DNA from: Corynebacterium rhinophilum
Lineage (GTDB): Bacteria > Actinomycetota > Actinomycetes > Mycobacteriales > Mycobacteriaceae
Assembly (NCBI RefSeq): GCF_030227225.1
Contig: NZ_JASPHQ010000005.1
Coordinates: 44,102-108,101 of the forward strand
Length of the DNA: 64,000 nucleotides
Direction of reading: 5' to 3'
Shown here: positions 1 to 64,000 of the stretch, piece by piece
Layout of the letters: the number at the start of each line of letters is the position of its first letter
Position numbering within the stretch: position 1 is the first letter of the stretch
The notes under the pieces: model-generated
Told to the model about the DNA's origin: nothing
Seen by the model: the letters and a program-made list of their open reading frames with translations, nothing else
The model's database searches: none
Position numbers and translations under genes: made by a program

Positions 1-177
1 GGAGTCAATGGTTTCACGCACCATCTGCCGAAGGAGTTCTTTCTGGCGGTAGGGGTCGGCGGTGATGTCGGGGATAATGAGTGCGCGTGAATTGAGGTCC
101 GCAACGGCTTGGCGAGCGATGGAATCGACGACGGGGGTGATTGAAGCCCAGGGGCGTTGTGGGTCTACCGCGTTCAT
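1..177 (-). CDS. Prophage head protein, C-terminus beyond window edge (partial)
   Basis: This is the first 59 codons of a leftward gene that runs off the window. The ATG at 177 follows the portal stop codon directly (TAA then ATG), which is tight phage-style packing. In actinophages the gene after the portal usually encodes a capsid maturation protease or a minor head (MuF-like) protein. The visible part is a plain, mostly helical N-terminus with no diagnostic motif, so the exact role is inferred from position only. Confidence 0.6.
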   Translation of the reverse strand, partial: MNAVDPQRPWASITPVVDSIARQAVADLNSRALIIPDITADPYRQKELLRQMVRETIDS

Positions 178-1653
178 TTAGCGGGCCTCCTTGGCGTCGT
201 CGCTGGCGTTTTCACGCGGTGACGGTGCCACCTGGTCGGAGTTTTGAGGCGGGGTTTCGGTGTTTTCCTGGTCTTGTGGTGTCGAGGCTTGGAGTACCTG
301 TGCTAGCTGGGAGAGGCGTTTGCTGCGGTTTTCTTGCTCGATTTGGAGCCGGTCAGCGGCTGAAAAGTGCAGGTTTTTCAGTAGTACCTCGGAATCGGGG
401 GCGAGCACACCGGAAGTAAGCAGCTTTAGCGCCCAGTCGGCGTCGGCGGCCTTGGACGCGGTGGCGGGGTCACGCCAATCAACTTCGAGTCCGTCGACGA
501 GGCCTTCAACATCGACGTCGTTGTCGAAGTCGGAAAGCTGCACGAGTACGCGAGCCATCTCCAGCAGGTCTGGGTTCATCAACTCGGTCTTAATCTCTGA
601 GGCACGAATCAATTGTTCTTTCCATACGCGAATCGAATCACCCGAGGGTGGATTGTCGGTCATGAATCCGAAGTATTGGGCCGGAATCTTTGATTCGGAC
701 GCAATGAGCTGAGAATAGGCGCGTACCTGCTCAATGAATGGGGTAGGAGGAGACGATGCGAATTGTCCGACGCTGGGCTGCTTGGGGTCGTCTTCGTCGC
801 CATTGAGGACGAGCATTTTGCCGATGGAGGTTCGCCAGCCCATTTCTACGCGGTCGAATTCTGTCATGCCTTCGGGGTCGTAGCCGAAGTCTTCGGGTGA
901 AGCGCCGGTGGCCCATCGTTGTGGGGAGACATAAAACTCGGAGTTGTACTCCATGTTTTCAAGGGTGCGGGCAGCGGCATCGGTCAGGTACCGCACGGCC
1001 GGGGTGATTTCTGACTGGCCCGACCAATGCGATGTGCGTAGACGATTACGCAGACGGAACATGGGGAATCCGCCGCCGGGAACGTTGAATCGTTCGACTG
1101 AGCGCACCGTGCCCATATCGGTCGAATCTTTGGAAATGACGATGACTTCGCCCTGCAAGTAGAGCACTTCGCGGTACACGCCCTCGGAATTAACTCCAGA
1201 GCGGCGATACCCGGCCACTGGCCCGTTGGTGGCGTCATCCCACAATAGTGAGCCAGACAAGGGAGAAACTGACCGCAGGCGGAATACGCCGTGTGGGTCG
1301 GGCTCTACAGCTAGTAGGCCCAGGCCGAAAATTAGCATGTCCAAAATGGCTTCAGAGACTCGAAGCGGAACATTAAACCGACGCGTGACAAGCCGCATCT
1401 CCTCGCCATAGTCCGGCGAGATGTACCCGTCCATGCGCAGCAAATCGCCGTAGGTATCCACCACAGTTGCCGGCCATCCAGAAACAACGCCGATATCCGA
1501 CAATGAGTTCGGCACCGCAACGCCAATGCGCTGCACACGATGCGTCCCATCATAGTATGACGCCAGCTGCTTATTACCTTGCCGGTGCCCTGTGACCTCG
1601 GTCGTTAAGACCCCTAGTATGTCTTCTTCATTGTGCGTTAGTCCCCGAATCAT
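178..1653 (-). CDS. Phage portal protein
   Basis: 491 aa. Portal proteins form the dodecameric ring at one capsid vertex through which DNA is packaged, and they dock the terminase and neck. The size, the position straight after the large terminase, and the sequence character (a conserved N-terminal domain, internal segments such as YFGFMTDNPPSGD, and a low-complexity Gln/Glu/Pro-rich C-terminal tail) fit the SPP1 gp6-like portal family. I start at ATG 1653: it overlaps the terminase stop as ATGA and has a GAGGGGG ribosome site about 11 nt upstream. A longer frame to 1719 lies inside the terminase gene. The frame is intact. Confidence 0.85.
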   Translation of the reverse strand: MIRGLTHNEEDILGVLTTEVTGHRQGNKQLASYYDGTHRVQRIGVAVPNSLSDIGVVSGWPATVVDTYGDLLRMDGYISPDYGEEMRLVTRRFNVPLRVSEAILDMLIFGLGLLAVEPDPHGVFRLRSVSPLSGSLLWDDATNGPVAGYRRSGVNSEGVYREVLYLQGEVIVISKDSTDMGTVRSVERFNVPGGGFPMFRLRNRLRTSHWSGQSEITPAVRYLTDAAARTLENMEYNSEFYVSPQRWATGASPEDFGYDPEGMTEFDRVEMGWRTSIGKMLVLNGDEDDPKQPSVGQFASSPPTPFIEQVRAYSQLIASESKIPAQYFGFMTDNPPSGDSIRVWKEQLIRASEIKTELMNPDLLEMARVLVQLSDFDNDVDVEGLVDGLEVDWRDPATASKAADADWALKLLTSGVLAPDSEVLLKNLHFSAADRLQIEQENRSKRLSQLAQVLQASTPQDQENTETPPQNSDQVAPSPRENASDDAKEAR

Positions 1654-3266
1654 AAGATGAATGACCCCCTCTTTTTCTTCTTTTTCGTCACCCCGTGCGA
1701 GACAGCATCCAAATAGCACTTATAGGCCATGACGGCTGCATACGCTGCGTCAATTTTATCAGCAGACTCCGGAGACGACTTGTAAAGCAAATACCCAGTA
1801 CGTGTCTCCCTGCGCTTCGCGTTCAAAAGATGTGCGCGCAGGTACGGTCCGCCGTCGTAGGTAATGTCGCGGTTGACTACTGCCTGCCTAAACTCGCTTA
1901 GCGATTGGTAGACGGCGGCGCTTTTGCCCCTCGGCCACGCCATCATCGGATGCGACGAGGTGGCCCGCACTTTGAGCTTCGGGGCGAATTCTGCTTCCCA
2001 GGCGGAGACATGCTCCGTCCAGCCGGACGGGTCGCAGTACATGCCCACGACACGGTAGCGAGTAAAGCAGTCGCGCACGACGGCATCAACCTGGCGTGTG
2101 TCCGGCTCCCAGACCGGGTCGCGGGGCGTCTTCGACTGCCACACCGCAATCTCGAACAAATGTCCATCTGTCACTCGCATGCCAATCAACGCCGTCGCAT
2201 CCGCGTTACCACGCACACGACCCCTCGAACCGTCAAACCCCAGCACCACCTTATCGCCTGGCTGGATAGCCTTATCCCTATCCTCAATGGCATCAACCTC
2301 GAGGTGGGAGAGGAAAGAATCAGACGAGGAGACAATCTGATTGAGGTAGAACTGTCGCGCATCAGAAGGGTCAGTCGACGGGTCCCAAATCTCGGTAATG
2401 ATGCGCTCAATATCCACCCAGCCACCATTGTCCCGGGCAGAATCACCATAGGCATGCACCAGACCGCGATAGAGCGAATCGTGGTCAGCTAAGTCAGTAT
2501 CCGACGGAGCTTCACGGTGGTCTACAAGAATCGTGCTGCGCTTCAACCGGCCCTGATTCTCTAACTCCACCGCCTGAAACGTCTTCTCCGCTACCGAGCC
2601 CGAGCCAGGGCGAAAAGCATTCGGCGTCTCAATCGAATGCCCACCAACCTTACCAAGGTTACGACGCAAAGTATCCGCCAGCGCTACGCCACCATTAGAC
2701 TTCGTCCACGCCTCCGTCTGGTCCAGCGCCGCCCACACCGGCCGGCCACCTTCCTTCGATAGAGCACCAGAGGTGATGAACTCAATGCGGCCGCGGGGCA
2801 GCGCGATAAACGTCTCCATAGGGTCAATGTCGTAGTTATCGATGACCGGCCCATCGCGCAGCATCTCCAACAGCGGCCCATACGCGTTCTTTGACTGGTC
2901 CTCATTCACGGCGGCGAACTGTACGCGAGGAGTAACAAACTCTGACCACGGCACACCGACCGGCTGGCCGGCGGCATCCCACCCGCCGAAGCACACCGGA
3001 CCTAGTGCTTCGAGAGCACCAATAGCGCCCATCAGGGGTGACTTACCGGAGCCTTTAGGTCGGGAGAAAATGCCACGTGTGTATAGGCGCTGCCCGGTCT
3101 CTGGGTCGAGTCGGTAGTAGTGGATGAGGAAGTTTGCTTGGTCAGGGGTGAGGATAAGCGGCTGGTATTCGGCCGTGTCTGGTTGGGCGAGGTTTTCTTC
3201 AATCCAGGCGAGGCATTCCCAGCCGAGTGAGGGGAATTCCCCGGGCTCTCGCGGCTTGAATGCCAT
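1650..3266 (-). CDS. Phage terminase large subunit
   Basis: 538 aa motor-nuclease that pumps phage DNA into the prohead and cuts the concatemer. A Walker A-like motif (SRPKGSGKS) sits near residue 70. The C-terminal half contains VVLGFDGSRGR near residue 340, the usual place for the first acidic residue of the RNase H-like nuclease domain, and MYCDPSGWTEH further on. It lies 4 nt after the small terminase and overlaps the portal by 4 nt, so the three form one packaging operon. The gene is complete, which argues against advanced prophage decay at this end. Confidence 0.93.
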   Translation of the reverse strand: MAFKPREPGEFPSLGWECLAWIEENLAQPDTAEYQPLILTPDQANFLIHYYRLDPETGQRLYTRGIFSRPKGSGKSPLMGAIGALEALGPVCFGGWDAAGQPVGVPWSEFVTPRVQFAAVNEDQSKNAYGPLLEMLRDGPVIDNYDIDPMETFIALPRGRIEFITSGALSKEGGRPVWAALDQTEAWTKSNGGVALADTLRRNLGKVGGHSIETPNAFRPGSGSVAEKTFQAVELENQGRLKRSTILVDHREAPSDTDLADHDSLYRGLVHAYGDSARDNGGWVDIERIITEIWDPSTDPSDARQFYLNQIVSSSDSFLSHLEVDAIEDRDKAIQPGDKVVLGFDGSRGRVRGNADATALIGMRVTDGHLFEIAVWQSKTPRDPVWEPDTRQVDAVVRDCFTRYRVVGMYCDPSGWTEHVSAWEAEFAPKLKVRATSSHPMMAWPRGKSAAVYQSLSEFRQAVVNRDITYDGGPYLRAHLLNAKRRETRTGYLLYKSSPESADKIDAAYAAVMAYKCYLDAVSHGVTKKKKKRGSFIL

Positions 3267-3270
3267 CGGT

Positions 3271-3735
3271 TTAGTCCACCGCCTTCAGGCTGCGGTAGCG
3301 GCCGCGTACGTCGGCTGCGGCACGGGAGGCGCGGCGCTTGTCCTCAGCTTCGTCTGCCGTCGCCATGGTGATGCGGTGGCGGGCGAGGCTGTCAGGCGTG
3401 ATGCCGTATTGGGCGAGCTGTAGGCGGCGTTCTGGGCCTAGTTTAGTGTCGCCGCGGTTGTAGGCGTCGTCGAGAATCATGGTGCGTGCTAAATCGAGCC
3501 ACTGGGTTTCTTGTAGGCCTTGGGTTTTTAGCGGTGGGAATTCTGCGAGGGTGTCCCAAAATCGTAGGGTTTGGTTGGTCCAGGCTTCGTCTGTGGCTGG
3601 GTTGGTGGGGCCGTAGATGTCGGTGAGTTTGGGTTGCGGTACGAAGGTGACAACGATTTCGCGTTGTTCGATGTTTTGTTGGTTCCTTCTCGCACGTGAT
3701 TTTGGATTCTTCGGTGCGGGACCGCGTCCTGCCAT
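3271..3735 (-). CDS. Phage terminase small subunit
   Basis: 154 aa. The N-terminus is rich in Lys and Arg (GPAPKNPKSRARRN), as in many actinophage small terminases that recognise the packaging site. The middle contains LARTMILDDAYNRGD and the C-terminus is basic (RASRAAADVRGRYRS). It is the first gene of the packaging module, immediately upstream of the large subunit, and is read toward the window edge. Family assignment rests on this context and overall character rather than on a catalytic motif. Confidence 0.85.
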   Translation of the reverse strand: MAGRGPAPKNPKSRARRNQQNIEQREIVVTFVPQPKLTDIYGPTNPATDEAWTNQTLRFWDTLAEFPPLKTQGLQETQWLDLARTMILDDAYNRGDTKLGPERRLQLAQYGITPDSLARHRITMATADEAEDKRRASRAAADVRGRYRSLKAVD

Positions 3736-4001
3736 TGCTTCCCCCAGATTTTTCGTGTGCTTTTAGCTGTCCAGTTCTATTATAGTGTGCTATTATTTTA
3801 GGCGGCAGCTGCCGTTCGGGGGAGATGGCTCCGGGTCGATGTTTCGTCGGCTCGGAGTCATTCTTATGTCTTGGGGAGGGTGCTGGTTTGGGTGGTTTTA
3901 GCGACGGATTTTGGGGTAAAAGCGTGACGACATTTTGACGACAAGAACCACTGGAAACGGCTGGAAACCACTGGAAACGACTGGAAACGAAAAACTAAGA
4001 A
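3736..4001. other. Prophage/tRNA junction with short direct repeats
   Basis: No gene is visible between the small terminase and the tRNA-Asn terminator. The stretch holds a 12-bp palindrome CGGCAGCTGCCG near 3803, two TGACGAC direct repeats (3925-3931 and 3936-3942), and four tandem 10-bp units beginning CTGGAAAC at 3951, 3961, 3971 and 3981. Direct repeats of about this size close to a tRNA 3' end resemble arm-type binding sites of phage tyrosine integrases. No integrase gene is visible here; if present it would be at the other prophage end, outside the window. Confidence 0.5.
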
Positions 4002-4039
4002 ACCCCCTCCCACCAGCATCTTTACTGGTAAGAGGGGGT
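4002..4039 (-). terminator. Intrinsic terminator of tRNA-Asn
   Basis: On the minus strand an 8-bp outer stem (ACCCCCTC at 4002-4009 pairing with 4032-4039) and an inner CCAG/CTGG stem form a hairpin, followed by a T-rich stretch (TTTCTTAGTTTTTC). It lies directly downstream of the tRNA-Asn gene. Confidence 0.8.
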
Positions 4040-4049
4040 AGAAAAACTG

Positions 4050-4122
4050 CTCCTCCAACTGGGCTCGAACCAGTGACCCTTCGATTAACAGTCGAATGCT
4101 CTGCCAACTGAGCTATGGAGGA
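4050..4122 (-). tRNA. tRNA-Asn (GTT)
   Basis: The gene folds as a cloverleaf: acceptor TCCTCCA/TGGAGGA, D-arm with AGCTCAGTTGGCAGAGC, anticodon loop CTGTTAA with GTT at 4087-4089, and T-loop GGTTCGAGCCC. The 3' end lacks an encoded CCA. The 3' half faces the prophage, so it is the likely attB. An open frame across it is the familiar tRNA artefact and is not a gene. Confidence 0.97.
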
Positions 4123-4335
4123 ATATTCATGTTGTACTTCGAACGTGTCGTTCTCTGTGCAACGAGAATTAACTATATAGCCTAACGCCGTTTTCACACA
4201 AATCGCCTGGTTAGCAGGAAAAATAGGGCTGTGGAACGTGGGGTGAGGAGACATCGGCAAGCGCATTGCTTGTGCGTTCCTATGTTGGAACCAAGACCTG
4301 GAGTTTGGCCGAGTCCCGCTAATTTTCCCTTTTCC

Positions 4336-4348
4336 TGAACACCGTTCA
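4336..4348. promoter_or_regulatory. BioQ-type operator
   Basis: TGAAC-ACC-GTTCA is a perfect palindrome 22 bp before the bioW start. Corynebacterial BioQ, a TetR-type repressor of biotin genes, is known to bind a TGAAC-N3-GTTCA-like box, so this most likely controls bioW-bioF by biotin status. The regulator gene is not in the window. Confidence 0.75.
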
Positions 4349-4370
4349 ATACGTCCGGTACCCTCAGATT

Positions 4371-5087
4371 ATGACTTATTTCTCAGTGCGAATGCGGTCT
4401 GATTCCGCAGGCCAGCACATTTCGGGAGCAGAGCGAATTGTCAGGGAACACGAGGTTCCGGCGGTCTGTGCGGCGTTATCCGAGCGTGCTTTGGCGCACC
4501 CGAAGGGAATGGCGGAAAGTACCTTCATCACCGTGGAGGCTTTGACTGAGTCCGATATTCTGCACGTCCCTTCCGTAGGAGTAAAAGAAGAAGCGGTGCA
4601 ATCGCCCTCGCAGGCTAGGGACGTCATCGAGGAACTATTGCGCCCCATGACCGCTCATTCCCAGGTAGTCATTGAAGAGACGTTTACCGCTAGGAATATG
4701 CGCGGTGCGATGCTGATTGCAGCCGATACAGGTAAGCGCTGCGAGCCAGACGCACAGCGCGGCGTCCGCGTGAGCCACATGGACGCGCACAATGCTCAAG
4801 ACGCGGCTTTCAAAGGCAAGGACGCGGCCCGTGAGGCCATCGTTCTTGCGAGCAAGGTAGCCGCGCACCCCGATGTTCTAGCAGAGGTCTGTGTGTCTGA
4901 TGACCCGGCCTATACCACCGGTTACGTGTGCATAGATGACACGTACCACCGCCTTCCACGCATTAAAGAGCCTGGATCGGATGAGGGAGCGCGGGCCTTC
5001 ATCATCAAACCAGGCGCCGATATTGAAGCGTTGATTGATTATCTGGAAAACCGCGCCGTACTCGTGGATTTTGGGGCAGAAAAGTGA
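4371..5087 (+). CDS. bioW: 6-carboxyhexanoate-CoA ligase (pimeloyl-CoA synthetase)
   Basis: 238 aa. The enzyme activates pimelate with ATP and CoA to pimeloyl-CoA, the entry step of biotin synthesis in organisms that use free pimelate. The BioW signature is visible at the N-terminus (FSVRMRSD, HISGAERIV) and in the HPKG segment near residue 43; the middle has HMDAHNAQDAA. Length fits the family. The gene is translationally coupled to bioF by a GTGA overlap and sits behind a BioQ-like operator. No bioC or bioH is seen here. Confidence 0.92.
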   Translation: MTYFSVRMRSDSAGQHISGAERIVREHEVPAVCAALSERALAHPKGMAESTFITVEALTESDILHVPSVGVKEEAVQSPSQARDVIEELLRPMTAHSQVVIEETFTARNMRGAMLIAADTGKRCEPDAQRGVRVSHMDAHNAQDAAFKGKDAAREAIVLASKVAAHPDVLAEVCVSDDPAYTTGYVCIDDTYHRLPRIKEPGSDEGARAFIIKPGADIEALIDYLENRAVLVDFGAEK

Positions 5088-6253
5088 ACGAGAGCCTAGA
5101 ACAAGTCGCATCTGCGCGCCTGGACAAGTGGCGAGAAGACGGCCTGTGGCGCAGCCCTTCGGTTTTTGGAAGTGGACAAGTGCCGGAAAGCTCCTTGCGG
5201 ACGGCCGCCGGGAAGACAGCCAAAGACGCGGTGCTCTTTAGCTCGTCGAATTACCTGGGCCTGGCAGAGCATCCGGAGATTAAAAGCGCCGTAAAGGACA
5301 GCGTTGATCACTACGGCGCAGGTTCAGGCGGCTCGCGACTGACCACCGGTACGTCTGAATTACACGTTGCGGTAGAGGCTGCTGCGGCCCGGCTGACTGG
5401 GTATCCAGACTCGGTGTTCTTTGCCACCGGGTATCAGGCCAATCTATCGACGTTGCAGGCGTTGGCCTCGCCCGAGCTCACCATTATTTCCGATGCGCGC
5501 AACCACGCCAGCATCATCGATGGCTGCCGGCTCGCAAAGGCGAGTGGCTCCTCCCTCTTCGTTACGGCGCACCGCGATACCTGCGCTGTGGAAGATGCCT
5601 TGGCTAACAGGACCACCAAGTATGCCTTGGTTATTACCGATGGCCTCTTTTCCATGGACGGGGTGCTTGCACCCTTGCCTGAGCTATCGCGGGTGGCGCG
5701 CAAATACGGCGCCTGGCTTATGGTCGATGATGCTCATTCATTCGGCACCGTCGGTGACCGCGGCTTTGGCCTCCCAGAATATTTCGGCGTCCAGCCCGAT
5801 ATCCAACTTATTACCGCTAGCAAGGCGCTTGGTGCTGAAGGCGGGCTCGTTGCAACGAGTAAGCCGGTGGCGCAGCTCTTGCGGCAACAAGCCCGGTCCT
5901 TCGTGTTTTCGACCTCGCCCACGCCAGCCACCTCTGCCGCTGTGCTTGCGGCGCTAAAACTCATTGAGTCTGATCCCAGCCTGGTTAGCCAACTGCAGGA
6001 GAATATTGCTTATTGGCACAACACACGCGGTACTACGCCAAAGCAAGGGCCGATTATCCCTGTGCACGTGGGCGATGAGGCCGCCGCGATGGACGCTAGC
6101 GCCGCACTGCTGGGGCACGGATTTATCGTCCCTGCAATCCGGTGGCCAACTGTTGCGCGAAGCGCTGCGATACTCCGCGTCACCCTCATGGCAACCCATA
6201 CGCGGGCGCAAATCGATGCTCTCTGTACCGAACTTAAACAGCTGAGTTTATAA
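5084..6253 (+). CDS. bioF: 8-amino-7-oxononanoate synthase
   Basis: 389 aa PLP enzyme of the alpha-oxoamine synthase family; it condenses pimeloyl-CoA with L-alanine to give KAPA, CoA and CO2. Visible family features are SSNYLGL near residue 53, GSGGSRLTTG near residue 80, the DDAHSFG segment that contacts PLP, and the Schiff-base lysine in ITASKALGAEGG. The start is GTG at 5084, overlapping the bioW stop. BioW product is BioF substrate, so the pair forms a functional cassette; bioA, bioD and bioB must be elsewhere. Confidence 0.93.
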   Translation: MNESLEQVASARLDKWREDGLWRSPSVFGSGQVPESSLRTAAGKTAKDAVLFSSSNYLGLAEHPEIKSAVKDSVDHYGAGSGGSRLTTGTSELHVAVEAAAARLTGYPDSVFFATGYQANLSTLQALASPELTIISDARNHASIIDGCRLAKASGSSLFVTAHRDTCAVEDALANRTTKYALVITDGLFSMDGVLAPLPELSRVARKYGAWLMVDDAHSFGTVGDRGFGLPEYFGVQPDIQLITASKALGAEGGLVATSKPVAQLLRQQARSFVFSTSPTPATSAAVLAALKLIESDPSLVSQLQENIAYWHNTRGTTPKQGPIIPVHVGDEAAAMDASAALLGHGFIVPAIRWPTVARSAAILRVTLMATHTRAQIDALCTELKQLSL

Positions 6254-6314
6254 GCAAAACTCACAGTGAGTGCGTTCAGAGAGTGGGCTCTCGTCGCATA
6301 CACTGGCAGGCATT

Positions 6315-6695
6315 ATGAGCAGCTTCATCATTGATTATTCGTGGCTCCGCGAGCTGGTGCTGTACGGGCGTGACGCCGAGCTATCCGCTGCGATTACCGG
6401 CAACTGGGACATTATTGAAGCCATATGGGACTTGGAAGAAAAGTACGCCTTAAATGATTCCGGTTTCTTTGGCGGCGATAATTGGGTTGCGCGCTTTGAG
6501 TCGGGCCTCGGTGATGGTGGCCCGTTGGATGTGGAGCTATTGGACGAAGAAGATACTTCAGTGATACTCGAGCTCTCCGTTACTGGTGACGATGAAGAGA
6601 CAATGGAGCACGCGCTTATCGATGCCACCGAGACCATCACCTGCCACTTCACCGACTGGGGCTTCGAGGACATCGAGTGGACCGCGATGCAATGA
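6315..6695 (+). CDS. Hypothetical acidic protein
   Basis: 126 aa, strongly acidic (runs such as LLDEEDTS and TGDDEETMEHA), with several Trp residues and no signal peptide or membrane segment. I use ATG 6315, preceded by GGCAGG, rather than an upstream GTG at 6270. I do not recognise the family. It follows bioF by 61 bp in the same direction and might share its transcript, but nothing links it to biotin. Confidence 0.65.
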   Translation: MSSFIIDYSWLRELVLYGRDAELSAAITGNWDIIEAIWDLEEKYALNDSGFFGGDNWVARFESGLGDGGPLDVELLDEEDTSVILELSVTGDDEETMEHALIDATETITCHFTDWGFEDIEWTAMQ

Positions 6696-7033
6696 GAGAT
6701 AGAGACGCCGCCGCAAGGTTTTACTAGCCGAGGGGCTCAACAGGTAATTTTACTCGCGTACGTCTTGCTGCTGCGGAGAAAGAAGAATACGGTAGCAACT
6801 ATCAGAGGTGATAGTCCGCTTCGGAGAAGACGGCTTGTTGCTACTAGCAAAGGCGTGGTCACACGCGGTTTGAGGGTTCCTGCCTGGTTGGCGGGGACCC
6901 TCAAATATTGTAGGTCGAGGATCTAGTTAGAGAGCGAGATCTCTAGAGTTTCTAGAACGGACGATAGGAGCGAGATCCCGAAACTGGGTTCGCAATGGGT
7001 TGCGTCCTCTGATGAGATTGCCCAACCTAGAAC
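6696..7033. other. Intergenic region with an inverted repeat
   Basis: No gene is visible between the acidic protein and the convergent jetD. There is a hairpin with TTTGAGGGT at 6869-6877 and ACCCTCAAA at 6897-6905, without a clear T-tract on either strand. The 10-mer GAGCGAGATC occurs twice further right, between about 6930 and 6980. The hairpin may serve as a bidirectional transcription barrier. Confidence 0.4.
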
Positions 7034-8161
7034 CTAGCGTTGAAACGTAGATTGAATCGCGTCAGTGGCATGCGCGAATGGAATCCGTTCTTGTTCAATG
7101 CGTAGCTTGCCGTCGGTGAAGAGGAGGCGATAGGCGCGCTGCTCTTCGGTGGTGAGGTGGCTAAGCATGGCGGAGCCATCACCAGGATCGGGGACCGCGA
7201 GGTGGCGGAACGCGGTGACGGTGGTGGTATCCATAAGGAGAGACTTCGTGTGGGGAAAGTGGGCGCGCACGCCGTTGAGGATGCTGAAGCCGGCGGCGTC
7301 AAGGTCGCCCCAGTAGGTGATTTCGGCATCGTGGAGCCAGGCAAGGGCGTGAAGTTGGCGGGCGGCATTGCCGGCGCCGAGGATGGCGATGGTGGGTGGG
7401 GCGGCATCGGAAAGCAGGGGCAGGGCTAGGAAGGTCTGCTTGTTTTCTACGATGAGAACGCGCGGGGGCGCGGTGGGAAAGAGTGGTCCAGCCTGGGAAA
7501 GGGGAACCTCGATATCGGACAGCGCAGGGGCGTGGTTGAGGTAGCGCAGACGCAGGCGGGCGTCGGTGCGGCGCAGTCCCAAATCCGTGATGCCGAAGGG
7601 CGAAAGCAGGGCGAGCAGCAGGCGGCGGTGGGTGCCTATCCACTTGCCATCCACAGCTTCGACCGGAACGGCGCGCTCCCACTCGCCGGAGTCCGGGTGG
7701 GCGCGCAGCCAGGTCAAGCATGGTGCCAAGCAGCGCAGATCGTATGTGTCAAGGTCTTTCCACTGGGCATAGGTGCGGTACACGGCGTCGGCGAATGCAG
7801 GGGAGTCGGGGAAGATCCCGGCGATGTCGTGTGCGCGCTGTAGCGCGCGGGAGTATTCGGCGCTGAGGCCTGCGGCCGCGGCGATGCGGGGAGCACCGGT
7901 AAGGACCGCGCGGGTGGGAACGGAATTGGTGCCTAGGCCTGTGCGGGACCAATTGCGCTGTTCGTAGTGGATCTCTTCTTGGTGCGGCCAGCGCTGCCAG
8001 GCACGGATGAACTCCTGGGTGGCGGGGACATCGCGCGCGGCGTTGGCGGCCGTGGGCGGGTGCAGCGGCCAGTCGATGCTCAGCGAATCCGGAGTCGACA
8101 AAGCCTCCGCAAAGTGCTTGCGCAGGTATTTTTCCGCATGGGTGTGCAGGTCACTAGGCAT
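7034..8161 (-). CDS. jetD: Wadjet nuclease subunit JetD
   Basis: 375 aa. JetD is the DNA-cleaving subunit of Wadjet, which cuts small circular DNA such as plasmids after loop extrusion by JetABC. The N-terminal part looks like the DUF3322 arm domain and the C-terminal part like the DUF2220 Toprim-related domain. Toprim-type acidic residues are visible in VENKQTF and in the DxD of YWGDLDAAGF near the C-terminal third. I start at ATG 8161, which overlaps the jetC stop (ATGCCTAG); a longer frame to 8284 lies within jetC. Last gene of jetABCD. Confidence 0.9.
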   Translation of the reverse strand: MPSDLHTHAEKYLRKHFAEALSTPDSLSIDWPLHPPTAANAARDVPATQEFIRAWQRWPHQEEIHYEQRNWSRTGLGTNSVPTRAVLTGAPRIAAAAGLSAEYSRALQRAHDIAGIFPDSPAFADAVYRTYAQWKDLDTYDLRCLAPCLTWLRAHPDSGEWERAVPVEAVDGKWIGTHRRLLLALLSPFGITDLGLRRTDARLRLRYLNHAPALSDIEVPLSQAGPLFPTAPPRVLIVENKQTFLALPLLSDAAPPTIAILGAGNAARQLHALAWLHDAEITYWGDLDAAGFSILNGVRAHFPHTKSLLMDTTTVTAFRHLAVPDPGDGSAMLSHLTTEEQRAYRLLFTDGKLRIEQERIPFAHATDAIQSTFQR

Positions 8162-11100
8162 CCGCATTGGGGGACTCCGGGGATTCCTGGGAATAGGTGG
8201 TGGCATCGATAAGCGAATAGCCCGTACGCGCCTGCGGGCGGCCCTGGATAATGGGCTCGTCATAATTGACCACGATGGTGCCATCCACGTACGGCGATAG
8301 CGTCTGGATGAGTTTGAATGGCGTTGCCAAAATCATGTGGAAACCAAAGGACGCAAACACGGACATGGCGGTGCGTGTAAAGGCTGGGTCGGCGCGGTCG
8401 AAGGCCTCATCCAAAATGATGGAACCGTAGGTGGGAACGTCCTGATCCGGCTCCGCCAGGCGGAAGCGCAACGCCGCAGCCAAGCAGAAGAACACCAGCT
8501 TTTGGGCCTGGCCGCCGGAAAGAGAGGCGGAATCCTGATAAGTATTCGCGGTCGTGCCATCGGGGTAGCACTCGCGGCCGACGAAGCTGACGTGCTTGCG
8601 GGTATCGAGGACCAGGTTGCGCCACCGAATATCCTCCGGCTCAGACGAGCCCAAGCGGCTGAGAATCTTGTCCAAGGCGTGGTAGCGCGCCACCGCAGCT
8701 TCGGGCTCATCGGCGCTAATCTCCGCCAGGCTATGGGACGTTGCGGCATCGAGATCCCGCTGGAAGTCTTGCACCACCTGACCCCGGGCATCCTTCACAT
8801 CAATGCGCAGGGTGCGGTCCCCATTGAAGGGCGTGCGCTCCAGGGACTTATTAATAAACTCCATGCGCTGTTCGATATCGCTACGGGCATGGCGAAGCGA
8901 AGAGGCGAGGTGCGATAGGTTTTGCACCGTCGTGCCATTGAGCAGCTCCAAGAACTGGGCGCGAAAATCCGCCAAGCGGTCCGCGCGCAGGAATTTCAGC
9001 TTCTCCATGCCCTCGCCGGCGAAGCTCGCCTGCGGCTCCAAATCCGCCGCTTCCGCCGGCCACTGCGATAGGTATTTGTGGAGGACGGATACAATCTTGG
9101 CATTCGTCTCCTCGATGCAGCGCGCGGCCCTGCGCGCGGTTTCTTGCAGGCTGGCCTGCACCTCATCGCGCCGGGCATCGATGTCATCGATGGTGAGTTT
9201 TCTCCTGCCCTTGTGCAGGGCCTCTTCGACTGCCTTGGCGATGCCCTGATCCGCCACCGTGGGCACTGTTCCGATGCTTTGGCGCCGCTGGGTGGAGCGG
9301 TTCAGCTCGCCTTCCACGTTGCCGAGGTGTTTTTGTGCTTCGTTCAGTTGGGCGCGGGCGGCGGTGAGTTTTTCCTTTGCCTGTTCGTGTGCTGTGGCTA
9401 AGGCCTGCGCTTCTGGGGAGGAAGCCAAAGAATCGTACTGTGCTTGCAAATCGCGCTTGCGCGCCTTAGCGGAAGCGGTATCAATATCCTGGAACTTAGT
9501 CTCCAGTACGCGCTGCGCTTTATCGCGTTGTGTGCGCAAGATATCCATCTTTCGGTTGAGTTCATGGACCTGTTTGGCCATGGCACGAGCAGTGGCTTTC
9601 GCTTCATTCAATTGGGAACGCAGGAGCTCAATCTTGGCGGTATTGGTGGAACCTACTCGGTACCACCGCGTGCCTTTAAAGCGCGTGCGATCATCCTTGA
9701 TAAAGCGCGTCGATCCATCCTTATCCTTGGGCCGGCTTTCCAAGCCATCGCGCGTGACGGCTGGGGTTTTGGTTACCTGTTCGAGCGCGGCCACCGAGTT
9801 GACGCATTCGTAGTTAAAACGGCTCGAAATATGGTGGCGCACCCACTGCGCCATAGGGTGATCCTGGAACTCCAATTTGTGGATGAGCTGTTGCGGGCTG
9901 CGCGCGGGCGCGGGCGCCGGTGCAAACTCCGGGATAGTGCGGTACTCGAGCCGGGTGCCCACGTTGCGAGAATTGACCCACTGGTTAATGGCTTCCCGCG
10001 CGGTTTCAGGAACGAGCAGGGTGGCGGCGAATCCGTGTAACAATTTTTGGATCACCGGTTCCCACTCCGCCTGCTGCGGGGCGATATCCAGTAACTCTCC
10101 AGCGAAGGGAAGCTCCGATTCGGCATAGCCAGTATCCCGCGCGAGTTGGGTGCGCAGCTCTACGAGGGCCTTATCAATATTGGTGCGCCGCGAGCTAAAT
10201 GAGTGCAGCTCACTTTCTAAGGACGCGGATGCTGTCGCGGCATCGCGGGCGGCCACGCCGGCTTCTTGCTGCTGCTCAGTAAGCTGGGCCGAGTCAGCCT
10301 CGAAGTCCGCGATGCGCAGGCGGGCATTTGCTTGCAGCTCGGCGAAGCCGTGCGGGCTGAGCTCAAAGTGATCGGTCCACTGGTCGGCGGCAGCGGCAAG
10401 GTGGTGGAACTCCTTGGAGCGGTGCTCAATTTCCTTCTCCGCGGTTTCAATTTTGGCTTCTAGGGCGGCCAGCTCGCCGGCACTGAGTTGGGAGATGGCT
10501 ACGGCGGCGCGGCGCTCGGCATCGTCAAGGTGCGTGACCTCTGCTTCGAGCGCCTCGGCCGCAGAGTGTGCCTCTGCCTGCTGGGCGGTCAGCGCGCGGA
10601 TGCGATAGTCCAGTTCTTCTGCCACCAAGCGGGCGCGCACCGCCGGCAGCGCCTCATTCATCGCCTCGGCCCTGTGCTTATCCGCCTCCGCAGTGGTGCG
10701 CTGGGAGTGTAATTGGGGCAGGGGAGCCAGCGTCTCAATCTGGGCCTTGACGTCCTCTACCCGCAGGTATGCCTGGCGCAGATCTTCGAATTGCTCCACC
10801 GACTCCTCTGCCCGCTCGAAGGTAGACGGCGTATCCAGCATATAGTCCCGGAAGAGCTGGTCCAGGCTGGATAGAGATTTGGCGGATTGCGTGCGGTGCA
10901 GCAGGACCTGCCCCTGTTCGCTCTTGATGCCCAGGCGTTTGCGGAAGCGATCCGCAAACGTGGTGTACGTCGAGGTAAATGACGCTCCAGGCCCCTTGTA
11001 CATGGCCTTAATCTTGCGGGTATCCAGGCTGCGGGTGAGTAGGGGGCTGAGCTTATCGATGTCCTCATCTCCCTGCACCACCCCATAGAGCCTTTTAATC

Positions 11101-11525
11101 TGGCTCACCGAATTTTCACCGCCGTTGAGGCGGAAGATGGCGATGAGGGTGTGCTGCGTGCCAGACCCATTATCGTAGGTCAACGCCACCACCGAGTTTG
11201 TTGCGCCCTCACGCAAATACTCCGGGGCGATTTCACCCGTGTGCGCATTTTCTTGCTGCCGCCACGCCCCGCGAATATAGGAGACGAGGTTGCGCCCATT
11301 ATGCCGACCGAGGTCCTGCTGCGATGCCGCGTTGAACTTGAGGTCCTTCTGCGGCACCAATACTGCCGACATCGCATCAAGCAGCGTGGACTTGCCCGAA
11401 CCGGATCCGCCGGTGATGAGGAAGCCCTTGCGGGCTACCGGGATGGAAAAATAGCCGTGAAAAGTACCCCAGTTAATGAGCTGGATACGGCTGATGCGGA
11501 ATTGGCCTGGATACAGGTTAGTCAT
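8154..11525 (-). CDS. jetC: Wadjet SMC-like ATPase JetC
   Basis: 1123 aa SMC-family ATPase (MksB/SbcC-like) that drives DNA loop extrusion. Walker A GGSGSGKST lies near residue 40 of the chosen start; two long coiled-coil arms rich in Glu, Gln and Ala follow, interrupted by a hinge-like middle. The C-terminal ATPase half has the signature SLSGGQAQK and Walker B SIILDEAFDRAD. ATG 11525 overlaps the jetB stop (ATGACTAA); the upstream extension to 11759 is inside jetB and lacks family character. Complete, with no frameshift. Confidence 0.95.
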   Translation of the reverse strand: MTNLYPGQFRISRIQLINWGTFHGYFSIPVARKGFLITGGSGSGKSTLLDAMSAVLVPQKDLKFNAASQQDLGRHNGRNLVSYIRGAWRQQENAHTGEIAPEYLREGATNSVVALTYDNGSGTQHTLIAIFRLNGGENSVSQIKRLYGVVQGDEDIDKLSPLLTRSLDTRKIKAMYKGPGASFTSTYTTFADRFRKRLGIKSEQGQVLLHRTQSAKSLSSLDQLFRDYMLDTPSTFERAEESVEQFEDLRQAYLRVEDVKAQIETLAPLPQLHSQRTTAEADKHRAEAMNEALPAVRARLVAEELDYRIRALTAQQAEAHSAAEALEAEVTHLDDAERRAAVAISQLSAGELAALEAKIETAEKEIEHRSKEFHHLAAAADQWTDHFELSPHGFAELQANARLRIADFEADSAQLTEQQQEAGVAARDAATASASLESELHSFSSRRTNIDKALVELRTQLARDTGYAESELPFAGELLDIAPQQAEWEPVIQKLLHGFAATLLVPETAREAINQWVNSRNVGTRLEYRTIPEFAPAPAPARSPQQLIHKLEFQDHPMAQWVRHHISSRFNYECVNSVAALEQVTKTPAVTRDGLESRPKDKDGSTRFIKDDRTRFKGTRWYRVGSTNTAKIELLRSQLNEAKATARAMAKQVHELNRKMDILRTQRDKAQRVLETKFQDIDTASAKARKRDLQAQYDSLASSPEAQALATAHEQAKEKLTAARAQLNEAQKHLGNVEGELNRSTQRRQSIGTVPTVADQGIAKAVEEALHKGRRKLTIDDIDARRDEVQASLQETARRAARCIEETNAKIVSVLHKYLSQWPAEAADLEPQASFAGEGMEKLKFLRADRLADFRAQFLELLNGTTVQNLSHLASSLRHARSDIEQRMEFINKSLERTPFNGDRTLRIDVKDARGQVVQDFQRDLDAATSHSLAEISADEPEAAVARYHALDKILSRLGSSEPEDIRWRNLVLDTRKHVSFVGRECYPDGTTANTYQDSASLSGGQAQKLVFFCLAAALRFRLAEPDQDVPTYGSIILDEAFDRADPAFTRTAMSVFASFGFHMILATPFKLIQTLSPYVDGTIVVNYDEPIIQGRPQARTGYSLIDATTYSQESPESPNADA

Positions 11526-12168
11526 CGGAAGCCTCCTCCTGGTCGCTTTCGGCTTCTGCGAGGCGGGCGTATTCATCCCGGATGGCGGTGACCGTGGCGG
11601 CATCGAAAAGCTGGCGCAAGACGGGTGAAACCTCGTAGCGCCCCTCTGTCTCGGTGGCGCTGAGCAGAGAGTATTCATTGCGGATGCGTTTAATCGCCGC
11701 ATTGAAGCGGTTATTGAACCCGGCTTCATCGCGGTTATCAACCGCGCGTACGTAACCAATTCCCTCCCGGAGGTCTTCTACATCCACAATCACGCGTTCA
11801 CCGGGCAGCGCTAAACCAAGTTCCTGGCGCAGGTTCAGCAGGATGGCGGTATCGATGTGCTTGAGCTTATCCGTGCGCAGCACCTGCGGAATGGGCAGCG
11901 TTTCCTCTTCTACCATCCGGGTAAACGCAAACCCTTCTGCTTCATCGACGACCAGCTCGAGGAATACCTCATGCAGGCGGGCGCGCAGGTTGTCTTCGTC
12001 CGAGATGATGGCGGACCATAAGACAGGTTCCTTGTGCGCACGCACGAGCGGCCCCTTCAACAGCTGCACCAACGCGCGGCGCGAGTTATAGGTCAGCGAT
12101 CCTTTATCGCTTTCCCACAGCGGGGGCTCATGCGCCGAATCGACGCGGTGATTATCAGTAGCGCTCAC
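11518..12168 (-). CDS. jetB: Wadjet MksE-like subunit JetB
   Basis: 216 aa, DUF4194-type. JetB is the KITE-like partner that bridges the JetA kleisin and the JetC heads. The sequence starts at a GTG (12168) whose G is shared with the jetA stop (TAGTG) and ends with an acidic tail (ESDQEEASDD). A winged-helix character is suggested by the regular charged helices around residues 40-130. Role assigned from family resemblance and strict gene order between jetA and jetC. Confidence 0.88.
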   Translation of the reverse strand: MSATDNHRVDSAHEPPLWESDKGSLTYNSRRALVQLLKGPLVRAHKEPVLWSAIISDEDNLRARLHEVFLELVVDEAEGFAFTRMVEEETLPIPQVLRTDKLKHIDTAILLNLRQELGLALPGERVIVDVEDLREGIGYVRAVDNRDEAGFNNRFNAAIKRIRNEYSLLSATETEGRYEVSPVLRQLFDAATVTAIRDEYARLAEAESDQEEASDD

Positions 12169-13637
12169 TACAACTCCTCAACGGTGGTGCTATCGAAATA
12201 CATAGTAGGGATATACGCCGCGCGAATGGTCCCATCTTCTTCGGTCCAGGTGACCTTCTCGTGCGCATCATGCAGCGCCGGTAGTGGGTGCTGGTCCGCA
12301 ATGTGTACCAATCCCACGACGCTGGCCAGGCCCTGCGTGGGCGGGTACGCCTGCAATACTTGGCCAATCGTGCACGGACCCGCCTTGCCGACGGCCCCGC
12401 GAATCGCCCCATGCAATTCCTCAAAATCAATTTCTGATTCGCGCACCAGCTCATACAACGCCTCCGCATTCTCCTGTCCCGGCTGGAAGGCTTCCGGTGC
12501 TTCCTCCACGACCTCCCGACCCGGGTTGGCCAAGTGGATGCGCGATACGGAATGAATGGACATGCCGATGCGCTGCAGGGGTGTTTCCATGCGGTGAAAG
12601 GCTTTCAGCTCCGATGCCTGCGCTGCATCAATGGCCATGCCTCGCGCCTCACGCAGTAGCTCAATCATGCGCCGGTCTTCTGCGAATTGTTCCGAAGAGA
12701 CATAGTTGCGCAAGCTGCGTGCCAAGCCAGTCATGGTCTGATTGACCTCGAAGCTCGTTTCTTCCATATCGCGGAAGAGATTCCGCAGCTGCCGACGGTT
12801 CTCTGGCGCCAGTTTTTGGCCGACCTCGCTTTCTAAAACTTGCTTAATCCACTGATCCAGCCACGCACTGCGTTCTCTATCCATGAGGTAGGAATAGAAT
12901 CCGCGGAAGCTGCGCCCAGCGTCCGATTCCGCGATGTGGTCTACGCCGCTGAAGATTTCCTCGAGCACTTCACCGCGGTAACCTTCTGGATCCAAAAGCT
13001 GTCGGCGCAATCGGTGATTGAGGGCTTCAAGCTCATGGCGCACCCTGGCGAAATCGCTTGGCACCGCCATGGCCATGTTCAGCACGTCTTGGACGCGCTC
13101 CTCGGTCTCTGCCGCAGTCAGTCGTTCAAACTGCCCCAGGTGGGCCTTTTCAATTTCGCGGTCAATGCGGTCTCGCTCCGCCTCTAAGCTGGCGACGCGG
13201 CTCGAAATATCCTCATTTGTATCCCGCGCCAAGCGTTGTAGCGCCGAGCCGATAGATTCCACGCGCGATGCCGTGACCGTAGTAACCGGCGTTTCCCAAC
13301 GCTCAACGGCCTCGAGCGCGGACAGTGCTTCCTCGCTCGGTTCCAACGTTTCCCCGCGCGAGCTCTTGCCAGATTTACGGACTAGCCAACCAGCTTTCAC
13401 CCAGTCATTGCAATAACTTTGCGGTGTGCGCGGCATTGAGAATTCACTGGCAAGCACCTCAAAATCGGTGACCATCAGCTCATATACTTCTGCCGCCGGC
13501 CGCGCCCGAGTGCCGCGGGGAAAATACTCAGCAATAAGTGCCAGAATCACCGGGGCATTATCGGCCGCCAGCAGCCGCACTGCCGCGGAATCATGTAATA
13601 ACCGCCGCAGTGAAAGGGCGCGAGCTTCAACAGACAT
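12168..13637 (-). CDS. jetA: Wadjet kleisin-like subunit JetA
   Basis: 489 aa, DUF3375-type, the kleisin (MksF-like) subunit and first gene of the operon. The N-terminus (RLLHDSAAVRLLAADNAPVI) matches the family's start region. The middle has coiled-coil stretches (SLEAERDRIDREIEKAH) and the C-terminus is a compact acidic domain. I choose ATG 13637; an in-frame extension to 13709 has no ribosome site. The DUF3375-DUF4194-SMC-DUF3322/2220 order defines Wadjet type I. The four genes overlap by 1-8 nt, so they are translated as a unit. Confidence 0.9.
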   Translation of the reverse strand: MSVEARALSLRRLLHDSAAVRLLAADNAPVILALIAEYFPRGTRARPAAEVYELMVTDFEVLASEFSMPRTPQSYCNDWVKAGWLVRKSGKSSRGETLEPSEEALSALEAVERWETPVTTVTASRVESIGSALQRLARDTNEDISSRVASLEAERDRIDREIEKAHLGQFERLTAAETEERVQDVLNMAMAVPSDFARVRHELEALNHRLRRQLLDPEGYRGEVLEEIFSGVDHIAESDAGRSFRGFYSYLMDRERSAWLDQWIKQVLESEVGQKLAPENRRQLRNLFRDMEETSFEVNQTMTGLARSLRNYVSSEQFAEDRRMIELLREARGMAIDAAQASELKAFHRMETPLQRIGMSIHSVSRIHLANPGREVVEEAPEAFQPGQENAEALYELVRESEIDFEELHGAIRGAVGKAGPCTIGQVLQAYPPTQGLASVVGLVHIADQHPLPALHDAHEKVTWTEEDGTIRAAYIPTMYFDSTTVEEL

Positions 13638-13735
13638 GATTCGATTTTGCCAGCTACGCCGGACACATGCAGCGTAGTTTGACTCACTTATTCGAATCAG
13701 TGGATCCACCCGCGCATGGTGGCCCTTGCGGGCCG

Positions 13736-13770
13736 AGGACTAAGAGACTGTACTAGTCTTGCTTAGTCCT
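13736..13770 (-). terminator. Hairpin at the 3' end of ohr
   Basis: A strong inverted repeat: AGGACTAAG (13736-13744) pairs with CTTAGTCCT (13762-13770), with an inner AGACT/AGTCT stem. It covers the ohr stop codon. There is no T-tract, so termination is probable rather than certain. Confidence 0.5.
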
Positions 13771-14182
13771 GCGCGACGGTGACGTTGACGTCAATATTGC
13801 CGCGGGTGGCATTGGAGTAGGGGCAGACCTGGTGGGCGGCATCGGCAAGCTCTTGTGCCTTGTCGTGTTCCTGGGCGGGGATGATGACCTCGAGCTCAAC
13901 GGCGAGCTTGAAGCCTTCGCCCTCCTTGCCAATGGACACGCGGGCGCCCACGGAGGAATCGCCCAACTCAGTCTTCTCGCTGCGAGCTACCGCCTGCAGG
14001 GCAGAGTGGAAGCACGCGGCATAACCAGCGGCGAACAGCTGCTCTGGGTTGGCGCCGTTGCTATCGCCGCCCATTTCCTTCGGAGTGGCCATCTTGAAGT
14101 CAAGGTCAGAATTTTGCACTACGGCGCGGCCGTCGCGGCCTTCTCCGGTAGCGAGTGCTTCAGTGGCGTAAAGGGCGTCCAT
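13763..14182 (-). CDS. ohr: Organic hydroperoxide resistance protein (OsmC/Ohr family)
   Basis: 139 aa cytoplasmic thiol peroxidase that reduces organic hydroperoxides. The two redox cysteines lie in the usual places: AGYAACFHSAL near residue 57 and QVCPYSNATRGN near residue 120, the latter being the Ohr-type second motif. Length is typical. It is a single-gene unit between the leftward Wadjet operon and the rightward cas operon, with its own palindromic operator upstream. The regulator (OhrR-like) is not in the window. Confidence 0.93.
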   Translation of the reverse strand: MDALYATEALATGEGRDGRAVVQNSDLDFKMATPKEMGGDSNGANPEQLFAAGYAACFHSALQAVARSEKTELGDSSVGARVSIGKEGEGFKLAVELEVIIPAQEHDKAQELADAAHQVCPYSNATRGNIDVNVTVAQD

Positions 14183-14219
14183 GATTACTCCTTTTCTAAA
14201 GTCATTTTCGTACTAGTAG

Positions 14220-14244
14220 TGAGTACAGTCGCCGATTGTACTCA
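14220..14244. promoter_or_regulatory. Palindromic operator upstream of ohr
   Basis: Two perfect 8-bp arms, TGAGTACA (14220-14227) and TGTACTCA (14237-14244), flank a 9-bp spacer 38 bp upstream of the ohr start. The TACA/TGTA core is reminiscent of MarR-type OhrR sites, so a peroxide-sensing repressor is the likely ligand. Confidence 0.6.
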
Positions 14245-14442
14245 GAATTGCTAACGGTGTTTTTCCAGGTCAACGACCTAAGAAGTGAAAGGGTACGCTA
14301 GGACAAGGTGGAACGTCTCAAGTGTGCGCCGCAGGCCTACTCAACCCGTGCCGGAGGAGTGGGTGCTCCTTCCGGGGGAAGTACCTTGGGGCAGCGCTTG
14401 GATCGGCTGGTGTGCTCAATCCACCGCAAGGATGCAGGTAGA

Positions 14443-14530
14443 AAATAATCCCCGCTGACGCGGGGAACTAGTCAATTGACTATTCAAATGAGCACTAACA
14501 TGGGCTCATCCCAGTGCTAGCTGGGAGTTT
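14443..14530 (-). ncRNA. crRNA-like regulatory RNA (CreR/CreA type), pseudo-repeat/pseudo-spacer/pseudo-repeat
   Basis: Read on the minus strand, 14503-14530 aligns with the 28-nt CRISPR repeat at 19 of 28 positions. It keeps GGGATGAGCC (the crRNA 5' handle) exactly and preserves the stem through an A-T pair replacing a C-G pair. 14443-14470 aligns at 20 of 28 positions and keeps the full 7-bp TCCCCGC/GCGGGGA hairpin with loop GTCA, followed by ATTATTTTCT, so it could also terminate transcription. Between them is a 32-nt pseudo-spacer (14471-14502) whose first 12 nt equal 14600-14611 before cas3. Weak promoter boxes TTGCGA (14594-14599) and TAAAAT (14573-14578) would start it. Cas6e would be expected to process it. 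Inferred function: seed-only guidance of Cascade to the cas3 promoter. Confidence 0.78.
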
Positions 14531-14581
14531 GGCATTTCGCCTCCTGTAATCTTACCGCAAAAAGTGATGAAGATTTTAGGA

Positions 14582-14596
14582 CGATTTCAAAAATCG
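14582..14596. promoter_or_regulatory. Small palindrome between the divergent cas3 and crRNA-like promoters
   Basis: CGATTT-CAA-AAATCG is a perfect 6-bp inverted repeat placed next to the protospacer-like site. It could be an operator for a protein regulator of either promoter; no regulator gene is adjacent. Confidence 0.35.
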
Positions 14597-14599
14597 CAA

Positions 14600-14632
14600 C
14601 ATGTTAGTGCTAAACGTGGTATAGTCTTAAAT
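14600..14632 (+). promoter_or_regulatory. cas3 operon promoter overlapping a seed-matched protospacer
   Basis: The 12 nt at 14600-14611 (CATGTTAGTGCT) are identical to the start of the pseudo-spacer. A -10 box TATAGT follows at 14620-14625, inside the 32-33 nt a bound Cascade would cover. The bases before the match are CAA, or AAC if the first spacer base is counted as PAM-derived. In the main array the base after the 28-nt repeat is C in 11 of 15 units, which would suit AAC. The -35 region is weak. The cas3 ATG lies at 14699. Confidence 0.65.
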
Positions 14633-14698
14633 CATTAGTTAATAACTCCAGTTCACCATAAAAAGTGGACTAGGTGAGCCTGTAGTGGAGATAGAACC

Positions 14699-17479
14699 AT
14701 GAAATTGCCAGCGAAGACAGTGGATTTTTGTACTCGTGCAGATGGTTGGGCTGGTCAACGCAGCCAGCAGGCGCGGAGCTTGTGGGCGAAATCGGGTGAC
14801 GGTTTAGACCATCTCAACCTGCCACAACATATGGTTGATTCCGCATGTGCTGCATCCTTGGTGTATAACTCTTGGCTTTCTCGTTCAGTAAAGGAGTTCC
14901 TGAAAGCCGAGTTGCGTGTCTCAGAGACGGATATAGAAGTTCTCTACGTCTTTCTTGCTGGGGCCCATGATGTTGGAAAAGGTGTTAAGACTTTCCAGCG
15001 GCTTCTTCTTGACCGCAGTGACGTTGCGCATTTGGTCCACGCCGTTAGCGACGCGGGATTGGATATCGAATTGAGCGCCTCAGAGGCGAATATGTCCAAG
15101 CTTCCGCATGGTATTGCCTCTGGTGAAATTTTAGCAATCTGGCTTGAAGAACAGGGACTTACCCTGCCAAAGGCTAACTCTGTAGCCGCAGTTGTCAATG
15201 CTCATCATGGTGCCGCAAGCGGGCCGAATAAAGCGGTCCGAGAATTGATTCAAGATTACCCTTCGGCGTGGCGAATGGTTCATGGCGAACTTCTTGATGC
15301 CATGGCAAAACTTTGTGGGGAAAATGAGCTTGCGCAGGTCTTTGCCAAGCTGCCGAAAGTCTCGCCCGCAGCTGCCCAAATGCTTACCGGTTTAGTGGTT
15401 ATGGCGGACTGGATTGCTTCCAATGAAAAGGCTTTCGGCTTACGCGTGCAGGGAACTCAACTAGACCGAGTGGGACGGGCTGCGGAGCTCATTGACTTGA
15501 CCTCGCCTTGGGAACCGGAAACTCGATTGCATCAAGACATCGACGAGCAATTCCGGCAATCGTTTGGGTGGCCGGCCGAGTTTAAGGCGCGACAAGTACA
15601 GCAGAAAATGGTAGAGGCTGCCAGTGCGATCAATGAGCCAGCGCTCATAGTCCTAGAGGCTGAAACAGGCGTAGGAAAAACCGAAGCCGCCTTAGCAGCA
15701 GCGGAGGTGCTTGCGGCGAGAAGTGGAGCACAAGGAATCTTTATTGCCGCTCCGACCATGGCCACCGCGAATGGCCTGTTGCAAAGGACCATCGAATGGA
15801 GTCGAAACATAACGACAGATTCGGTTCGATCGATGTACCTCGCGCATTCCAAAAATGCATTGGCCAAGCCTTATACGGATTTAAAATTTACGGGAATCAA
15901 CCGTTACGAAGAAGAAGGCGGCAACGTTGTTGCATCGCAGTGGATGTCGGGACGGCGGCTCGGCATTCTTTCCAATTTCGTGGTGGGTACCGTTGACCAA
16001 GTGCTCATGATGGCGCTACAGCAGCGGTTTTCCATGCTGAGACATGTTGGCCTGGCAGGCAAAGTAGTAATTTTTGATGAGGTCCATTCCTTTGACGTTT
16101 ATTCTTCCGATTACCTCCGGAGTGCCATCGAATGGTTGGGATTTTATGGTGCCAGCGTCATCGTCATGTCCGCCACGTTGCCGGCGGACAAGCGGCGCGC
16201 ATTGGTCAGTGCGTACTCCGACGGTCAATGGCCAGAGGAAGAGCCGGCTGGCTACCCATTAATCACTGTGGCGACAGAAGACGAAATCCGTTCCCTAGAG
16301 GTCCCAGCGTCTCCAACAGACCTTGAAACTACCATCAATTTCCTGGCGGAAGGCGAAGATTCATTGCACGAACTTCTCAAGGAATGGCTCGTGGATGGAG
16401 GGTGCGTTCTTATTATTTGCAATACTATCGCACGAGCTCAGGCAGCGTATTCGGAACTCTCCGAAAGCTATGGTGATTGCGTGGAGCTTCATCACGCGGG
16501 ATTTGTGGCTTGGGAACGTGTAGAAAAAGAGGATTCGTTACGGCGCCACCTTGGCCCGGATACACACAGGGGAGCAGGCCGGCCGAAGCAAAAAATTGTG
16601 GTGGCCACTCAAGTGGCGGAGCAAAGCTTGGATATTGATGCCGACGCTCTGATTACTGATATCGCACCTATGGATTTGCTTATTCAGCGCATTGGGAGGC
16701 TGCACCGCCACGCGCGTCCTTCCAGCGATCGACCCGAAAAACTGCGCGAGCCCAAGGTTGTTATTCGCGGGATAGAAACTTCCTCAACAGTTCCGGAATT
16801 TGAATCAGGTGCCGAGGCCATTTACGGCCGTGCGATATTGCTATCAACCTATGCCGTCTTGCCAAATAAGATTCGCCGTCCAGATGACATCGCTCCGCTT
16901 GTAGCAGCTGCATATGATCGCAACTTTAAGCCGCCAGAGGCGTGGAACGAATCATGGGAAGAGGCCATTGCGACGCGTGATTTTGAGGAATCGACAGCGC
17001 ATTCAGCGTCCTCAACGTTCCGATTGCCGGATCCGTGGAGTACCAATGGCCTGGACGCTCTATTTGCACGGCTGCAGGATGATTCCGCAGACGATGCCGA
17101 GATTAAAGGCGCAGCTCAAGTCCGTGACGCAGAGCCCAGTGTTGAGGTGATCCCCATCATCGAGACTGATTACGGCTATCGCCCGTGGGGTTGGGATGAA
17201 GAGGTCATAGAGGCTGCCGATATTCCGTATAGGCTGGCCTTTCATCTTGCGTCTAGTACAGTGCGGCTACCTGTGCGAATGACCCGCTATGACTGGGACT
17301 TCAACGCGGTGGTTGATGATCTCGAAGGGGCAACACCGGCCGAGTGGGGTTCACATTATTTACTGCGGGGACAACTGGCATTGCCGCTAAATGAAAAGGG
17401 AGAGACGCAGGTAGGACGCTTTGTTTTGCAGTATACGAGCCAGCTGGGAATCGAAATTATGAGTGATGGACGTGAGTGA
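14699..17479 (+). CDS. cas3: CRISPR-associated helicase-nuclease Cas3 (type I-E)
   Basis: 926 aa effector that unwinds and degrades DNA marked by Cascade. The N-terminal HD nuclease is visible as AHDVGKG near residue 90 and HHGAASG near residue 168. The helicase has Walker A ETGVGKTEAA near residue 322, IFDEVHSFD (motif II), MSATLP (motif III) and QRIGRLHRHAR (motif VI). All key residues are present, so interference looks functional. ATG 14699 has GTGGAGA upstream. The gene is 98 bp from casA, with a possible translational switch in the gap. GC is lower than in the core genes nearby, suggesting acquisition. Confidence 0.97.
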   Translation: MKLPAKTVDFCTRADGWAGQRSQQARSLWAKSGDGLDHLNLPQHMVDSACAASLVYNSWLSRSVKEFLKAELRVSETDIEVLYVFLAGAHDVGKGVKTFQRLLLDRSDVAHLVHAVSDAGLDIELSASEANMSKLPHGIASGEILAIWLEEQGLTLPKANSVAAVVNAHHGAASGPNKAVRELIQDYPSAWRMVHGELLDAMAKLCGENELAQVFAKLPKVSPAAAQMLTGLVVMADWIASNEKAFGLRVQGTQLDRVGRAAELIDLTSPWEPETRLHQDIDEQFRQSFGWPAEFKARQVQQKMVEAASAINEPALIVLEAETGVGKTEAALAAAEVLAARSGAQGIFIAAPTMATANGLLQRTIEWSRNITTDSVRSMYLAHSKNALAKPYTDLKFTGINRYEEEGGNVVASQWMSGRRLGILSNFVVGTVDQVLMMALQQRFSMLRHVGLAGKVVIFDEVHSFDVYSSDYLRSAIEWLGFYGASVIVMSATLPADKRRALVSAYSDGQWPEEEPAGYPLITVATEDEIRSLEVPASPTDLETTINFLAEGEDSLHELLKEWLVDGGCVLIICNTIARAQAAYSELSESYGDCVELHHAGFVAWERVEKEDSLRRHLGPDTHRGAGRPKQKIVVATQVAEQSLDIDADALITDIAPMDLLIQRIGRLHRHARPSSDRPEKLREPKVVIRGIETSSTVPEFESGAEAIYGRAILLSTYAVLPNKIRRPDDIAPLVAAAYDRNFKPPEAWNESWEEAIATRDFEESTAHSASSTFRLPDPWSTNGLDALFARLQDDSADDAEIKGAAQVRDAEPSVEVIPIIETDYGYRPWGWDEEVIEAADIPYRLAFHLASSTVRLPVRMTRYDWDFNAVVDDLEGATPAEWGSHYLLRGQLALPLNEKGETQVGRFVLQYTSQLGIEIMSDGRE

Positions 17480-17510
17480 TATGTCCGAGGCACTAGTTAG
17501 GCTGAGAGCA

Positions 17511-17568
17511 CCTCCTTTTACTAGGGGCAGACACATCATCCAACAACTCACTATTAAAAGAAAGGAGG
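17511..17568 (+). promoter_or_regulatory. Possible SD-sequestering hairpin before casA
   Basis: The casA ribosome site AAAGGAGG (17561-17568) is perfectly complementary to CCTCCTTT at 17511-17518, 42 nt upstream, just after the cas3 stop. Pairing would mask the ribosome site and could uncouple Cascade synthesis from Cas3. Confidence 0.45.
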
Positions 17569-17577
17569 CGAAAGATA

Positions 17578-19323
17578 ATGACTGATACAGAAACTTTTAA
17601 CCTGCTCGATGAGCCATGGATTTTGTGCATGGACAGTGCGGATAATCGCAAAGCGTTGAGCATCCGGGACATATTTTCTGGACAGGGTGATGCCCACAAA
17701 ATTGTGGGCGATTCACCGACCCAGGATTATGCGGTCATAAGACTGTTATTGGCTATATTTTGGCGCGCTCATGCGCAAGAATTAGCAGAAGCAGCAGGCG
17801 GAAGGCGGAAACGTTCCAGCTTTGATTGGGGCGAATGGTTCGCGGAAAAGCGTGAAGAATTAAGCGAGACGAAGCGGGACCAAGTTGTTTTAGATTATCT
17901 TGATGCCTTTAGAGACCGATTCGACTTACTCTCTGACACTGTTCCTTTCATGCAGGTGGCGGATCTTCACTCGCAGAAAAATGAGACTCGACCGATTTCC
18001 TATATAGTTCCAGAAGCCGCTGATGATCATTTCACGATGCGCACGGCTGAGGGTCGGCGGGCGATCCCTCTAGATGAGGCTGCCCGATGGCTACTTCACC
18101 TGCAGGCTTATGATTATTCCGGTATTAAAACCGGCGCAGTAGGAGACCCTCGTGTAAAGGGTGGTCGAGGTTATCCCATCGGCACAGGTTGGACTGGTCG
18201 AACGGGCGGAACTTTAGTACTTGGTACTGAAGGCCTCTTAGAAACACTTTTGTTAAATACTCCTATGGCAGCTGTTATGACGGAGCAGGGAACTAACCCA
18301 ATTGAGCTGGATAAACCGGTATGGGAAAGAGAACCCGATACTGCTGCGCAGCGCCGTGGATCAGATGACAAGCTTGGTGCTGTGCCCCAAGGCGCGGCTG
18401 ATTTGGCGACTTGGCAGGCACGACGAGTGCGCCTAGTAGCTGAAGAAGGCCAGATTACTCGCGTCCTCGTATCGAATGGTGATCGCATTCCGGATGCGGG
18501 AAAGAATGTCATGAATGATCCTATGACGCCGTATCGGTATAGCCCCAACCAGTCGAAGGCCGGCCAAGATGCTTACTACGCGCGTCCATATGATTCCACT
18601 CAGACCATGTGGCGTGCACTTGATGCGTTGGTTGCCGTCGAAGACGACCCAGGCTTTGACCAGAAGAAGGTAAAAGCTCCGAAGCGACCAGCCAATCTCA
18701 GCAATCTCGCTGCGCTTGACGTTGATGGATACCTAAACCAAGGCGCCTTTGATATTGCTTTGGTTTCGATGGAATACGGACCACAGGAATCTTCAGTAGC
18801 CACTACTTTCAGCACCACGATCGGGCTTCCCCTAGTGGTATTGCGCGAAGATGATCTTGGCAGGCAAGCGCGTAACGCTGTCCGCACTGCCGCCCAAAAG
18901 ACCTATGAAACAGCCGTGAGCTTGGGCTGGTTTGAAGGTCAACTGCAGGTAGCCGCGGGCGATGATTATGAATTCGGCGTTAAGTCTAAGGACAGGTTTT
19001 ACGCCCAGTTAGAGCCGGAGTTTATTGCGTGGATGCAGACCATTTCTGCTGAAAATGCAGACAGCGCTCAGATCAACTGGCAGGAACGAGTTCGATCAGT
19101 AGCTGTCTCCCACGCAATGGAACTGCTGCGCGGCGCCGGGATGAAGGCGATTATCGGCAGGGAAGTAGACGCAGGAGAAGACGGAAGGGGTCGAATTGTC
19201 TCAGCTGGATCCCTTTTTCAGCAGCTACAGCGGCGTTTTGATAAGAACCTGCCGTTAACAGGCAAGTCCACACGAAATCAGAATCCTAGCTCACCTATGA
19301 AGGAAGGTGTTGCCCATGCATGA
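17578..19323 (+). CDS. casA: Cascade large subunit Cas8e (Cse1/CasA)
   Basis: 581 aa. The large subunit recognises the PAM and recruits Cas3. The N-terminus FNLLDEPWI and the segment QDYAVIRLLLAIFWRA near residue 50 are typical of Cse1. A Gly-rich part around residue 200 (GGRGYPIGTGWTGRTGG) is the loop-bearing region of this family. The C-terminal helical part contains SHAMELLRGAGM. Length is somewhat above the E. coli protein and ordinary for actinobacteria. Strong ribosome site AAAGGAGG 9 nt before ATG. Overlaps casB by 8 nt. Confidence 0.93.
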   Translation: MTDTETFNLLDEPWILCMDSADNRKALSIRDIFSGQGDAHKIVGDSPTQDYAVIRLLLAIFWRAHAQELAEAAGGRRKRSSFDWGEWFAEKREELSETKRDQVVLDYLDAFRDRFDLLSDTVPFMQVADLHSQKNETRPISYIVPEAADDHFTMRTAEGRRAIPLDEAARWLLHLQAYDYSGIKTGAVGDPRVKGGRGYPIGTGWTGRTGGTLVLGTEGLLETLLLNTPMAAVMTEQGTNPIELDKPVWEREPDTAAQRRGSDDKLGAVPQGAADLATWQARRVRLVAEEGQITRVLVSNGDRIPDAGKNVMNDPMTPYRYSPNQSKAGQDAYYARPYDSTQTMWRALDALVAVEDDPGFDQKKVKAPKRPANLSNLAALDVDGYLNQGAFDIALVSMEYGPQESSVATTFSTTIGLPLVVLREDDLGRQARNAVRTAAQKTYETAVSLGWFEGQLQVAAGDDYEFGVKSKDRFYAQLEPEFIAWMQTISAENADSAQINWQERVRSVAVSHAMELLRGAGMKAIIGREVDAGEDGRGRIVSAGSLFQQLQRRFDKNLPLTGKSTRNQNPSSPMKEGVAHA

Positions 19324-19987
19324 CACCAGTCATCCGCAGGCAGAAACTGCTGCGGAGTACACAGGCCCGCGTTTGCGAACCTCCGTGGCGCGTACCGCAG
19401 AGGCGCTGCAGAATGATTATTTGCATTCGCCACAACACAATAAACAAGCGCGAGCACGTGCAGTCCTAGCCCAATTGCGTAAGTATTCTGCGGTACGTCT
19501 TGAACAACATCCCGTGGCACTTGAAGAGGTCCTCCTTTTATTGGAGCCTGCATTGAGTGAACAAGAGATGGGAAAGGGCGCCGCACCATCTGCATCAGAG
19601 CTCGCGGCCTTTCAAGCCATGACGATGCTAGGTATCCATCTACAAAGCGCTAGCACTGAAGCACATATTAAAGGCCAAAGCTTCGCACGGGCCTGCGGTC
19701 GTTTCTATGCGCACAGTCAGTCACAATCCACGAAACCGCGTTTTGATGCGATGCTCGTATCTTCCGATGAGGCTTCCCGCCTCATACATATTCGTTCCTT
19801 GGTAACGCTATTGCGCGGGGAAGATTTGGGGTTTGACTACGGTGCATTTGCACAGGACCTGCGGGTTCTAGGCAGCAAAAGCACTACTCAAAAAGCGCAT
19901 ACGCAACGACAAGGCGTGCTATTGAAATGGGCACGTGACTTCGCATTCGGTTCTTATGCGTCCGCCCAGAACCAACCGACTTCTTAA
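19316..19987 (+). CDS. casB: Cascade small subunit Cse2 (CasB)
   Basis: 223 aa. Cse2 dimerises along the Cascade belly and stabilises the R-loop. The protein is helical with conserved basic patches (RARAVLAQLRKYS near residue 45, SFARACGRFYAHSQS near residue 120) and ends in a helix with LLKWARDFAFG. I prefer ATG 19316 with AGGAAGG 8 nt upstream; a GTG at 19307 would add three residues. It starts within the casA stop region, indicating coupling. Confidence 0.9.
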   Translation: MHDTSHPQAETAAEYTGPRLRTSVARTAEALQNDYLHSPQHNKQARARAVLAQLRKYSAVRLEQHPVALEEVLLLLEPALSEQEMGKGAAPSASELAAFQAMTMLGIHLQSASTEAHIKGQSFARACGRFYAHSQSQSTKPRFDAMLVSSDEASRLIHIRSLVTLLRGEDLGFDYGAFAQDLRVLGSKSTTQKAHTQRQGVLLKWARDFAFGSYASAQNQPTS

Positions 19988-20022
19988 AATCAATTCTCAC
20001 ATTCTAGAAAGGAATTTTCGCA

Positions 20023-21165
20023 ATGGCTTTGACCATCGATATTCACGCTCTGCAGACTCTTCCGCCTTCTCTGATCAACCGTGATGACACCGGGGCGCCT
20101 AAGTCTGCCGTTTATGGCGGCGTGCCACGTCAGCGAGTCTCTTCGCAGGCATGGAAGCGTGCAATCCGCAAGTACTTTGAATCTGAAATCGATGCTGAAT
20201 CTGTGGGGGACCGCTCGAAGCGGCTTCCAGAGAAGATCGCGCGTAAGGTTCAAGAACACGAGGGCTGGGATGCAGAGCGAGCTCAAAAGGAAGTTGCTGA
20301 GCTTTTCAAAGCTGCAGGAATTAAGACGGAAGTGGACGCGAAGCGTATCAAGGCGCTGAAAGATTCCGAGGAAACCACCGAAGAAGAACTAGCAGCAGCG
20401 CAGTATCCGCAGACCAAATACTTGTTGTTCTTGAGCCCACACCAGATTGAACGTGCCGCGGAGGCGATTATTGCGGCCGACGGTGAAAAGATTAAGAAGA
20501 AGGATGCCCTGGAGATCCTTGATACCCAGCACTCGGTAGATATGGCGTTGTTTGGGCGCATGGTTGCCGATGATGCTGCTTATAACGTCGATGCCGCAGT
20601 ACAGGTTGCGCATGCACTGGGAATTCATGCCAGCGCGCCTGAATTCGACTATTTCACCGCGGTCGATGACTTGGCCGAGGAAGGCGAAGAAACTGGTGCA
20701 GGCATGATTGGCACTGTACAAATGATGTCGTCAACCTTGTACCGCTATGCCACGGTGAACCTGGATGGATTGACGCAAAATCTTGACTCGGCAGAAAACG
20801 CAAAGCAAGCCGCAGTGAACTTCGTTGATGCATTCATCAAGTCCATGCCCACGGGCAAAATCAATACCTTTGCCAACCAAACAATGCCTGAGCTCATCTA
20901 TATTGCGGTTCGCGATACTCGCCCGGTTAGCCTGGTTACTGCCTTCGAAGAACCAGTAGAGCCGACCACCGGTCAGAGCTTGCGCGTCGCCGGTGCCGAA
21001 GCATTGGCGAAAGAAGAAACCGAGTTTGAAGAAAACTATGGGCTGCAGCCTAAGGCAGCCTTTGTGGTTGGGTTGAGCGAGGCCCGTCAGGCATTCGCAC
21101 ACATCGCTGAAGAAGTGACACTGCCAGAGCTTTCGCAGCGGTTGTCTTCCGCGCTTTCGGAGTAG
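20023..21165 (+). CDS. casC: Cascade backbone Cas7e (Cse4/CasC)
   Basis: 380 aa. Six copies wrap the crRNA in type I-E Cascade. The N-terminus shows the family's LPPSLINRDDTGAPKSA and GGVPRQRVSSQAWKRAIR (RNA-binding). The middle has HSVDMALFGRMVADD and the C-terminus NTFANQTMPELIYIAVRDTRP. Complete; ATG 20023 with AAAGGA upstream. Separated from casB by 35 bp and from casD by 13 bp, in one operon. Confidence 0.95.
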   Translation: MALTIDIHALQTLPPSLINRDDTGAPKSAVYGGVPRQRVSSQAWKRAIRKYFESEIDAESVGDRSKRLPEKIARKVQEHEGWDAERAQKEVAELFKAAGIKTEVDAKRIKALKDSEETTEEELAAAQYPQTKYLLFLSPHQIERAAEAIIAADGEKIKKKDALEILDTQHSVDMALFGRMVADDAAYNVDAAVQVAHALGIHASAPEFDYFTAVDDLAEEGEETGAGMIGTVQMMSSTLYRYATVNLDGLTQNLDSAENAKQAAVNFVDAFIKSMPTGKINTFANQTMPELIYIAVRDTRPVSLVTAFEEPVEPTTGQSLRVAGAEALAKEETEFEENYGLQPKAAFVVGLSEARQAFAHIAEEVTLPELSQRLSSALSE

Positions 21166-21178
21166 GAGGCTTAAAACT

Positions 21179-21895
21179 ATGACAGCATCATTGTTGTTGC
21201 TGCTTAAAGGGCCGATGCAGTCTTGGGGTACGGAATCTCGCTACGCTACGCGTGCAACTTCGTCTTTGCCCTCGAAGTCAGGAGTTCTTGGCATGCTAGC
21301 CGCGGCTGAAGGACGCAGGCGTGATGAAGATATGGCCGATTTGGCGGGCCTCAAGTTCGCGGTGCGTGTTGACCAATCCGGTAGCCTTTTGCGCGATTAT
21401 CAAACCGCGCAAAACTGGCAAAAGGATCCACAGGCTTCCGCAAAGCTCATCACCCGCTATTTCCTATCAGATGCCGCATTCGTTGCGGCAATCGAAAGTG
21501 AGGATCGCGAGCAACTCGAGAATTTTGCGGAGAACCTAAACCGACCAGTATTTCCGCTCTATTTGGGCCGACGTTCGTGCCCGGCTCCGCCCAATGTGGT
21601 GCTTGGTGTGGTTGAAAAGCCTGCGGTTACGGCATTACAAGAGCACGACACGTGGCACGCCACCAAGGAGTATATGAAATCAAGTGGTGGGGAAGTACCG
21701 CTGCCGATTTACCGGGACTCCCTCCCAGGAGAATCCGGCGTGGCTTGCCAGGATGTACCGAAGTCTTTTGATCCGCAGCACCGGAAGTATTCATGGCGCA
21801 CCGTAGTGCAAAAGGAATTTGCGAATGTAGAAAACCCCTTAGATAGCGATGAGCGGCGCCCAGATTCGTTTTTGGAGGCGGTGATGAATGTATGA
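21179..21895 (+). CDS. casD: Cascade subunit Cas5e (CasD)
   Basis: 238 aa RAMP protein that caps the 5' handle of the crRNA. The signature start LLLLLKGPMQSWGTESR and the following SLPSKSGVLGMLAAAEGRRR are characteristic of Cas5e. YLGRRSCPAPP in the middle is also typical. Stop overlaps casE start (ATGA). No defect is visible. Because Cas5e holds the 5' handle, its ligand should be the GATGAGCC-type end kept in both the array and the pseudo-repeat before cas3. Confidence 0.94.
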   Translation: MTASLLLLLKGPMQSWGTESRYATRATSSLPSKSGVLGMLAAAEGRRRDEDMADLAGLKFAVRVDQSGSLLRDYQTAQNWQKDPQASAKLITRYFLSDAAFVAAIESEDREQLENFAENLNRPVFPLYLGRRSCPAPPNVVLGVVEKPAVTALQEHDTWHATKEYMKSSGGEVPLPIYRDSLPGESGVACQDVPKSFDPQHRKYSWRTVVQKEFANVENPLDSDERRPDSFLEAVMNV

Positions 21896-22590
21896 GTACG
21901 TTAACCAAAATTCTTATCAATCCTCAGCGGCGTCAAGGGCGAAAGCTACTCGCCAATCCACAAGCAATGCACGCGGCGGTCGCCGCATCATTTCCACCGG
22001 ATGTGGATCAAGAGTCTGGGCGTATTCTATGGCGCCTTGATGAAGGTGCGCATCACCATTCTCTCTACGTAGTGGGGCCTGAAAAACCGACTGACCATGT
22101 GATTGTGGAACAAGCAGGGTGGGATACAAGGCCGGGACAATCGGTTGAGTATGACCGGCTGCTTAATTCCCTTACTAAGGGGCAAAGATGGATCTTTGAG
22201 CTGGTAGCCAACCCAACGTATTCGCAGGCTAATGAAGGCAAGCGAGGCAAAGTGAAGGCTCACGTGTCCGTGGAACACCAGCTGGAGTGGTTGTATCGTC
22301 GAGCAGAAAATGCCGGATTTGAACTAGCCCCCCGGGAAGGTGATGATGTCAGTGACGATGAGCGTTCTCGGTGGTCCGTGGAAGAAGAAACCGCGATTAT
22401 TGAGCGAAAAACGTTGGATTTCCGGAAAGGAAATGGCAATAGGCGTGTGCGTATCGCCACAGCCCGATACCGCGGAACCTTGGAGGTCAAAGATTCTGAG
22501 GCTCTTCGGCACACCCTTACTCATGGGATAGGAAGAGCTCGTGGTTATGGTTGTGGCTTAATGACTCTAGCTCGGCCGATGGGGTCTTGA
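21892..22590 (+). CDS. casE: CRISPR RNA endonuclease Cas6e (CasE)
   Basis: 232 aa. Cas6e cuts pre-crRNA at the base of the repeat hairpin. The glycine-rich C-terminal loop LTHGIGRARGYGCGLM is the family hallmark, and the N-terminus LTKILINPQRRQGRKLL with the following HAAVAASFP fits. A His near residue 25 may act in catalysis, as in other Cas6e. It would also be the predicted processor of the crRNA-like RNA before cas3 and of repeat-bearing transcripts downstream of the array. Confidence 0.93.
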   Translation: MSTLTKILINPQRRQGRKLLANPQAMHAAVAASFPPDVDQESGRILWRLDEGAHHHSLYVVGPEKPTDHVIVEQAGWDTRPGQSVEYDRLLNSLTKGQRWIFELVANPTYSQANEGKRGKVKAHVSVEHQLEWLYRRAENAGFELAPREGDDVSDDERSRWSVEEETAIIERKTLDFRKGNGNRRVRIATARYRGTLEVKDSEALRHTLTHGIGRARGYGCGLMTLARPMGS

Positions 22591-23528
22591 TGTCTAATCC
22601 GAGCGAAGTCCCTGTCACCCGCCAAGCTTTGTCCCGGATGGGAGACCGAATCAGTTTCTTGTACGCCGAGCGCTGCGTGATCAATAGGGATGGTAATTCA
22701 CTAACGATAACGGACCAGCGCGGCGTCGCACATGTGCCAGCCACACAATTGGCGGCACTGTTGCTTGGTCCAGGAACGAGGATTACTTACGCGGGCATGG
22801 CTTTGCTTGGCGATGCCGGGGTTACCACCCTCTGGGTAGGTGAGCGCGGCGTTCGGTACTATGCGCACGGTCGGCCACCAGCGAAATCGTCCCGTATGGC
22901 TGAAATTCATGCGCAGGTAGTTTCTCACCAGCGGAAGCGTTTGGACGTGGCTCGCAGAATGTATGCCATGCGGTTTCCAGGAGAAGACGTTTCTCAGCTG
23001 ACGATGTCCCAGCTGCGTGGCCGCGAAGGTGCACGCATGAAGCGGATTTATGCTGCTGAAGCCGAGCGTACTGGAGTCTATTGGAATCGGAGGTCTTATG
23101 ATCCCAATGATTTCGATTCTTCTGACCCAATTAACCAGGCTCTGACTGCGGGCAGCGCCGCGCTATATGGAGTTGCTCATGCTGTCGTTGCAGCGCTCGG
23201 CTTCATCCCTGCTTTGGGGATAGTACATACAGGCACCGATAGGTCATTCGTCTACGACATTGCTGACCTTTACAAAGCAGAGGTTTCTATTCCAGCGGCA
23301 TTTGATGCTGTCGCAGCACAACAGGGTAATCCCTCTGTGGAAGTTCGTCGTTTCGTGCGGGATCAAGTTGTCTCACGCCGCCTCATGCCGCGAATGGTCC
23401 AAGATCTTAAGGCACTTTTTGATATTCCAGATGACGAGCTCGTAAGTGATGCCGAGCTAATGCTGTGGAGTGAACTTGAAGTGATCGCTTCGGGTCTTAA
23501 CTGGGCAGAAGAGGAGACGCTGTCATGA
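22590..23528 (+). CDS. cas1: Spacer integrase Cas1e
   Basis: 312 aa from ATG 22590 (TGATG overlap with casE). Cas1 is the integrase of the Cas1-Cas2 adaptation complex. Seen: the N-terminal beta domain (RISFLYAERCVINRDG), GARMKRIYAAEAERTGV in the helical domain, and metal-site segments GIVHTGTDRSF (His) and YDIADLYKAE (Asp). The gene appears intact. Its stop overlaps the cas2 start (ATGA), but its partner is broken, so adaptation may be lost. Confidence 0.95.
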   Translation: MSNPSEVPVTRQALSRMGDRISFLYAERCVINRDGNSLTITDQRGVAHVPATQLAALLLGPGTRITYAGMALLGDAGVTTLWVGERGVRYYAHGRPPAKSSRMAEIHAQVVSHQRKRLDVARRMYAMRFPGEDVSQLTMSQLRGREGARMKRIYAAEAERTGVYWNRRSYDPNDFDSSDPINQALTAGSAALYGVAHAVVAALGFIPALGIVHTGTDRSFVYDIADLYKAEVSIPAAFDAVAAQQGNPSVEVRRFVRDQVVSRRLMPRMVQDLKALFDIPDDELVSDAELMLWSELEVIASGLNWAEEETLS

Positions 23529-23881
23529 TGGTGCTGGTTATTACTGCTTGTCCCGCTGGACTACGCGGCGATCTGTCCAAGTGGCTCATAGAGCTGACTC
23601 CCGGTGTGTTCGTCGGACGTCCCTCTGCTCGTATACGAGATTTGCTCTGGGAACGTACAACCGAGCTTTGTAAAGATGGCCGCGCACTTTTGGTGTAGTC
23701 AGCCGCGAATGAGCAGGGAATGGAGTTCAAGGCTCACCGACATCATTGGGAACCTACGGATTTTGACGGGATTACCTTGATGACGCGACCGGCTAAGTCT
23801 AAGCAACCACAGCGAAGGACTGGATGGTCTCAAGCCCGACGTAACCGTATTTCTTATAAGAAACAGAAGGGAGGATATTAG
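23525..23881 (+). pseudogene. cas2: cas2e interrupted by an amber codon
   Basis: Starting at ATG 23525 the frame reads as Cas2e (VITACPAGLRGDLSKWL, then GVFVGRPSARIRDLLWER and CKDGRALLV) for 57 codons. It then meets TAG at 23696-23698, where the family normally has an aromatic Tyr before a S/T-rich turn and NEQ. After the TAG the same frame continues in register (SAANEQG, HHWEPTDFDGITLM, a basic tail) to TAG at 23879-23881, giving 118 codons in all. A single base change thus appears to have killed the gene. Readthrough, or a sequencing error, is the alternative. Confidence 0.88.
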
Positions 23882-23970
23882 GCCGCGTGGAGCTTCGAGA
23901 GTAGCTTTCCCCAAAATACAAGTCGTATGTAAAATGCGGTTAGGGCTCGAATTTCTGCTGTTCAGCAAGT
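23882..23970 (+). promoter_or_regulatory. CRISPR leader
   Basis: 89 bp between the cas2 end and the first repeat. It is relatively A/T-rich and has a -10-like TAAAAT near 23930. Its place upstream of the crRNA strand and opposite the degenerate end of the array marks it as the leader. Confidence 0.65.
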
Positions 23971-24915
23971 GTGCTCCCCGCGTGAGCGGGGATGAGCCGC
24001 CCACCCCGGTAGAGCAGGAAGCTGAAAAACCGTGCTCCCCGCGTGAGCGGGGATGAGCCGTTCGACCGCGTCGAACACGTCCTTGACAGGGTGTGCTCCC
24101 CGCGTGAGCGGGGATGAGCCCTAAACGCGTACATCAACCTGCACAACTCTTCTGTGCTCCCCGCGTGAGCGGGGATGATCCCCAACTCATCTCCCTGGAG
24201 CGGTCCGTGCCGTTGTGCTCCCCGCGTGAGCGGGGATGAGCCCCACGGCGGCGACATCGAGGGGACACTGCTTGAAGTGCTCCCCGCGTGAGCGGGGATG
24301 AGCCGATGGAATCGCCGTTCTGGTCCAGGAAGATGGGGTGCTCCCCGCGTGAGCGGGGATGAGCCCCCAGTCTAAGAGCTTACGAGTCTTCTCGGGCAGT
24401 GCTCCCCGCGTGAGCGGGGATGAGCCCCACGGCGGCGACATCGAGGGGACACTGCTTGAAGTGCTCCCCGCGTGAGCGGGGATGAGCCCGTTGTCACGAA
24501 TCCAACCCCACACAGCAGAAAGTGCTCCCCGCGTGAGCGGGGATGAGCCCCTTCCTGCCGAGCATTACACGTTAGACCAAATGTGCTCCCCGCGTGAGCG
24601 GGGATGAGCCCTCGCATCATGGAGAGTGCTGCAGACCATGCCCGTGCTCCCCGCGTGAGCGGGGATGAGCCCAAGAAAGCCGTCTGCAATGACCGCGCTA
24701 CCCTGTGCTCCCCGCGTGAGCGGGGATGAGCCCTGAGCGACAAACCCCGTCAGCGTGTCCAGCTCGTGCTCCCCGCGTGAGCGGGGATGAGCCCCATCCG
24801 GTCGGAGCAACCGGCATCACGGGCTGGTGCTCCCCGCGTGGGCGGGGATGAGCCTCTTACCGCTCGCAATCTTGCCCACTGACAGCAGTACTCTCCGCTT
24901 GAGCGGGGAGGCCGC
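23971..24915 (+). CRISPR. Type I-E CRISPR array, 15 repeats plus a degenerate terminal repeat
   Basis: The 28-nt repeat begins GTGCTCCCCGCG and ends CGGGGATGAGCC, with a TCCCCGC/GCGGGGA hairpin. Repeats start at 23971, 24032, 24093, 24154, 24215, 24277, 24338, 24399, 24461, 24522, 24583, 24644, 24705, 24766 and 24827; a decayed one is at 24888. Spacers are 33 nt, except two identical 34-nt spacers (24243-24276 and 24427-24460). The repeat at 24154 ends GATGATCC and the one at 24827 has GTGGGC in its loop. Orientation follows the leader at the left. Open frames across the array on the minus strand are artefacts. Confidence 0.99.
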
Positions 24916-24942
24916 CCTCAAAGTACAGAAAGGAATCAAAAG

Positions 24943-25092
24943 ATGACAATCGTCGTCGCGCTTATCAGCGCATCATTCATCATCACTAAAGCACCAGCAT
25001 GGGCTACTACCACTGCGCTAGTAGCCATGACCGTTTGCTTAGCTCTGGACACCCGCGAGCAATGGCTAGAAAGAAAAAATCATGCAGCTTAA
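24943..25092 (+). CDS. Small membrane protein A, downstream of the array
   Basis: 49 aa from ATG 24943 with AGAAAGGAATC upstream. Two hydrophobic segments (residues about 3-15 and 18-33) are followed by a charged tail LDTREQWLERKN. The start lies 27 nt after the degenerate terminal CRISPR repeat. Protein B and a decayed third copy downstream share the pattern W...(C)L..DTR..W(L)..K. Function unknown; candidates are a membrane-acting toxin-like peptide or a small envelope protein. Not recognised from any family. Confidence 0.6.
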   Translation: MTIVVALISASFIITKAPAWATTTALVAMTVCLALDTREQWLERKNHAA

Positions 25093-25118
25093 AATCATTG
25101 GCGCAGGCACAGAGAAAG

Positions 25119-25146
25119 CTGCTCCTCGCATGAGCACGGACGAGCC
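25119..25146 (+). repeat. Degenerate CRISPR repeat between small ORFs A and B
   Basis: The 28 nt match the array repeat at about 22 positions (TGCTCC, TGAGC and GAGCC kept; the stem is partly disrupted). It lies 24 nt before the start of small protein B, repeating the arrangement before protein A. Confidence 0.7.
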
Positions 25147-25170
25147 TACCAACCCTCGAAAGGACTTATC

Positions 25171-25338
25171 ATGGACATCATGTCTAAAATTTCAAGCGCA
25201 CTAATAGTGATCGCCGTGCTTATCGCGCTTACTCTAGGGGATACCCCAATATTCTGGGTAGTCATGTCCCTCACTGCGGTTACACTCACAGTTGAGACCG
25301 TCCAGCTCGTACAGAAGTGGCGGAAAAATGCAGTCTAG
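25171..25338 (+). CDS. Small membrane protein B, downstream of the array
   Basis: 55 aa from ATG 25171 with AAAGGAC upstream. It has two hydrophobic segments separated by LGDTPIFW and a basic tail QLVQKWRKNAV. It resembles protein A in size, two-segment topology and the TP/AP-x-W and Q-W/K-N-A positions of the tail, so a tandem duplication with divergence is likely. It is bracketed by degenerate CRISPR repeats at 25119 and 25370. Function unknown. Confidence 0.6.
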   Translation: MDIMSKISSALIVIAVLIALTLGDTPIFWVVMSLTAVTLTVETVQLVQKWRKNAV

Positions 25339-25369
25339 AATCGTTGACGTAGACACTGGCGATGAATGT

Positions 25370-25458
25370 GCGCTCTCCGCGTGAGCGGGGATGAACCCAC
25401 TACTTTTGGCGACGCCGACTTTGGCTGGTTGTGCTCCCCGCGTGAGCGGGGATTAATT
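25370..25458 (+). CRISPR. Secondary mini-array: two repeats, one spacer
   Basis: A repeat at 25370-25397 (ending GATGAACC) and one at 25431-25458 (ending GATTAATT) are exactly 61 nt apart and flank a 33-nt spacer (25398-25430). The right-hand copy has the eroded 3' end expected of a terminal repeat. It is on the same strand as the main array, about 455 bp past its end. Confidence 0.85.
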
Positions 25459-25551
25459 TTCTTTAATTTGATAAACCGAATCTCTTGCTAGGCCTAGTAA
25501 TCAACACATCGAAAGGACATCCATCAACGACGAGCAGCACTTCGGCTATGA

Positions 25552-25731
25552 GGGGCAGAATTCTACTTCACTGAGGCTCTAACATGGGCTGCAGCCGCAG
25601 TTATGTGCCTAAATTCCGATACCCGTAGGCCTTGGCTTAAAAAGAAAACCGTGCATCGTAAGTTCACCGACGCGAATTTTGGTTTGCGATTGAGCAAAGC
25701 CGGATTGTGCCGGCAGCGCCGCTCGAAGTGA
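25552..25731 (+). pseudogene. Decayed third copy of the small membrane protein
   Basis: In this frame FYFTEALTWAA and CLNSDTRRPWLKKK parallel FIITKAPAWAT and CLALDTREQWLERK of protein A, with about four codons missing between. There is no start codon in frame after the stop at 25549, while the upstream GAAAGGACATCC still looks like the ribosome site used by protein B. It follows the last CRISPR repeat of the mini-array. Confidence 0.6.
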
Positions 25732-25849
25732 AACGGCGTTGCGCACTCAACTGGGGTTATTTTATGAGGGGCCGAGAATTGGTCTTTCGCGAGCTATTGA
25801 CTAATCTTTTGGGAGCGGAGTTTCGTATTTTACGACATGGCATCCGTGT

Positions 25850-25923
25850 GGGGCTATAGCTCAGTCGGTTAGAGCTCCGGACTCATAATCCGTCGGTCCC
25901 GGGTTCGAGCCCCGGTGGCCCCA
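25850..25923 (+). tRNA. tRNA with CAT anticodon (Met, or Ile2 if lysidine-modified)
   Basis: Cloverleaf with acceptor GGGGCTA/TGGCCCC, AGCTCAGTCGGTTAGAGC D-arm, anticodon loop CTCATAA and T-arm GGGTTCGAGCCC. D-arm and acceptor argue for an elongator rather than the initiator. Elongator Met and Ile2 cannot be separated with certainty by eye. It ends the defence island. Confidence 0.9.
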
Positions 25924-25932
25924 CGGTAGAAG

Positions 25933-25967
25933 GAGGCGTCGGCAAGCAGTGCTGGCGCCTCTTTTTT
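25933..25967 (+). terminator. Intrinsic terminator after the CAT tRNA
   Basis: GAGGCG (25933-25938) pairs with CGCCTC (25956-25961), followed by TTTTTT. It touches the stop codon of the convergent lipoprotein gene. Confidence 0.85.
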
Positions 25968-26505
25968 AGTATTCGGTGTGCACGCGCTCGGAGAAAATCG
26001 GCCTAGCGGTCAGCTCGATGCGGGTGCCGATATTTGCGTCGTCTGGGTTTCTGTAATGGACGGATTTTTGATTCGTGGCCATGATGCAGTGGAGATCGTA
26101 GCTCTCACCAGAGTTTGGGTCCTTCACAGTAATATCGCGTTGCCAGGCTGCAGTAACGGTCGGATCGGGGGTTTCGAGCCTGTATGTGGCATCCATTGCA
26201 TGCTTATAAATGTCCAGGGCAAAGGTGCAATCGGTGGCGTCGTCGGCGATGATTTGTGCGTAATTGCGGATGCCACAAATACCGCCTACCTGCGCAGCGA
26301 GCGCGGAGTCATCGTCTTCCTCTGCTTTCTGCAGCTTGGAAGGTGCGGCAGGCGCAGAAGAAGCGGAAGCCGTGGAATCAGTATTGGTGTCGGCATCGGC
26401 AAACGTACCGCTGTCTGAACTGGTGCTGTGCGGGGCGGTATCGGTGAAGCTGGGCTCGTCGTCTGCGGGGGTGGACGAGCAGCCAACCAGCAGGAGCGCC
26501 GGCAA
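25966..26505 (-). CDS. Putative lipoprotein, paralogue of the one at 29.4-30.0 kb
   Basis: 179 aa from a TTG at 26505. A lipobox (LLVGC) is present, followed by a long Ser/Thr/Asp-rich linker and a C-terminal domain with two Cys (GGICGIRN, DLHCIM). The domain aligns with the lipoprotein at 29402-30016 (GGxCG, C-F, SGESYDLHC/TGKTYDLRC). No ATG lies in frame and the signal peptide lacks its basic N-region; the missing start may sit in another frame, so a 5' frameshift or an unusual start is possible. Function unknown. Confidence 0.7.
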   Translation of the reverse strand: MPALLLVGCSSTPADDEPSFTDTAPHSTSSDSGTFADADTNTDSTASASSAPAAPSKLQKAEEDDDSALAAQVGGICGIRNYAQIIADDATDCTFALDIYKHAMDATYRLETPDPTVTAAWQRDITVKDPNSGESYDLHCIMATNQKSVHYRNPDDANIGTRIELTARPIFSERVHTEY

Positions 26506-26637
26506 GAGCGCGAGAATCTCTTTTATGCGGAATGTAGGGGAGAGATAGAAGGGGCATTTGAGTAGGAAAGCACAGCACCGTAGTGCATGTGGGCAGGCGA
26601 ATTGCGCACGGGTGAGCAGTGCAGTCTAATAAACGGC

Positions 26638-27693
26638 ATGACAGAAGTAGATCCGCTCATTGAGTCCCTCTATCGCTGGTCCGATGTCAGCGGTGTATTG
26701 CTGATGGGAATTATCGGCGGCACCATTGCGCGCAAGCGCGGGTATGACATCATCGGGTTTTTCTTCATTGCGATGTTTTCTTCCCTGGGCGGGGGCATGG
26801 TGCGCGATGTGCTTATTAATCGCGGCACCGTGGCGGCGATGAGCGAGCCGGAGTACCTCTACCTGGCGTTTACGGGCGCGTTGATTGCGCGCTTTGTCTA
26901 CTTTAAGGGAAAGACCTGGGATTATATCCAGGCGCATGGTGATGCCGTGGTCTCTGGCCTGTGGGCCGGTACCGGCGCCGTGAAGGCCATTACCTATGGG
27001 CTGCCGCCGATTCCGTGCATCATGATGGGCGTGTTTACCGCTACAGGCGGTTCCATGATTCGCGATATCGCCATGGGGCGCGAGCCCGCCGTCTTTGGCG
27101 ATAATCAGCCCACGGTGATTCCGGCCATCGCCTGTGCGGTGATCGTGCTGGTGGGAAACCACTTCGATATGTTGGCCGTTGGCATGATCGTGGGGCCATT
27201 GGTCTCTATTTTCTTGGCGTTGCTGGGCATTTGGGCCGGGTGGCGCGTGCCCGCGAACCAGGAGTGGGCGCCGATTAATGATACGGCCGCGCAGGTCAAG
27301 GTGCTGGCGAAGAAGGCAGAAAACAAGAGCCGGGCGGTCGGGCGCAAGCTGGAGCCACACCGCGTGCGCTCCTGGCGCCACCGGCAGATGGAAGAGGCGC
27401 TGCAGCGGCGCATCGAAAAGGAAGTGCGTTCCGGCAAGCGCCGCCAGGATGCGGCGGAAGAGGCCAGCGAGTTTTTGCAGTCCTTCGAATCAGACGTCGA
27501 TCAGTTCAGCTCGGCGCCAGCGGAGTCCGAGGACATGGACTTTGGCGTGGACTTTAGCGGCGATTCCTATGAGGAAGAGGAGCAGACCTCCAGCGAGGAA
27601 TCCCAGCGGCTGCTCGATACGATTTTGGAAGATGACAAGCTTACTGATGAGCTGATTGATCGCCTGATGGACCGCTACCAATCGCGCGACTAG
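26638..27693 (+). CDS. TRIC-family cation channel (UPF0126-like) with acidic C-terminal extension
   Basis: 351 aa. Seven hydrophobic segments lie in residues about 13-205, with the paired family motifs GGGMVRD and GGSMIRD in the two halves and KAITYGLPPIPCIMMG between. Bacterial TRIC proteins form trimeric monovalent-cation channels. The C-terminal 140 residues are cytoplasmic, first basic (HRVRSWRHRQMEEALQRR) then very acidic (SYEEEEQTSSEES), beyond the usual family length. ATG 26638 is chosen over an upstream in-frame start at 26587. Confidence 0.85.
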   Translation: MTEVDPLIESLYRWSDVSGVLLMGIIGGTIARKRGYDIIGFFFIAMFSSLGGGMVRDVLINRGTVAAMSEPEYLYLAFTGALIARFVYFKGKTWDYIQAHGDAVVSGLWAGTGAVKAITYGLPPIPCIMMGVFTATGGSMIRDIAMGREPAVFGDNQPTVIPAIACAVIVLVGNHFDMLAVGMIVGPLVSIFLALLGIWAGWRVPANQEWAPINDTAAQVKVLAKKAENKSRAVGRKLEPHRVRSWRHRQMEEALQRRIEKEVRSGKRRQDAAEEASEFLQSFESDVDQFSSAPAESEDMDFGVDFSGDSYEEEEQTSSEESQRLLDTILEDDKLTDELIDRLMDRYQSRD

Positions 27694-27698
27694 GCCCC

Positions 27699-27722
27699 GG
27701 GGCATCTGCTTGCCGATGCCCC
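27699..27722 (+). terminator. Hairpin terminator after the TRIC channel gene
   Basis: GGGGCATC (27699-27706) pairs with GATGCCCC (27715-27722); a pyrimidine- and T-rich stretch follows. Confidence 0.7.
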
Positions 27723-27799
27723 ATCTTCCGACTCCTTCCTTCTTACTTCTGGCAGAAAACTGGCATCAATTTCTCAGCTAGGTGCCATATCCTTGAACC

Positions 27800-29398
27800 A
27801 TGAACTTGAGGTATTTCTTTTTTGAGCTGTGGGGCCTCATCGTTGACCACGGCTTGCCGCTCATCGCATTCGTGATTATCGGCATTCTTTTGCCTCGCAT
27901 GGGGCGCCTAGCCATCCGGATTATCGAACATAATTTGGATGAGCAAGAAGAATCCACGAAGGCGCGGTTGGCTCTGACCGGCGCATTGGTCTACATCGTC
28001 CAAGCGGTGGCGTACTTCCTATTGGTCGCGGCCGCGCTGACTAATCTCGGAGTTCCGGCGCTGGGTGCTGCGGTACCCGCGACGATAGTGTCTGCTGCGG
28101 TTGGTTTTGGTGCCCAGTCCGTGATTTCGGATTTCCTCTCCGGATTTTTCATCCTCACGGAAAAGCAGTTCGGCGTGGGAGACTACGTCTCCTTTGCCGG
28201 CATTCCTGGGGTAGAAGGCGATGTGGTGACGCTGACCCTGCGCACCACGAAGGTGCGCACCCCTAGCGGTGAGTTGGTGACCATCCCCAATAGCTCCGCC
28301 GGCGTGGTGACCAACTATTCCAAGGAATGGTCCCGCGCGGTGGTCAATATCAATGTCCCAGTGCATGAGGGCGAGTCCCTGCCGGAGATTACGAGCCGCG
28401 TCAAAGAGATTTCGCAGCACGCCATTAAAGCCCCAGAGATCTCCGTCGACGTCGCCGGCGAGCTCACGGTCCTTCCCGCCACCCAATTGGTCAGCCCGCA
28501 GGTTGCCGGCCAGCCGTGGCAGGTGGGTTACCGCATCATGGTGACGGTGAATCCCGCCCGCCAGTGGTCCGTGGAGCGCGCCATCCGCTCGTCGCTGCTC
28601 TCGGAATTCTGGGACCACTACGGCTCCGCCATCGACTTTGATGAGCTGCAGGAACAGAAAAAGAAGAAACCTGCGGACCCAAAGCATGCCGCGGCGCAGT
28701 CGGCCAAAGACGCCTTGGACGCTGGGGAAGGCTCCCGCCCCGATACGCCAGTAGATGACCCCACGGTAGAAGAGGAACTGGTTCCAGAGGAAGTCGAGCT
28801 TGCTCAGACCAAGGTCGATGAACAAGCAGTCACGGATGAAGCGGATGCAGATGCCGCAGACGACGATGATAAATCTCGCAGAAAGATCTGGCGCACCATC
28901 CAGACCAATACCCAATTCCAAAAGGTCTCCACCATCGGCGGACGCGTGCGTGCCTCCACCACTGGCCTCGTGGCGGCCCTGCTTGTCGTTGGCCTGCTCA
29001 TCCTCGCGGCAAGCAACCCAGAGGAAGGGGAAGCCGGCTGGCTGTCGCCGGACTATTGGAAGGATCGCGATACGCAATCTTCCTCCGAAACACCATCGGA
29101 ATCTGAAGAGCCTGTGCCTACAGAAGATCCTCTAACTACCGGTACCCCAACGGAACCGACGGACGCAGATTCAACACCAACGACCACCAATACGCCGACC
29201 GTTCCTAGCTACCCCAGCCAGGACCCCAATTCCACTCCTAATTCGGGGGACGGGCACGGCAGCAATCAAGATGGCCCAGGTGACTCAAACGGCGATGCTG
29301 GCGATGGCCAAGGGAATGGCGACGGAGACTCCGGCGCAGACGGGAATAGCGGGGCGGCGGATAGCCAACAGACCACGATTCCTTCAGAACCCCACTAG
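27800..29398 (+). CDS. mscCG: MscCG-like mechanosensitive channel
   Basis: 532 aa, close to the length of the C. glutamicum glutamate-exporting MscCG. Three N-terminal membrane segments precede the MscS pore helix (AAVGFGAQSVISDFLSGFF near residue 105) and the beta domain (GDYVSFAGIPG). A long charged linker leads to a fourth membrane segment (ASTTGLVAALLVVGLLILAA near residue 390) and a Ser/Thr/Pro/Gly/Asp-rich tail. The fourth segment is what separates MscCG from ordinary MscS. Inner membrane; releases osmolytes or glutamate when membrane tension rises. Confidence 0.88.
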   Translation: MNLRYFFFELWGLIVDHGLPLIAFVIIGILLPRMGRLAIRIIEHNLDEQEESTKARLALTGALVYIVQAVAYFLLVAAALTNLGVPALGAAVPATIVSAAVGFGAQSVISDFLSGFFILTEKQFGVGDYVSFAGIPGVEGDVVTLTLRTTKVRTPSGELVTIPNSSAGVVTNYSKEWSRAVVNINVPVHEGESLPEITSRVKEISQHAIKAPEISVDVAGELTVLPATQLVSPQVAGQPWQVGYRIMVTVNPARQWSVERAIRSSLLSEFWDHYGSAIDFDELQEQKKKKPADPKHAAAQSAKDALDAGEGSRPDTPVDDPTVEEELVPEEVELAQTKVDEQAVTDEADADAADDDDKSRRKIWRTIQTNTQFQKVSTIGGRVRASTTGLVAALLVVGLLILAASNPEEGEAGWLSPDYWKDRDTQSSSETPSESEEPVPTEDPLTTGTPTEPTDADSTPTTTNTPTVPSYPSQDPNSTPNSGDGHGSNQDGPGDSNGDAGDGQGNGDGDSGADGNSGAADSQQTTIPSEPH

Positions 29399-29401
29399 AT
29401 G

Positions 29402-30016
29402 CTAGTGGGAGCCGTCGACTACGTCGAGGCGGTCCGTCCAGAAGCGATCGAGTTCCTCGGCTCGGTATATGACACTTAAGCTATTGTCTCCGTCTTTCCC
29501 GCAGATGAGTCCGCGGCGATCTGATCCAATTGAACAGCGAAGGTCATAGGTCTTACCGGTGATAGGGCTGGCGACGGAAATTTCGGTGCTATACGCGCCG
29601 TTGGCTCTCGGATCGCGCTGCTGGAATGTATAAGTGTGCTTGAGCGCTTCATCAAAAATGGGGCCGGTAAATTCGCAGGATGTATGTTCACCTGCGTGGA
29701 TGGTGTCTCCTTGGTTGGTGTATCCGCAGTCGCCGCCAATTTTTCCGGCGTAAAGCGTGTGATTTCCAGCAGGGGGAGCGTCATCATCCGAGCCGGCATC
29801 GCCATGCTCGTCGCCTTCCTTATCGCCCTTTTCCTCGGTGGAGTCTGGAGTATTCTCCAGGGTTTCCGTCACGGTCGTAGGAGCCGTGGAAGCGTCGCTG
29901 GGCACAAAGGCAGGTTCGGGATCGGCAGAATCAGAATCATCGGAGGTACCGCAGGCGCTGAGCATGGTGAGGGACAAGGCGGCAAGCATTAAGGAAGTGT
30001 GGCGTTTCATCATCAT
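29402..30016 (-). CDS. Putative lipoprotein, paralogue of the one at 26.0-26.5 kb
   Basis: 204 aa. A signal peptide MMMKRHTSLMLAALSLTMLS ends in lipobox LSAC. A Asp/Glu/Ser/Thr-rich linker (GDKEGDEHGDAGSDDD) leads to a C-terminal domain with three Cys (GGDCGYTN, TSCEF, YDLRCSIG) that resembles the lipoprotein at 25966-26505. Start could be any of three consecutive ATGs. It is convergent with mscCG, 3 bp apart. Function unknown; likely anchored outside the inner membrane. Confidence 0.8.
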   Translation of the reverse strand: MMMKRHTSLMLAALSLTMLSACGTSDDSDSADPEPAFVPSDASTAPTTVTETLENTPDSTEEKGDKEGDEHGDAGSDDDAPPAGNHTLYAGKIGGDCGYTNQGDTIHAGEHTSCEFTGPIFDEALKHTYTFQQRDPRANGAYSTEISVASPITGKTYDLRCSIGSDRRGLICGKDGDNSLSVIYRAEELDRFWTDRLDVVDGSH

Positions 30017-30144
30017 AAAAACTGGTAGCAATCGACGGTGTGAATTGTGAAAACTTTAGCACTTAAACCGGTATCTAACTGCGGACTTATAGGAAATGCG
30101 GCGAAAGGTGGAACAAATTTAAACCACGGGCTGTTTCAGTAGAC

Positions 30145-31233
30145 ATGACATCATTATTTACATCTTTGGAACTTGGCCGTTATACGTTGAACAACCGCGT
30201 GACCATGGCGCCGCTGACTCGTCAGCGTGCAGGTCACAGTGGTGTACCCAGCGAGCTACACAAAAAGTACTATTCCCAGCGCGCTAGCGCCGGTCTCGTC
30301 GTGACCGAGGGAACCTTCCCCGCATGGACCAACCGCGCGTTCCCTGGTCAGGCGGGCATCGTCGATGACGAGCAAGCCGCTGGTTGGCGCGAGGTAGCTG
30401 ACGAAGTACATAACAAGGGCGGCGTGCTGTTCATGCAGATCATGCACGGCGGCCGTACCAGCCACCCGGATCTCATTGATGGCGCCCAGGCAGAGGCCCC
30501 GAGCACCCTGGATTGGGACGGCCAGGTTCGCGGCTTTGCCAGCAAGATGGATGCACCGGTACCGCGCGCCCTAGAAGCCGATGAGCTCCCGCGCATCGTT
30601 GAAGAATTCCGTGCTGCCGCACGCCGGGCCGTCGACGCGGGCGTTGATGGTGTAGAAATCCACAATGCGAATGGCTACCTGCTGCACGAATTCATGGCAC
30701 CATCTGCCAACCAGCGCGACGATGAATTTGGTGGCAGCCCAGAAAACCGGTGGCGCCTGCCAGAGATGGTTATTCGTGCTGTCGTGGATGAAATCGGTGC
30801 TGACCGCGTGGGCGTGCGCTTCTCCCCAGCCCACGTTGTACAGGGCATTGTTGAAGATGACGAGGCGGATATGTTGGCCACCTACGGCGGCCTTTTGGAT
30901 GCTATCGCCCCGCTAAACTTGGCTTATGTCTCCTTCCTGCACGCCGAGCCGGAAGGCGAACTCATCTCGGCTTTGGCAAAGAAGGCTCGTGCCAATGGCG
31001 AAACCAAGGTCTTGATGAATGATGGTTTCGGCACTGTCACCACTAAGGAAGATGCCGAGCGCGAGCTGGAATTGGATCACGTGGATGCCGTTGTCGTGGG
31101 TCGACAGCTCATTGCTAATCCGGACTTGGTACGCCGGTGGGAAGAAGGTCTGGCCCTTAATGAGCCAGATCAGGCCACGTTCTACGTCGGCGGCGAGCGC
31201 GGCTACATTGATTATGAAACTGCCGCGGACTAA
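30145..31233 (+). CDS. Old yellow enzyme family NADH:flavin oxidoreductase
   Basis: 362 aa FMN-dependent ene-reductase (NemA/OYE type) that reduces activated C=C bonds or nitro/maleimide compounds. Visible: MAPLTRQRA near residue 20, MQIMHGGRTSHP, the substrate-binding HNANGYLLHEFMAP (His-Asn pair and catalytic Tyr region near residue 172), NQRDDEFGGSPENR, and VVVGRQLIANPDLV near the C-terminus for FMN phosphate binding. A single gene with a strong terminator that overlaps its own stop codon. Natural substrate unknown. Confidence 0.93.
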   Translation: MTSLFTSLELGRYTLNNRVTMAPLTRQRAGHSGVPSELHKKYYSQRASAGLVVTEGTFPAWTNRAFPGQAGIVDDEQAAGWREVADEVHNKGGVLFMQIMHGGRTSHPDLIDGAQAEAPSTLDWDGQVRGFASKMDAPVPRALEADELPRIVEEFRAAARRAVDAGVDGVEIHNANGYLLHEFMAPSANQRDDEFGGSPENRWRLPEMVIRAVVDEIGADRVGVRFSPAHVVQGIVEDDEADMLATYGGLLDAIAPLNLAYVSFLHAEPEGELISALAKKARANGETKVLMNDGFGTVTTKEDAERELELDHVDAVVVGRQLIANPDLVRRWEEGLALNEPDQATFYVGGERGYIDYETAAD

Positions 31234-31250
31234 CCCGTAGTCCGCGGCAG
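31220..31250 (+). terminator. Perfect 13-bp hairpin at the end of the OYE gene
   Basis: CTGCCGCGGACTA (31220-31232) and TAGTCCGCGGCAG (31238-31250) flank a 5-nt loop and include the stop codon. No strong T-tract follows, but the second hairpin at 31272 does the same job. Confidence 0.65.
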
Positions 31251-31271
31251 GTAGGGGGGAGAGCGCGAGTG

Positions 31272-31313
31272 ATAGAGAGTGAAATATCCCAGAGAGGATC
31301 TTTCACTCTCTAT
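31272..31313. terminator. Second perfect 13-bp inverted repeat between OYE and phoD
   Basis: ATAGAGAGTGAAA (31272-31284) and TTTCACTCTCTAT (31301-31313) form a stem with a 16-nt loop, between two convergent genes. It suits a bidirectional terminator, though it could also bind a protein. Confidence 0.55.
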
Positions 31314-31357
31314 ATCGAACGTGCACCCAGCGAGCGTTAACAACTGCCCGCTAATAA

Positions 31358-33064
31358 TTAAGAATTGAATCCCTGATCCGGGCGCCATGTCAGCGTGACG
31401 GCTTCGTTTACTGGTGCGGCGGGATTGAGGAGATCCTCAACGCGCAGCCAGTGCATTTCCGCAGAATCCGGGCGGATGGTGACGTAGCTATATCCGTGGT
31501 GATCGAGGTTTACGTGGCGTGTATGAGGGTTTGCCTCCAAAAGGAACCTCTCTGCCAACTTGGAAAGCTCGTTGTCCTCGGGTAAGTGAAGCTGTTCGTT
31601 GACATTGGGCGCGGAGACAGATGAGCACACCATTTCGGCCCCGAAGATGTGCCCATCCTTGCTGATATTATGCGCCCATTCGGAGTGGATATCGCCGGTA
31701 ACAAAGAGGGCGTGGGAGTCGTGCTTCGCAAGGGCATCGATAAGCATCCGGCGTTCTGCCGAGTATCCATCCCATTGGTCGCCATTGACGGGAATGCCGG
31801 TGATATTGGATGACAGTGAGGATGATACGGGTGCTAGCTTGTCGTCGCGCTGCAGGGTAGCCAGGTTCATGGGGGAGAACATGACGGAGTTGCCCAGCAT
31901 ATTCCACGCGGCGGCGGAGGTATCGATCTTGTTGACCAGCCAGTCGTACTGCTCCGAACCGAGCATGCTTCGCCCCTCCGAGGCCATCCTGGCAGGTCCA
32001 AAGAGTATCTGTTTATCGCGGTACGTGCGCAGATCCATCATGGTCAGTTCCACAAGATCCCCAAAGGTCAAGCACCGGTAGAGATGGCCATCATTGGAAG
32101 GATTACTTGCCCGTACCGGCATCCATTCAAAGTAGGCCTGCATCGCGGCGTTGCGGCGATCGATCCACGCGCCTTCTTTCCCCTCCGTGTGGTTATGGGC
32201 GCCGTCCCTCCAAGAATTATCTGCGGTTTCGTGGTCATCCCAGACCGCGATCCACGGCAGGGCAGCATGCGCCGCTTGGAGATTTTCATCGGTGCGGTAG
32301 CGGCCAAGGCGCGTGCGATAATCTTCCAGCGTAGTAATCTCATGCGCTGGGTGGTGCAGGCGCACTGGACCGAAACCGGCGTACTCGCGCTGTGGGTATT
32401 CGTAAATATAGTCTCCTAGAAAGACCATATAATCTAGTTGCCCGGCTCGTCCGCGCTTTGCGATATCACCATAGGCTTGAAAGAAACCGGACTCCCAGTT
32501 GGCACAGCTGGCCACACCAAAGGTTAGCTCCTCTGGGGATGCCGTAACCGCCGGTGCGGTTTTGGTGCGACCTACGGGGGAGATTTTATCTTGGGCATGA
32601 AAGCGGAAGTAATACACGCTTTCTGGTTCGAGGCCGTGAGGATCCACGTGGACGGTGTGATCCTGTGCAGGATCGGTGGTGACTTCGCCGTGCTTGACGA
32701 TGTCCCTAAACTCCTCATCCCGCGCAATTTCCCATTCCACGGTGGTAGGCGCGCCCGCACCGGAGCCAGGCATCGCATCTGCATCTGGTGTCACGCGTGT
32801 CCACAAAACAACGGAATCTGGAATGGGATCTCCCGAGGCTACGCCGTGCAGGAAGGGGCGTTCACCGAGCGTGGGCTCTACCATGTGTGGTTCTGGGCGC
32901 GAGGAAAGGCTGCTTTGTGCATGAGCAGTGCTGGCGTTGGCCGTGCTGGCAGTGGTGGTCAGCGCCAGGGCGGCGCCGACGGTGCCGCTGGTTTGGAGGA
33001 ATTTGCGGCGGTTGACATGAGACATCTCTGATTGCGTGCTGTGGTTTCTGCTAGTCATATTCAT
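31358..33064 (-). CDS. phoD: PhoD-family alkaline phosphatase, Tat-exported
   Basis: 568 aa. A twin-arginine signal (VNRRKFLQTSG near residue 18, hydrophobic core, then ANASTAHAQ) directs the folded protein outside. An N-terminal beta domain (RPFLHGVASGDP, VVLWTRV) is followed by the metallophosphatase core with GDYIYEY, WDDHETADNSW, and GDIHSEW as metal-site motifs. PhoD enzymes hydrolyse phosphodiesters and phosphomonoesters with Ca/Fe. Start could also be the internal ATG before SHVNRRKF. Probably phosphate-regulated, but no Pho box was identified by eye. Confidence 0.93.
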   Translation of the reverse strand: MNMTSRNHSTQSEMSHVNRRKFLQTSGTVGAALALTTTASTANASTAHAQSSLSSRPEPHMVEPTLGERPFLHGVASGDPIPDSVVLWTRVTPDADAMPGSGAGAPTTVEWEIARDEEFRDIVKHGEVTTDPAQDHTVHVDPHGLEPESVYYFRFHAQDKISPVGRTKTAPAVTASPEELTFGVASCANWESGFFQAYGDIAKRGRAGQLDYMVFLGDYIYEYPQREYAGFGPVRLHHPAHEITTLEDYRTRLGRYRTDENLQAAHAALPWIAVWDDHETADNSWRDGAHNHTEGKEGAWIDRRNAAMQAYFEWMPVRASNPSNDGHLYRCLTFGDLVELTMMDLRTYRDKQILFGPARMASEGRSMLGSEQYDWLVNKIDTSAAAWNMLGNSVMFSPMNLATLQRDDKLAPVSSSLSSNITGIPVNGDQWDGYSAERRMLIDALAKHDSHALFVTGDIHSEWAHNISKDGHIFGAEMVCSSVSAPNVNEQLHLPEDNELSKLAERFLLEANPHTRHVNLDHHGYSYVTIRPDSAEMHWLRVEDLLNPAAPVNEAVTLTWRPDQGFNS

Positions 33065-33203
33065 AAGGTTTCTTAGATAGAAAGGGCCTGCAACCGCTCA
33101 GGCTGCATTACACCAGAAATTCCTTAATCAGTAACCACGGGTTTACCTCCGCACCGATCGGCACACCTTATTCTGAGGCCTAGAGCACAGTAGGCTGGAA
33201 GTC

Positions 33204-33998
33204 ATGAGCGAGTTGCAGCAGATAAGTCAATGGCCCGTAGATACCGTGGCTGGAGCGTTGATCCACAGCGGTGAGTCGATAGATACGGTAGGAGATACTT
33301 CGCGCCAGTTTCCGGTTGCCTCAGTTACCAAGCTGGTATCGGCGTACGCGGTGATGATGGCAGTGGAAGAAGGTGCGGTGGATTTGAAGCAGCCCGCCGG
33401 TCCGGAAGGTTCTACCCTCGAGCATTTGCTCGCGCACGCCTCGGGCGTGAAGTTCGATTCGCGCGAGCAACAAAAACCAGTGGGCGAGCGGCGTATCTAT
33501 TCTTCTGCCGGTTATGAATGGGCGGCAGAGATCGTAGAAGAAGCCACCGGCATCGAGTTTGCAGAGTACCTGCGCGAAGGCGTGTGCGAGCCGCTTGGAA
33601 TGTCCTCCACCCGCTTAGAGGGCTCGGCTGGGCACGGCTTGGTTTCTACTGTGGAGGATCTCGCTGCATTTGCTGCCGAGGTCCACGACCCGCAGCTCTT
33701 GCACTCCAGCACCGTGGCCGATATGCGCCGCGTTCACTTTGCTGGTTTGCGCGGCATTGTGCCCGGTTACGGGAGCTTTAAGGATTGTACTTGGGGGCTT
33801 GGATTTGAGATCCGCGGTGAGAAAGACCACTGGATGGGAGCACTGCCTGCCGATGCCACCGGGCACTTCGGCATGTCCGGAACCTACCTCTGGCTGGCCG
33901 GCGACTACGCCATGGTGGCATTAACGGACCGAGATTTTGGCGATTGGGCAAAGCCGCTGTGGAATGAAACCAATACGAAGATCTGGCAGGCGCTATAA
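33204..33998 (+). CDS. Serine hydrolase of the beta-lactamase (class C / PBP-like) family
   Basis: 264 aa, no signal peptide. The catalytic SxxK is ASVTK near residue 37, the YxN-like motif is YSSAGYEW near residue 99 (Ser in place of Asn), and LLAHASG is the conserved loop after it. Short for the family (usually 350-400 aa) and lacking an obvious KTG box, which points to an esterase-like or peptidase-like enzyme rather than a resistance beta-lactamase. Single gene. Confidence 0.85.
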   Translation: MSELQQISQWPVDTVAGALIHSGESIDTVGDTSRQFPVASVTKLVSAYAVMMAVEEGAVDLKQPAGPEGSTLEHLLAHASGVKFDSREQQKPVGERRIYSSAGYEWAAEIVEEATGIEFAEYLREGVCEPLGMSSTRLEGSAGHGLVSTVEDLAAFAAEVHDPQLLHSSTVADMRRVHFAGLRGIVPGYGSFKDCTWGLGFEIRGEKDHWMGALPADATGHFGMSGTYLWLAGDYAMVALTDRDFGDWAKPLWNETNTKIWQAL

Positions 33999-34037
33999 GA
34001 GGCTTCTTCGCAGTTTTCCTTAATAGGAAAACGGGAA

Positions 34038-34068
34038 AAGCTCCCCATTCCAGTGGAGTGGGGAGCTT
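34038..34068. terminator. Bidirectional terminator hairpin
   Basis: AAGCTCCCCA (34038-34047) pairs with TGGGGAGCTT (34059-34068), between the convergent serine hydrolase gene and the small peptide gene. A-rich to the left and mixed to the right. Confidence 0.7.
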
Positions 34069-34081
34069 AAAGCTGCTCTAT

Positions 34082-34207
34082 TTAGAACAGGGATTGGCCG
34101 ACGATCTTCTCTAGGATCATGGCGATTTGGGTGAAGAAGCCGTCAAAGGCGCTCAGAAGATCGAAGCCGAAATCGGACGAAGAATACGTTTCAGGCATGT
34201 CAGGCAT
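34082..34207 (-). CDS. 41-aa amphipathic envelope peptide, possibly a PorA/PorH-like porin
   Basis: The frame starts at ATG 34207 with AGAAAGG 8 nt upstream and ends 14 bp before a strong hairpin. It encodes a very short protein with a Ser-rich start (ETYSSSDFG) and an amphipathic helix with regularly spaced Phe, Ile and Leu (DLLSAFDGFFTQIAMILEKI). Corynebacterial outer-membrane channel proteins PorA and PorH are similarly tiny, lack a signal peptide, and are mycoloylated on Ser. Resemblance is in size and pattern only; no sequence family is claimed. Confidence 0.6.
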   Translation of the reverse strand: MPDMPETYSSSDFGFDLLSAFDGFFTQIAMILEKIVGQSLF

Positions 34208-34817
34208 GGTTGTACCTTTCTGTAGGGGTGCACTCAAACCGGATTGTTTGAATTTATCTCAGTATAGGCAGCGTGGGTGGACGGTGTCAAACTGTTTCTT
34301 AGTTACAAATAAATGTATATCGACTATCCGCTGCGGCTTGCGCGTTTTCTATAAGGCTGGGTGTGGGGGTGGGGTGGGACAGCTAGCTACCCCCGCTGTG
34401 GGTTTACGCCCCGGGGCTTTTTGGAGGGCTTCGCTTCTATCGGGATTGGGGCAGTTTTCGGCCGAGGTTTCAGGGGATGAGCGCTATTGGGTAAGCGTTT
34501 CTGCTGGTACCTGCCGTGTGAACGGATTCTGTCAGGAAGTCGCTTCGGGGTGAATGGTTTGAGGGGGTAAATCTCTCAAATTTCACTGTTGTAACTTCAA
34601 TTTCTTTAGTCACTTTAATCACAGTCTGGACTTTGGGTTGAGGTTTAGAACTTGGGGGTTGAAGTGAAAGTTGAGGGTTGTAGAGGGTGGTGTGACGCAG
34701 GAAAATTGGGTGCAGACGCAAATGACAGTTCGTTGGGGAAGACGAAGCTCGTCTTGCACTGCGCCGCATGCCATGCGTGTGGTTCGCAGTGGTGATTTGT
34801 CGAGGGAGATATCGGCT
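34208..34817. other. Gene-poor region with a G-quadruplex motif
   Basis: No convincing gene in about 600 bp. The first part should hold the promoter of the small peptide. At 34359-34378 four G-runs (GGG, GGGGG, GGGG, GGG with loops of 3, 1 and 1 nt) form a classical G-quadruplex motif on the plus strand. Further right the plus strand is unusually rich in G and T (34620-34700). Confidence 0.5.
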
Positions 34818-35234
34818 ATGAATACTTGCGTCAATACAGTGCCGGTTGATCAACCGGCCTCCAACTACACGTGGCCCAGCCGCAACGGCGCGGCCGTCGT
34901 GGTCACTGGTGTGCTGAAAATTTCTGGGATGCCGCGTGCGCTGCGCCCGGAAGTAGAGCGCGCCATGGATCGGTGCATTCGCACCGAATCGGAGTTCATC
35001 GTCCCAGGCGATGACCCGCTGACCGCCCAGTGGTGTACTCGGTGGTACCGCGATGAGATCTCTATGGAGGCACTCGTGCGAGGTGAGGCCACGGGGCCGG
35101 GGATTGATTCCGGCATCGGCATTGGCTGCCATCAGGTGCTCACCGGAACCGAGGCGGAGCTTGCCGCGCTCGAGAGCGCGGTGTGCTACCTTGCGCAGCG
35201 CTATGGTTTTAGCGCCACCGTACGTTTTAGCTAA
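34818..35234 (+). CDS. Hypothetical protein
   Basis: 138 aa from ATG 34818, which has GAGGGAG 9 nt upstream; a longer frame to 34671 is possible but crosses a compositionally odd stretch. No signal peptide or membrane segment. It contains VVVTGVLKISGMP and a Cys in each half (MDRCIRTES, GIGCHQVL), plus TAQWCTRWYRDE. Not recognised. It is convergent with the HAD hydrolase, 76 bp away. Confidence 0.6.
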   Translation: MNTCVNTVPVDQPASNYTWPSRNGAAVVVTGVLKISGMPRALRPEVERAMDRCIRTESEFIVPGDDPLTAQWCTRWYRDEISMEALVRGEATGPGIDSGIGIGCHQVLTGTEAELAALESAVCYLAQRYGFSATVRFS

Positions 35235-35310
35235 GACACTCGAGCGAATCGGCTCGAGCGCGGCCACATGAGCTGAGCCGCACGAGCTAGGTCGCGCGGC
35301 GGGGTGCCGT

Positions 35311-36099
35311 TTAGGATTCTTCGTCGGCGAATGGATCCATGATCTTATCGGGAATTTCCGCAACAGACTTAAACACGGCGGTGGGGCGATACGGGTAGCG
35401 GGAGATCTCGCGGTCATCGGAAATGCCGGAGCGCACCAAAATGGAGCGCATACCGGCCTCTAGGCCCGCCTTGACATCGGTATCCATGCGATCACCAATC
35501 ATGATGGTGTTTTCAGAGTGTGCGCCGATGTGATTGAGGGCCGAGCGCATCATGACAGGGTTGGGCTTTCCCACGTAGTAGGGCTCCCGGTTGGTAGCGG
35601 CGGTGATCAATGCTGCTACCGCGCCAGTTGCTGGGAGCACACCTTCGGGAGCAGGGCCCGTAACGTCCGGGTTGGTGGCGATGAAGCGGGCGCCATTGCG
35701 GATGAGGTTGATAGCGGTGGTAATTGCCTCAAAGGAGTAGGTGCGGGTTTCACCAAGGACCACGAAATCGGCGTCATCATTGGTGAGGATCCAACCGGCC
35801 TCGTGCAGCGCGGTGGTCAGGCCGGACTCTCCCACGACGTAGGCCTTGCTGGAGCTGGCCTGGGTGGCCAAGAAGTTTGCCGTCGCCGTGGCAGAGGTCC
35901 AGATGCGCTCGGCCGGAATATCCAGTCCGGTATTACGCAGCCGCGCTGCCAAGTCGCGAGGGGTGGACATGGAGTTATTAGTGAGCACCATGTACTCAAT
36001 ATCGTTATCTTTCAGCGCCTGAATGAATTTATCGGCGCCGGGGATCATTTCCCCTTCCTTGATGAGTACGCCGTCCATATCGGATAGGTAAGAAATCAT
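35311..36099 (-). CDS. HAD-IIA family phosphatase (NagD-like)
   Basis: 262 aa cytoplasmic phosphatase. Motif I DMDGVL with the nucleophile Asp near residue 8, motif II LTNNS near residue 40, GKPNP with the conserved Lys near residue 190, and motif III GDRMDTDV near residue 213. The cap insertion between motifs II and III places it in the IIA subgroup (NagD/PLP phosphatase). It overlaps the acyl carrier protein gene by 4 nt (ATGA), so they are co-translated; substrate unknown. Confidence 0.92.
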   Translation of the reverse strand: MISYLSDMDGVLIKEGEMIPGADKFIQALKDNDIEYMVLTNNSMSTPRDLAARLRNTGLDIPAERIWTSATATANFLATQASSSKAYVVGESGLTTALHEAGWILTNDDADFVVLGETRTYSFEAITTAINLIRNGARFIATNPDVTGPAPEGVLPATGAVAALITAATNREPYYVGKPNPVMMRSALNHIGAHSENTIMIGDRMDTDVKAGLEAGMRSILVRSGISDDREISRYPYRPTAVFKSVAEIPDKIMDPFADEES

Positions 36100-36395
36100 T
36101 GGTGGTCCTCCAAATAGTCAGCGATATCGCCGATGGTCTCGCAGTTAAGCATTGTTTCCTCAGTAAGTCGCACCTTAAAGAGCTCTTCTGCACGCACGGT
36201 GAGCTCTATAAGCTCTAGGGATTCAACGCCGACATCAGAAAGCGCGGTGTCTTTGCCAAGTTCGGCCTCGGTATCGGTGACTTTGACGATGAGGGCGATG
36301 AGCTCGCCCAGCGTATCCCGATCCGGGTCGTGGTCCTTATCTGGGTCAGAACCCTGAAACTTTGCCTGCAATTGGGCACTGAGGTCATTTGCCAT
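36096..36395 (-). CDS. acpP: Acyl carrier protein
   Basis: 99 aa. The phosphopantetheine attachment serine lies in VGVESLELIEL near residue 56 (ESL instead of the usual DSL). The helical pattern and C-terminal VRLTEETMLNCETIGDIADY match ACPs. An N-terminal extension of about 20 acidic residues is common in corynebacterial ACPs. It carries fatty-acyl chains for FAS or mycolate-related synthesis. ATG 36395; the longer frame to 36446 lacks a ribosome site. Confidence 0.88.
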   Translation of the reverse strand: MANDLSAQLQAKFQGSDPDKDHDPDRDTLGELIALIVKVTDTEAELGKDTALSDVGVESLELIELTVRAEELFKVRLTEETMLNCETIGDIADYLEDHQ

Positions 36396-36481
36396 AATGA
36401 CCAGTGTAGTAGCGATTGGTGCGTGGCATAGGAGAAATAGGCTCACGCGGTACTGGTTAGGGGGGTGGGGCGAAAAACAAT

Positions 36482-36516
36482 TCAGGCGCTTCCAGCATTA
36501 AGCCGGAAGCGCCTGA
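36482..36516 (-). terminator. Intrinsic terminator of aceE
   Basis: TCAGGCGCTTCC (36482-36493) pairs perfectly with GGAAGCGCCTGA (36505-36516); the minus strand then reads ATTGTTTTTCG. It insulates aceE from the acp-HAD operon downstream. Confidence 0.9.
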
Positions 36517-36548
36517 GCTACATCTCCATTGTGGAGGTGCGGGCGATA

Positions 36549-39293
36549 TTACTCGCCGCTATTAGGTGCAGTTGGGTCGTCCAACTTCAGCTCGGAGGCC
36601 GCCTTTTCTACGACGGAGCGCTCAATCTTGCCATCGCGGGCAAGGCCATCGAGCACTGCGACGACGATGGATTCCGCGTCGTTGTTGAAGAAGCGGCGGG
36701 CACCCTCGCGCGTATCGGAGAAGCCGAAGCCGTCTGCGCCCAAGGTGATGTAGGTACCTGGGACGTAGGGGCGAATCTGCTCCTGCAGCTCGGTGGTGAA
36801 GTCCGAGACACCAACGAATGGGCCCTCGAAGTCCTTGAGCTGGGAGGTAGCGAATGCCTCGGAAGGCTCCTCGCCCTTGCGCAGCGCTTCCTTATTGCGG
36901 CGAGCACCGTCGCGGGCCAACTCGTTCCAAGAGGTCACGGAGAATAGCGAAGCCTTGACATCGTAATCCTCAGCCAGCATCTCCTGTGCGCGAAGAGCCT
37001 CGTGCACGCCAACACCCGAAGCCAGGATATTGGCCGGGGTGGAGCCGTTCTCGGCAGTATTGAAGTGGTAGATGCCCTTGTGCAGGCCCTCCACATCCAA
37101 GTTTTCCGGCTCGGCCGGCTGGTGGACTGGCTCGTTGTACACGGTGAGGTAGTACATGACCGGCTCATTGTCCTCGCCGTACATGCGCTCGATACCGCGC
37201 GCTACCAGGTGTGCAACCTCAAAACCGAAGGCCGGGTCATAAGAAATGACCGCAGGGTTGGTGGCTGCCAAGACAGGGGAGTGGCCATCCATGTGCTGCA
37301 GGCCCTCACCGGTCAGGGTGGTGCGGCCGGCGGTAGCGCCGATGATGAAGCCGCGGCCCATCTGGTCGCCGGCGGCCCAGAAGGCATCGCCAGTGCGCTG
37401 GAAGCCGAACATCGAGTAGAAGATGTACAGCGGGATCATGGCTTCGCCCTGGGTGGCATACGAGGTAGCGGCGGCGGTAAAGGATGCTGCCGCACCGGCC
37501 TCAGAAATGCCCTCGTGCATAATTTGGCCATCGGTGGCCTCGCGGTAGGACAACATCAGGTCGTGGTCCACCGGCACGTAGTTCTGGCCGCGCGGGTTCC
37601 AGATCTTCATGGTGGGGAACCAGGAGTCCATGCCGAAGGTACGAGCCTCATCCGGGATGATGGGCACGATGCGCTTGCCCAGTTCCTTATTGCGCATGAC
37701 CTCCTTGAAGGTGCGCACCAAGGCCATGGTGGTAGCGACTTCTTGCTTGCCAGAGCCCTTGCGCACGGAGCGCAGCTTGTCCAAGGAAGGTGCTTCCAAT
37801 GGGGTGAAGTCCGTGCGACGCTCGGGCAGGAAGCCGCCGAGCTCTTTACGGCGCTCCAGCATGTACTTGATCTCCGGGGAATCCTTGCCCGGGTGGTAGT
37901 ACGGCGGCAGGTAGGGATCCTTTTCCAGCTCTTCATCGGAGAAGGGGATTTCCTGCTTATCGCGGAAGTTCTTGAGATCCTCCAGCGTCAGCTTCTTCAT
38001 CTGGTGGGTAGCGTTGCGGCCCTCGAAGTTGTGACCCAAGCCGTAGCCCTTAATGGTGTGGGCCAAGATGACGGTCGGCTTGCCGGAACCCTTGTTCTCC
38101 AGGGCTCGGGCGTACGCTGCGTAGACCTTGCGATAGTCGTGGCCGCCGCGGCGCAGTGCCCAAATCTCGTCATCGGAGAAGTCTTCTACCAGCTTTGCGG
38201 TGCGCTCATCGCGGCCGAAGAAGTGCTCGCGCACATAAGCGCCGTCATTGGCCTTGAAGGTCTGGTAGTCGCCATCAGAGGTGGTATTCATGATGTTGAC
38301 GAGGGCACCTTCGGTGTCCTTTTCCAGCAGCTTGTCCCAGCCGCGGCCCCAAATGACCTTGATAACGTCCCAGCCGGCGCCGCGGAAGAAGGACTCCAGC
38401 TCCTGGATGATCTGGGTATTACCGCGCACTGGACCGTCGAGGCGCTGCAGGTTGCAGTTAATGACGAAGGTGAGGTTATCCAGCTCGTACAGAGCAGCGG
38501 TTTGCAGCAGGCCGCGGGATTCTGGCTCGTCCATTTCGCCATCGCCCAAGAAAGCCCAAACGTGCTGCTTGGAGGTGTCCTTGATACCGCGGGTTTCCAG
38601 GTACTTATTAAAGCGTGCCTGGTAAATGGCGTTCATCGGGCCAATGCCCATGGACACGGTGGGAAACTCCCAGAACCATGGCATCAGGCGCGGGTGCGGG
38701 TAGGAGGGCAGACCCTTGCCTTCACCAAGGGAGACTTCCTGGCGGAAGCCATCGAGGTCTTCCTCAGAAAGGCGACCTTCCATGTAAGCGCGGGCGTACA
38801 TGCCCGGGGAGGCATGTCCCTGGAAGAAGACCTGGTCGCCGCCTGAAGGATCGTCCTTACCCTTGAAGAAGTGGTTGAGGCCGACTTCGTACAACGGGGC
38901 GGCACCCGCGTAGGTGGAGATGTGGCCGCCCACGCCGATGCCGGGGCGCTGCGCGCGGTGCACCATGATGGCAGCGTTCCAGCGGATCCAACGGCGGTAG
39001 CGCTTTTCTAGTTCTTCATCGCCAGGAAATTCCGGCTCCATGTTGGTGGGGATGGTGTTGACGAAGTCCGTCGACGTCAACGAGGGAAGCTCCACGCGCT
39101 TGGCGGTGGCGCGCTCCAGAAGGCGCAGCATCAGGTAGCGTGCGCGTTCTTGGTCAGAATGGTCCAGCAGACCATCGAGGGAATCCATCCACTCGCGAGT
39201 TTCTTCTGGGTCGCTGTCGTGAAGGTACGATGCAACACCATCGCGGATAAGCGGGAAGTTGGAATCGCCCTTGGCGGGGTCCTTCTCGGCCAT
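36549..39293 (-). CDS. aceE: Pyruvate dehydrogenase E1 component (homodimeric)
   Basis: 914 aa, full length for the actinobacterial/gamma-proteobacterial homodimeric E1. It decarboxylates pyruvate with ThDP and passes acetyl groups to a lipoyl E2. Seen: [15 protein letters not shown] near residue 118, the ThDP motif [12 protein letters not shown] near residue 250 ending in NCNLQ, and the transketolase-like pyrimidine domain ([10 protein letters not shown]). Monocistronic, with its own terminator. E2 and E3 are not in the window, as in other corynebacteria. Confidence 0.97.
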
Positions 39294-39651
39294 GTAAACC
39301 TCCTAATTAAGGGTCTGCAGAGTTTATCCCCTACGATACGCGTTCCCAGATCGCGAGTGGGAGTCTAGGCCGGATAAAACGCCGCGCTTTCCGATGCACC
39401 CCCTATAACCTGCGGTTTGCTTTCCTAGCTCGGCGTGCAAACGTGGGTAGTAGGCCCCTAAACGGCGCTAGTTCTCCCACAAAACAGGCGCCGGTGTGAG
39501 CAGAAAAGGGCCTGCAAATTGGGGGAAAGGAGTGCTATAGCAAGTAAAAGACGCCCTGGGACGTTAAACTACATGTAATAACACACGCCCTCTCCGCCAA
39601 GCGCGGGCCGGGCGTGAGCAAGAATTCACCGAATAAGGAAGGAAATGCATA
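39294..39651. other. Divergent promoter region of aceE and the DUF3052 gene
   Basis: About 360 bp without a gene. It should hold both promoters; AGGAGG-like sequence precedes aceE at about 39300. I could not identify specific regulator boxes by eye. Confidence 0.4.
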
Positions 39652-40050
39652 GTGGCTGACGCTGCAGTCAAGCTCGGAATCAAGGAAGGGCAAATCGCTC
39701 TAGAGCTTGGTTGGGACGAGGATTGTGACACCACAATCTCTGAATCTATCGAAGCCGTACTCGGTGAGGATTTCCTCGAAGAGGAAAATGATGAGCTGTG
39801 CGATGTAGTCCTTCTTTGGTGGCGCGAGGAAGACGGCGACCTCGTGGACGGCTTGGTGGATGCCATCCGCCCGCTCGCGGATAACGGTTCCGTATGGTTG
39901 CTGACCCCAGGCGCTGGCAAGCCTGGCACTATTGAGCCTGGTCTCATTTCTGAATCGGCACAGCTCGCCGGCTTGGTGCAGACCAAAGCTGAGCGCTTGG
40001 GCGAGTGGCAAGGTTCCTGCCTGGTACCGCGCGGTTACACCAAAAAATAG
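39652..40050 (+). CDS. DUF3052 family protein
   Basis: 132 aa from GTG 39652 with AAGGAAGG upstream. Acidic N-terminal half (LGWDEDCDTTISESIEAVLGEDFLEEENDE), then VVLLWWREEDGDLVD and a Gly/Pro turn with LLTPGAGKPG, typical of DUF3052. Genes of this family are commonly found divergent from or next to aceE in actinobacteria; the function is unknown. Cytoplasmic. Confidence 0.88.
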   Translation: MADAAVKLGIKEGQIALELGWDEDCDTTISESIEAVLGEDFLEEENDELCDVVLLWWREEDGDLVDGLVDAIRPLADNGSVWLLTPGAGKPGTIEPGLISESAQLAGLVQTKAERLGEWQGSCLVPRGYTKK

Positions 40051-40117
40051 CTTTCACCAGCTGATTTGTGTAGCTTCACAATCCTGCGCTACTGTACATA
40101 ACAGCGCAAGGGCGCAT

Positions 40118-40193
40118 GCGGCTTTAGCTCAGCTGGAAGAGCAATTGGTTTACACCCAATAGGTCGGGGGTTCGATCCCCTCAGGCCGCACCA
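40118..40193 (+). tRNA. tRNA-Val (TAC), with encoded CCA
   Basis: Cloverleaf with acceptor GCGGCTT/AGGCCGC, AGCTCAGCTGGAAGAGC D-arm, anticodon loop TTTACAC with TAC, and T-arm GGGTTCGATCCC. CCA follows the discriminator A. Confidence 0.95.
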
Positions 40194-40198
40194 AATTA

Positions 40199-40237
40199 GA
40201 CCCCGCTTTTCGAGAAATCGAAGAGGGGGTCTTTAAT
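40199..40237 (+). terminator. Intrinsic terminator of tRNA-Val
   Basis: GACCCC (40199-40204) pairs with GGGGTC (40226-40231) with an inner TTTCG/CGAA stem, then TTTAATATTTTT. Confidence 0.9.
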
Positions 40238-40503
40238 ATTTTTACTACAACCATGCGGCATCCGGCCTAAATGACATTTTGTGTTGGTGGGGTGTGTGGT
40301 TTAGAGCATGTGACCTTTGTATATTCCCATAGAGTGGTTGTAGCTAGAGTCGATGCCGCTGTTGAAACATGCTGGTCGGTCGTCTCCATGGCCGTTGGTG
40401 GCTTGTGCTGCTTGGTGTGTCCACTTTCCGGGGTCAGGACCGTATGATCGCGTTTAGGAAATAATTACTGTTTCACAGGATAATAAGGCGGTGAAACGGA
40501 AAC
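40238..40503. other. Intergenic region with a possible insertion-sequence remnant
   Basis: No intact gene. Around 40418-40442 the sequence GTCCACTTTCCGGGGTCAGG resembles the terminal repeats of IS3-type elements, but no transposase remains, so this is only suggestive. Confidence 0.3.
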
Positions 40504-40833
40504 GTGGCGGAAAGTATAGCTTTTGTTACTGATGCTCGGCTGGCTAGAGTAATTAAGATTCTCGATACAGCTGGAGAGTGCCTTAACCTAAAATCTGATG
40601 ATGATTCCCAGGAAACTTACAGATTTAACACTCCTAGTGGTGCTTATGTAACTGCGTTTTGGGATTTGAAACCAGATATCGACGAATATGAAACGGTTGT
40701 CGATGTTTATGAACAAACTGATACTGGAGCGGCTGCGCGACTTTTTGAAGTAGTTGCTAGCTCCATAGAACAAAGAATTGTTTTGTTTGGTCCCGATTCT
40801 GATGAAGTAGTTGCCGAGTCAAATGTCTACTAA
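40504..40833 (+). CDS. Hypothetical protein of low GC, probably acquired
   Basis: 109 aa from GTG 40504 with a GGCGGTG-like site further upstream. Acidic, soluble, with a regular alternation of strands and helices (VTDARLARVIKIL, then YRFNTPSGAYVTAFWDL). Codon use is clearly richer in A and T than in the core genes around it. It follows a tRNA, which is a common integration spot. Size and acidity resemble immunity-type proteins, but I recognise no family. Confidence 0.6.
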   Translation: MAESIAFVTDARLARVIKILDTAGECLNLKSDDDSQETYRFNTPSGAYVTAFWDLKPDIDEYETVVDVYEQTDTGAAARLFEVVASSIEQRIVLFGPDSDEVVAESNVY

Positions 40834-40928
40834 CGGAAGGTCCCTGCTCGGCTTATCTCCTTATGCAGGTTGGGAACCTACACACAAACCATTAGACACT
40901 CTCAAACTCGGGGCACTTCAATTTTGGT

Positions 40929-41273
40929 ATGGAATGGTTGGCCATCGCGCTGGGTATTCTTTCCACTTCATTGCTCACGGCAGGCCTAGCTGCGGTGATC
41001 GGTACCGCAGGTGTGGGAATTGGCGCGGTGTTTACTATCTTCCTTGGCAACCCACTCTCGGGCCTAGCCACCGGACCATGGTTGCTCCCTGCTGGCTGGG
41101 CTACATCCATTGGCGCAACGGGGTACCTCGTTCGTTCCTTGTCCTATTTTGATGGTCAAGGCGCAGGACACGCGTGGTGGGTATTCGCGGTCTGGATCGC
41201 AGTAGGCTTCGCATTACTCATGTGGGACCGGTCTGCCAGCACTACAAAATCGAAAGCAGGTCAGGAGGGCTAG
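40929..41273 (+). pseudogene. C-terminal fragment of a multi-pass membrane protein
   Basis: 114 residues with three hydrophobic segments and the segment GNPLSGLATGPWLLPAGW, which resembles the last third of ABC-2/YhgE-like membrane proteins. No ribosome site precedes the ATG, and the preceding bases do not look like a promoter or signal region. It is therefore most likely the remaining 3' end of a larger gene; an intact small membrane protein is the alternative. It ends 5 bp from the convergent SURF1 gene. Confidence 0.5.
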
Positions 41274-41278
41274 GAAAG

Positions 41279-42238
41279 TTAGTAGCGCTCGCGGCGGCGC
41301 TTTTTCAGCTTGGCATAGTGATCCGGCTTGGAATCGCCGTAGCGGGAGCGGTTGCGCAGCGCCGCGGCGTGAGATGCGGTATCGGCTTCGGCAGCGGCGG
41401 TGGTAGCAGCCTCGGTTCCAGGCTCGCCGTGGGCGGAGGGGCTGGAGGCGGGGGCATCGGCAAGCGATTCTGCGTCCGCATTGAGGGCCTGCATGGCGGC
41501 TTCTTCTTCGCGCAGGCGGCGGCGCTCGCGGATCTCGGACCAAATAAAGTATCCCAAACCCAGTGGGGCCATGATGCCAAAGGCAATCCACTGGTAGCCG
41601 TAGGAAAGGTGGTTGCCGCGATCGAGTTGTGGGACGGGCATGGCGTTGAGCACGCCCGGCTGATCCTCGGAGAGCTGGATATAGTCTTGGCCTAAGTCAG
41701 CACCGATAAGCGAGCCCACCTGCTCGGTGTGGATGGAATAGACTTGCTGGTAGCCCTCCTGCGTGATGGGGGCGGTTTTGTGCTCGGCCTCATTCGAGCG
41801 CACCATGCCGGTAATCGTTATCTCTTCGGAGGGGGCAGGCGGAATATCCGGCACCGCATTGCCCTCCTCAGCGCTGACCCAACCGCGGTTAACCAGCATG
41901 GTCAGGCCCGCATCGGTGCGGAAAGGAACCAAGGACTGATAGGACGGGCCGGAACCGGCGGGGCGCAGGCGAAGCAGCACCTCATCCTCGGGCAGGTAGT
42001 GGCCCTTCAGAGTGGTGCGGGACCATTCATCGCCAGAGATGGCTCCATCAGCGTCCACGACCTGGTCAATCGGCTGCGGATCGGCTTCGTAGGCGTGGGT
42101 GATGTTTTCATTGCGTTCCACAATGTCATCGTCCTTTCCCAATTGCCATGGGGCAAGGACACTAAAGGCCAGGTAGGAAAATGCCACCACGAAAAGCAGC
42201 ATGAGCACCCAGCCAGGCTTGAGGAACGTCTTTAGCAT
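41279..42238 (-). CDS. SURF1 family protein (cytochrome oxidase biogenesis)
   Basis: 319 aa. N-terminal membrane segment (GWVLMLLFVVAFSYLAFSVL), an external domain with the SURF1 signature (APWQLGKDDD; MLVNRGWVS near residue 115), a second membrane segment (HLSYGYQWIAFGIMAPLGLGYF), then a cytoplasmic Ala/Glu-rich tail ending in RNRSRYGDSKPDHYAKLKKRRRERY in part. SURF1 aids haem insertion into the aa3 oxidase. The basic tail is a common actinobacterial extension. Confidence 0.9.
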   Translation of the reverse strand: MLKTFLKPGWVLMLLFVVAFSYLAFSVLAPWQLGKDDDIVERNENITHAYEADPQPIDQVVDADGAISGDEWSRTTLKGHYLPEDEVLLRLRPAGSGPSYQSLVPFRTDAGLTMLVNRGWVSAEEGNAVPDIPPAPSEEITITGMVRSNEAEHKTAPITQEGYQQVYSIHTEQVGSLIGADLGQDYIQLSEDQPGVLNAMPVPQLDRGNHLSYGYQWIAFGIMAPLGLGYFIWSEIRERRRLREEEAAMQALNADAESLADAPASSPSAHGEPGTEAATTAAAEADTASHAAALRNRSRYGDSKPDHYAKLKKRRRERY

Positions 42239-42248
42239 GCCCCCAAGT

Positions 42249-42740
42249 CTAGTCGTGGTTTTCGCGAATCCAATCCAGCAGGCCGGGGACGGCGGCTTCG
42301 ATATTCTTGCGCGCGGTTTCGAAGTCTTCTTCGGTGCCGTAGTAGGGGTCTGCGACCTCTGCGCCTTCCGGAGAATTGGGATCGAAGCTGCGCATCAGCC
42401 GGACCTTGGCAGGCTCGATGCCCAGATCGATGAGCGAATCATAGTGCCCGGAGTCCATCGCGATGAAGAGATCGGCGTCCATGTGCTCTTCGCCCAATTT
42501 GGATGCACGGTGGGAGGCCCCATCGTGTCCGGCGCGGCGCAGCTCCGCCACGGCCCGCTCATCCGCGCCTTGCCCCACGTGCCAGCCGCCGAGCCCGCAG
42601 GAATCCACGGTGGCGAGGAGATCGAGCATGTCATCTTCCATTTCATCGCGAACGATGATTTCGGCCATGGGCGAGCGGCAAATATTGCCGGTGCACACAA
42701 AGACGAGGTAGAGACCCGAGTGAGAAGAAGATTCAGTCAT
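42249..42740 (-). CDS. Low-molecular-weight protein-tyrosine phosphatase
   Basis: 163 aa. The P-loop VCTGNICRSP (Cx5R) near residue 16 and the general-acid loop DPYYG near residue 132 are both intact, so it should be active. ATG 42740 gives the usual start a few residues before LVFVCTGN; the longer frame to 42893 runs into the promoter of the divergent Nif3 gene. Likely acts on phosphotyrosine proteins of the envelope-polysaccharide or signalling machinery. 10 bp downstream lies the SURF1 gene, same strand. Confidence 0.93.
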   Translation of the reverse strand: MTESSSHSGLYLVFVCTGNICRSPMAEIIVRDEMEDDMLDLLATVDSCGLGGWHVGQGADERAVAELRRAGHDGASHRASKLGEEHMDADLFIAMDSGHYDSLIDLGIEPAKVRLMRSFDPNSPEGAEVADPYYGTEEDFETARKNIEAAVPGLLDWIRENHD

Positions 42741-42833
42741 GCGAAAACCCTTTGCGCAGATAGTACTGTAGTGCGGGAGACAGGATATAGCACTAGCGTA
42801 ATTTACAAGAATCGAGCATAAAGGAGTATCCCC

Positions 42834-43976
42834 ATGTCTGCTGTGCGAGTGGGCGATGTGCGCCGCGTTTTGGACAAGGCCTATCCGCCCCATTTGGCCG
42901 AAAAGTGGGATGCCGTAGGCCTTATTTGCGGCGATCCCGCAGACGAGGTGCGCACCGTTGCCTTTGCTTTAGATTGCACGCAAGAGGTTGCGGACCGCGC
43001 GGTTGAGCTCGGCGCGGATATGTTGGTAGTCCACCACCCGCTGCTACTGCGCGGCGTGGAATCAGTGGCGGCCGATACGCCCAAGGGCAAGGTTGTCCAT
43101 GCCCTGATTAAAAATGGCGTGGCGCTTTTTGCCGCCCACACCAACGCCGATAAGGCCCGGCCAGGGGTTAACGATAAGCTCGCGGAACTCGTGGGCATTA
43201 CTCCGGGGCGGCCCATCGTGCCGGAGGCCCCAGAGACCATCGATAAGTGGGGAGTGCATATTCCTGCAGGCAGTGCGGAGCAGGTAAAGCAGGCGCTTTT
43301 CGATGCCGGGGCGGGCCACATCGGCGCCTATTCTCACTGCTCCTTCGATATCGCGGGCGCAGGCCAATTCAAACCGGAAGAGGGCGCGGATCCTGCAGAA
43401 GGGCGCATCGGCAAGCTGCATCGCGGCGACGAGGTACGGGTGGAATTTGTGGCTCCCGCCTCGTTGCGGGCCACGCTGATTGCGGCGCTGCACGAGGCGC
43501 ACCCGTATGAGGTGCCCGCCTATGACATCGTGGAAACGGCCGGAAGCGGCAACCTTGATACCGCGCTGGGCCTGGGGCGCTTGGGCGAGCTGCCCCGCGA
43601 GATGACCCTGCGGGAGTTTACGCAGCAGGTGGCCAATGCCCTGCCCGAGACCGCGTGGGGCATCCGGGCCGCCGGCGACCCAGAACAGACTGTGCGCACC
43701 GTGGCGGTTTCGTCCGGCGCCGGGGATTCCTTCCTGGCAGCTGCGTCAAAGCTGGGCGTCGATGTCTATGTCACCTCCGATCTGCGCCACCACCCGGTGG
43801 ATGAGCATTTGCGCGCCGGGGGACCAGCCGTCATCGATACAGCCCACTGGGCCAGCGAATTTCCCTGGACGGCGCAAGCAAGCGATATCGTAGAAGCAGC
43901 ATTAGAACTAGATACGGAAATTATTAGCCTGCGAACTGATCCGTGGACTATCTCCGCGCACCCAAAGGAGTCATAA
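42834..43976 (+). CDS. Nif3-like dinuclear metal-centre protein
   Basis: 380 aa of the NIF3/YqfO family, a hexameric protein with a two-metal site; its biochemical role is still debated (GTP cyclohydrolase I type 2-like). Seen: GLICGDP near residue 32, VVHHPLL (metal His pair) near residue 64, FAAHTNAD near residue 100, and VTSDLRHHPVDEH near residue 317 with further metal ligands. The central insertion (residues about 130-235) is the PII-like domain. First gene of a three-gene operon. Confidence 0.92.
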   Translation: MSAVRVGDVRRVLDKAYPPHLAEKWDAVGLICGDPADEVRTVAFALDCTQEVADRAVELGADMLVVHHPLLLRGVESVAADTPKGKVVHALIKNGVALFAAHTNADKARPGVNDKLAELVGITPGRPIVPEAPETIDKWGVHIPAGSAEQVKQALFDAGAGHIGAYSHCSFDIAGAGQFKPEEGADPAEGRIGKLHRGDEVRVEFVAPASLRATLIAALHEAHPYEVPAYDIVETAGSGNLDTALGLGRLGELPREMTLREFTQQVANALPETAWGIRAAGDPEQTVRTVAVSSGAGDSFLAAASKLGVDVYVTSDLRHHPVDEHLRAGGPAVIDTAHWASEFPWTAQASDIVEAALELDTEIISLRTDPWTISAHPKES

Positions 43977-44696
43977 GTGAAATTATCGCAAGAACTACAA
44001 CCGGTACTGCTGGAATTGGCCAACCTGGAACGCTCGCAAGGCATTGGCGGGGATAAGGAACTGCCAGAAAAGGTCGAGTACGACAAGGCGCAGCAGGAAC
44101 ACAAGCGCTTGCTCGATGCCTCCGGTTCCGCGCAGATGGCAGTCGATGACATGGAAAATGAAATCCTGCGCATCCAGGCCGATGAGCGCAAGCTGCGCAG
44201 GCGCGAACGCGATGACAAAGGCCAGCTTGGCGCCGAATTGGATACCGAAAAGCGCAAGGACATCGAGCACGATCTCTACGCCACCAAGTCCCGCATCGCG
44301 GATCTGATGAGTGAGCTACAAGAAGCCCACAACGAGATCCACGCGCTGCGCTCCAACCTGGACGTGCACGGTGCGCGCGTCTCGGATTCTGAGCGCAAGC
44401 TGGAAATGCTGCGCCGAGCCGCAGACGCCGCCCAAGAGGCCGCGGATAACCAGCCCGATCCCGCCGTGCGCATCGCGGATTTGCGCGAACAGCTGCCCTC
44501 CGATGTCCTGGAGGAATACGACGCGCAGCGGCAAGAAAACGGCGTTGGCGCCGCGCAGTTTAAGGCCAACCGGGCCTGCGGCGGCTGCTTCATCGTCTTG
44601 CCACCCGCCGATAAAAACGCCGTGCGCAATGCGCCTGCCGATGAGCTGCCACAGTGCAGCGACTGCGGTTCCTACCTGGTGCGCCTGGCATCATGA
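43977..44696 (+). CDS. Coiled-coil zinc-ribbon protein (DUF164/CT398 type)
   Basis: 239 aa from a GTG directly after the Nif3 stop. A long coiled coil (about residues 10-170, rich in Glu, Lys, Arg and Gln) is followed by a C-terminal zinc ribbon with ACGGC and CSDCG pairs. The family is widespread and often next to Nif3 and RNase H genes, as here; proposed nucleic-acid or scaffold roles remain unproven. Overlaps the next gene by 4 nt. Confidence 0.9.
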   Translation: MKLSQELQPVLLELANLERSQGIGGDKELPEKVEYDKAQQEHKRLLDASGSAQMAVDDMENEILRIQADERKLRRRERDDKGQLGAELDTEKRKDIEHDLYATKSRIADLMSELQEAHNEIHALRSNLDVHGARVSDSERKLEMLRRAADAAQEAADNQPDPAVRIADLREQLPSDVLEEYDAQRQENGVGAAQFKANRACGGCFIVLPPADKNAVRNAPADELPQCSDCGSYLVRLAS

Positions 44697-45868
44697 AGGT
44701 CATCATCTACGCCGATGGCGGCTCGCGCGGCAATCCCGGAGTAGCCGGTTCAGGCACCGTCGTTTATGCCGCGGATGGCGCAACCATCCTGCGCGAAATC
44801 GTCTATGTGGTAGGTACCAAGGCCACCAATAACGTGGCCGAATACCACGGCTTATTGCGCGGGCTCGAGGCAGCCTCCGAGCTAGGTGCCAGCGAGGTGG
44901 AGTTCTATATGGATTCCAAGCTCGTCGTGGAACAGATCAACGGGCGCTGGAAAATCAAGCACCCCGATATGCAAAAGCTGGCCCTTAAGGCCCGCACTCA
45001 TATCGACGGGTTTTCTTCCTTCAGCCTAGACTGGGTCCCGCGCGCGAAAAATAAGGTGGCGGATGCCCTATCCAATGATGCGATGGACGCGGCCGCGGCG
45101 GGGCATAAGGTGGGCATCGTCAAGAGCGATGCCGATGAGCCTGCCGCCGAGCCTTCGTCCGCAGCCGCGCCGGGTGAGTCTACGCCTGTCGAGGGCGAGA
45201 AAGAGTGGGATACCTCCGCGCCGCACCCTTCCGACTGGCTGGGCGAGCGCGACGATAAAACCCGGTTTATCCTGCTGCGCCATGGGCAAACCGAAATGTC
45301 TGCCGCCAAGCAATACTCAGGGCGCGCCAATCCGGAGCTTACTGAACTGGGTAAAAAGCAGGCGCTCGCCGCCGCACAGGCCCTTGCCGGTACCACCATC
45401 GACGCCATCGTGTGCTCGCCGCTGAAGCGCTGCCAGGAAACGGCGGCCGCCGTCGCGCATGGCCGCGATATCGACGTGGTGACCGAAGAGGGCCTGAGCG
45501 AGGTGGACTTTGGCGAGTGGGAAGGAAAGACCGCAGCCGAAGCGCACCAGCGCGACCCGGAGATACACGAGCAATGGCTGCACGATGCCGCCACACCGTG
45601 CCCCGGCGGGGAATCGCTGCAGGCTGTTAACCGTCGCGTGCGCGCAGCCCGCAAGGAATTGCAGCGGCGCTATAGCGGCAAGACGGTGCTGATTGTCAGC
45701 CACGTCAACCCCATAAAATCCTTCCTCTGCCAAGCCTTGAACGCGGGCCCGGCCACCTTCCAACACCTGTTTTTGGATCTGGTTGCGCTATCAGATGTCG
45801 AGTTCTGGGACGGTGGCTCTATGGTGCATGGATTCAACGATGTGGGACACCTGGAGGGGCTGCGCTAG
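44693..45868 (+). CDS. Bifunctional RNase H / histidine phosphatase
   Basis: 391 aa fusion. N-terminal RNase HI domain: IYADGGSRGNPG (Asp near residue 6), AEYHGLLRGL (Glu), YMDSKLV (Asp) and ADALSNDAMD (Asp). After an Ala/Pro/Glu-rich linker comes a histidine-phosphatase domain with LLRHGQTEM near residue 193 and SHVNPIK near residue 340. This is the Rv2228c-type architecture, which combines RNase H with an acid or alpha-ribazole-like phosphatase. Last of the Nif3 operon; rnpB follows 10 bp later. Confidence 0.95.
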   Translation: MKVIIYADGGSRGNPGVAGSGTVVYAADGATILREIVYVVGTKATNNVAEYHGLLRGLEAASELGASEVEFYMDSKLVVEQINGRWKIKHPDMQKLALKARTHIDGFSSFSLDWVPRAKNKVADALSNDAMDAAAAGHKVGIVKSDADEPAAEPSSAAAPGESTPVEGEKEWDTSAPHPSDWLGERDDKTRFILLRHGQTEMSAAKQYSGRANPELTELGKKQALAAAQALAGTTIDAIVCSPLKRCQETAAAVAHGRDIDVVTEEGLSEVDFGEWEGKTAAEAHQRDPEIHEQWLHDAATPCPGGESLQAVNRRVRAARKELQRRYSGKTVLIVSHVNPIKSFLCQALNAGPATFQHLFLDLVALSDVEFWDGGSMVHGFNDVGHLEGLR

Positions 45869-45878
45869 ACTAAGGAGC

Positions 45879-46338
45879 GCGAATGAGCCGGCCGGGCGAT
45901 CGCGTCGCCGCAAACGGGCAGCGTTGGTGCTGCTACGTGGGCGCCGAGGAAAGTCCGGACTCCACAGAGCACGGTGGTTGCTAACGGCAACCCGGGGTGA
46001 CCCGCGGGCAAGTGCAACAGAAAGTAGACCGCCTTGTGGCTCCACTTGCGCTTCCACCCAAGTTGGGACCACAAGGTAAGGGTGAAACGGTGCGTTAAGA
46101 GCGCACCAGCACCGTCAGCGATGGCGGTGGCTGGGTAAACCCCGCCGGGAGCAAGGCATCACGGCCCTGCCACGTCGCAGGGCCCGATCAGGCGTTTTAA
46201 GGCTGCTCGCCCGAGCCTGAAGGTAGCTGCTGGAACCAACTGGCAACGGTTGGTCTAGATGGATGTTCGCCGCGCGGCGTTCCGCTTGTTGGGGCGCCGT
46301 GGTTAGACAGAATCCGGCTTATAGGCCGGCTCATTCGC
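45879..46338 (+). ncRNA. rnpB: RNase P RNA, class A
   Basis: The ends pair as a perfect 15-bp P1 helix (GCGAATGAGCCGGCC at 45879-45893 with 46324-46338). The conserved GAGGAAAGTCCGGACTCC is at about 45947, AGAAAGTAGACCGCC near 46018, GGTAAGGGTGAAACGGTG near 46074 and TAGACAGAATCCGG near 46303. It is the catalytic RNA that trims tRNA 5' ends. Confidence 0.98.
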
Positions 46339-46340
46339 CC

Positions 46341-47615
46341 TTAACCTTCTACCTTGGCTGGCTCGCCAGCGGCCAGTTTGACCACCAGGAACCCATCGTC
46401 TGCTAGGTCTGCCGCGAAGTTTTCTGCGCGGTTGCTGGGGACATAAGCAATGACGGCGCTAGATAGTCCCGCGTGCGCCGAGCGCGCGGCCACCGCGCCG
46501 CGGACCGTGACGAGCTCCGCGAGCTTTTCTGCGGAATCGAAGCCATAAATATTGGTCAGCGAGGCCTGTGATTGCAAGACAATGGGGAAAAGCTCGTTGC
46601 GGCGGTGTGAGCGCAGGTAGCGCACAAAGTGCTCCACACGGGTGGTTTCTTCCTCATAAAATGCCATCCACGCGGTAGCCGCATTGATGCTGGGGCGGCC
46701 GTCCTCGCCGTAGACCTTGTGTACGGCTTTGAGCCACTCCACCACGCGCTGCTGTGCATCAGGCAATAAACGCAGCGACTCCGTGCCGAAGGAATGGCAA
46801 GCATCATCAATAAACTGCTGGCGTTGGCGGATGTCACTAATTGCCTGTTCCTGTTCGTGCGCAACGTCCCCGGGCACCGCCACGGCAAAGGCCACCACGT
46901 CCTGGCCCATCATATGGGGCGCGTGGGTGACCGAACCATCGGCATAGTCGATGATGCACACGCCGTCACCACTGCTGCGCAGCGCGGCGGTGTGGCGCGC
47001 GCGAAGGGCGGGCTTATGGGCAAAGGTGGTTACCGCCTGGGTGCAGACATCTGCAATGCGCACGCGCAGCGGCGCATCGAGGTTATCGGCTGGGCCCATT
47101 AAGGCAAGAGCTACGGCAACATCCGCCGCCGATGCGGCGCCTAAGCCGATATCGTTGGGGATATCGCTCACGATGGTGATATCCGCCCCAGCCGTCTCCC
47201 TGGACAGTAACTGGCGGTTGACCATGGTGTGCACGATGCCGCCGATGCGCGCGGCCAGCCCTCCTTCTGGTGCGGGCGGGATGACCGGTTGCCCCTCTGA
47301 GTCCGTCGTGGGTTGTTGCGCCGCAGCGAGCGCCGCCACCTCCTGCAGGCTAATGGAATCGTGCGCAGGCTCCCCAATTGCCGGCACGTAGTGGACGGAA
47401 ATGATGCCATCCTTGCGCGAACTGACGGCCGCCGCCGCGCGGAGATCCGACAGGCTTGCGGCGACGATGCCCCCATAATGATCGATATGCTCACCAATGA
47501 GCGGCCAGGTCGCGGGCGCGCTGGCGACATGGGTGGGCTCCGTTCCCACGATAGAGGCGTGTTGTTGTGCAACGCGCTCAGCAATAGGGGACTTAGGCGT
47601 CGACCACAGTGGCAT
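46341..47615 (-). CDS. GHMP kinase, galactokinase-like
   Basis: 424 aa. The galactokinase signature is recognisable but altered: LIGEHIDHYGG near residue 38 (usually GEHTDYNGG), and the ATP-binding motif IPNDIGLGAASAADVAVA near residue 150 (usually PxGxGLSSSA). Motif 3-like region RGAVAARSAHAGL near the C-terminus. The changes in the sugar-binding part suggest another substrate than galactose. ATG 47615 has GGAGC about 12 nt upstream. Convergent with rnpB. No other galactose genes are nearby. Confidence 0.75.
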   Translation of the reverse strand: MPLWSTPKSPIAERVAQQHASIVGTEPTHVASAPATWPLIGEHIDHYGGIVAASLSDLRAAAAVSSRKDGIISVHYVPAIGEPAHDSISLQEVAALAAAQQPTTDSEGQPVIPPAPEGGLAARIGGIVHTMVNRQLLSRETAGADITIVSDIPNDIGLGAASAADVAVALALMGPADNLDAPLRVRIADVCTQAVTTFAHKPALRARHTAALRSSGDGVCIIDYADGSVTHAPHMMGQDVVAFAVAVPGDVAHEQEQAISDIRQRQQFIDDACHSFGTESLRLLPDAQQRVVEWLKAVHKVYGEDGRPSINAATAWMAFYEEETTRVEHFVRYLRSHRRNELFPIVLQSQASLTNIYGFDSAEKLAELVTVRGAVAARSAHAGLSSAVIAYVPSNRAENFAADLADDGFLVVKLAAGEPAKVEG

Positions 47616-47866
47616 GAAGGCAAAAGCTCCTTTTCCAATTCGGCGGATAAAAATCACGCGGCTACGTGGCGCGGGCTAGCGCCATGGACAAAGTAGCCGA
47701 TAAAGCGGCTCCCTCGCTCCGCGTGAGAGAGCAGGGGAGGCATCAAAAGAAATACTGCCCTCATATTCTAGCGGGCGCGTGTTTTCGTGCATGGGTAGTG
47801 TGGGCACCAACCACAAACAGGCGGCGCACACGTGCTGCCCAGAGTATATAGACGAAAGGGACTACC

Positions 47867-48061
47867 GTGGCGACCACAGCAGATGAGAAATGGTATTACG
47901 ACCCCTCCACCAAAGAAGTCAGCAAAGGAAAAGTATCCGGCTGGGAAAACCGCATGGGCCCCTATGACACCCGCGAAGAGGCCGAGCACGCCATAGAAAT
48001 CGCGCGCGCTCGCACCAAGGCAGCCGATGCCGCAGAAAAGGAAGACGATGGCTGGGACTAG
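47867..48061 (+). CDS. Small conserved SPOR-like protein
   Basis: 64 aa from GTG 47867 with GAAAGGGA upstream. KWYYDPSTKEVSKGK and GWENRMGPYDTREEAEHAIEIARARTKAADAAEKE suggest a compact fold with aromatic residues then an acidic/basic helix; the GPYDTREEAE segment recalls SPOR domains. Such small proteins are widely conserved in corynebacteria and mycobacteria with unknown role. Confidence 0.75.
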   Translation: MATTADEKWYYDPSTKEVSKGKVSGWENRMGPYDTREEAEHAIEIARARTKAADAAEKEDDGWD

Positions 48062-48131
48062 TTAATTTCCCAACCACCATCTGACTGCGCTTTATGCGGC
48101 CTAACGCGGCACAGCTGGTGCCGCGGCAGCG

Positions 48132-49889
48132 CTACTTCTTCAGCTTCTTGCGCAGCGGCTTAAACGCGGCCTTGATGTCCTTGAAAGACTCGTTGTAATC
48201 ATCCAAGGCAGAAAGGCCGATGGCGCGTTCGCGCTGGTACAGCAGGCCGTAGCCAAAGGTATCTTCCCCGCGGCGGTGCGCGTTCTGGGATAGCTCGAGC
48301 AATTTATCCCGCGAGGTAACCGAGTCTTGGAAATCTCCCAAGACTGATTGCATCTTTTTGCAGGCTTTGTACAGGCGCTTGGTCTTTAATTTCGTTGCGG
48401 AACCGGCTGCCTCTGCTGCGTAACGCAGTTTCTTGGCCGCCTTGCGCATATCGTGGAAATAATCCTCGCGCTCGTGCAGCGAAAGTTCCGCGTTATCCCA
48501 GTTGTCTACTGCCTTCTTATGGCGCTTGACCAACTTTTTGTAGGCCTTTTCCAAGTGGCGTGCCATCACGGCATCGACGTCCTCGGCCTCCGCATCGCCA
48601 GCGTTAGACGGTTCTTCCGTCTTCTTTTCAACGGCCGAATTTTCCTCTGCAGCATGCGCTTGTGCGGATTCTTCGACTGAATTACCGGTTGTATCCCCAG
48701 CCGCTTCCTCAGTCGCGTCCACAACAGCGGAATCGTCATCACTATCGGTATCTTCTGCGGACTGGGAACCGGACGTAGGGGGATCCGCCAATAGGCGGTC
48801 GAGGGACTCGAGTAATTCGAGGTATTCCTCAGAATTTAGCGCGGCGATAACCCTGCGGTGCGCCCGCCGGTAGGCGGTACCCATGTCGCGGGAGATGTGT
48901 TCGCGGGTGGCGGCATCTAAGGTATCGGAGTCCTCGGACTCCAGGAGTTCTTGCCAGCGCTCTTCTACGACCTCTGCATCGCGGGCTACGCCCAAAATGC
49001 CGGCGAGCTCTTTGAGGTCGGCTTCGATTTTTTCAATCTGTGGGCCGACGACGATGCCGTGAAAAGTCTGTAGGTGGCTGCGCAGCTCGCGGGTGGCCAC
49101 ACGCATTTGGTGCACCGAGTCCCACTCATCGCGGCGAACGCGCGGATCGTAATCAATGAGCTTGTCGCGGTTAGCCTGCAGCGCTGCAATCACCGCTGCT
49201 GCCGGGGAATCCTCATCAACATCCGGGGTTACGAGTGCTGGTGGTAGGGGAGCATTGTTGTAGGAATCTCCCAAGGCCGACTTCAACTTAGACGGGGACG
49301 AAGAAACGCGAGCCCCAGCGCCGATGAGAAGTGAAGTCGCGCGGCGGATGAACTGGCTTCCTTCTTCGGTGCCTGGAAGCTCACCGGCAAGCTCCACTTC
49401 CCATTCGCGCCAGGACTGCTGCTGCCCGCCGGGCAGGAAAGAAAAGGCGGTGACGTGGTCATCACAGAATTCCGCGACAGGATTATTGTGCTCGTTCGCA
49501 AGCAGCATCTCGGTGCGGTTATTATCCACCTGCGCAATGGGGCTTAACTCTTTGTGGCGAACGATAGAGCGCACTTGCTTTACAAGCTCTTGGGGCACCT
49601 CGTATTTGCCGTCTACCGGTTCTCCCAGTTCGGCATGGATCTCGGTTCGGCCACCCTCGCTGGGGATCTTGATGTGCCAGCCATCGTCATTGCCGCCGGT
49701 GCGGCGGCGCAAGGTGATTTTGGCGTGCGTTAGACGTAAATCTTCCGTGTCGTAATAAATGGCGGATAGAGCGTGGTGGCGCGTTTCTGCAACATGGTCA
49801 ACGGATTCGAGTCGAGTGAGTTCAGGTAGTTGAGTCGATTCGGCTACGGCGAATTTCGCTTCTACTTCCAGAAAAGTCTGTGTTGACAT
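48132..49889 (-). CDS. CYTH and CHAD domain protein
   Basis: 585 aa. N-terminal CYTH (triphosphate tunnel) domain with EVEAKF at residue 8, ITLRRRTGG and WHIKIPSE; C-terminal CHAD domain split by an acidic low-complexity insertion (residues about 370-440, TEEAAGDTTGNSVEES), with MRVATRELRSHLQTF and YFHDMRKAAKKLRYAAEAAG as polyphosphate-binding helices. CYTH-CHAD proteins bind or hydrolyse triphosphates and associate with polyphosphate granules. Single gene. Confidence 0.94.
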   Translation of the reverse strand: MSTQTFLEVEAKFAVAESTQLPELTRLESVDHVAETRHHALSAIYYDTEDLRLTHAKITLRRRTGGNDDGWHIKIPSEGGRTEIHAELGEPVDGKYEVPQELVKQVRSIVRHKELSPIAQVDNNRTEMLLANEHNNPVAEFCDDHVTAFSFLPGGQQQSWREWEVELAGELPGTEEGSQFIRRATSLLIGAGARVSSSPSKLKSALGDSYNNAPLPPALVTPDVDEDSPAAAVIAALQANRDKLIDYDPRVRRDEWDSVHQMRVATRELRSHLQTFHGIVVGPQIEKIEADLKELAGILGVARDAEVVEERWQELLESEDSDTLDAATREHISRDMGTAYRRAHRRVIAALNSEEYLELLESLDRLLADPPTSGSQSAEDTDSDDDSAVVDATEEAAGDTTGNSVEESAQAHAAEENSAVEKKTEEPSNAGDAEAEDVDAVMARHLEKAYKKLVKRHKKAVDNWDNAELSLHEREDYFHDMRKAAKKLRYAAEAAGSATKLKTKRLYKACKKMQSVLGDFQDSVTSRDKLLELSQNAHRRGEDTFGYGLLYQRERAIGLSALDDYNESFKDIKAAFKPLRKKLKK

Positions 49890-50064
49890 TCACATACCCT
49901 TAAGCTTTTAAAACAATTAATTTCACCTGTGATCCTACCCGTGACGCGCAGCACGCGCCTGAAAAATTTCGCAGCGTTTGCTGTGCGCACAGGTAGAAAA
50001 TGTGCCACCGACACCATGGAACTGAAAGGGGACAGAGCAGGCCGCGGCGTACCTGCCATCGGTA

Positions 50065-51105
50065 TTAAGAATCGATGCCCGCGGCAGGCCCGCCCAAGTG
50101 AGACTTTTCCGCGGCCGTGATGCCATCAGTGATGCCGTGCAAGCTATTCATGGATAGCGAGGAGGTAGTCAGGTTGGGAAATAAGCGGTTTCGGGTTTCC
50201 TCGGCATGATCGGTGCGCGCTTGGAGCGCAGGCAGCGTCTGAGTGGCGATGAGCTCTGCGTGGTGACTGCAATAAGGAGACTCATCGAGTTTTTCTTCGA
50301 TGCCGTCTTCATTGGCCAGCTGCAGCAGTTCCCCAATACGGGCGGCATAGGAAAGGCGGAAGCTGCGGCGATAGGCCGCGGTGGTCTGTGTTGCCCGCGC
50401 AAACTCGGCACCCTCACTATTGCGCATGTACCAATCGCATTGGCGGTTCAGGGAGGAGAAAAGGTCGGCGCAGTGCGCGGCATCTTCGGGCACGCCGATG
50501 ATGCAGGCAAGGCCCTTTTCGTGGATGAGGAGGGTGGTGCACCCATTGGCATTGGCGATGGTGCCTAATAAGGTGACCTGATGCTTGATATACGGCGGGT
50601 GAACGTGCACGCGGTGGGAAATGAGACGCGGTTGGTCAACGGTTAAGAGATCTTCGATGCGGTATTTTTGCTGCAGCGACTGTGCCTTGGAAATGAGTAC
50701 CTCTGCCTCTTCTGCAAAGGACGTGGATTCTGCCTTGCGCAATAGCCCCAAGACCTTGTGGCGGATTTTGTCCTGCTTATCGCTAGAGTCACCAGCCTGG
50801 CTCAACTCGCCGCCTGCTAAAAGTTCGGTATCGCGCAAACGTGGCAGGTGCACCAGCTCTTTCATGATGGCGCGCATTTTATCGCGGGGAATGAAGTTTT
50901 CTTGCGGGGCTTCTAATTGCAACCACGCTTTGCGCAGCGCGGGTGAGGTGATGCGGGCAGGTACGTGCGGGCTAGCGCGGTAGATGAGGGGATAAGAATA
51001 AGAACCAAGGATGTGGCGTAAATCGTCCGGGGACCACCCGTATTGGGCGGCGGTCACTACGGCATCGATAACGCTGGCAGAAAGTTCATCAACGTGGGAG
51101 GTCAT
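50065..51105 (-). CDS. DUF2786 domain protein
   Basis: 346 aa from ATG 51105, which has AAGGAAG 8 nt upstream; the longer frame to 51189 lacks this. DUF2786 is visible around residue 140 (KIRHKVLGLLRKAESTSFAEE, then AEVLISKAQSLQQKYRI). C-terminal part conserved in corynebacteria (YRRSFRLSYAARIGELLQLA). DUF2786 proteins occur in phages and bacteria with unproven roles. Cytoplasmic, monocistronic. Confidence 0.88.
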   Translation of the reverse strand: MTSHVDELSASVIDAVVTAAQYGWSPDDLRHILGSYSYPLIYRASPHVPARITSPALRKAWLQLEAPQENFIPRDKMRAIMKELVHLPRLRDTELLAGGELSQAGDSSDKQDKIRHKVLGLLRKAESTSFAEEAEVLISKAQSLQQKYRIEDLLTVDQPRLISHRVHVHPPYIKHQVTLLGTIANANGCTTLLIHEKGLACIIGVPEDAAHCADLFSSLNRQCDWYMRNSEGAEFARATQTTAAYRRSFRLSYAARIGELLQLANEDGIEEKLDESPYCSHHAELIATQTLPALQARTDHAEETRNRLFPNLTTSSLSMNSLHGITDGITAAEKSHLGGPAAGIDS

Positions 51106-51300
51106 ACTAGTTTCTTCCTTTAGAAAGCTTGTACAGGTGTTCGCTTGCCCCACTAGCAAATCACGTGCGCGAAGCCGTACCTGCTGCATTAACCCCCGCT
51201 AGCTACCCCCTGAATACTCTGGCGACCTGCGAATCTGACCATGTGGAAATTGACTAATGAACTGCACACTGCCTAGCGGTGAGCCGGTAAGGTTTAGGGC

Positions 51301-52638
51301 ATGAATAGCCAACACGAATTCGTCTTACGCACCGTTGAGGAACGCGATATCCGCTTTATCCGCTTGTGGTTTACGGATATCATGGGCGCCCTCAAATCTG
51401 TAGTGATGAGCCCCTCCGAACTCGAATCCGCCTTTGAGGAGGGGATTGGCTTTGATGGCTCTTCAGTAGAAGGGTTTTCCCGCATCTCTGAATCGGACAC
51501 CATTGCGCTGCCGGATCCCTCCACCTTCCAAATTTTGCCCTTTGATGACAACGAGCCGGACCTGCAAACGGCGCGCATGTTCTGCGATATTGCGCAGCCG
51601 GATGGTCAGCCTTCCGTGGTGGATCCGCGCCATATCCTGCGCCGCCAGGTTACCGAGGCGGCCAATGATGGATTTACCTGTATGGCCTCGCCAGAAATTG
51701 AGTTCTACCTGCTGGAACACAGCAAAGAACTGACAGACCTGGTCCCCACCGATAATGGCGGGTATTTCGACCAAGCGACGCACGATACCGCGCCGCTCTT
51801 CCGCCGCCGCGCCATGCTGGCACTGGAATCACTCGGCATCGCCACCGAATTTAGCCACCACGAAACCGCGCCGGGCCAGCAGGAAATCGATCTCCGCCAC
51901 GCCGATGTGCTGACCATGGCGGATAATATTATGACCTTCCGGCGGGTTATTAAGCAGGTAGCCACGGATTCAAATGTGCGGGCTACGTTCATGCCCAAGC
52001 CTTTTGAGGATCTCCCGGGCTCCGGAATGCATACGCATTTTAGCCTTTTTGAAGGCCAGTCCAATGCCTTCCACGATCCGGATGATGAATTTTCGCTCTC
52101 ACACACCGCCAAGCAGTTCATCGCCGGAATTTTGGAGCACTCTACGGAAATGAGTCCCATCATCAACCAGTGGCCCAACTCCTATAAAAGGCTGATGTTT
52201 GGCAATGAAGCGCCGGGTTCGGCTACGTGGGGCGTGCAGAATCGTTCTGCCCTGGTGCGCGTGCCGACGTACCGCCTGACCAAGGAGGAATCGCGCCGGG
52301 TGGAAATTCGGTCCATCGATGCCTCTATGAACCCATACTTGGGCTATGCGGTGATCCTCGCCGCTGGGCTGCGAGGTATCCGGGAAGGCTACGAATTAGA
52401 CGAGCCCGCAGAAGACGATGTCCACCAGCTCACCCACCGGGAACGCCGCGCCATGGGGTATAAGGATCTTCCCTCCAGCATGGATCAGGCTCTGCGCGAG
52501 TTTGAAAAGTCCGAATTTATGGCGGAGGTCTTGGGCGAGCACGTCTTCGAGTTCTTCTTGCGCGCCAAATGGGAAGAATGGCGCGATTACCAGCGCCAAA
52601 TTACGACAGTCGAGCTGCGCAACAACCTGAACTTCTAG
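51301..52638 (+). CDS. glnA2: Glutamine synthetase-like protein GlnA2
   Basis: 445 aa of the GlnA family. Beta-grasp N-terminus (RLWFTDIMGALKSV), SVEGFSRI with the DGSS start of the catalytic part, MPKPFEDLPGSGMHTHFSL (ATP/metal site), NSYKRLMFGNEAPG, and RVEIRSIDASMNPYLGYA near the C-terminus. Adjacent to glnE as in C. glutamicum, where GlnA2 is not the main glutamine synthetase; its acceptor may be another amine. The adenylylation Tyr loop of GlnA1 is not evident here. Confidence 0.92.
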   Translation: MNSQHEFVLRTVEERDIRFIRLWFTDIMGALKSVVMSPSELESAFEEGIGFDGSSVEGFSRISESDTIALPDPSTFQILPFDDNEPDLQTARMFCDIAQPDGQPSVVDPRHILRRQVTEAANDGFTCMASPEIEFYLLEHSKELTDLVPTDNGGYFDQATHDTAPLFRRRAMLALESLGIATEFSHHETAPGQQEIDLRHADVLTMADNIMTFRRVIKQVATDSNVRATFMPKPFEDLPGSGMHTHFSLFEGQSNAFHDPDDEFSLSHTAKQFIAGILEHSTEMSPIINQWPNSYKRLMFGNEAPGSATWGVQNRSALVRVPTYRLTKEESRRVEIRSIDASMNPYLGYAVILAAGLRGIREGYELDEPAEDDVHQLTHRERRAMGYKDLPSSMDQALREFEKSEFMAEVLGEHVFEFFLRAKWEEWRDYQRQITTVELRNNLNF

Positions 52639-52645
52639 GAGAATA

Positions 52646-55600
52646 ATGCGTCCTGCCACGGTGCCGTCGCCGGCGTCGCTGGGCCTTAGCCGGTCCCATG
52701 CCGCACAAGACTTAGAACAACTGGGATGGAATAACCCGGAGTCCGTTGACCTCTTATGGACGCTGGCTGCGGTCGGTGATCCAGATTTAGCGCTTAATAA
52801 CCTCGTGCGCATTTACGAGCAGGCCCCGGAGCTCGATGCGGAAATCCGCAGCAATGAGCAAGTGAGGGTGCGCCTTCTCGCGCTCTTGGGTGCGTCGACG
52901 GCGTTTGGGGATCACCTCGCTGCCCACCCGGAGCTGTGGGAAGAGCTGAAAAAGCCCCTGCCGGAGCCAGAAGAGATGCTCACCAGCCTGCTTGAAACGG
53001 TCGGCGCGCAGCCGGCAACGTTTGCGGCAGAGCTCGATGCTCCCGATCCAGCGAGGGAGGATCTCAGCGCGCCGGGCACGTACCGCGCGAGCGAAGGTGA
53101 GTATAAAAAGGAGATGCGGACCCAGTACCGCACGCTGATGATGCGGCTTGCCGCGCACGATGTGGCGGGTACCTTCCACTCCCGCAAGGGGCAATCCCGC
53201 CCGCAGCCGGAGGTAAGCTTCCGGCAGGTCACCACGCTGACGACTGCGCTTGCCGATGCCGCCCTTACCGCCTCCCTTGCCGTTGCGGTGCGCAAGATCT
53301 ACGGCGATGATCCGCTCGATGCGCAGCTTGCCGTCATGGCGATGGGCAAGTGCGGTGCCGGCGAGCTCAATTACATTTCCGATGTGGACGTTATCTTCGT
53401 CGGCAGCGAGGCAACGCCCAAGGCCACCCGGCTCGCCGCGGAGTTTAACCGGATTGGGTCGACGACATTTTTTGATGTCGATGCGAACCTGCGGCCGGAG
53501 GGTAAGTCTGGGGCGTTGGTGCGCACGCTGGATTCGCACGTGACCTACTACCGCCGGTGGGCAGAGACCTGGGAATTCCAGGCGCTGCTCAAGGCGCGGG
53601 CGATGACCGGCTACCTGCCGTTGGGGGAGGATTACCTGGAGCAAATCCGGCCGATGGTCTGGACGGCTTCGCAGCGCGATTCCTTCGTGGAAGACGTCCA
53701 AGCCATGCGCCGACGCGTATTAGATAATGTGCCGGATGAGCTCAAACATCGCGAGCTCAAGTTGGGCGTCGGCGGGCTGCGCGATATTGAATTCGCGGTG
53801 CAATTGCTGCAATTGGTGCACGGTCGCTCCGATGAATCCCTGCGTGCGCTTTCGACAGTGGATGCCCTCGACGCGCTTATCTCTGCCGGCTACGTGGGCC
53901 GCGAAGATGGCACGCAGCTCATTGAAGCCTATGAATTCTTGCGCCTTTTAGAACACCGCCTGCAATTGGAGCGCTTCCGCCGCACGCACACGCTGCCGGC
54001 AGACGATGATGAAGCGGGCCTGAACTGGCTCGCGGTGATTTCGGGGTTCTCCCCGCAGGGCACAAAGTCTGCGGTGCAGGGCATGTTGGCGCATTTGCGG
54101 CGCATCAGGATGCGCATTTCTGAGTTGCACTCGCGCCTGTTTTATCGCCCGCTGCTTAATTCCGTGGTGACCATGTCTGCCGATGAGCTAAAGCTTTCGC
54201 CCGAGGCGGCAAAGCTACAGCTTGCAGCATTGGGCTATAGCTCACCGGTGCGCGCCTTCGAGCACCTGACCTCCCTGGCATCCGGTACGTCCCGCAAGGC
54301 ACGCATTCAAGCAATTTTGCTGCCGACCTTGATGGAGTGGCTAGCAGACACCGCGGATCCGGATATGGGGTTGCTCAATTACCGCAAGCTATCTGAGGCC
54401 GCCCGCGATAAGTCGTGGTTCCTGCGCATCCTGCGGGATGAGGGGATCGTCGGCCAGCGCTTGATGCATATTCTAGGAACCTCGCCGTTTACCGCGGACC
54501 TTATTATCAGTGCCCCGGATTCGGTAAAACAGCTTTCCGATGGCGCGACCGGCCCCAAGTTGCTCGAAACTAAGCCGGAGCAGGTGTCCAAGGCGCTGGT
54601 TAATTCCAGCAAGCGCCATGCGCACCCGGATAAGGCAGTGGCGGTCGCGCGCTCGCTACGCAGGGTGGAGCTGGCGCGCATTGCCAGTGGCGATCTCCTA
54701 GGAATCATCCCCGTTGAGCAGGTGTGCCAAGAACTGTCGACCATCTGGAACGCGGTCTTGGAAGCCGCCCTGCGCGCTGAGGTGCGGGCTTGGCGGATGG
54801 ACCACGAGGATGCGGAACCGCCGGCGCGCATTGCGGTTATTGGTATGGGTCGGCTCGGTGGCCGTGAGCTTGGGTTCGGCTCCGATGCAGATGTTCTTTT
54901 TGTGGCAGAGCCTGAGGCTGCAGACGATGAAGGCGAGGCTATGCGGTGGGCCATCGGGATCGTCGATAAGCTGCGCCGTCGACTTGCCAAGCCCTCTGGA
55001 GATCCGCCTTTGGACGTTGACTTGGGCCTGCGCCCAGAGGGGCGTTCGGGTGCTGTGGTGCGCAGCATTGCCTCCTACAAGCGTTATTACCGCGAGTGGG
55101 GCGAGGCCTGGGAAATGCAGGCGCTGCTGCGCGCGGCCTTCATCGCCGGAGACGAGGAAGTGGGCCAGCGCTTTATGGAGATGATCGATGAATACCGCTA
55201 CCCGGATAGCGGTGCAAGCCAGTCCACCATTCGCGCCATCCGGCGCATGAAGGCTCGGGTGGATAATGAGCGCCTGCCGCGTGGGGCCGACCGCACCACC
55301 CACACGAAGCTGGGGCGCGGGGCCCTGACCGATATTGAGTGGACGGTGCAGCTGCTGATTATGATGCACGGGCACGAATATCCCGAGCTGCGGCAACCAG
55401 GAACCTTGCCGGTGCTGGAGGCGCTGGAAGAAAGCGGTATCTTAAGCGCCGATCAAACTAGTGACCTGTGGGATGCGTGGTTGATGGCAACGGATGCCCG
55501 CAACGCGTTGGTGCTGGTGCGCGGCAAGCGCGTGGATCAATTGCCTGGGCCGGGCCAGCAATTGGCTCAAGTAGCCGGCGCGGCCGGCTGGACGCCGGAG

Positions 55601-55705
55601 GATAACCAGGATTTCCTAGATACCTACCTGAAACTGACCCGGCACGCACGCAAGGTGGTCGATGAAGTCTTTTGGGGAGAGGAGGAATCCTTCGAGCATT
55701 CTTAA
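52646..55705 (+). CDS. glnE: Glutamine synthetase adenylyltransferase/deadenylase
   Basis: 1019 aa with two nucleotidyltransferase domains. The first has GKCGAGELNYISDVDVIF near residue 230 and the second GRLGGRELGFGSDADVLF near residue 735; both keep the catalytic SDxD. It adenylylates and deadenylylates GlnA1 under PII/uridylyltransferase control. ATG 52646 follows AGGAGAATA, 7 bp after the glnA2 stop, so the pair is one transcript. Confidence 0.96.
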   Translation: MRPATVPSPASLGLSRSHAAQDLEQLGWNNPESVDLLWTLAAVGDPDLALNNLVRIYEQAPELDAEIRSNEQVRVRLLALLGASTAFGDHLAAHPELWEELKKPLPEPEEMLTSLLETVGAQPATFAAELDAPDPAREDLSAPGTYRASEGEYKKEMRTQYRTLMMRLAAHDVAGTFHSRKGQSRPQPEVSFRQVTTLTTALADAALTASLAVAVRKIYGDDPLDAQLAVMAMGKCGAGELNYISDVDVIFVGSEATPKATRLAAEFNRIGSTTFFDVDANLRPEGKSGALVRTLDSHVTYYRRWAETWEFQALLKARAMTGYLPLGEDYLEQIRPMVWTASQRDSFVEDVQAMRRRVLDNVPDELKHRELKLGVGGLRDIEFAVQLLQLVHGRSDESLRALSTVDALDALISAGYVGREDGTQLIEAYEFLRLLEHRLQLERFRRTHTLPADDDEAGLNWLAVISGFSPQGTKSAVQGMLAHLRRIRMRISELHSRLFYRPLLNSVVTMSADELKLSPEAAKLQLAALGYSSPVRAFEHLTSLASGTSRKARIQAILLPTLMEWLADTADPDMGLLNYRKLSEAARDKSWFLRILRDEGIVGQRLMHILGTSPFTADLIISAPDSVKQLSDGATGPKLLETKPEQVSKALVNSSKRHAHPDKAVAVARSLRRVELARIASGDLLGIIPVEQVCQELSTIWNAVLEAALRAEVRAWRMDHEDAEPPARIAVIGMGRLGGRELGFGSDADVLFVAEPEAADDEGEAMRWAIGIVDKLRRRLAKPSGDPPLDVDLGLRPEGRSGAVVRSIASYKRYYREWGEAWEMQALLRAAFIAGDEEVGQRFMEMIDEYRYPDSGASQSTIRAIRRMKARVDNERLPRGADRTTHTKLGRGALTDIEWTVQLLIMMHGHEYPELRQPGTLPVLEALEESGILSADQTSDLWDAWLMATDARNALVLVRGKRVDQLPGPGQQLAQVAGAAGWTPEDNQDFLDTYLKLTRHARKVVDEVFWGEEESFEHS

Positions 55706-55802
55706 AGTTGCCGCATAACTTGGTCTATACAGCGCTAATTCCCTTAACTTTTGAAGTTTCGCGCCCTAGAGTAGGAATAAGTTAGAGAAAGGATCTTTGG
55801 TT

Positions 55803-56174
55803 ATGTCATTTCAGCTGCAGCTCGATGTGGACTCCGCCACGGTTGGAGAATTGGCCGCATTGCTTTCTGCCGCTCGCGCGGCAGGAGTCCGTGATGATGA
55901 CGCCCTAGAATTAGATGGCACCACCTTGACCATTGAGGTCTCGGCCCCACAAACAGGCGCATCCCGCGGCGGGCAGAATCTCGACGCGCCGCATCACCAA
56001 GACGACCTTGGCCGCGAGGGCGGTGCGGACTCCCGCTCGCGCGGGCGCGGCGACCGCATTGGGGAGGCCACGATCCGCTCGCTCATTGATATTTTGAATG
56101 AACGCGGCAATGGTAATTCCTCGCGCGGCAATGGTTATGGCTTCTTCGGAGGAAACTCGGATTACCATGGCTAA
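55803..56174 (+). CDS. Hypothetical hydrophilic protein
   Basis: 123 aa from ATG 55803 with GAAAGGA upstream. First 60 residues form a compact region (SATVGELAALLSAARAAGV, TTLTIEVSA); the rest is Gly/Asn/Arg/Asp-rich (SRGGQN, RGDRIGEATIRSLIDIL, NGNSSRGNGYGFFGG) and probably disordered. Overlaps the next gene by 8 nt. Not recognised; co-translated with a single-pass membrane protein. Confidence 0.7.
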   Translation: MSFQLQLDVDSATVGELAALLSAARAAGVRDDDALELDGTTLTIEVSAPQTGASRGGQNLDAPHHQDDLGREGGADSRSRGRGDRIGEATIRSLIDILNERGNGNSSRGNGYGFFGGNSDYHG

Positions 56175-56634
56175 ATCTTCGGGAGCCCACCGCAGGAAGC
56201 TTATCTACCTCTGGGGCTGTATCGCCGTGGCGGCCATTATCGCCGTCGTCGTTGGCACGTGGGCAACCAGTCGCCATCACCCGCCTAAAGGGACGATGAC
56301 CGTGGGGGATGCCGTAGCCGGGGGAGTGGTGCAAGAAGAAGCGCCCGCCCAGGTGAATGGTGCGGTAGGAAGCGATGCGTCTTCAGAGGCCAATCGCGTG
56401 ATGTCGCTGGCAAAGGCGTTGGGGATTCCCCTGGAATCGGTGCCGCGCGATATTACCCAGAATAAATCCGGAAAGTCAGATGTCCGGCAGTATCTAGAGC
56501 GCGAGTTAAAGAGCGCCGTGGCCTCTGGCGAGCTGGATGAAGAAGATGAAAAGGCCATCATCGGTGCCTTTGAGAAAGGGATTGTCATCCCAGCCAGCGA
56601 TGGCATCGTGGCTGAAAGCGCCCCGGCGAATTAG
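56167..56634 (+). CDS. Single-pass membrane protein of unknown function
   Basis: 155 aa from ATG 56167 (ATGGCTAA overlap). Basic start (SSGAHRRK), membrane segment LIYLWGCIAVAAIIAVVVGTW, then an external domain with TVGDAVAGGVV and an acidic helical C-terminus (AVASGELDEEDEKAIIGAF). Likely acts with its co-translated hydrophilic partner. Family not recognised. Confidence 0.75.
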   Translation: MAKSSGAHRRKLIYLWGCIAVAAIIAVVVGTWATSRHHPPKGTMTVGDAVAGGVVQEEAPAQVNGAVGSDASSEANRVMSLAKALGIPLESVPRDITQNKSGKSDVRQYLERELKSAVASGELDEEDEKAIIGAFEKGIVIPASDGIVAESAPAN

Positions 56635-56838
56635 GTCAGTACCAGACTCTGCCTAGACCACAGCCTGTGCATCGGCTGGGGCAGCCGCTTGGGCGTATTC
56701 CAGCCGAGGAACGCCCCATGAAGTTTCAGGAAACCGGCAGACTGAGGGCATGGCCTTAACAGCTCGTCTCCCTAAAGTTATCCCATAACGAAACGGTAAC
56801 GATTCAAGGTGTGCGTTACCGAGGGACTGGAGGAGACG

Positions 56839-57036
56839 ATGACAATCAACAATAAGTTATCTACAACCGCGGCGGTGGCCGCAGCTATAGTCTTTCCTAT
56901 TAGCGGGGGATTAGGTATTGCCTTTGCGGTAAATGCGGTTCCAGCAGAGACCATTGCCCAAGCAGCAACCGGGGATCCGTTAATCCTGCACTTAAAGTCC
57001 GCATTCGAGCTAGCCACAGCAATAGCGCGGCGATAA
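56839..57036 (+). CDS. Small secreted or membrane-anchored protein
   Basis: 65 aa from ATG 56839 with GGAGGAGACG just upstream, a very strong ribosome site. A hydrophobic N-terminus (STTAAVAAAIVFPISGGLGI) is followed by a short tail with possible cleavage after AVNA or AQA. Unknown function. Confidence 0.6.
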   Translation: MTINNKLSTTAAVAAAIVFPISGGLGIAFAVNAVPAETIAQAATGDPLILHLKSAFELATAIARR

Positions 57037-57083
57037 CGTGAAGACCCCGTCCAAGCACCGCCGCTGCTGCTAAAGTACCAGGC

Positions 57084-57854
57084 ATGTTGGTTGATGCCGT
57101 CCGCCTGAAATCCATGCCGCGGGATTATCGCCGCAGCCTGCCAGTCTTCGATTACCTGGCAGATTTAAGGCGTTTTTCCTTTACCCGCCCGGTGACGATT
57201 TTCGTCGGTGATAACGGTATAGGAAAATCCAGCCTATTGGCCGCCATGGCAACCGATCTTGGGTGCTCTCCCAAGGGTGGCCGAATGGGGGATCCGGAAG
57301 CAATCGTGCCGTTAAGCCCGGTGGCCTGCGAGCGCACGGGGCTTATTCAGCGGGCCTATTTCCTGCGCGCAGAAACCCACGAATACCTCCTGACGCGCGA
57401 GCAATCCCCGGAGGAATCCGGCGGGCGTTCCACCCTGCCTACCCAGGTGGATGTGCAGGCCCGCTCGCACGGCGAATCCGTCTTCGATGTGCTCTATGAG
57501 CGCGTCGATGGCGCGGGAGTATATATCTTGGACGAGCCAGAATCGGGCTTATCCGTAGTCCGGCAATTGGCGCTGATCGCTGAAATCGCCCAAGCCGTTG
57601 ACCGCGGCGCGCAGGTATTTATCGCTACGCATTCACCGATATTACTGGGCTGCCCCAATGCCGATATCGTGGAATTAAATGATACCGGCTTCCAGCGCAT
57701 TTCCTTTGATGAGGCCGAAGCTGTGGCTGCCACCAGGGAGTTCCTCGGGGATCCAGAAGGAACTATCAAATTTATCTTGGACCCAGAGGCAGAAGAGGCA
57801 GAGGAGACTGGCGCGACGGAGATAGCAACAGATGAGGCCGAAAGGCCTCAATAA
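57084..57854 (+). CDS. AAA/ABC-type ATPase, stand-alone
   Basis: 256 aa. Walker A GDNGIGKSS near residue 40, YILDEPESGL (Walker B with D-loop-like continuation) near residue 150, then FIATHSPILL (switch His). There is no classical LSGGQ; SHGESVFDVL occupies the signature position. This pattern fits the AAA_21/AAA_23-like predicted ATPases rather than transporters. A Glu/Ala/Thr-rich tail follows. Substrate unknown. Confidence 0.88.
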   Translation: MLVDAVRLKSMPRDYRRSLPVFDYLADLRRFSFTRPVTIFVGDNGIGKSSLLAAMATDLGCSPKGGRMGDPEAIVPLSPVACERTGLIQRAYFLRAETHEYLLTREQSPEESGGRSTLPTQVDVQARSHGESVFDVLYERVDGAGVYILDEPESGLSVVRQLALIAEIAQAVDRGAQVFIATHSPILLGCPNADIVELNDTGFQRISFDEAEAVAATREFLGDPEGTIKFILDPEAEEAEETGATEIATDEAERPQ

Positions 57855-57859
57855 AGCCG

Positions 57860-59167
57860 CTAGGTAACTTCCACGATCCGCACCGAAGGCCCCGCATAGC
57901 CACCGCGCCGGCGCAGGATGTGGGTGATGACGACGCCGGCCATGCCGCACAGCCATACGGCTAGAACGGCGAGGGCCGCGGAAGTGAAATCGGGCATGGA
58001 GTACTTGGGGGCATCGGCAGAGTGGTCCAAGACCATGCCGAATAATTGCGCACCCAACATGCCGGAGGTAAACCCGCCCATATTGCCTAAGCCGGTTGCG
58101 GTAGCGACGACAGAGCGGTCCATGTTCTCGCGGATGATGTCGAAGCCATAATTCGCCGTCGGCGTGCACAGCGCCAAGATAAAGGAGACCGCAGTGATGG
58201 CTGCCAAACCCCCGCCGGTGCCAAAGGCGAAAAATAGCACCCAGGTCAGCACGTGCAGGCTGACGAACCCGAGTGCGACCCACGGGCGGATATTCTGCGC
58301 ACGGGAGGAAATCCGGCCGTGCAAGGGTCCGACCAGAACCAAAAATACCGCCAAGAGGGTGAGCACTAGGCTGGCCTTGCCCTTGGATAGTTCCATGCCT
58401 TGGGTCATCATGGGCATGCCCCACAGCATGACAAAGACAATCAGCGGCAACATCCCGCTGTAGTGAATAAAGTATGCCTGCCAGGCAATGGGCGAGGTAA
58501 AGACCGCCTTCAAGCGCGCGCCGATGCTGCTGCCCTGGGAATTGGGTGGTTCCTTCTCCAGCGGAATAACCCCGAGCTTTTCTGGGGAGTCAGCGACCGC
58601 GACTGCGGCGGCAATGGCGACGAGGATGCCTACTGCACCCAGGGTCACGAACGCCGCGGTCCATCCCGCCGTTCCGAGCAACCAGAGGAAGGGGACTGCG
58701 GAAATGAATTGGCCCATCTGGCCAATGGAGGAGGTCACCTGGGTAAACATCGGCGTGCGGTGTAGTGGGAACCAGTAGGGCAGGATGCGCATTACCGACA
58801 GGAAGCCCGTGGCATCGCCGGCGCCGATGAGCACGCGCGCGAAGATGGCTACCCCGTAATTGCTGGTAAAGCCGAGCATGACCTGGCCTACGCCCATAAT
58901 GACCGCGCCCACCACGAGCAGGATGCGGGGGCCAAATTTATCGATCAGCATGCCGGTGGGGATTTGCGCGATGGCATAGACACCCAATTGCACGGAGGTA
59001 AATACTGCGATGCGCCCAGCATCGACGTCGAAGCGCTCGATGGCATCGAGGCCGGCTACGCCGAAGGAAGACCGCCCGGTAATGGCTACGAGGTAGACCG
59101 CCATGGCCGCCACCCAAATCATTAACGCCAGGGTTGTGATAACTTCTCTCGGATTTGGCTGCGACAT
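57860..59167 (-). CDS. MFS transporter
   Basis: 435 aa with about 12 hydrophobic segments. Visible MFS features: an N-terminal half with QLGVYAIAQIPTGMLIDKFGPR (loop 2-3 motif A-like) and ARVLIGAGDATGFLSVMRI in the fourth helix, a cytoplasmic central loop around residue 205, and a C-terminal half with GPLHGRISSRAQN. The nearest general type is the nitrate/sugar-phosphate-like MFS group; the substrate cannot be told. It overlaps no gene and is divergent from thrC. Confidence 0.9.
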   Translation of the reverse strand: MSQPNPREVITTLALMIWVAAMAVYLVAITGRSSFGVAGLDAIERFDVDAGRIAVFTSVQLGVYAIAQIPTGMLIDKFGPRILLVVGAVIMGVGQVMLGFTSNYGVAIFARVLIGAGDATGFLSVMRILPYWFPLHRTPMFTQVTSSIGQMGQFISAVPFLWLLGTAGWTAAFVTLGAVGILVAIAAAVAVADSPEKLGVIPLEKEPPNSQGSSIGARLKAVFTSPIAWQAYFIHYSGMLPLIVFVMLWGMPMMTQGMELSKGKASLVLTLLAVFLVLVGPLHGRISSRAQNIRPWVALGFVSLHVLTWVLFFAFGTGGGLAAITAVSFILALCTPTANYGFDIIRENMDRSVVATATGLGNMGGFTSGMLGAQLFGMVLDHSADAPKYSMPDFTSAALAVLAVWLCGMAGVVITHILRRRGGYAGPSVRIVEVT

Positions 59168-59205
59168 GGCTGATACCTTACGCGTTAACTACTAGGATTC
59201 ATCTT

Positions 59206-60648
59206 GTGAAGTATATTTCGACCCGTGATACCACCGGCCAGCCCGCATCCTTTACGGATATCCTTTTAGGAGGGCTCGCGCCCGATGGTGGCCTATACCT
59301 GCCTGAAACCTACCCGCAACTGGACTCTGCCACGCTGGATGCGTGGCGTGAAGTGGCTAAAACCAACGGCTATGCCGCCCTTGCGGCCGAGGTCATCAAG
59401 CTGTTTATCGATGATATTCCAGCGGAAGATCTGGATAAAATCGCCGCCCGAGCATATACCAGCCCGAAGTTTGCCTCCCCTGAGATCGTCCCGGTCACCG
59501 AGCTTGGCGATGACCTCTTTATCGGTCACCTATCCGAGGGTCCCACCGCTGCATTTAAAGACATGGCCATGCAGCTTTTGGGCGAGCTTTTTGAATACGT
59601 GCTCGCCCGCCGCGGGGAGACGCTGAATATTTTGGGCGCTACCTCTGGCGATACCGGTTCTTCCGCCGAGTACGCCATGCGCGGGCGCGATGGCATCCGC
59701 GTTTTCATGTTGACTCCAGCCGGGCGCATGACCGCCTTCCAACAGGCGCAAATGTTTGGCTTGGATGATCCGAATATCTTCAATATCGCCCTCGACGGTG
59801 TCTTTGATGATTGCCAGGACGTGGTAAAAGCCGTCTCCAGTGATGCGGAGTTTAAGGCCAACTACCGCATCGGTGCGGTCAACTCCATTAACTGGGCGCG
59901 CCTGCTGGCCCAGGTGGTTTACTATATTTCCTGTTGGATCAAGGTCACCGATAATAACGAGCAAAAGGTATCCTTTAGCGTTCCTACCGGTAACTTCGGC
60001 GATATTTGCGCCGGGCATATCGCGCGCAGCATGGGCCTTCCCATCGATCGCCTCATCGTGGCGACGAATGAGAATGACGTTTTGGATGAGTTCTTCCGCA
60101 CCGGCAACTACCGCCCGCGCCCAGCTGCGGAAACCATGGCCACCTCATCGCCGTCTATGGATATTTCCCGCGCCTCCAATTTCGAGCGCTTTGCCTTCGA
60201 TCTTTTAGGCCGCGATGCTGCCCGCGTTGCGGATCTCTTTGGCACTAAGGTCAAAGAAGGCGGGTTTAACCTTGAAGAAGACCTCATTACGGCCGCGCGT
60301 GAAGACTACGGTTTCTTGTCCGGTTCCTCCACCCATGATGACCGCCTTGCCACCATCAAGGACGTGAACGAACGCTATGGTTACCTGGCGGATCCGCACA
60401 CGGCCGATGGCATCAAGGTCGCGCGTGCGGCCCAAAAAGAGGGCGTGACGACGCCCATCGTCTGCTTAGAGACGGCACTGCCGGTAAAATTCAGCGAAAC
60501 CATCACCGAGGCCATCGGGAGCGCACCGCAGCCACCCGAGCGTTTTGCTGACATCCTGAGCGCGGAGCGCCACGTGGCGGATCTGCCCAACGATGCTGCA
60601 GCGGTCAAGGACTTTATTACCTCGAGCATCAAGAACACGGAGGTGTAG
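59206..60648 (+). CDS. thrC: Threonine synthase
   Basis: 480 aa PLP enzyme that converts O-phosphohomoserine to threonine. N-terminus KYISTRDTTGQPASFTDI, the PLP lysine in GPTAAFKDMAMQL near residue 120, NILGATSGDTGSSAEYAMRG (phosphate loop), and VPTGNFGDICAGH near residue 265. I choose GTG 59206 (AGGA about 9 nt upstream); its length then matches the C. glutamicum enzyme. Confidence 0.96.
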   Translation: MKYISTRDTTGQPASFTDILLGGLAPDGGLYLPETYPQLDSATLDAWREVAKTNGYAALAAEVIKLFIDDIPAEDLDKIAARAYTSPKFASPEIVPVTELGDDLFIGHLSEGPTAAFKDMAMQLLGELFEYVLARRGETLNILGATSGDTGSSAEYAMRGRDGIRVFMLTPAGRMTAFQQAQMFGLDDPNIFNIALDGVFDDCQDVVKAVSSDAEFKANYRIGAVNSINWARLLAQVVYYISCWIKVTDNNEQKVSFSVPTGNFGDICAGHIARSMGLPIDRLIVATNENDVLDEFFRTGNYRPRPAAETMATSSPSMDISRASNFERFAFDLLGRDAARVADLFGTKVKEGGFNLEEDLITAAREDYGFLSGSSTHDDRLATIKDVNERYGYLADPHTADGIKVARAAQKEGVTTPIVCLETALPVKFSETITEAIGSAPQPPERFADILSAERHVADLPNDAAAVKDFITSSIKNTEV

Positions 60649-60655
60649 CCACCAC

Positions 60656-60802
60656 ATGGCATTAGAAAACTTCGCTGGACCGGAGCACTATACCGAATTC
60701 GATCCGGAAAAATTCATCCGCGATTTAAAAGCACAAGCAGAGGCGGATAAGGAAGAACAGGACAAGGACTCTGCAGGTGACGCGGGTACGGATAGCCAGT
60801 AG
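60656..60802 (+). CDS. Small hypothetical acidic protein
   Basis: 48 aa from ATG 60656, 7 bp after thrC, with GGAGGTG overlapping the thrC end as ribosome site. Hydrophilic: FDPEKFIRDLKAQAEADKEEQD. Overlaps the following protease gene by 26 nt. Unknown role. Confidence 0.6.
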   Translation: MALENFAGPEHYTEFDPEKFIRDLKAQAEADKEEQDKDSAGDAGTDSQ

Positions 60803-61622
60803 CCTGCTGGCAGCAGCAGGGCTGTTCGCGGTGGCATCGTGTAGCACCGATGCTGCCCAGCAGCCGGATGAAGTGGTTGCGCAATCCACAGACACACCAC
60901 CGCCGGCACCGCCGAATGAATTTTATGAGCCCGCGGTGGTGCCGGTACCTCCAGGCGCCGCGCTGAATTTAACCACGAGTGACCCGCAGCCGGGCGAGTA
61001 CTTTAACTTCCAGTCCTGCACCGCGGCGTGGTCTTTCGCGCTTGCCGATGGCCGCACCATCGCCGTGACAGCCTCCCATTGCGGCAAACCTGGCGATAAG
61101 GTCTGGGCCGGAACCCAAGAGGGTGACTTTGCCTACCCAGCCGATCCAGTAGGCGAGGTAATTTACTCGGATTTCTTTGCCAAGGAGACCAATCACTTAG
61201 ACGTTGCCTTTATCGAGCTGTACCGCGATGCGCAGTACTTCACCCCAGGCGAGGTAGCCACCACCGTGGCGACGCAGCTAGACAAATTGCCGGATGCGGT
61301 GTGCAAGCTAGGCAGTTCCACCATTGTGACCTGTGGGAAACTGAAAAACTCGGTGGATTCCACACAGCTGAACTATCAAGGCCTAGAACACGATTCCAAC
61401 GCCGCCTTGGCGGAGATGTGCAGCGCCGTCGGGGATTCCGGCGGGCCTGTCTACGGCGATGTGGATGGCCGGCAGACCATCGTGGGACTGGTCTCTGGAA
61501 TTACCGAGCCCTTGGACGAGGGGCATAGCTGTGAAGACACGCAACAAAACATCGACGTGGCCTTTACCACCGCACCGGATATCCAGGAACTGGCGCTGAA
61601 GGTCCTCGGCCCCGTGGCATAA
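60777..61622 (+). CDS. Secreted trypsin-like serine protease (lipoprotein)
   Basis: 281 aa from GTG 60777. Signal peptide with lipobox AVASC, a Pro-rich linker (DTPPPAPPNEF), then a chymotrypsin-fold domain with the triad: His in VTASHCGK near residue 100, Asp in DVAFIEL near residue 142, and Ser in GDSGGPV near residue 223. Cys residues pair plausibly around His and Ser. An active protease on the outer face of the membrane or cell wall. Confidence 0.92.
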   Translation: MTRVRIASSLLAAAGLFAVASCSTDAAQQPDEVVAQSTDTPPPAPPNEFYEPAVVPVPPGAALNLTTSDPQPGEYFNFQSCTAAWSFALADGRTIAVTASHCGKPGDKVWAGTQEGDFAYPADPVGEVIYSDFFAKETNHLDVAFIELYRDAQYFTPGEVATTVATQLDKLPDAVCKLGSSTIVTCGKLKNSVDSTQLNYQGLEHDSNAALAEMCSAVGDSGGPVYGDVDGRQTIVGLVSGITEPLDEGHSCEDTQQNIDVAFTTAPDIQELALKVLGPVA

Positions 61623-61652
61623 GACCAGCCAAGATTGGCTACGCTAGGTGGT

Positions 61653-62198
61653 ATGCCAACGCCTGATTATATTGTGAAGCTGCGCGAATCCATCGGACAC
61701 GATCAGATCTTCGTCCCGGCGTGCAGCGTCATCATTCTCCGCGATGTCCCCACCGGTGCGGCCCTATGGGAGGTGCCGTCCGTACTGCTAGTCAAGCGCG
61801 CCGATAATGCCGTGTGGACCCCGGTTGAAGGTATCTGTGAGCCGGGCGAGGAGATTACGACCACCGCCTTGCGCGAGGTCAAGGAAGAGGTAGGCCTCGA
61901 TGCCAAGGTGGAAGCGCTCCTCGGCGTTGGCCAATCCGGCCCAGTGACCTATCCCAATGGCGATGAATGCATGTTCATGGGAACTGCGCTGCGCCTGTCT
62001 GTTGCCGACGGTGCTGAGCCCGTCATCAGCGATGAAGAAAATACTGAAGCGCAGTGGTTCTCGGTGGCCCACCTTCCGGATAGCTTGTCGCGCCGCCATC
62101 GCCTGATGATCGCGGATGCCGTGGCGCATCTCAAGCACCCGCAAGGCTTTTCTCCCCGCATGGGCTGGATGAAGCGCAGCGAGCAGCCCGGGCTCTAG
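61653..62198 (+). CDS. Nudix hydrolase
   Basis: 181 aa. The Nudix box is complete: GICEPGEEITTTALREVKEE, followed by VGLD, near residues 70-92. N-terminal strand FVPACSVIILRD; C-terminal WFSVAHLPDS. ATG 61653 is preferred over a start at 61635. It hydrolyses a nucleoside-diphosphate derivative; substrate not deducible. Confidence 0.93.
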   Translation: MPTPDYIVKLRESIGHDQIFVPACSVIILRDVPTGAALWEVPSVLLVKRADNAVWTPVEGICEPGEEITTTALREVKEEVGLDAKVEALLGVGQSGPVTYPNGDECMFMGTALRLSVADGAEPVISDEENTEAQWFSVAHLPDSLSRRHRLMIADAVAHLKHPQGFSPRMGWMKRSEQPGL

Positions 62199-62569
62199 CG
62201 CGTCTCCTGCGTGTCAATAAGCAGGTGTCGTAGCTCCTCGGCGCTGCTCGCTACAACCAACTCTTGGGCGATACACTCCTGAGCCTCCGCCGCGTCTTTA
62301 TCGGATCCGCAGCATATGACCGTGGCATCGATCGTCATCAGCAGCTTGCCGCGGCGCGCCAGCTCAAAAAATAGCTCGCTATCTTCTAGACCCCATTCCC
62401 AGGCGGTGCCATAGAAATCCTGGGCGGCATCGCCAAGCCAGGAGGTTTCAAGCGTTAGGCCTGCTCGGTACAAGAAGACCCCGTCGCGCCGCAAGCCGGC
62501 GAGCACCTCCCGCACTCCAGCAAGGTCCGCAGCATCCCAGGCGATGAAGGTAATAGGCGAAGAGCTCAT
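62195..62569 (-). CDS. Hypothetical protein
   Basis: 124 aa from ATG 62569 (a start at 62596 is also possible but its ribosome site is too close). Soluble, with a Trp-rich centre (ETSWLGDAAQDFYGTAWEWGL) and two adjacent Cys (ATVICCGSD). Ends in a 4-nt convergent overlap with the Nudix gene. Not recognised. Confidence 0.6.
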   Translation of the reverse strand: MSSSPITFIAWDAADLAGVREVLAGLRRDGVFLYRAGLTLETSWLGDAAQDFYGTAWEWGLEDSELFFELARRGKLLMTIDATVICCGSDKDAAEAQECIAQELVVASSAEELRHLLIDTQETR

Positions 62570-62599
62570 GGCCCGATGATAGACGAGGGAAGACATCCC

Positions 62600-63544
62600 T
62601 TAGTGAGACAGTTCTTTGCGCGTGCGGCCTTCCCAGAGCCAGCCTAAGAACCGCGCTGAGCACAGGCACCAGTGCGCAATAAGGAGCAAGGGAATGCTCA
62701 GCGCGACAACGTCAAGCCACTCCGAGCCATTGACCAATGCCGTTTGATGCCCGCCCATGCTCACGGTGCCAGGCGGGAAGGTGCACGCCCACCACGCAGG
62801 GGAATAGGAGACCCAGCGGGCTGCTTGCGGATAAAAGGTCACCATCGCATAAAGCGATAGCGGGATGGCAATAGCTAGGGCAATAAGCCCGTAGTACACG
62901 GAGACACTGCCGGGGTAGAGGATCTGCATTGCGGTGGTAGATTGCCCAACCACGCCCAGTGGCACCCAGGCGGTGGCGGATTTTCCACCACTAAAATCCA
63001 CCTTGCCGTGCCAGGCTGCCCAGTAGACGTAGGCAAATACCGGGACTGCCGTCAGCAAAGACATAGCGAAGAGCACGGTGCCCATGATGTGGTAGGTCTG
63101 CCCGTAATCAAGGGCAAGCCACCCAGCCACCGATGCCGAAATCATCGGCCCAACCAAAGGGAGACCCCAGGTAAAGCGCGGCTCTCCATCGAAGCGAGTG
63201 AGCTGAATTCCCCACGTGATGACGGTGACGGGACCACCCACCCAAAAGCCGACGAGGCGGAATAGTCCAATGCCCGTCAAACCGGATAATGCCGCCCCAA
63301 GCGCGAGGACGCCGATGAAAAACATAGACCACTCCGCCATGGTGGTCCGCTCAAACCGCGGACTGCGGTAGCGGGCGTAACCAGCGGTCAAAACAACGAA
63401 AATGGTGCACGCAAGTGCAGCAAATACACCAGCGGCAACAAACATGTCTTCTTCAACCAACATGCGCGAGACGATGGAAGTACCCATAAGGCTGCCGGCC
63501 CAAGCCGGACCAGGCGGGGGAAGGTGGCGGAATTTATCAGTCAC
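62600..63544 (-). CDS. TDT/SLAC1-type transporter (TehA-like)
   Basis: 314 aa with about ten hydrophobic segments. The N-terminus PPPGPAWAGSLMGTSIVSRML and the pore-lining segments (WGLPLVGPMISASVAG; YSPAWWACTFPPGTVSMGG) are typical of TehA/Mae1/SLAC1 proteins, which transport anions, dicarboxylates or tellurite-related compounds. The Phe gate of SLAC1-type channels is probably in the TFPPGT segment. Substrate uncertain. Confidence 0.9.
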   Translation of the reverse strand: MTDKFRHLPPPGPAWAGSLMGTSIVSRMLVEEDMFVAAGVFAALACTIFVVLTAGYARYRSPRFERTTMAEWSMFFIGVLALGAALSGLTGIGLFRLVGFWVGGPVTVITWGIQLTRFDGEPRFTWGLPLVGPMISASVAGWLALDYGQTYHIMGTVLFAMSLLTAVPVFAYVYWAAWHGKVDFSGGKSATAWVPLGVVGQSTTAMQILYPGSVSVYYGLIALAIAIPLSLYAMVTFYPQAARWVSYSPAWWACTFPPGTVSMGGHQTALVNGSEWLDVVALSIPLLLIAHWCLCSARFLGWLWEGRTRKELSH

Positions 63545-64000
63545 TACCCAGATTCTAGTTTCATCCAGAGCTTCTTACTTAGACTGCGCCACTTTTTGCC
63601 TAGTAAAAACCCTCATGTGCGCGCTGGGGAGCGGCCACTGTCAAAGTGGGCGGCGGGTATGACGAAACTCTCGGGCACGCTTACCTGTGCCGATGCAAGC
63701 ACCTAAGCATTGTTTAGGTGGCTGCCTTGTAGGAGAAACTAGCTGAGAACTGTTATGTCCATGAGGTTTTTGGACTTGGAGTCCAGCTACTTTGTGGACT
63801 CGGAGTCTAGGGACTTTGTGGACGCGGAGTCTAGGGACTTTGTGGACGCGGAGTCTCCCCGCTTTTTGGACGGGGAGTCTACGGAGTTTTTGTACTGGTG
63901 CTAGCTTGGCTTCTTCCGGCGGTTTGGCCGTGGCCCAGAGAGGTTGGGTTTTAGCTCTGGGGGTTGTCGGTGCCACATGCCGACAACGTGGTTTATGTTG
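63545..64000. other. Gene-poor right edge with tandem repeat
   Basis: Apart from the 24-bp repeats, no gene could be supported. The first 200 bp should hold the promoter of the TehA-like gene (minus strand). Confidence 0.4.
63755..63904 (+). CDS. Putative octapeptide-repeat small ORF over a 24-bp tandem repeat
   Basis: The DNA between about 63763 and 63902 is a tandem array of six 24-bp units (core TTTGTGGAC-CGGAGTCT). On the plus strand, from ATG 63755 to TAG 63902-63904, it reads as a 49-aa peptide of octads F-V/L-D-x-E-S-x-x (such as FVDAESRD). The minus strand also stays open (RLRVHKVP repeats) because the unit length is a multiple of three. No good ribosome site is seen on either strand. 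Each unit also carries a small GGAC-GTCT-like inverted repeat. Coding status uncertain. Confidence 0.4.
   Translation: MSMRFLDLESSYFVDSESRDFVDAESRDFVDAESPRFLDGESTEFLYWC

What the first reader, a model, noticed from the sequence alone, without database searches (positions are those of the whole stretch)
14443..14611. CreR/CreA-like crRNA mimic aimed at the cas3 promoter
Seen: on the minus strand two degenerate CRISPR repeats (14503-14530 and 14443-14470) with a 60-nt period, against 61 nt in the array 9.5 kb away. The 5' copy keeps the crRNA handle and a compensatory A-T pair in its stem; the 3' copy keeps a perfect 7-bp repeat hairpin and is followed by a T-rich stretch. The 32-nt pseudo-spacer starts, exactly at the repeat boundary, with 12 nt identical to 14600-14611, next to the cas3 -10 box TATAGT, and the identity stops there. 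Known: crRNA-like regulators (CreA, CreR) pair only through the seed, so Cascade binds and represses but does not trigger cleavage. Inferred: an RNA-guided autorepression switch for a type I-E system, transcribed divergently from cas3. I do not know of such an element described in Corynebacterium.
Basis: partly seen in the sequence, partly recalled or inferred. Interest (0 to 1): 0.95.

Follow-up and report, generated by a model that had tools for sequence, protein, structure and literature searches.

The report
CRISPR guide aimed at own promoter
Beside its CRISPR defence genes this Corynebacterium carries a tiny decayed CRISPR unit whose guide sequence matches the promoter of those same genes, and close relatives keep that match through paired changes; the unit likely makes a guide RNA that would let the defence complex turn down its own production, a kind of self-control already reported from other microbes.

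Summary
A lone, degenerate two-repeat mini-CRISPR (minus strand, 14443-14530) lies between ohr and the type I-E cas3. Its guide's first 12 nt match 14600-14611 next to an AAC PAM at the cas3 promoter, the only such site in the 2.47-Mb genome.

Of 92 cas3 loci of the genus, 65 have such a unit by a rule blind to the target. In 57 of 92 its seed (spacer positions 1-5, 7-11) matches an AA-flanked site near cas3 at 9 or 10 of 10. Controls: 12 of 5090 cross-species tests, 11 of 4103 array spacers. Mismatches gather at positions 6 and 12, those shown to be dispensable in CreA. In near relatives guide and target change together.

Unexpectedly, guide length is quantised: 23 of 57 are full length (31-32 nt), 34 are 12-13 nt shorter, none between; the tree needs about seven switches.

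Best reading: a CreR-type autorepressor guide, a known kind. Transcription, processing and repression are untested. The window's own guide is of the full-length class.

The parts
14503..14530 (-). 5' degenerate repeat copy with intact handle end (GGGATGAGCC)
   Evidence: 19 of 28 identical to array repeat; hairpin predicted
14471..14502 (-). Pseudo-spacer (nt 29 at 14502; spacer positions 1-31 at 14501-14471); seed 1-11 = 14501-14491
   Evidence: one nt shorter than array spacers
14443..14470 (-). 3' degenerate repeat copy: hairpin kept, handle lost
   Evidence: 20 of 28 identical; 7-bp stem
14439..14466 (-). Hairpin plus T-rich tail, predicted terminator of the guide RNA
   Evidence: Only terminator-like site in 14380-14720
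14549..14554 (-). Predicted -10-like element (TAAGAT) of the guide RNA gene
   Evidence: By eye; conserved in five of five close species; not found by the strict scan
14598..14600 (+). PAM AAC of the target
   Evidence: AA in 50 of 53 unique pairs chosen without PAM
14600..14611 (+). Target matching the guide (12 nt; seed positions 1-11 at 14601-14611)
   Evidence: Only site in the genome
14620..14625 (+). Predicted cas3 -10 box TATAGT, inside the stretch a 31-nt guide would cover
   Evidence: By eye; TATAGT in four of five close species
14699..17479 (+). cas3, first gene of the presumed regulated operon
17578..22590 (+). cse1, cse2, cas7, cas5, cas6: Cascade, the presumed effector
23971..24915 (+). 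Main CRISPR array, period 61

Best explanation
The mini-CRISPR at 14443-14530 matches the cas3 promoter next to a PAM and likely encodes a CreR-type guide RNA that is predicted to lead Cascade to that promoter, where it would repress the cas operon without triggering Cas3. Inferred course: a minus-strand RNA of roughly 100 nt is transcribed away from cas3; Cas6 would cut at the handle and at the 3' hairpin; the guide would assemble with Cse1, Cse2, Cas7, Cas5 and Cas6; the complex would open an R-loop of about 11 base pairs from the AAC PAM and cover the -10 region. When ordinary crRNAs or anti-CRISPR proteins draw Cascade away, the operon would be released. Shown by sequence: the anatomy, the unique match, the PAM, the co-variation and the recurrence in the genus. 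Not shown: the RNA, the complex and the repression.
For: Unique target in the genome. Paired changes at spacer positions 2 and 5 in close relatives. Mini-CRISPR in 65 of 92 genus loci by a rule blind to the target; seed match at 9 or 10 of 10 next to AA in 57 of 92 loci, or 57 of 69 guides, against 12 of 5090 cross-species tests, 7 of 3450 shuffles and 11 of 4103 array spacers. With equal weights and no PAM filter (53 unique pairs): AA in 50; mismatches at position 6 in 32 of 53 against 18 of 530 at the other ten; at position 12 in 42 of 53 against 7 of 106 at 11 and 13. The same ten positions were needed, and 6 and 12 dispensable, for CreA (PMC8501985 section 15). PAM fits the published AC for Corynebacterium I-E (PMC8482600 passage). 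Guides of the same kind in other genera of the class: 6 of 188 at 10/10 against 0 of 5264 cross-tests.
Against: No RNA or expression data. 35 of 92 loci do not meet the combined rule: 27 lack the structural unit and 8 have one with a weaker match. The strict promoter scan found nothing. 21 of 60 guides have under 5 bp of stem in the 5' copy, so Cas6 cutting there is uncertain. A T-rich tail behind the 3' hairpin is not general (6 or more T in 10 nt in 19 of 61). Activation instead of repression is not excluded by sequence.
Confidence: 0.85

Rival explanations
1. A decayed remnant of an array or of a self-acquired spacer, without function; the match would be what is left of a spacer taken from the cas3 promoter.
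For: Both repeats are degenerate. Other decayed repeats lie behind the main array.
Against: Decay does not keep ten paired positions and free 6 and 12, nor change guide and target together, nor hold two discrete guide lengths.
Confidence: 0.05
2. A Cascade guide at the cas3 promoter whose main effect is not repression but activation or promotion of spacer uptake (priming) at the cas locus.
For: Partial matches can prime in type I systems (established knowledge). Effect direction is not readable from sequence.
Against: In Haloarcula I-B priming is lost at spacers of 24 nt or less while repression stays (PMC10989794 passages), and 34 of 57 guides here are about 20 nt. The window's cas2 has an in-frame stop.
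Confidence: 0.06
3. A toxin-antitoxin (CreTA or CrePA type): the guide silences a small toxin gene, and the cas3 promoter is only nearby.
For: CreA guides look alike and use the same seed positions (PMC8501985).
Against: The single genomic target is 99 nt before cas3. Small toxins in the leader between 14612 and 14698 were not specifically searched.
Confidence: 0.03
4. An ordinary small RNA that pairs with cas3 mRNA.
For: A structured RNA is predicted (z -3.3).
Against: The guide has the same sense as the mRNA strand in 53 of 57 loci, so it cannot pair with that mRNA; PAM and the 6/12 pattern are marks of Cascade on DNA. No Rfam family matches 14100-14800.
Confidence: 0.01

Closest known systems
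CreR, cas-regulating RNAs of types I-B, I-E and V-A (Liu et al. 2023, doi 10.1016/j.chom.2023.08.005; not held, known here from passages of PMC13131331, PMC12737573, PMC12948488)
   Same: Mini-CRISPR beside the cas operon whose guide has limited complementarity to the cas promoter; autorepression through the effector is reported for type I-E.
   Different: Function untested here. In most positive loci of this genus (34 of 57) the guide is 12-13 nt short; I could not see whether that paper reports this or any Corynebacterium.
CreA of CreTA, haloarchaeal type I-B (PMC8501985)
   Same: Degenerate repeats, PAM, pairing at 1-5 and 7-11 with 6 and 12 free.
   Different: CreA silences a toxin gene; here the target is the cas3 promoter. 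Type I-E, not I-B.
Laboratory short-spacer crRNAs (Haloarcula I-B, PMC10989794 passages; type I-F1, PMC7296934 abstract)
   Same: Short guides bind or repress, with interference lost.
   Different: Designed guides; the roughly 20-nt guides of this genus are natural, and the window's own guide is not short.

Membership tests
CreR | crRNA-like gene with repeat analogues, apart from the main array and near cas genes | tested here: met
   14443-14530, 9.5 kb from the array; 65 of 92 loci
CreR | Limited seed complementarity to the cas promoter | tested here: met
CreR | PAM beside the target | tested here: met
   AAC; AA in 50 of 53 pairs; published AC
CreR | Not coupled to a toxin gene | tested here: inconclusive
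   No other target in the genome; small ORFs beside it were not screened for toxins
CreR | Guide RNA made, processed by Cas6 and loaded into Cascade | not testable with these tools
   Hairpins predicted only
CreR | Represses cas transcription without cleavage | not testable with these tools
   None
CreTA (CreA guide) | Guide targets the promoter of a toxin gene | tested here: not met
   The single genomic target lies 99 nt before cas3
Immunity spacer of a CRISPR array | Near-identical repeats and full-length match to foreign DNA | tested here: not met
   Repeats 19 and 20 of 28; match to self stops after the seed; no similar sequence in the phage and plasmid collections

The most novel reading that the evidence does not exclude
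Corynebacterium autorepressor guides come in two discrete sizes, about 32 and about 20 nt, two Cas7 steps (12 nt) apart, and lineages have switched between them repeatedly (about seven changes on the Cas3 tree). The short guides would build a natural small Cascade with four Cas7 subunits, a dedicated repressor that binds DNA but cannot license Cas3, so that guide length itself tells the complex to silence rather than to cut.
Probability: 0.55. Interest if true: 0.8.

Novelty: new member of a known kind. Interest (0 to 1): 0.66.

Why it matters
If true, RNA-guided self-control of cas genes is common in a whole genus of actinobacteria; a 2025 review of actinomycete CRISPR still asks whether their CRISPR-Cas systems have regulatory roles (PMC12231136 passages). 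Dozens of natural guide/target pairs give an evolutionary readout of Cascade's rules: PAM, free positions 6 and 12, seed of 11. The two quantised guide lengths make it directly testable whether a natural short guide makes a binding-only Cascade.

Tried and rejected
Remnant array, mRNA-pairing small RNA, toxin-antitoxin and priming readings were weighed and set aside (see rivals). Rfam over 14100-14800: no match. Mobile copies of the element: no match in phages or plasmids, and none in viral contigs for a pattern that covers only this clade's seed. Array spacers as alternative regulators: no excess of promoter matches (11 of 4103 at 9 or more). Relaxed scan of the 37 loci outside the strict set: 8 printed a hit; four of these (G150, G027, G076, G169) are already among the 57; G077 is a further good case (10/10) not counted; hits in G007, G185 and G207 look like chance; the other 29 gave nothing. 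One search used a threshold (10 of 14) that lets chance pairs in, so (11 of 14) replaced it; still holds one false guide (G010, length class -24) and three pairs without AA. The offset scan peaked at the repeat boundary (42 of 69 guides) but also gave 8 and 11 at offsets -12 and -11 and 3 to 6 at 19 to 23, which I take to be repeat palindromes that my filter left in. One search stopped on an error and was rerun. Structure prediction was not used.

What is in print was judged from listings, which cover open-licence papers only, and from passages or named sections; no paper was read whole. The primary CreR paper is not held, nor is the E. coli short-spacer paper (only its title was seen).

Full report
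What is there. Between ohr (13763-14182, minus) and the type I-E operon that starts with cas3 (14699, plus) lies a two-repeat mini-CRISPR on the minus strand. The 5' copy (14503-14530) keeps the handle GGGATGAGCC; the 3' copy (14443-14470) keeps the hairpin but not the handle, and a T-rich tail makes it terminator-like. The guide begins CATGTTAGTGCT, and the same 12 nt stand at 14600-14611 behind GCAA, 99 nt before the cas3 start codon. In the usual I-E register the PAM is AAC (14598-14600) and the paired seed is positions 1-11 (14601-14611). This is the only AANATGTTNGTGCT in the 2.47-Mb genome. Among 55 handle-like sites in the window only this one has a perfect seed site next to AA.

Near relatives. 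Five genomes, this one included, have Cas3 at 93-100% identity. Their two repeats are conserved, and the guide/target pairs read CATGTTAGTGCT (this genome), CACGTCAGTGCT (G001 and G144), CATGTCAGTGCT (G151) and, in C. macginleyi (G102), guide CATGTTAGTGCT against target CATGTTTGTGCT, which differs at position 6 only (alone had G001 and G102 on the wrong strand). Positions 2 and 5 have changed in both places together.

Genus. Of 242 genomes searched, 113 had a Cas3-like hit; 92 loci were taken. A rule blind to the target (handle at least 9 of 11, identity at least 12 of 28, then a hairpin) found 69 guides in 65 of the 92 loci. Scored on spacer positions 1-5 and 7-11 next to AA, from 450 nt upstream to 60 nt inside cas3, 42 of 69 guides match 10/10 and 57 of 69 at least 9/10. 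Nulls at 9 or more: 12 of 5090 cross-species, 7 of 3450 shuffled, 11 of 4103 array spacers. By distinct seeds, 46 of 58 reach 9 or more. These 57 guides stand for 57 loci, one each. Because the scoring positions were chosen with Cascade in mind, a second test used 14 positions of equal weight and no PAM: 53 unique pairs, AA in 50, AAC in 42. Mismatches: position 6, 32 of 53, against 18 of 530 at the other ten; position 12, 42 of 53, against 7 of 106 at 11 and 13. Matches fade from position 14 on (40, 29, 25 and 11 of 53 at 14 to 17). In CreA the same ten positions were shown by mutation to be required and 6 and 12 to be free (PMC8501985 section 15). The PAM fits the published AC motif for Corynebacterium I-E (PMC8482600 passage).

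Arrangement. Of the 57 loci, 50 have the guide on minus and the target on plus, 3 both on plus, and 4 the guide on plus and the target on minus. In three loci whose array handle is GATGTTCC (G083, G235, G005) the mini-CRISPR carries GATGTTCC too; in G038 and G125 its handle differs from the array's by one base. On the Cas3 tree, presence or absence changes 17 times and the strand arrangement twice.

Guide length. Measured from handle to 3' hairpin, the 57 loci fall at 0 (11), -1 (12), -12 (31) and -13 (3) relative to array spacers, with nothing between. Of 4291 neighbouring array units 4103 have period 61, and three have 49 or 50. On a FastTree tree of 87 Cas3 proteins, 54 of them labelled, the length class needs seven changes, six of them forced by well-supported branches (the tool warns of long branches). 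Six nt per Cas7 is established knowledge of Cascade (recalled), so -12 would mean two fewer Cas7. In Haloarcula I-B, spacers of 30 nt or less lose interference, 24 or less lose priming, and 20 to 24 still repress (PMC10989794 passages). In type I-F1, truncated R-loops form but do not trigger Cas2/3, while the authors call cleavage less length-restricted in type I-E (PMC7296934 abstract); that last point speaks against length alone being the switch here. The window's own guide is of the full class (-1).

Beyond the genus. In 29 Cas3 loci from other genera of the class, 6 of 188 handle-like guides have a 10/10 seed site next to AA in their own upstream region and 3 more reach 9, in 9 of 29 loci; cross-tests gave 0 of 5264 at 10 and 20 at 9. 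The guides include ordinary array units, and the scan used generic repeats.

Reading. The unit works like CreR: a guide that pairs through its seed with the cas promoter. Membership is met on anatomy, match and PAM; processing, loading and repression are untested. CreR is reported for type I-E in general (PMC13131331 passage), so this is a new member; the quantised short class elsewhere in the genus would be a variant that I did not see in the passages and listings I had.

Limits. No expression data; promoters read by eye; 35 of 92 loci do not meet the combined rule (27 without a unit, 8 with a weaker match); the 5' hairpin has under 5 bp in 21 of 60 guides; related genomes are not independent, which the distinct-seed count only partly corrects.

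Noticed in passing
23525-23881: The cas2 frame is interrupted by an in-frame stop (codon 58); the frame is open in G001, G144 and G151. Spacer uptake may be broken in this strain while Cascade genes look whole.
   Followed up: partly
24888-25458: Behind the main array, decayed repeats (24888, 25119, 25370, 25431) alternate with two short hydrophobic ORFs (24943-25092, 49 aa; 25171-25338, 55 aa). The last copy ends GGGGATTAATTTTCTTT, much like the 3' copy of the mini-CRISPR. No 10/10 target next to AA for these guides in the window; the first 700 nt are 90% conserved in G001.
   Followed up: partly
24215-24304 and 24399-24488: The main array holds one spacer twice, with identical flanks.
   Followed up: no
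14606 and the same position in other loci: The target base at the unpaired position 6 is A in 34 of 47 plus-strand targets, although the guide need not match it; a promoter element may lie under the seed.
   Followed up: no
25850-25924: tRNA-Met (CAT) directly behind the CRISPR region.
   Followed up: no
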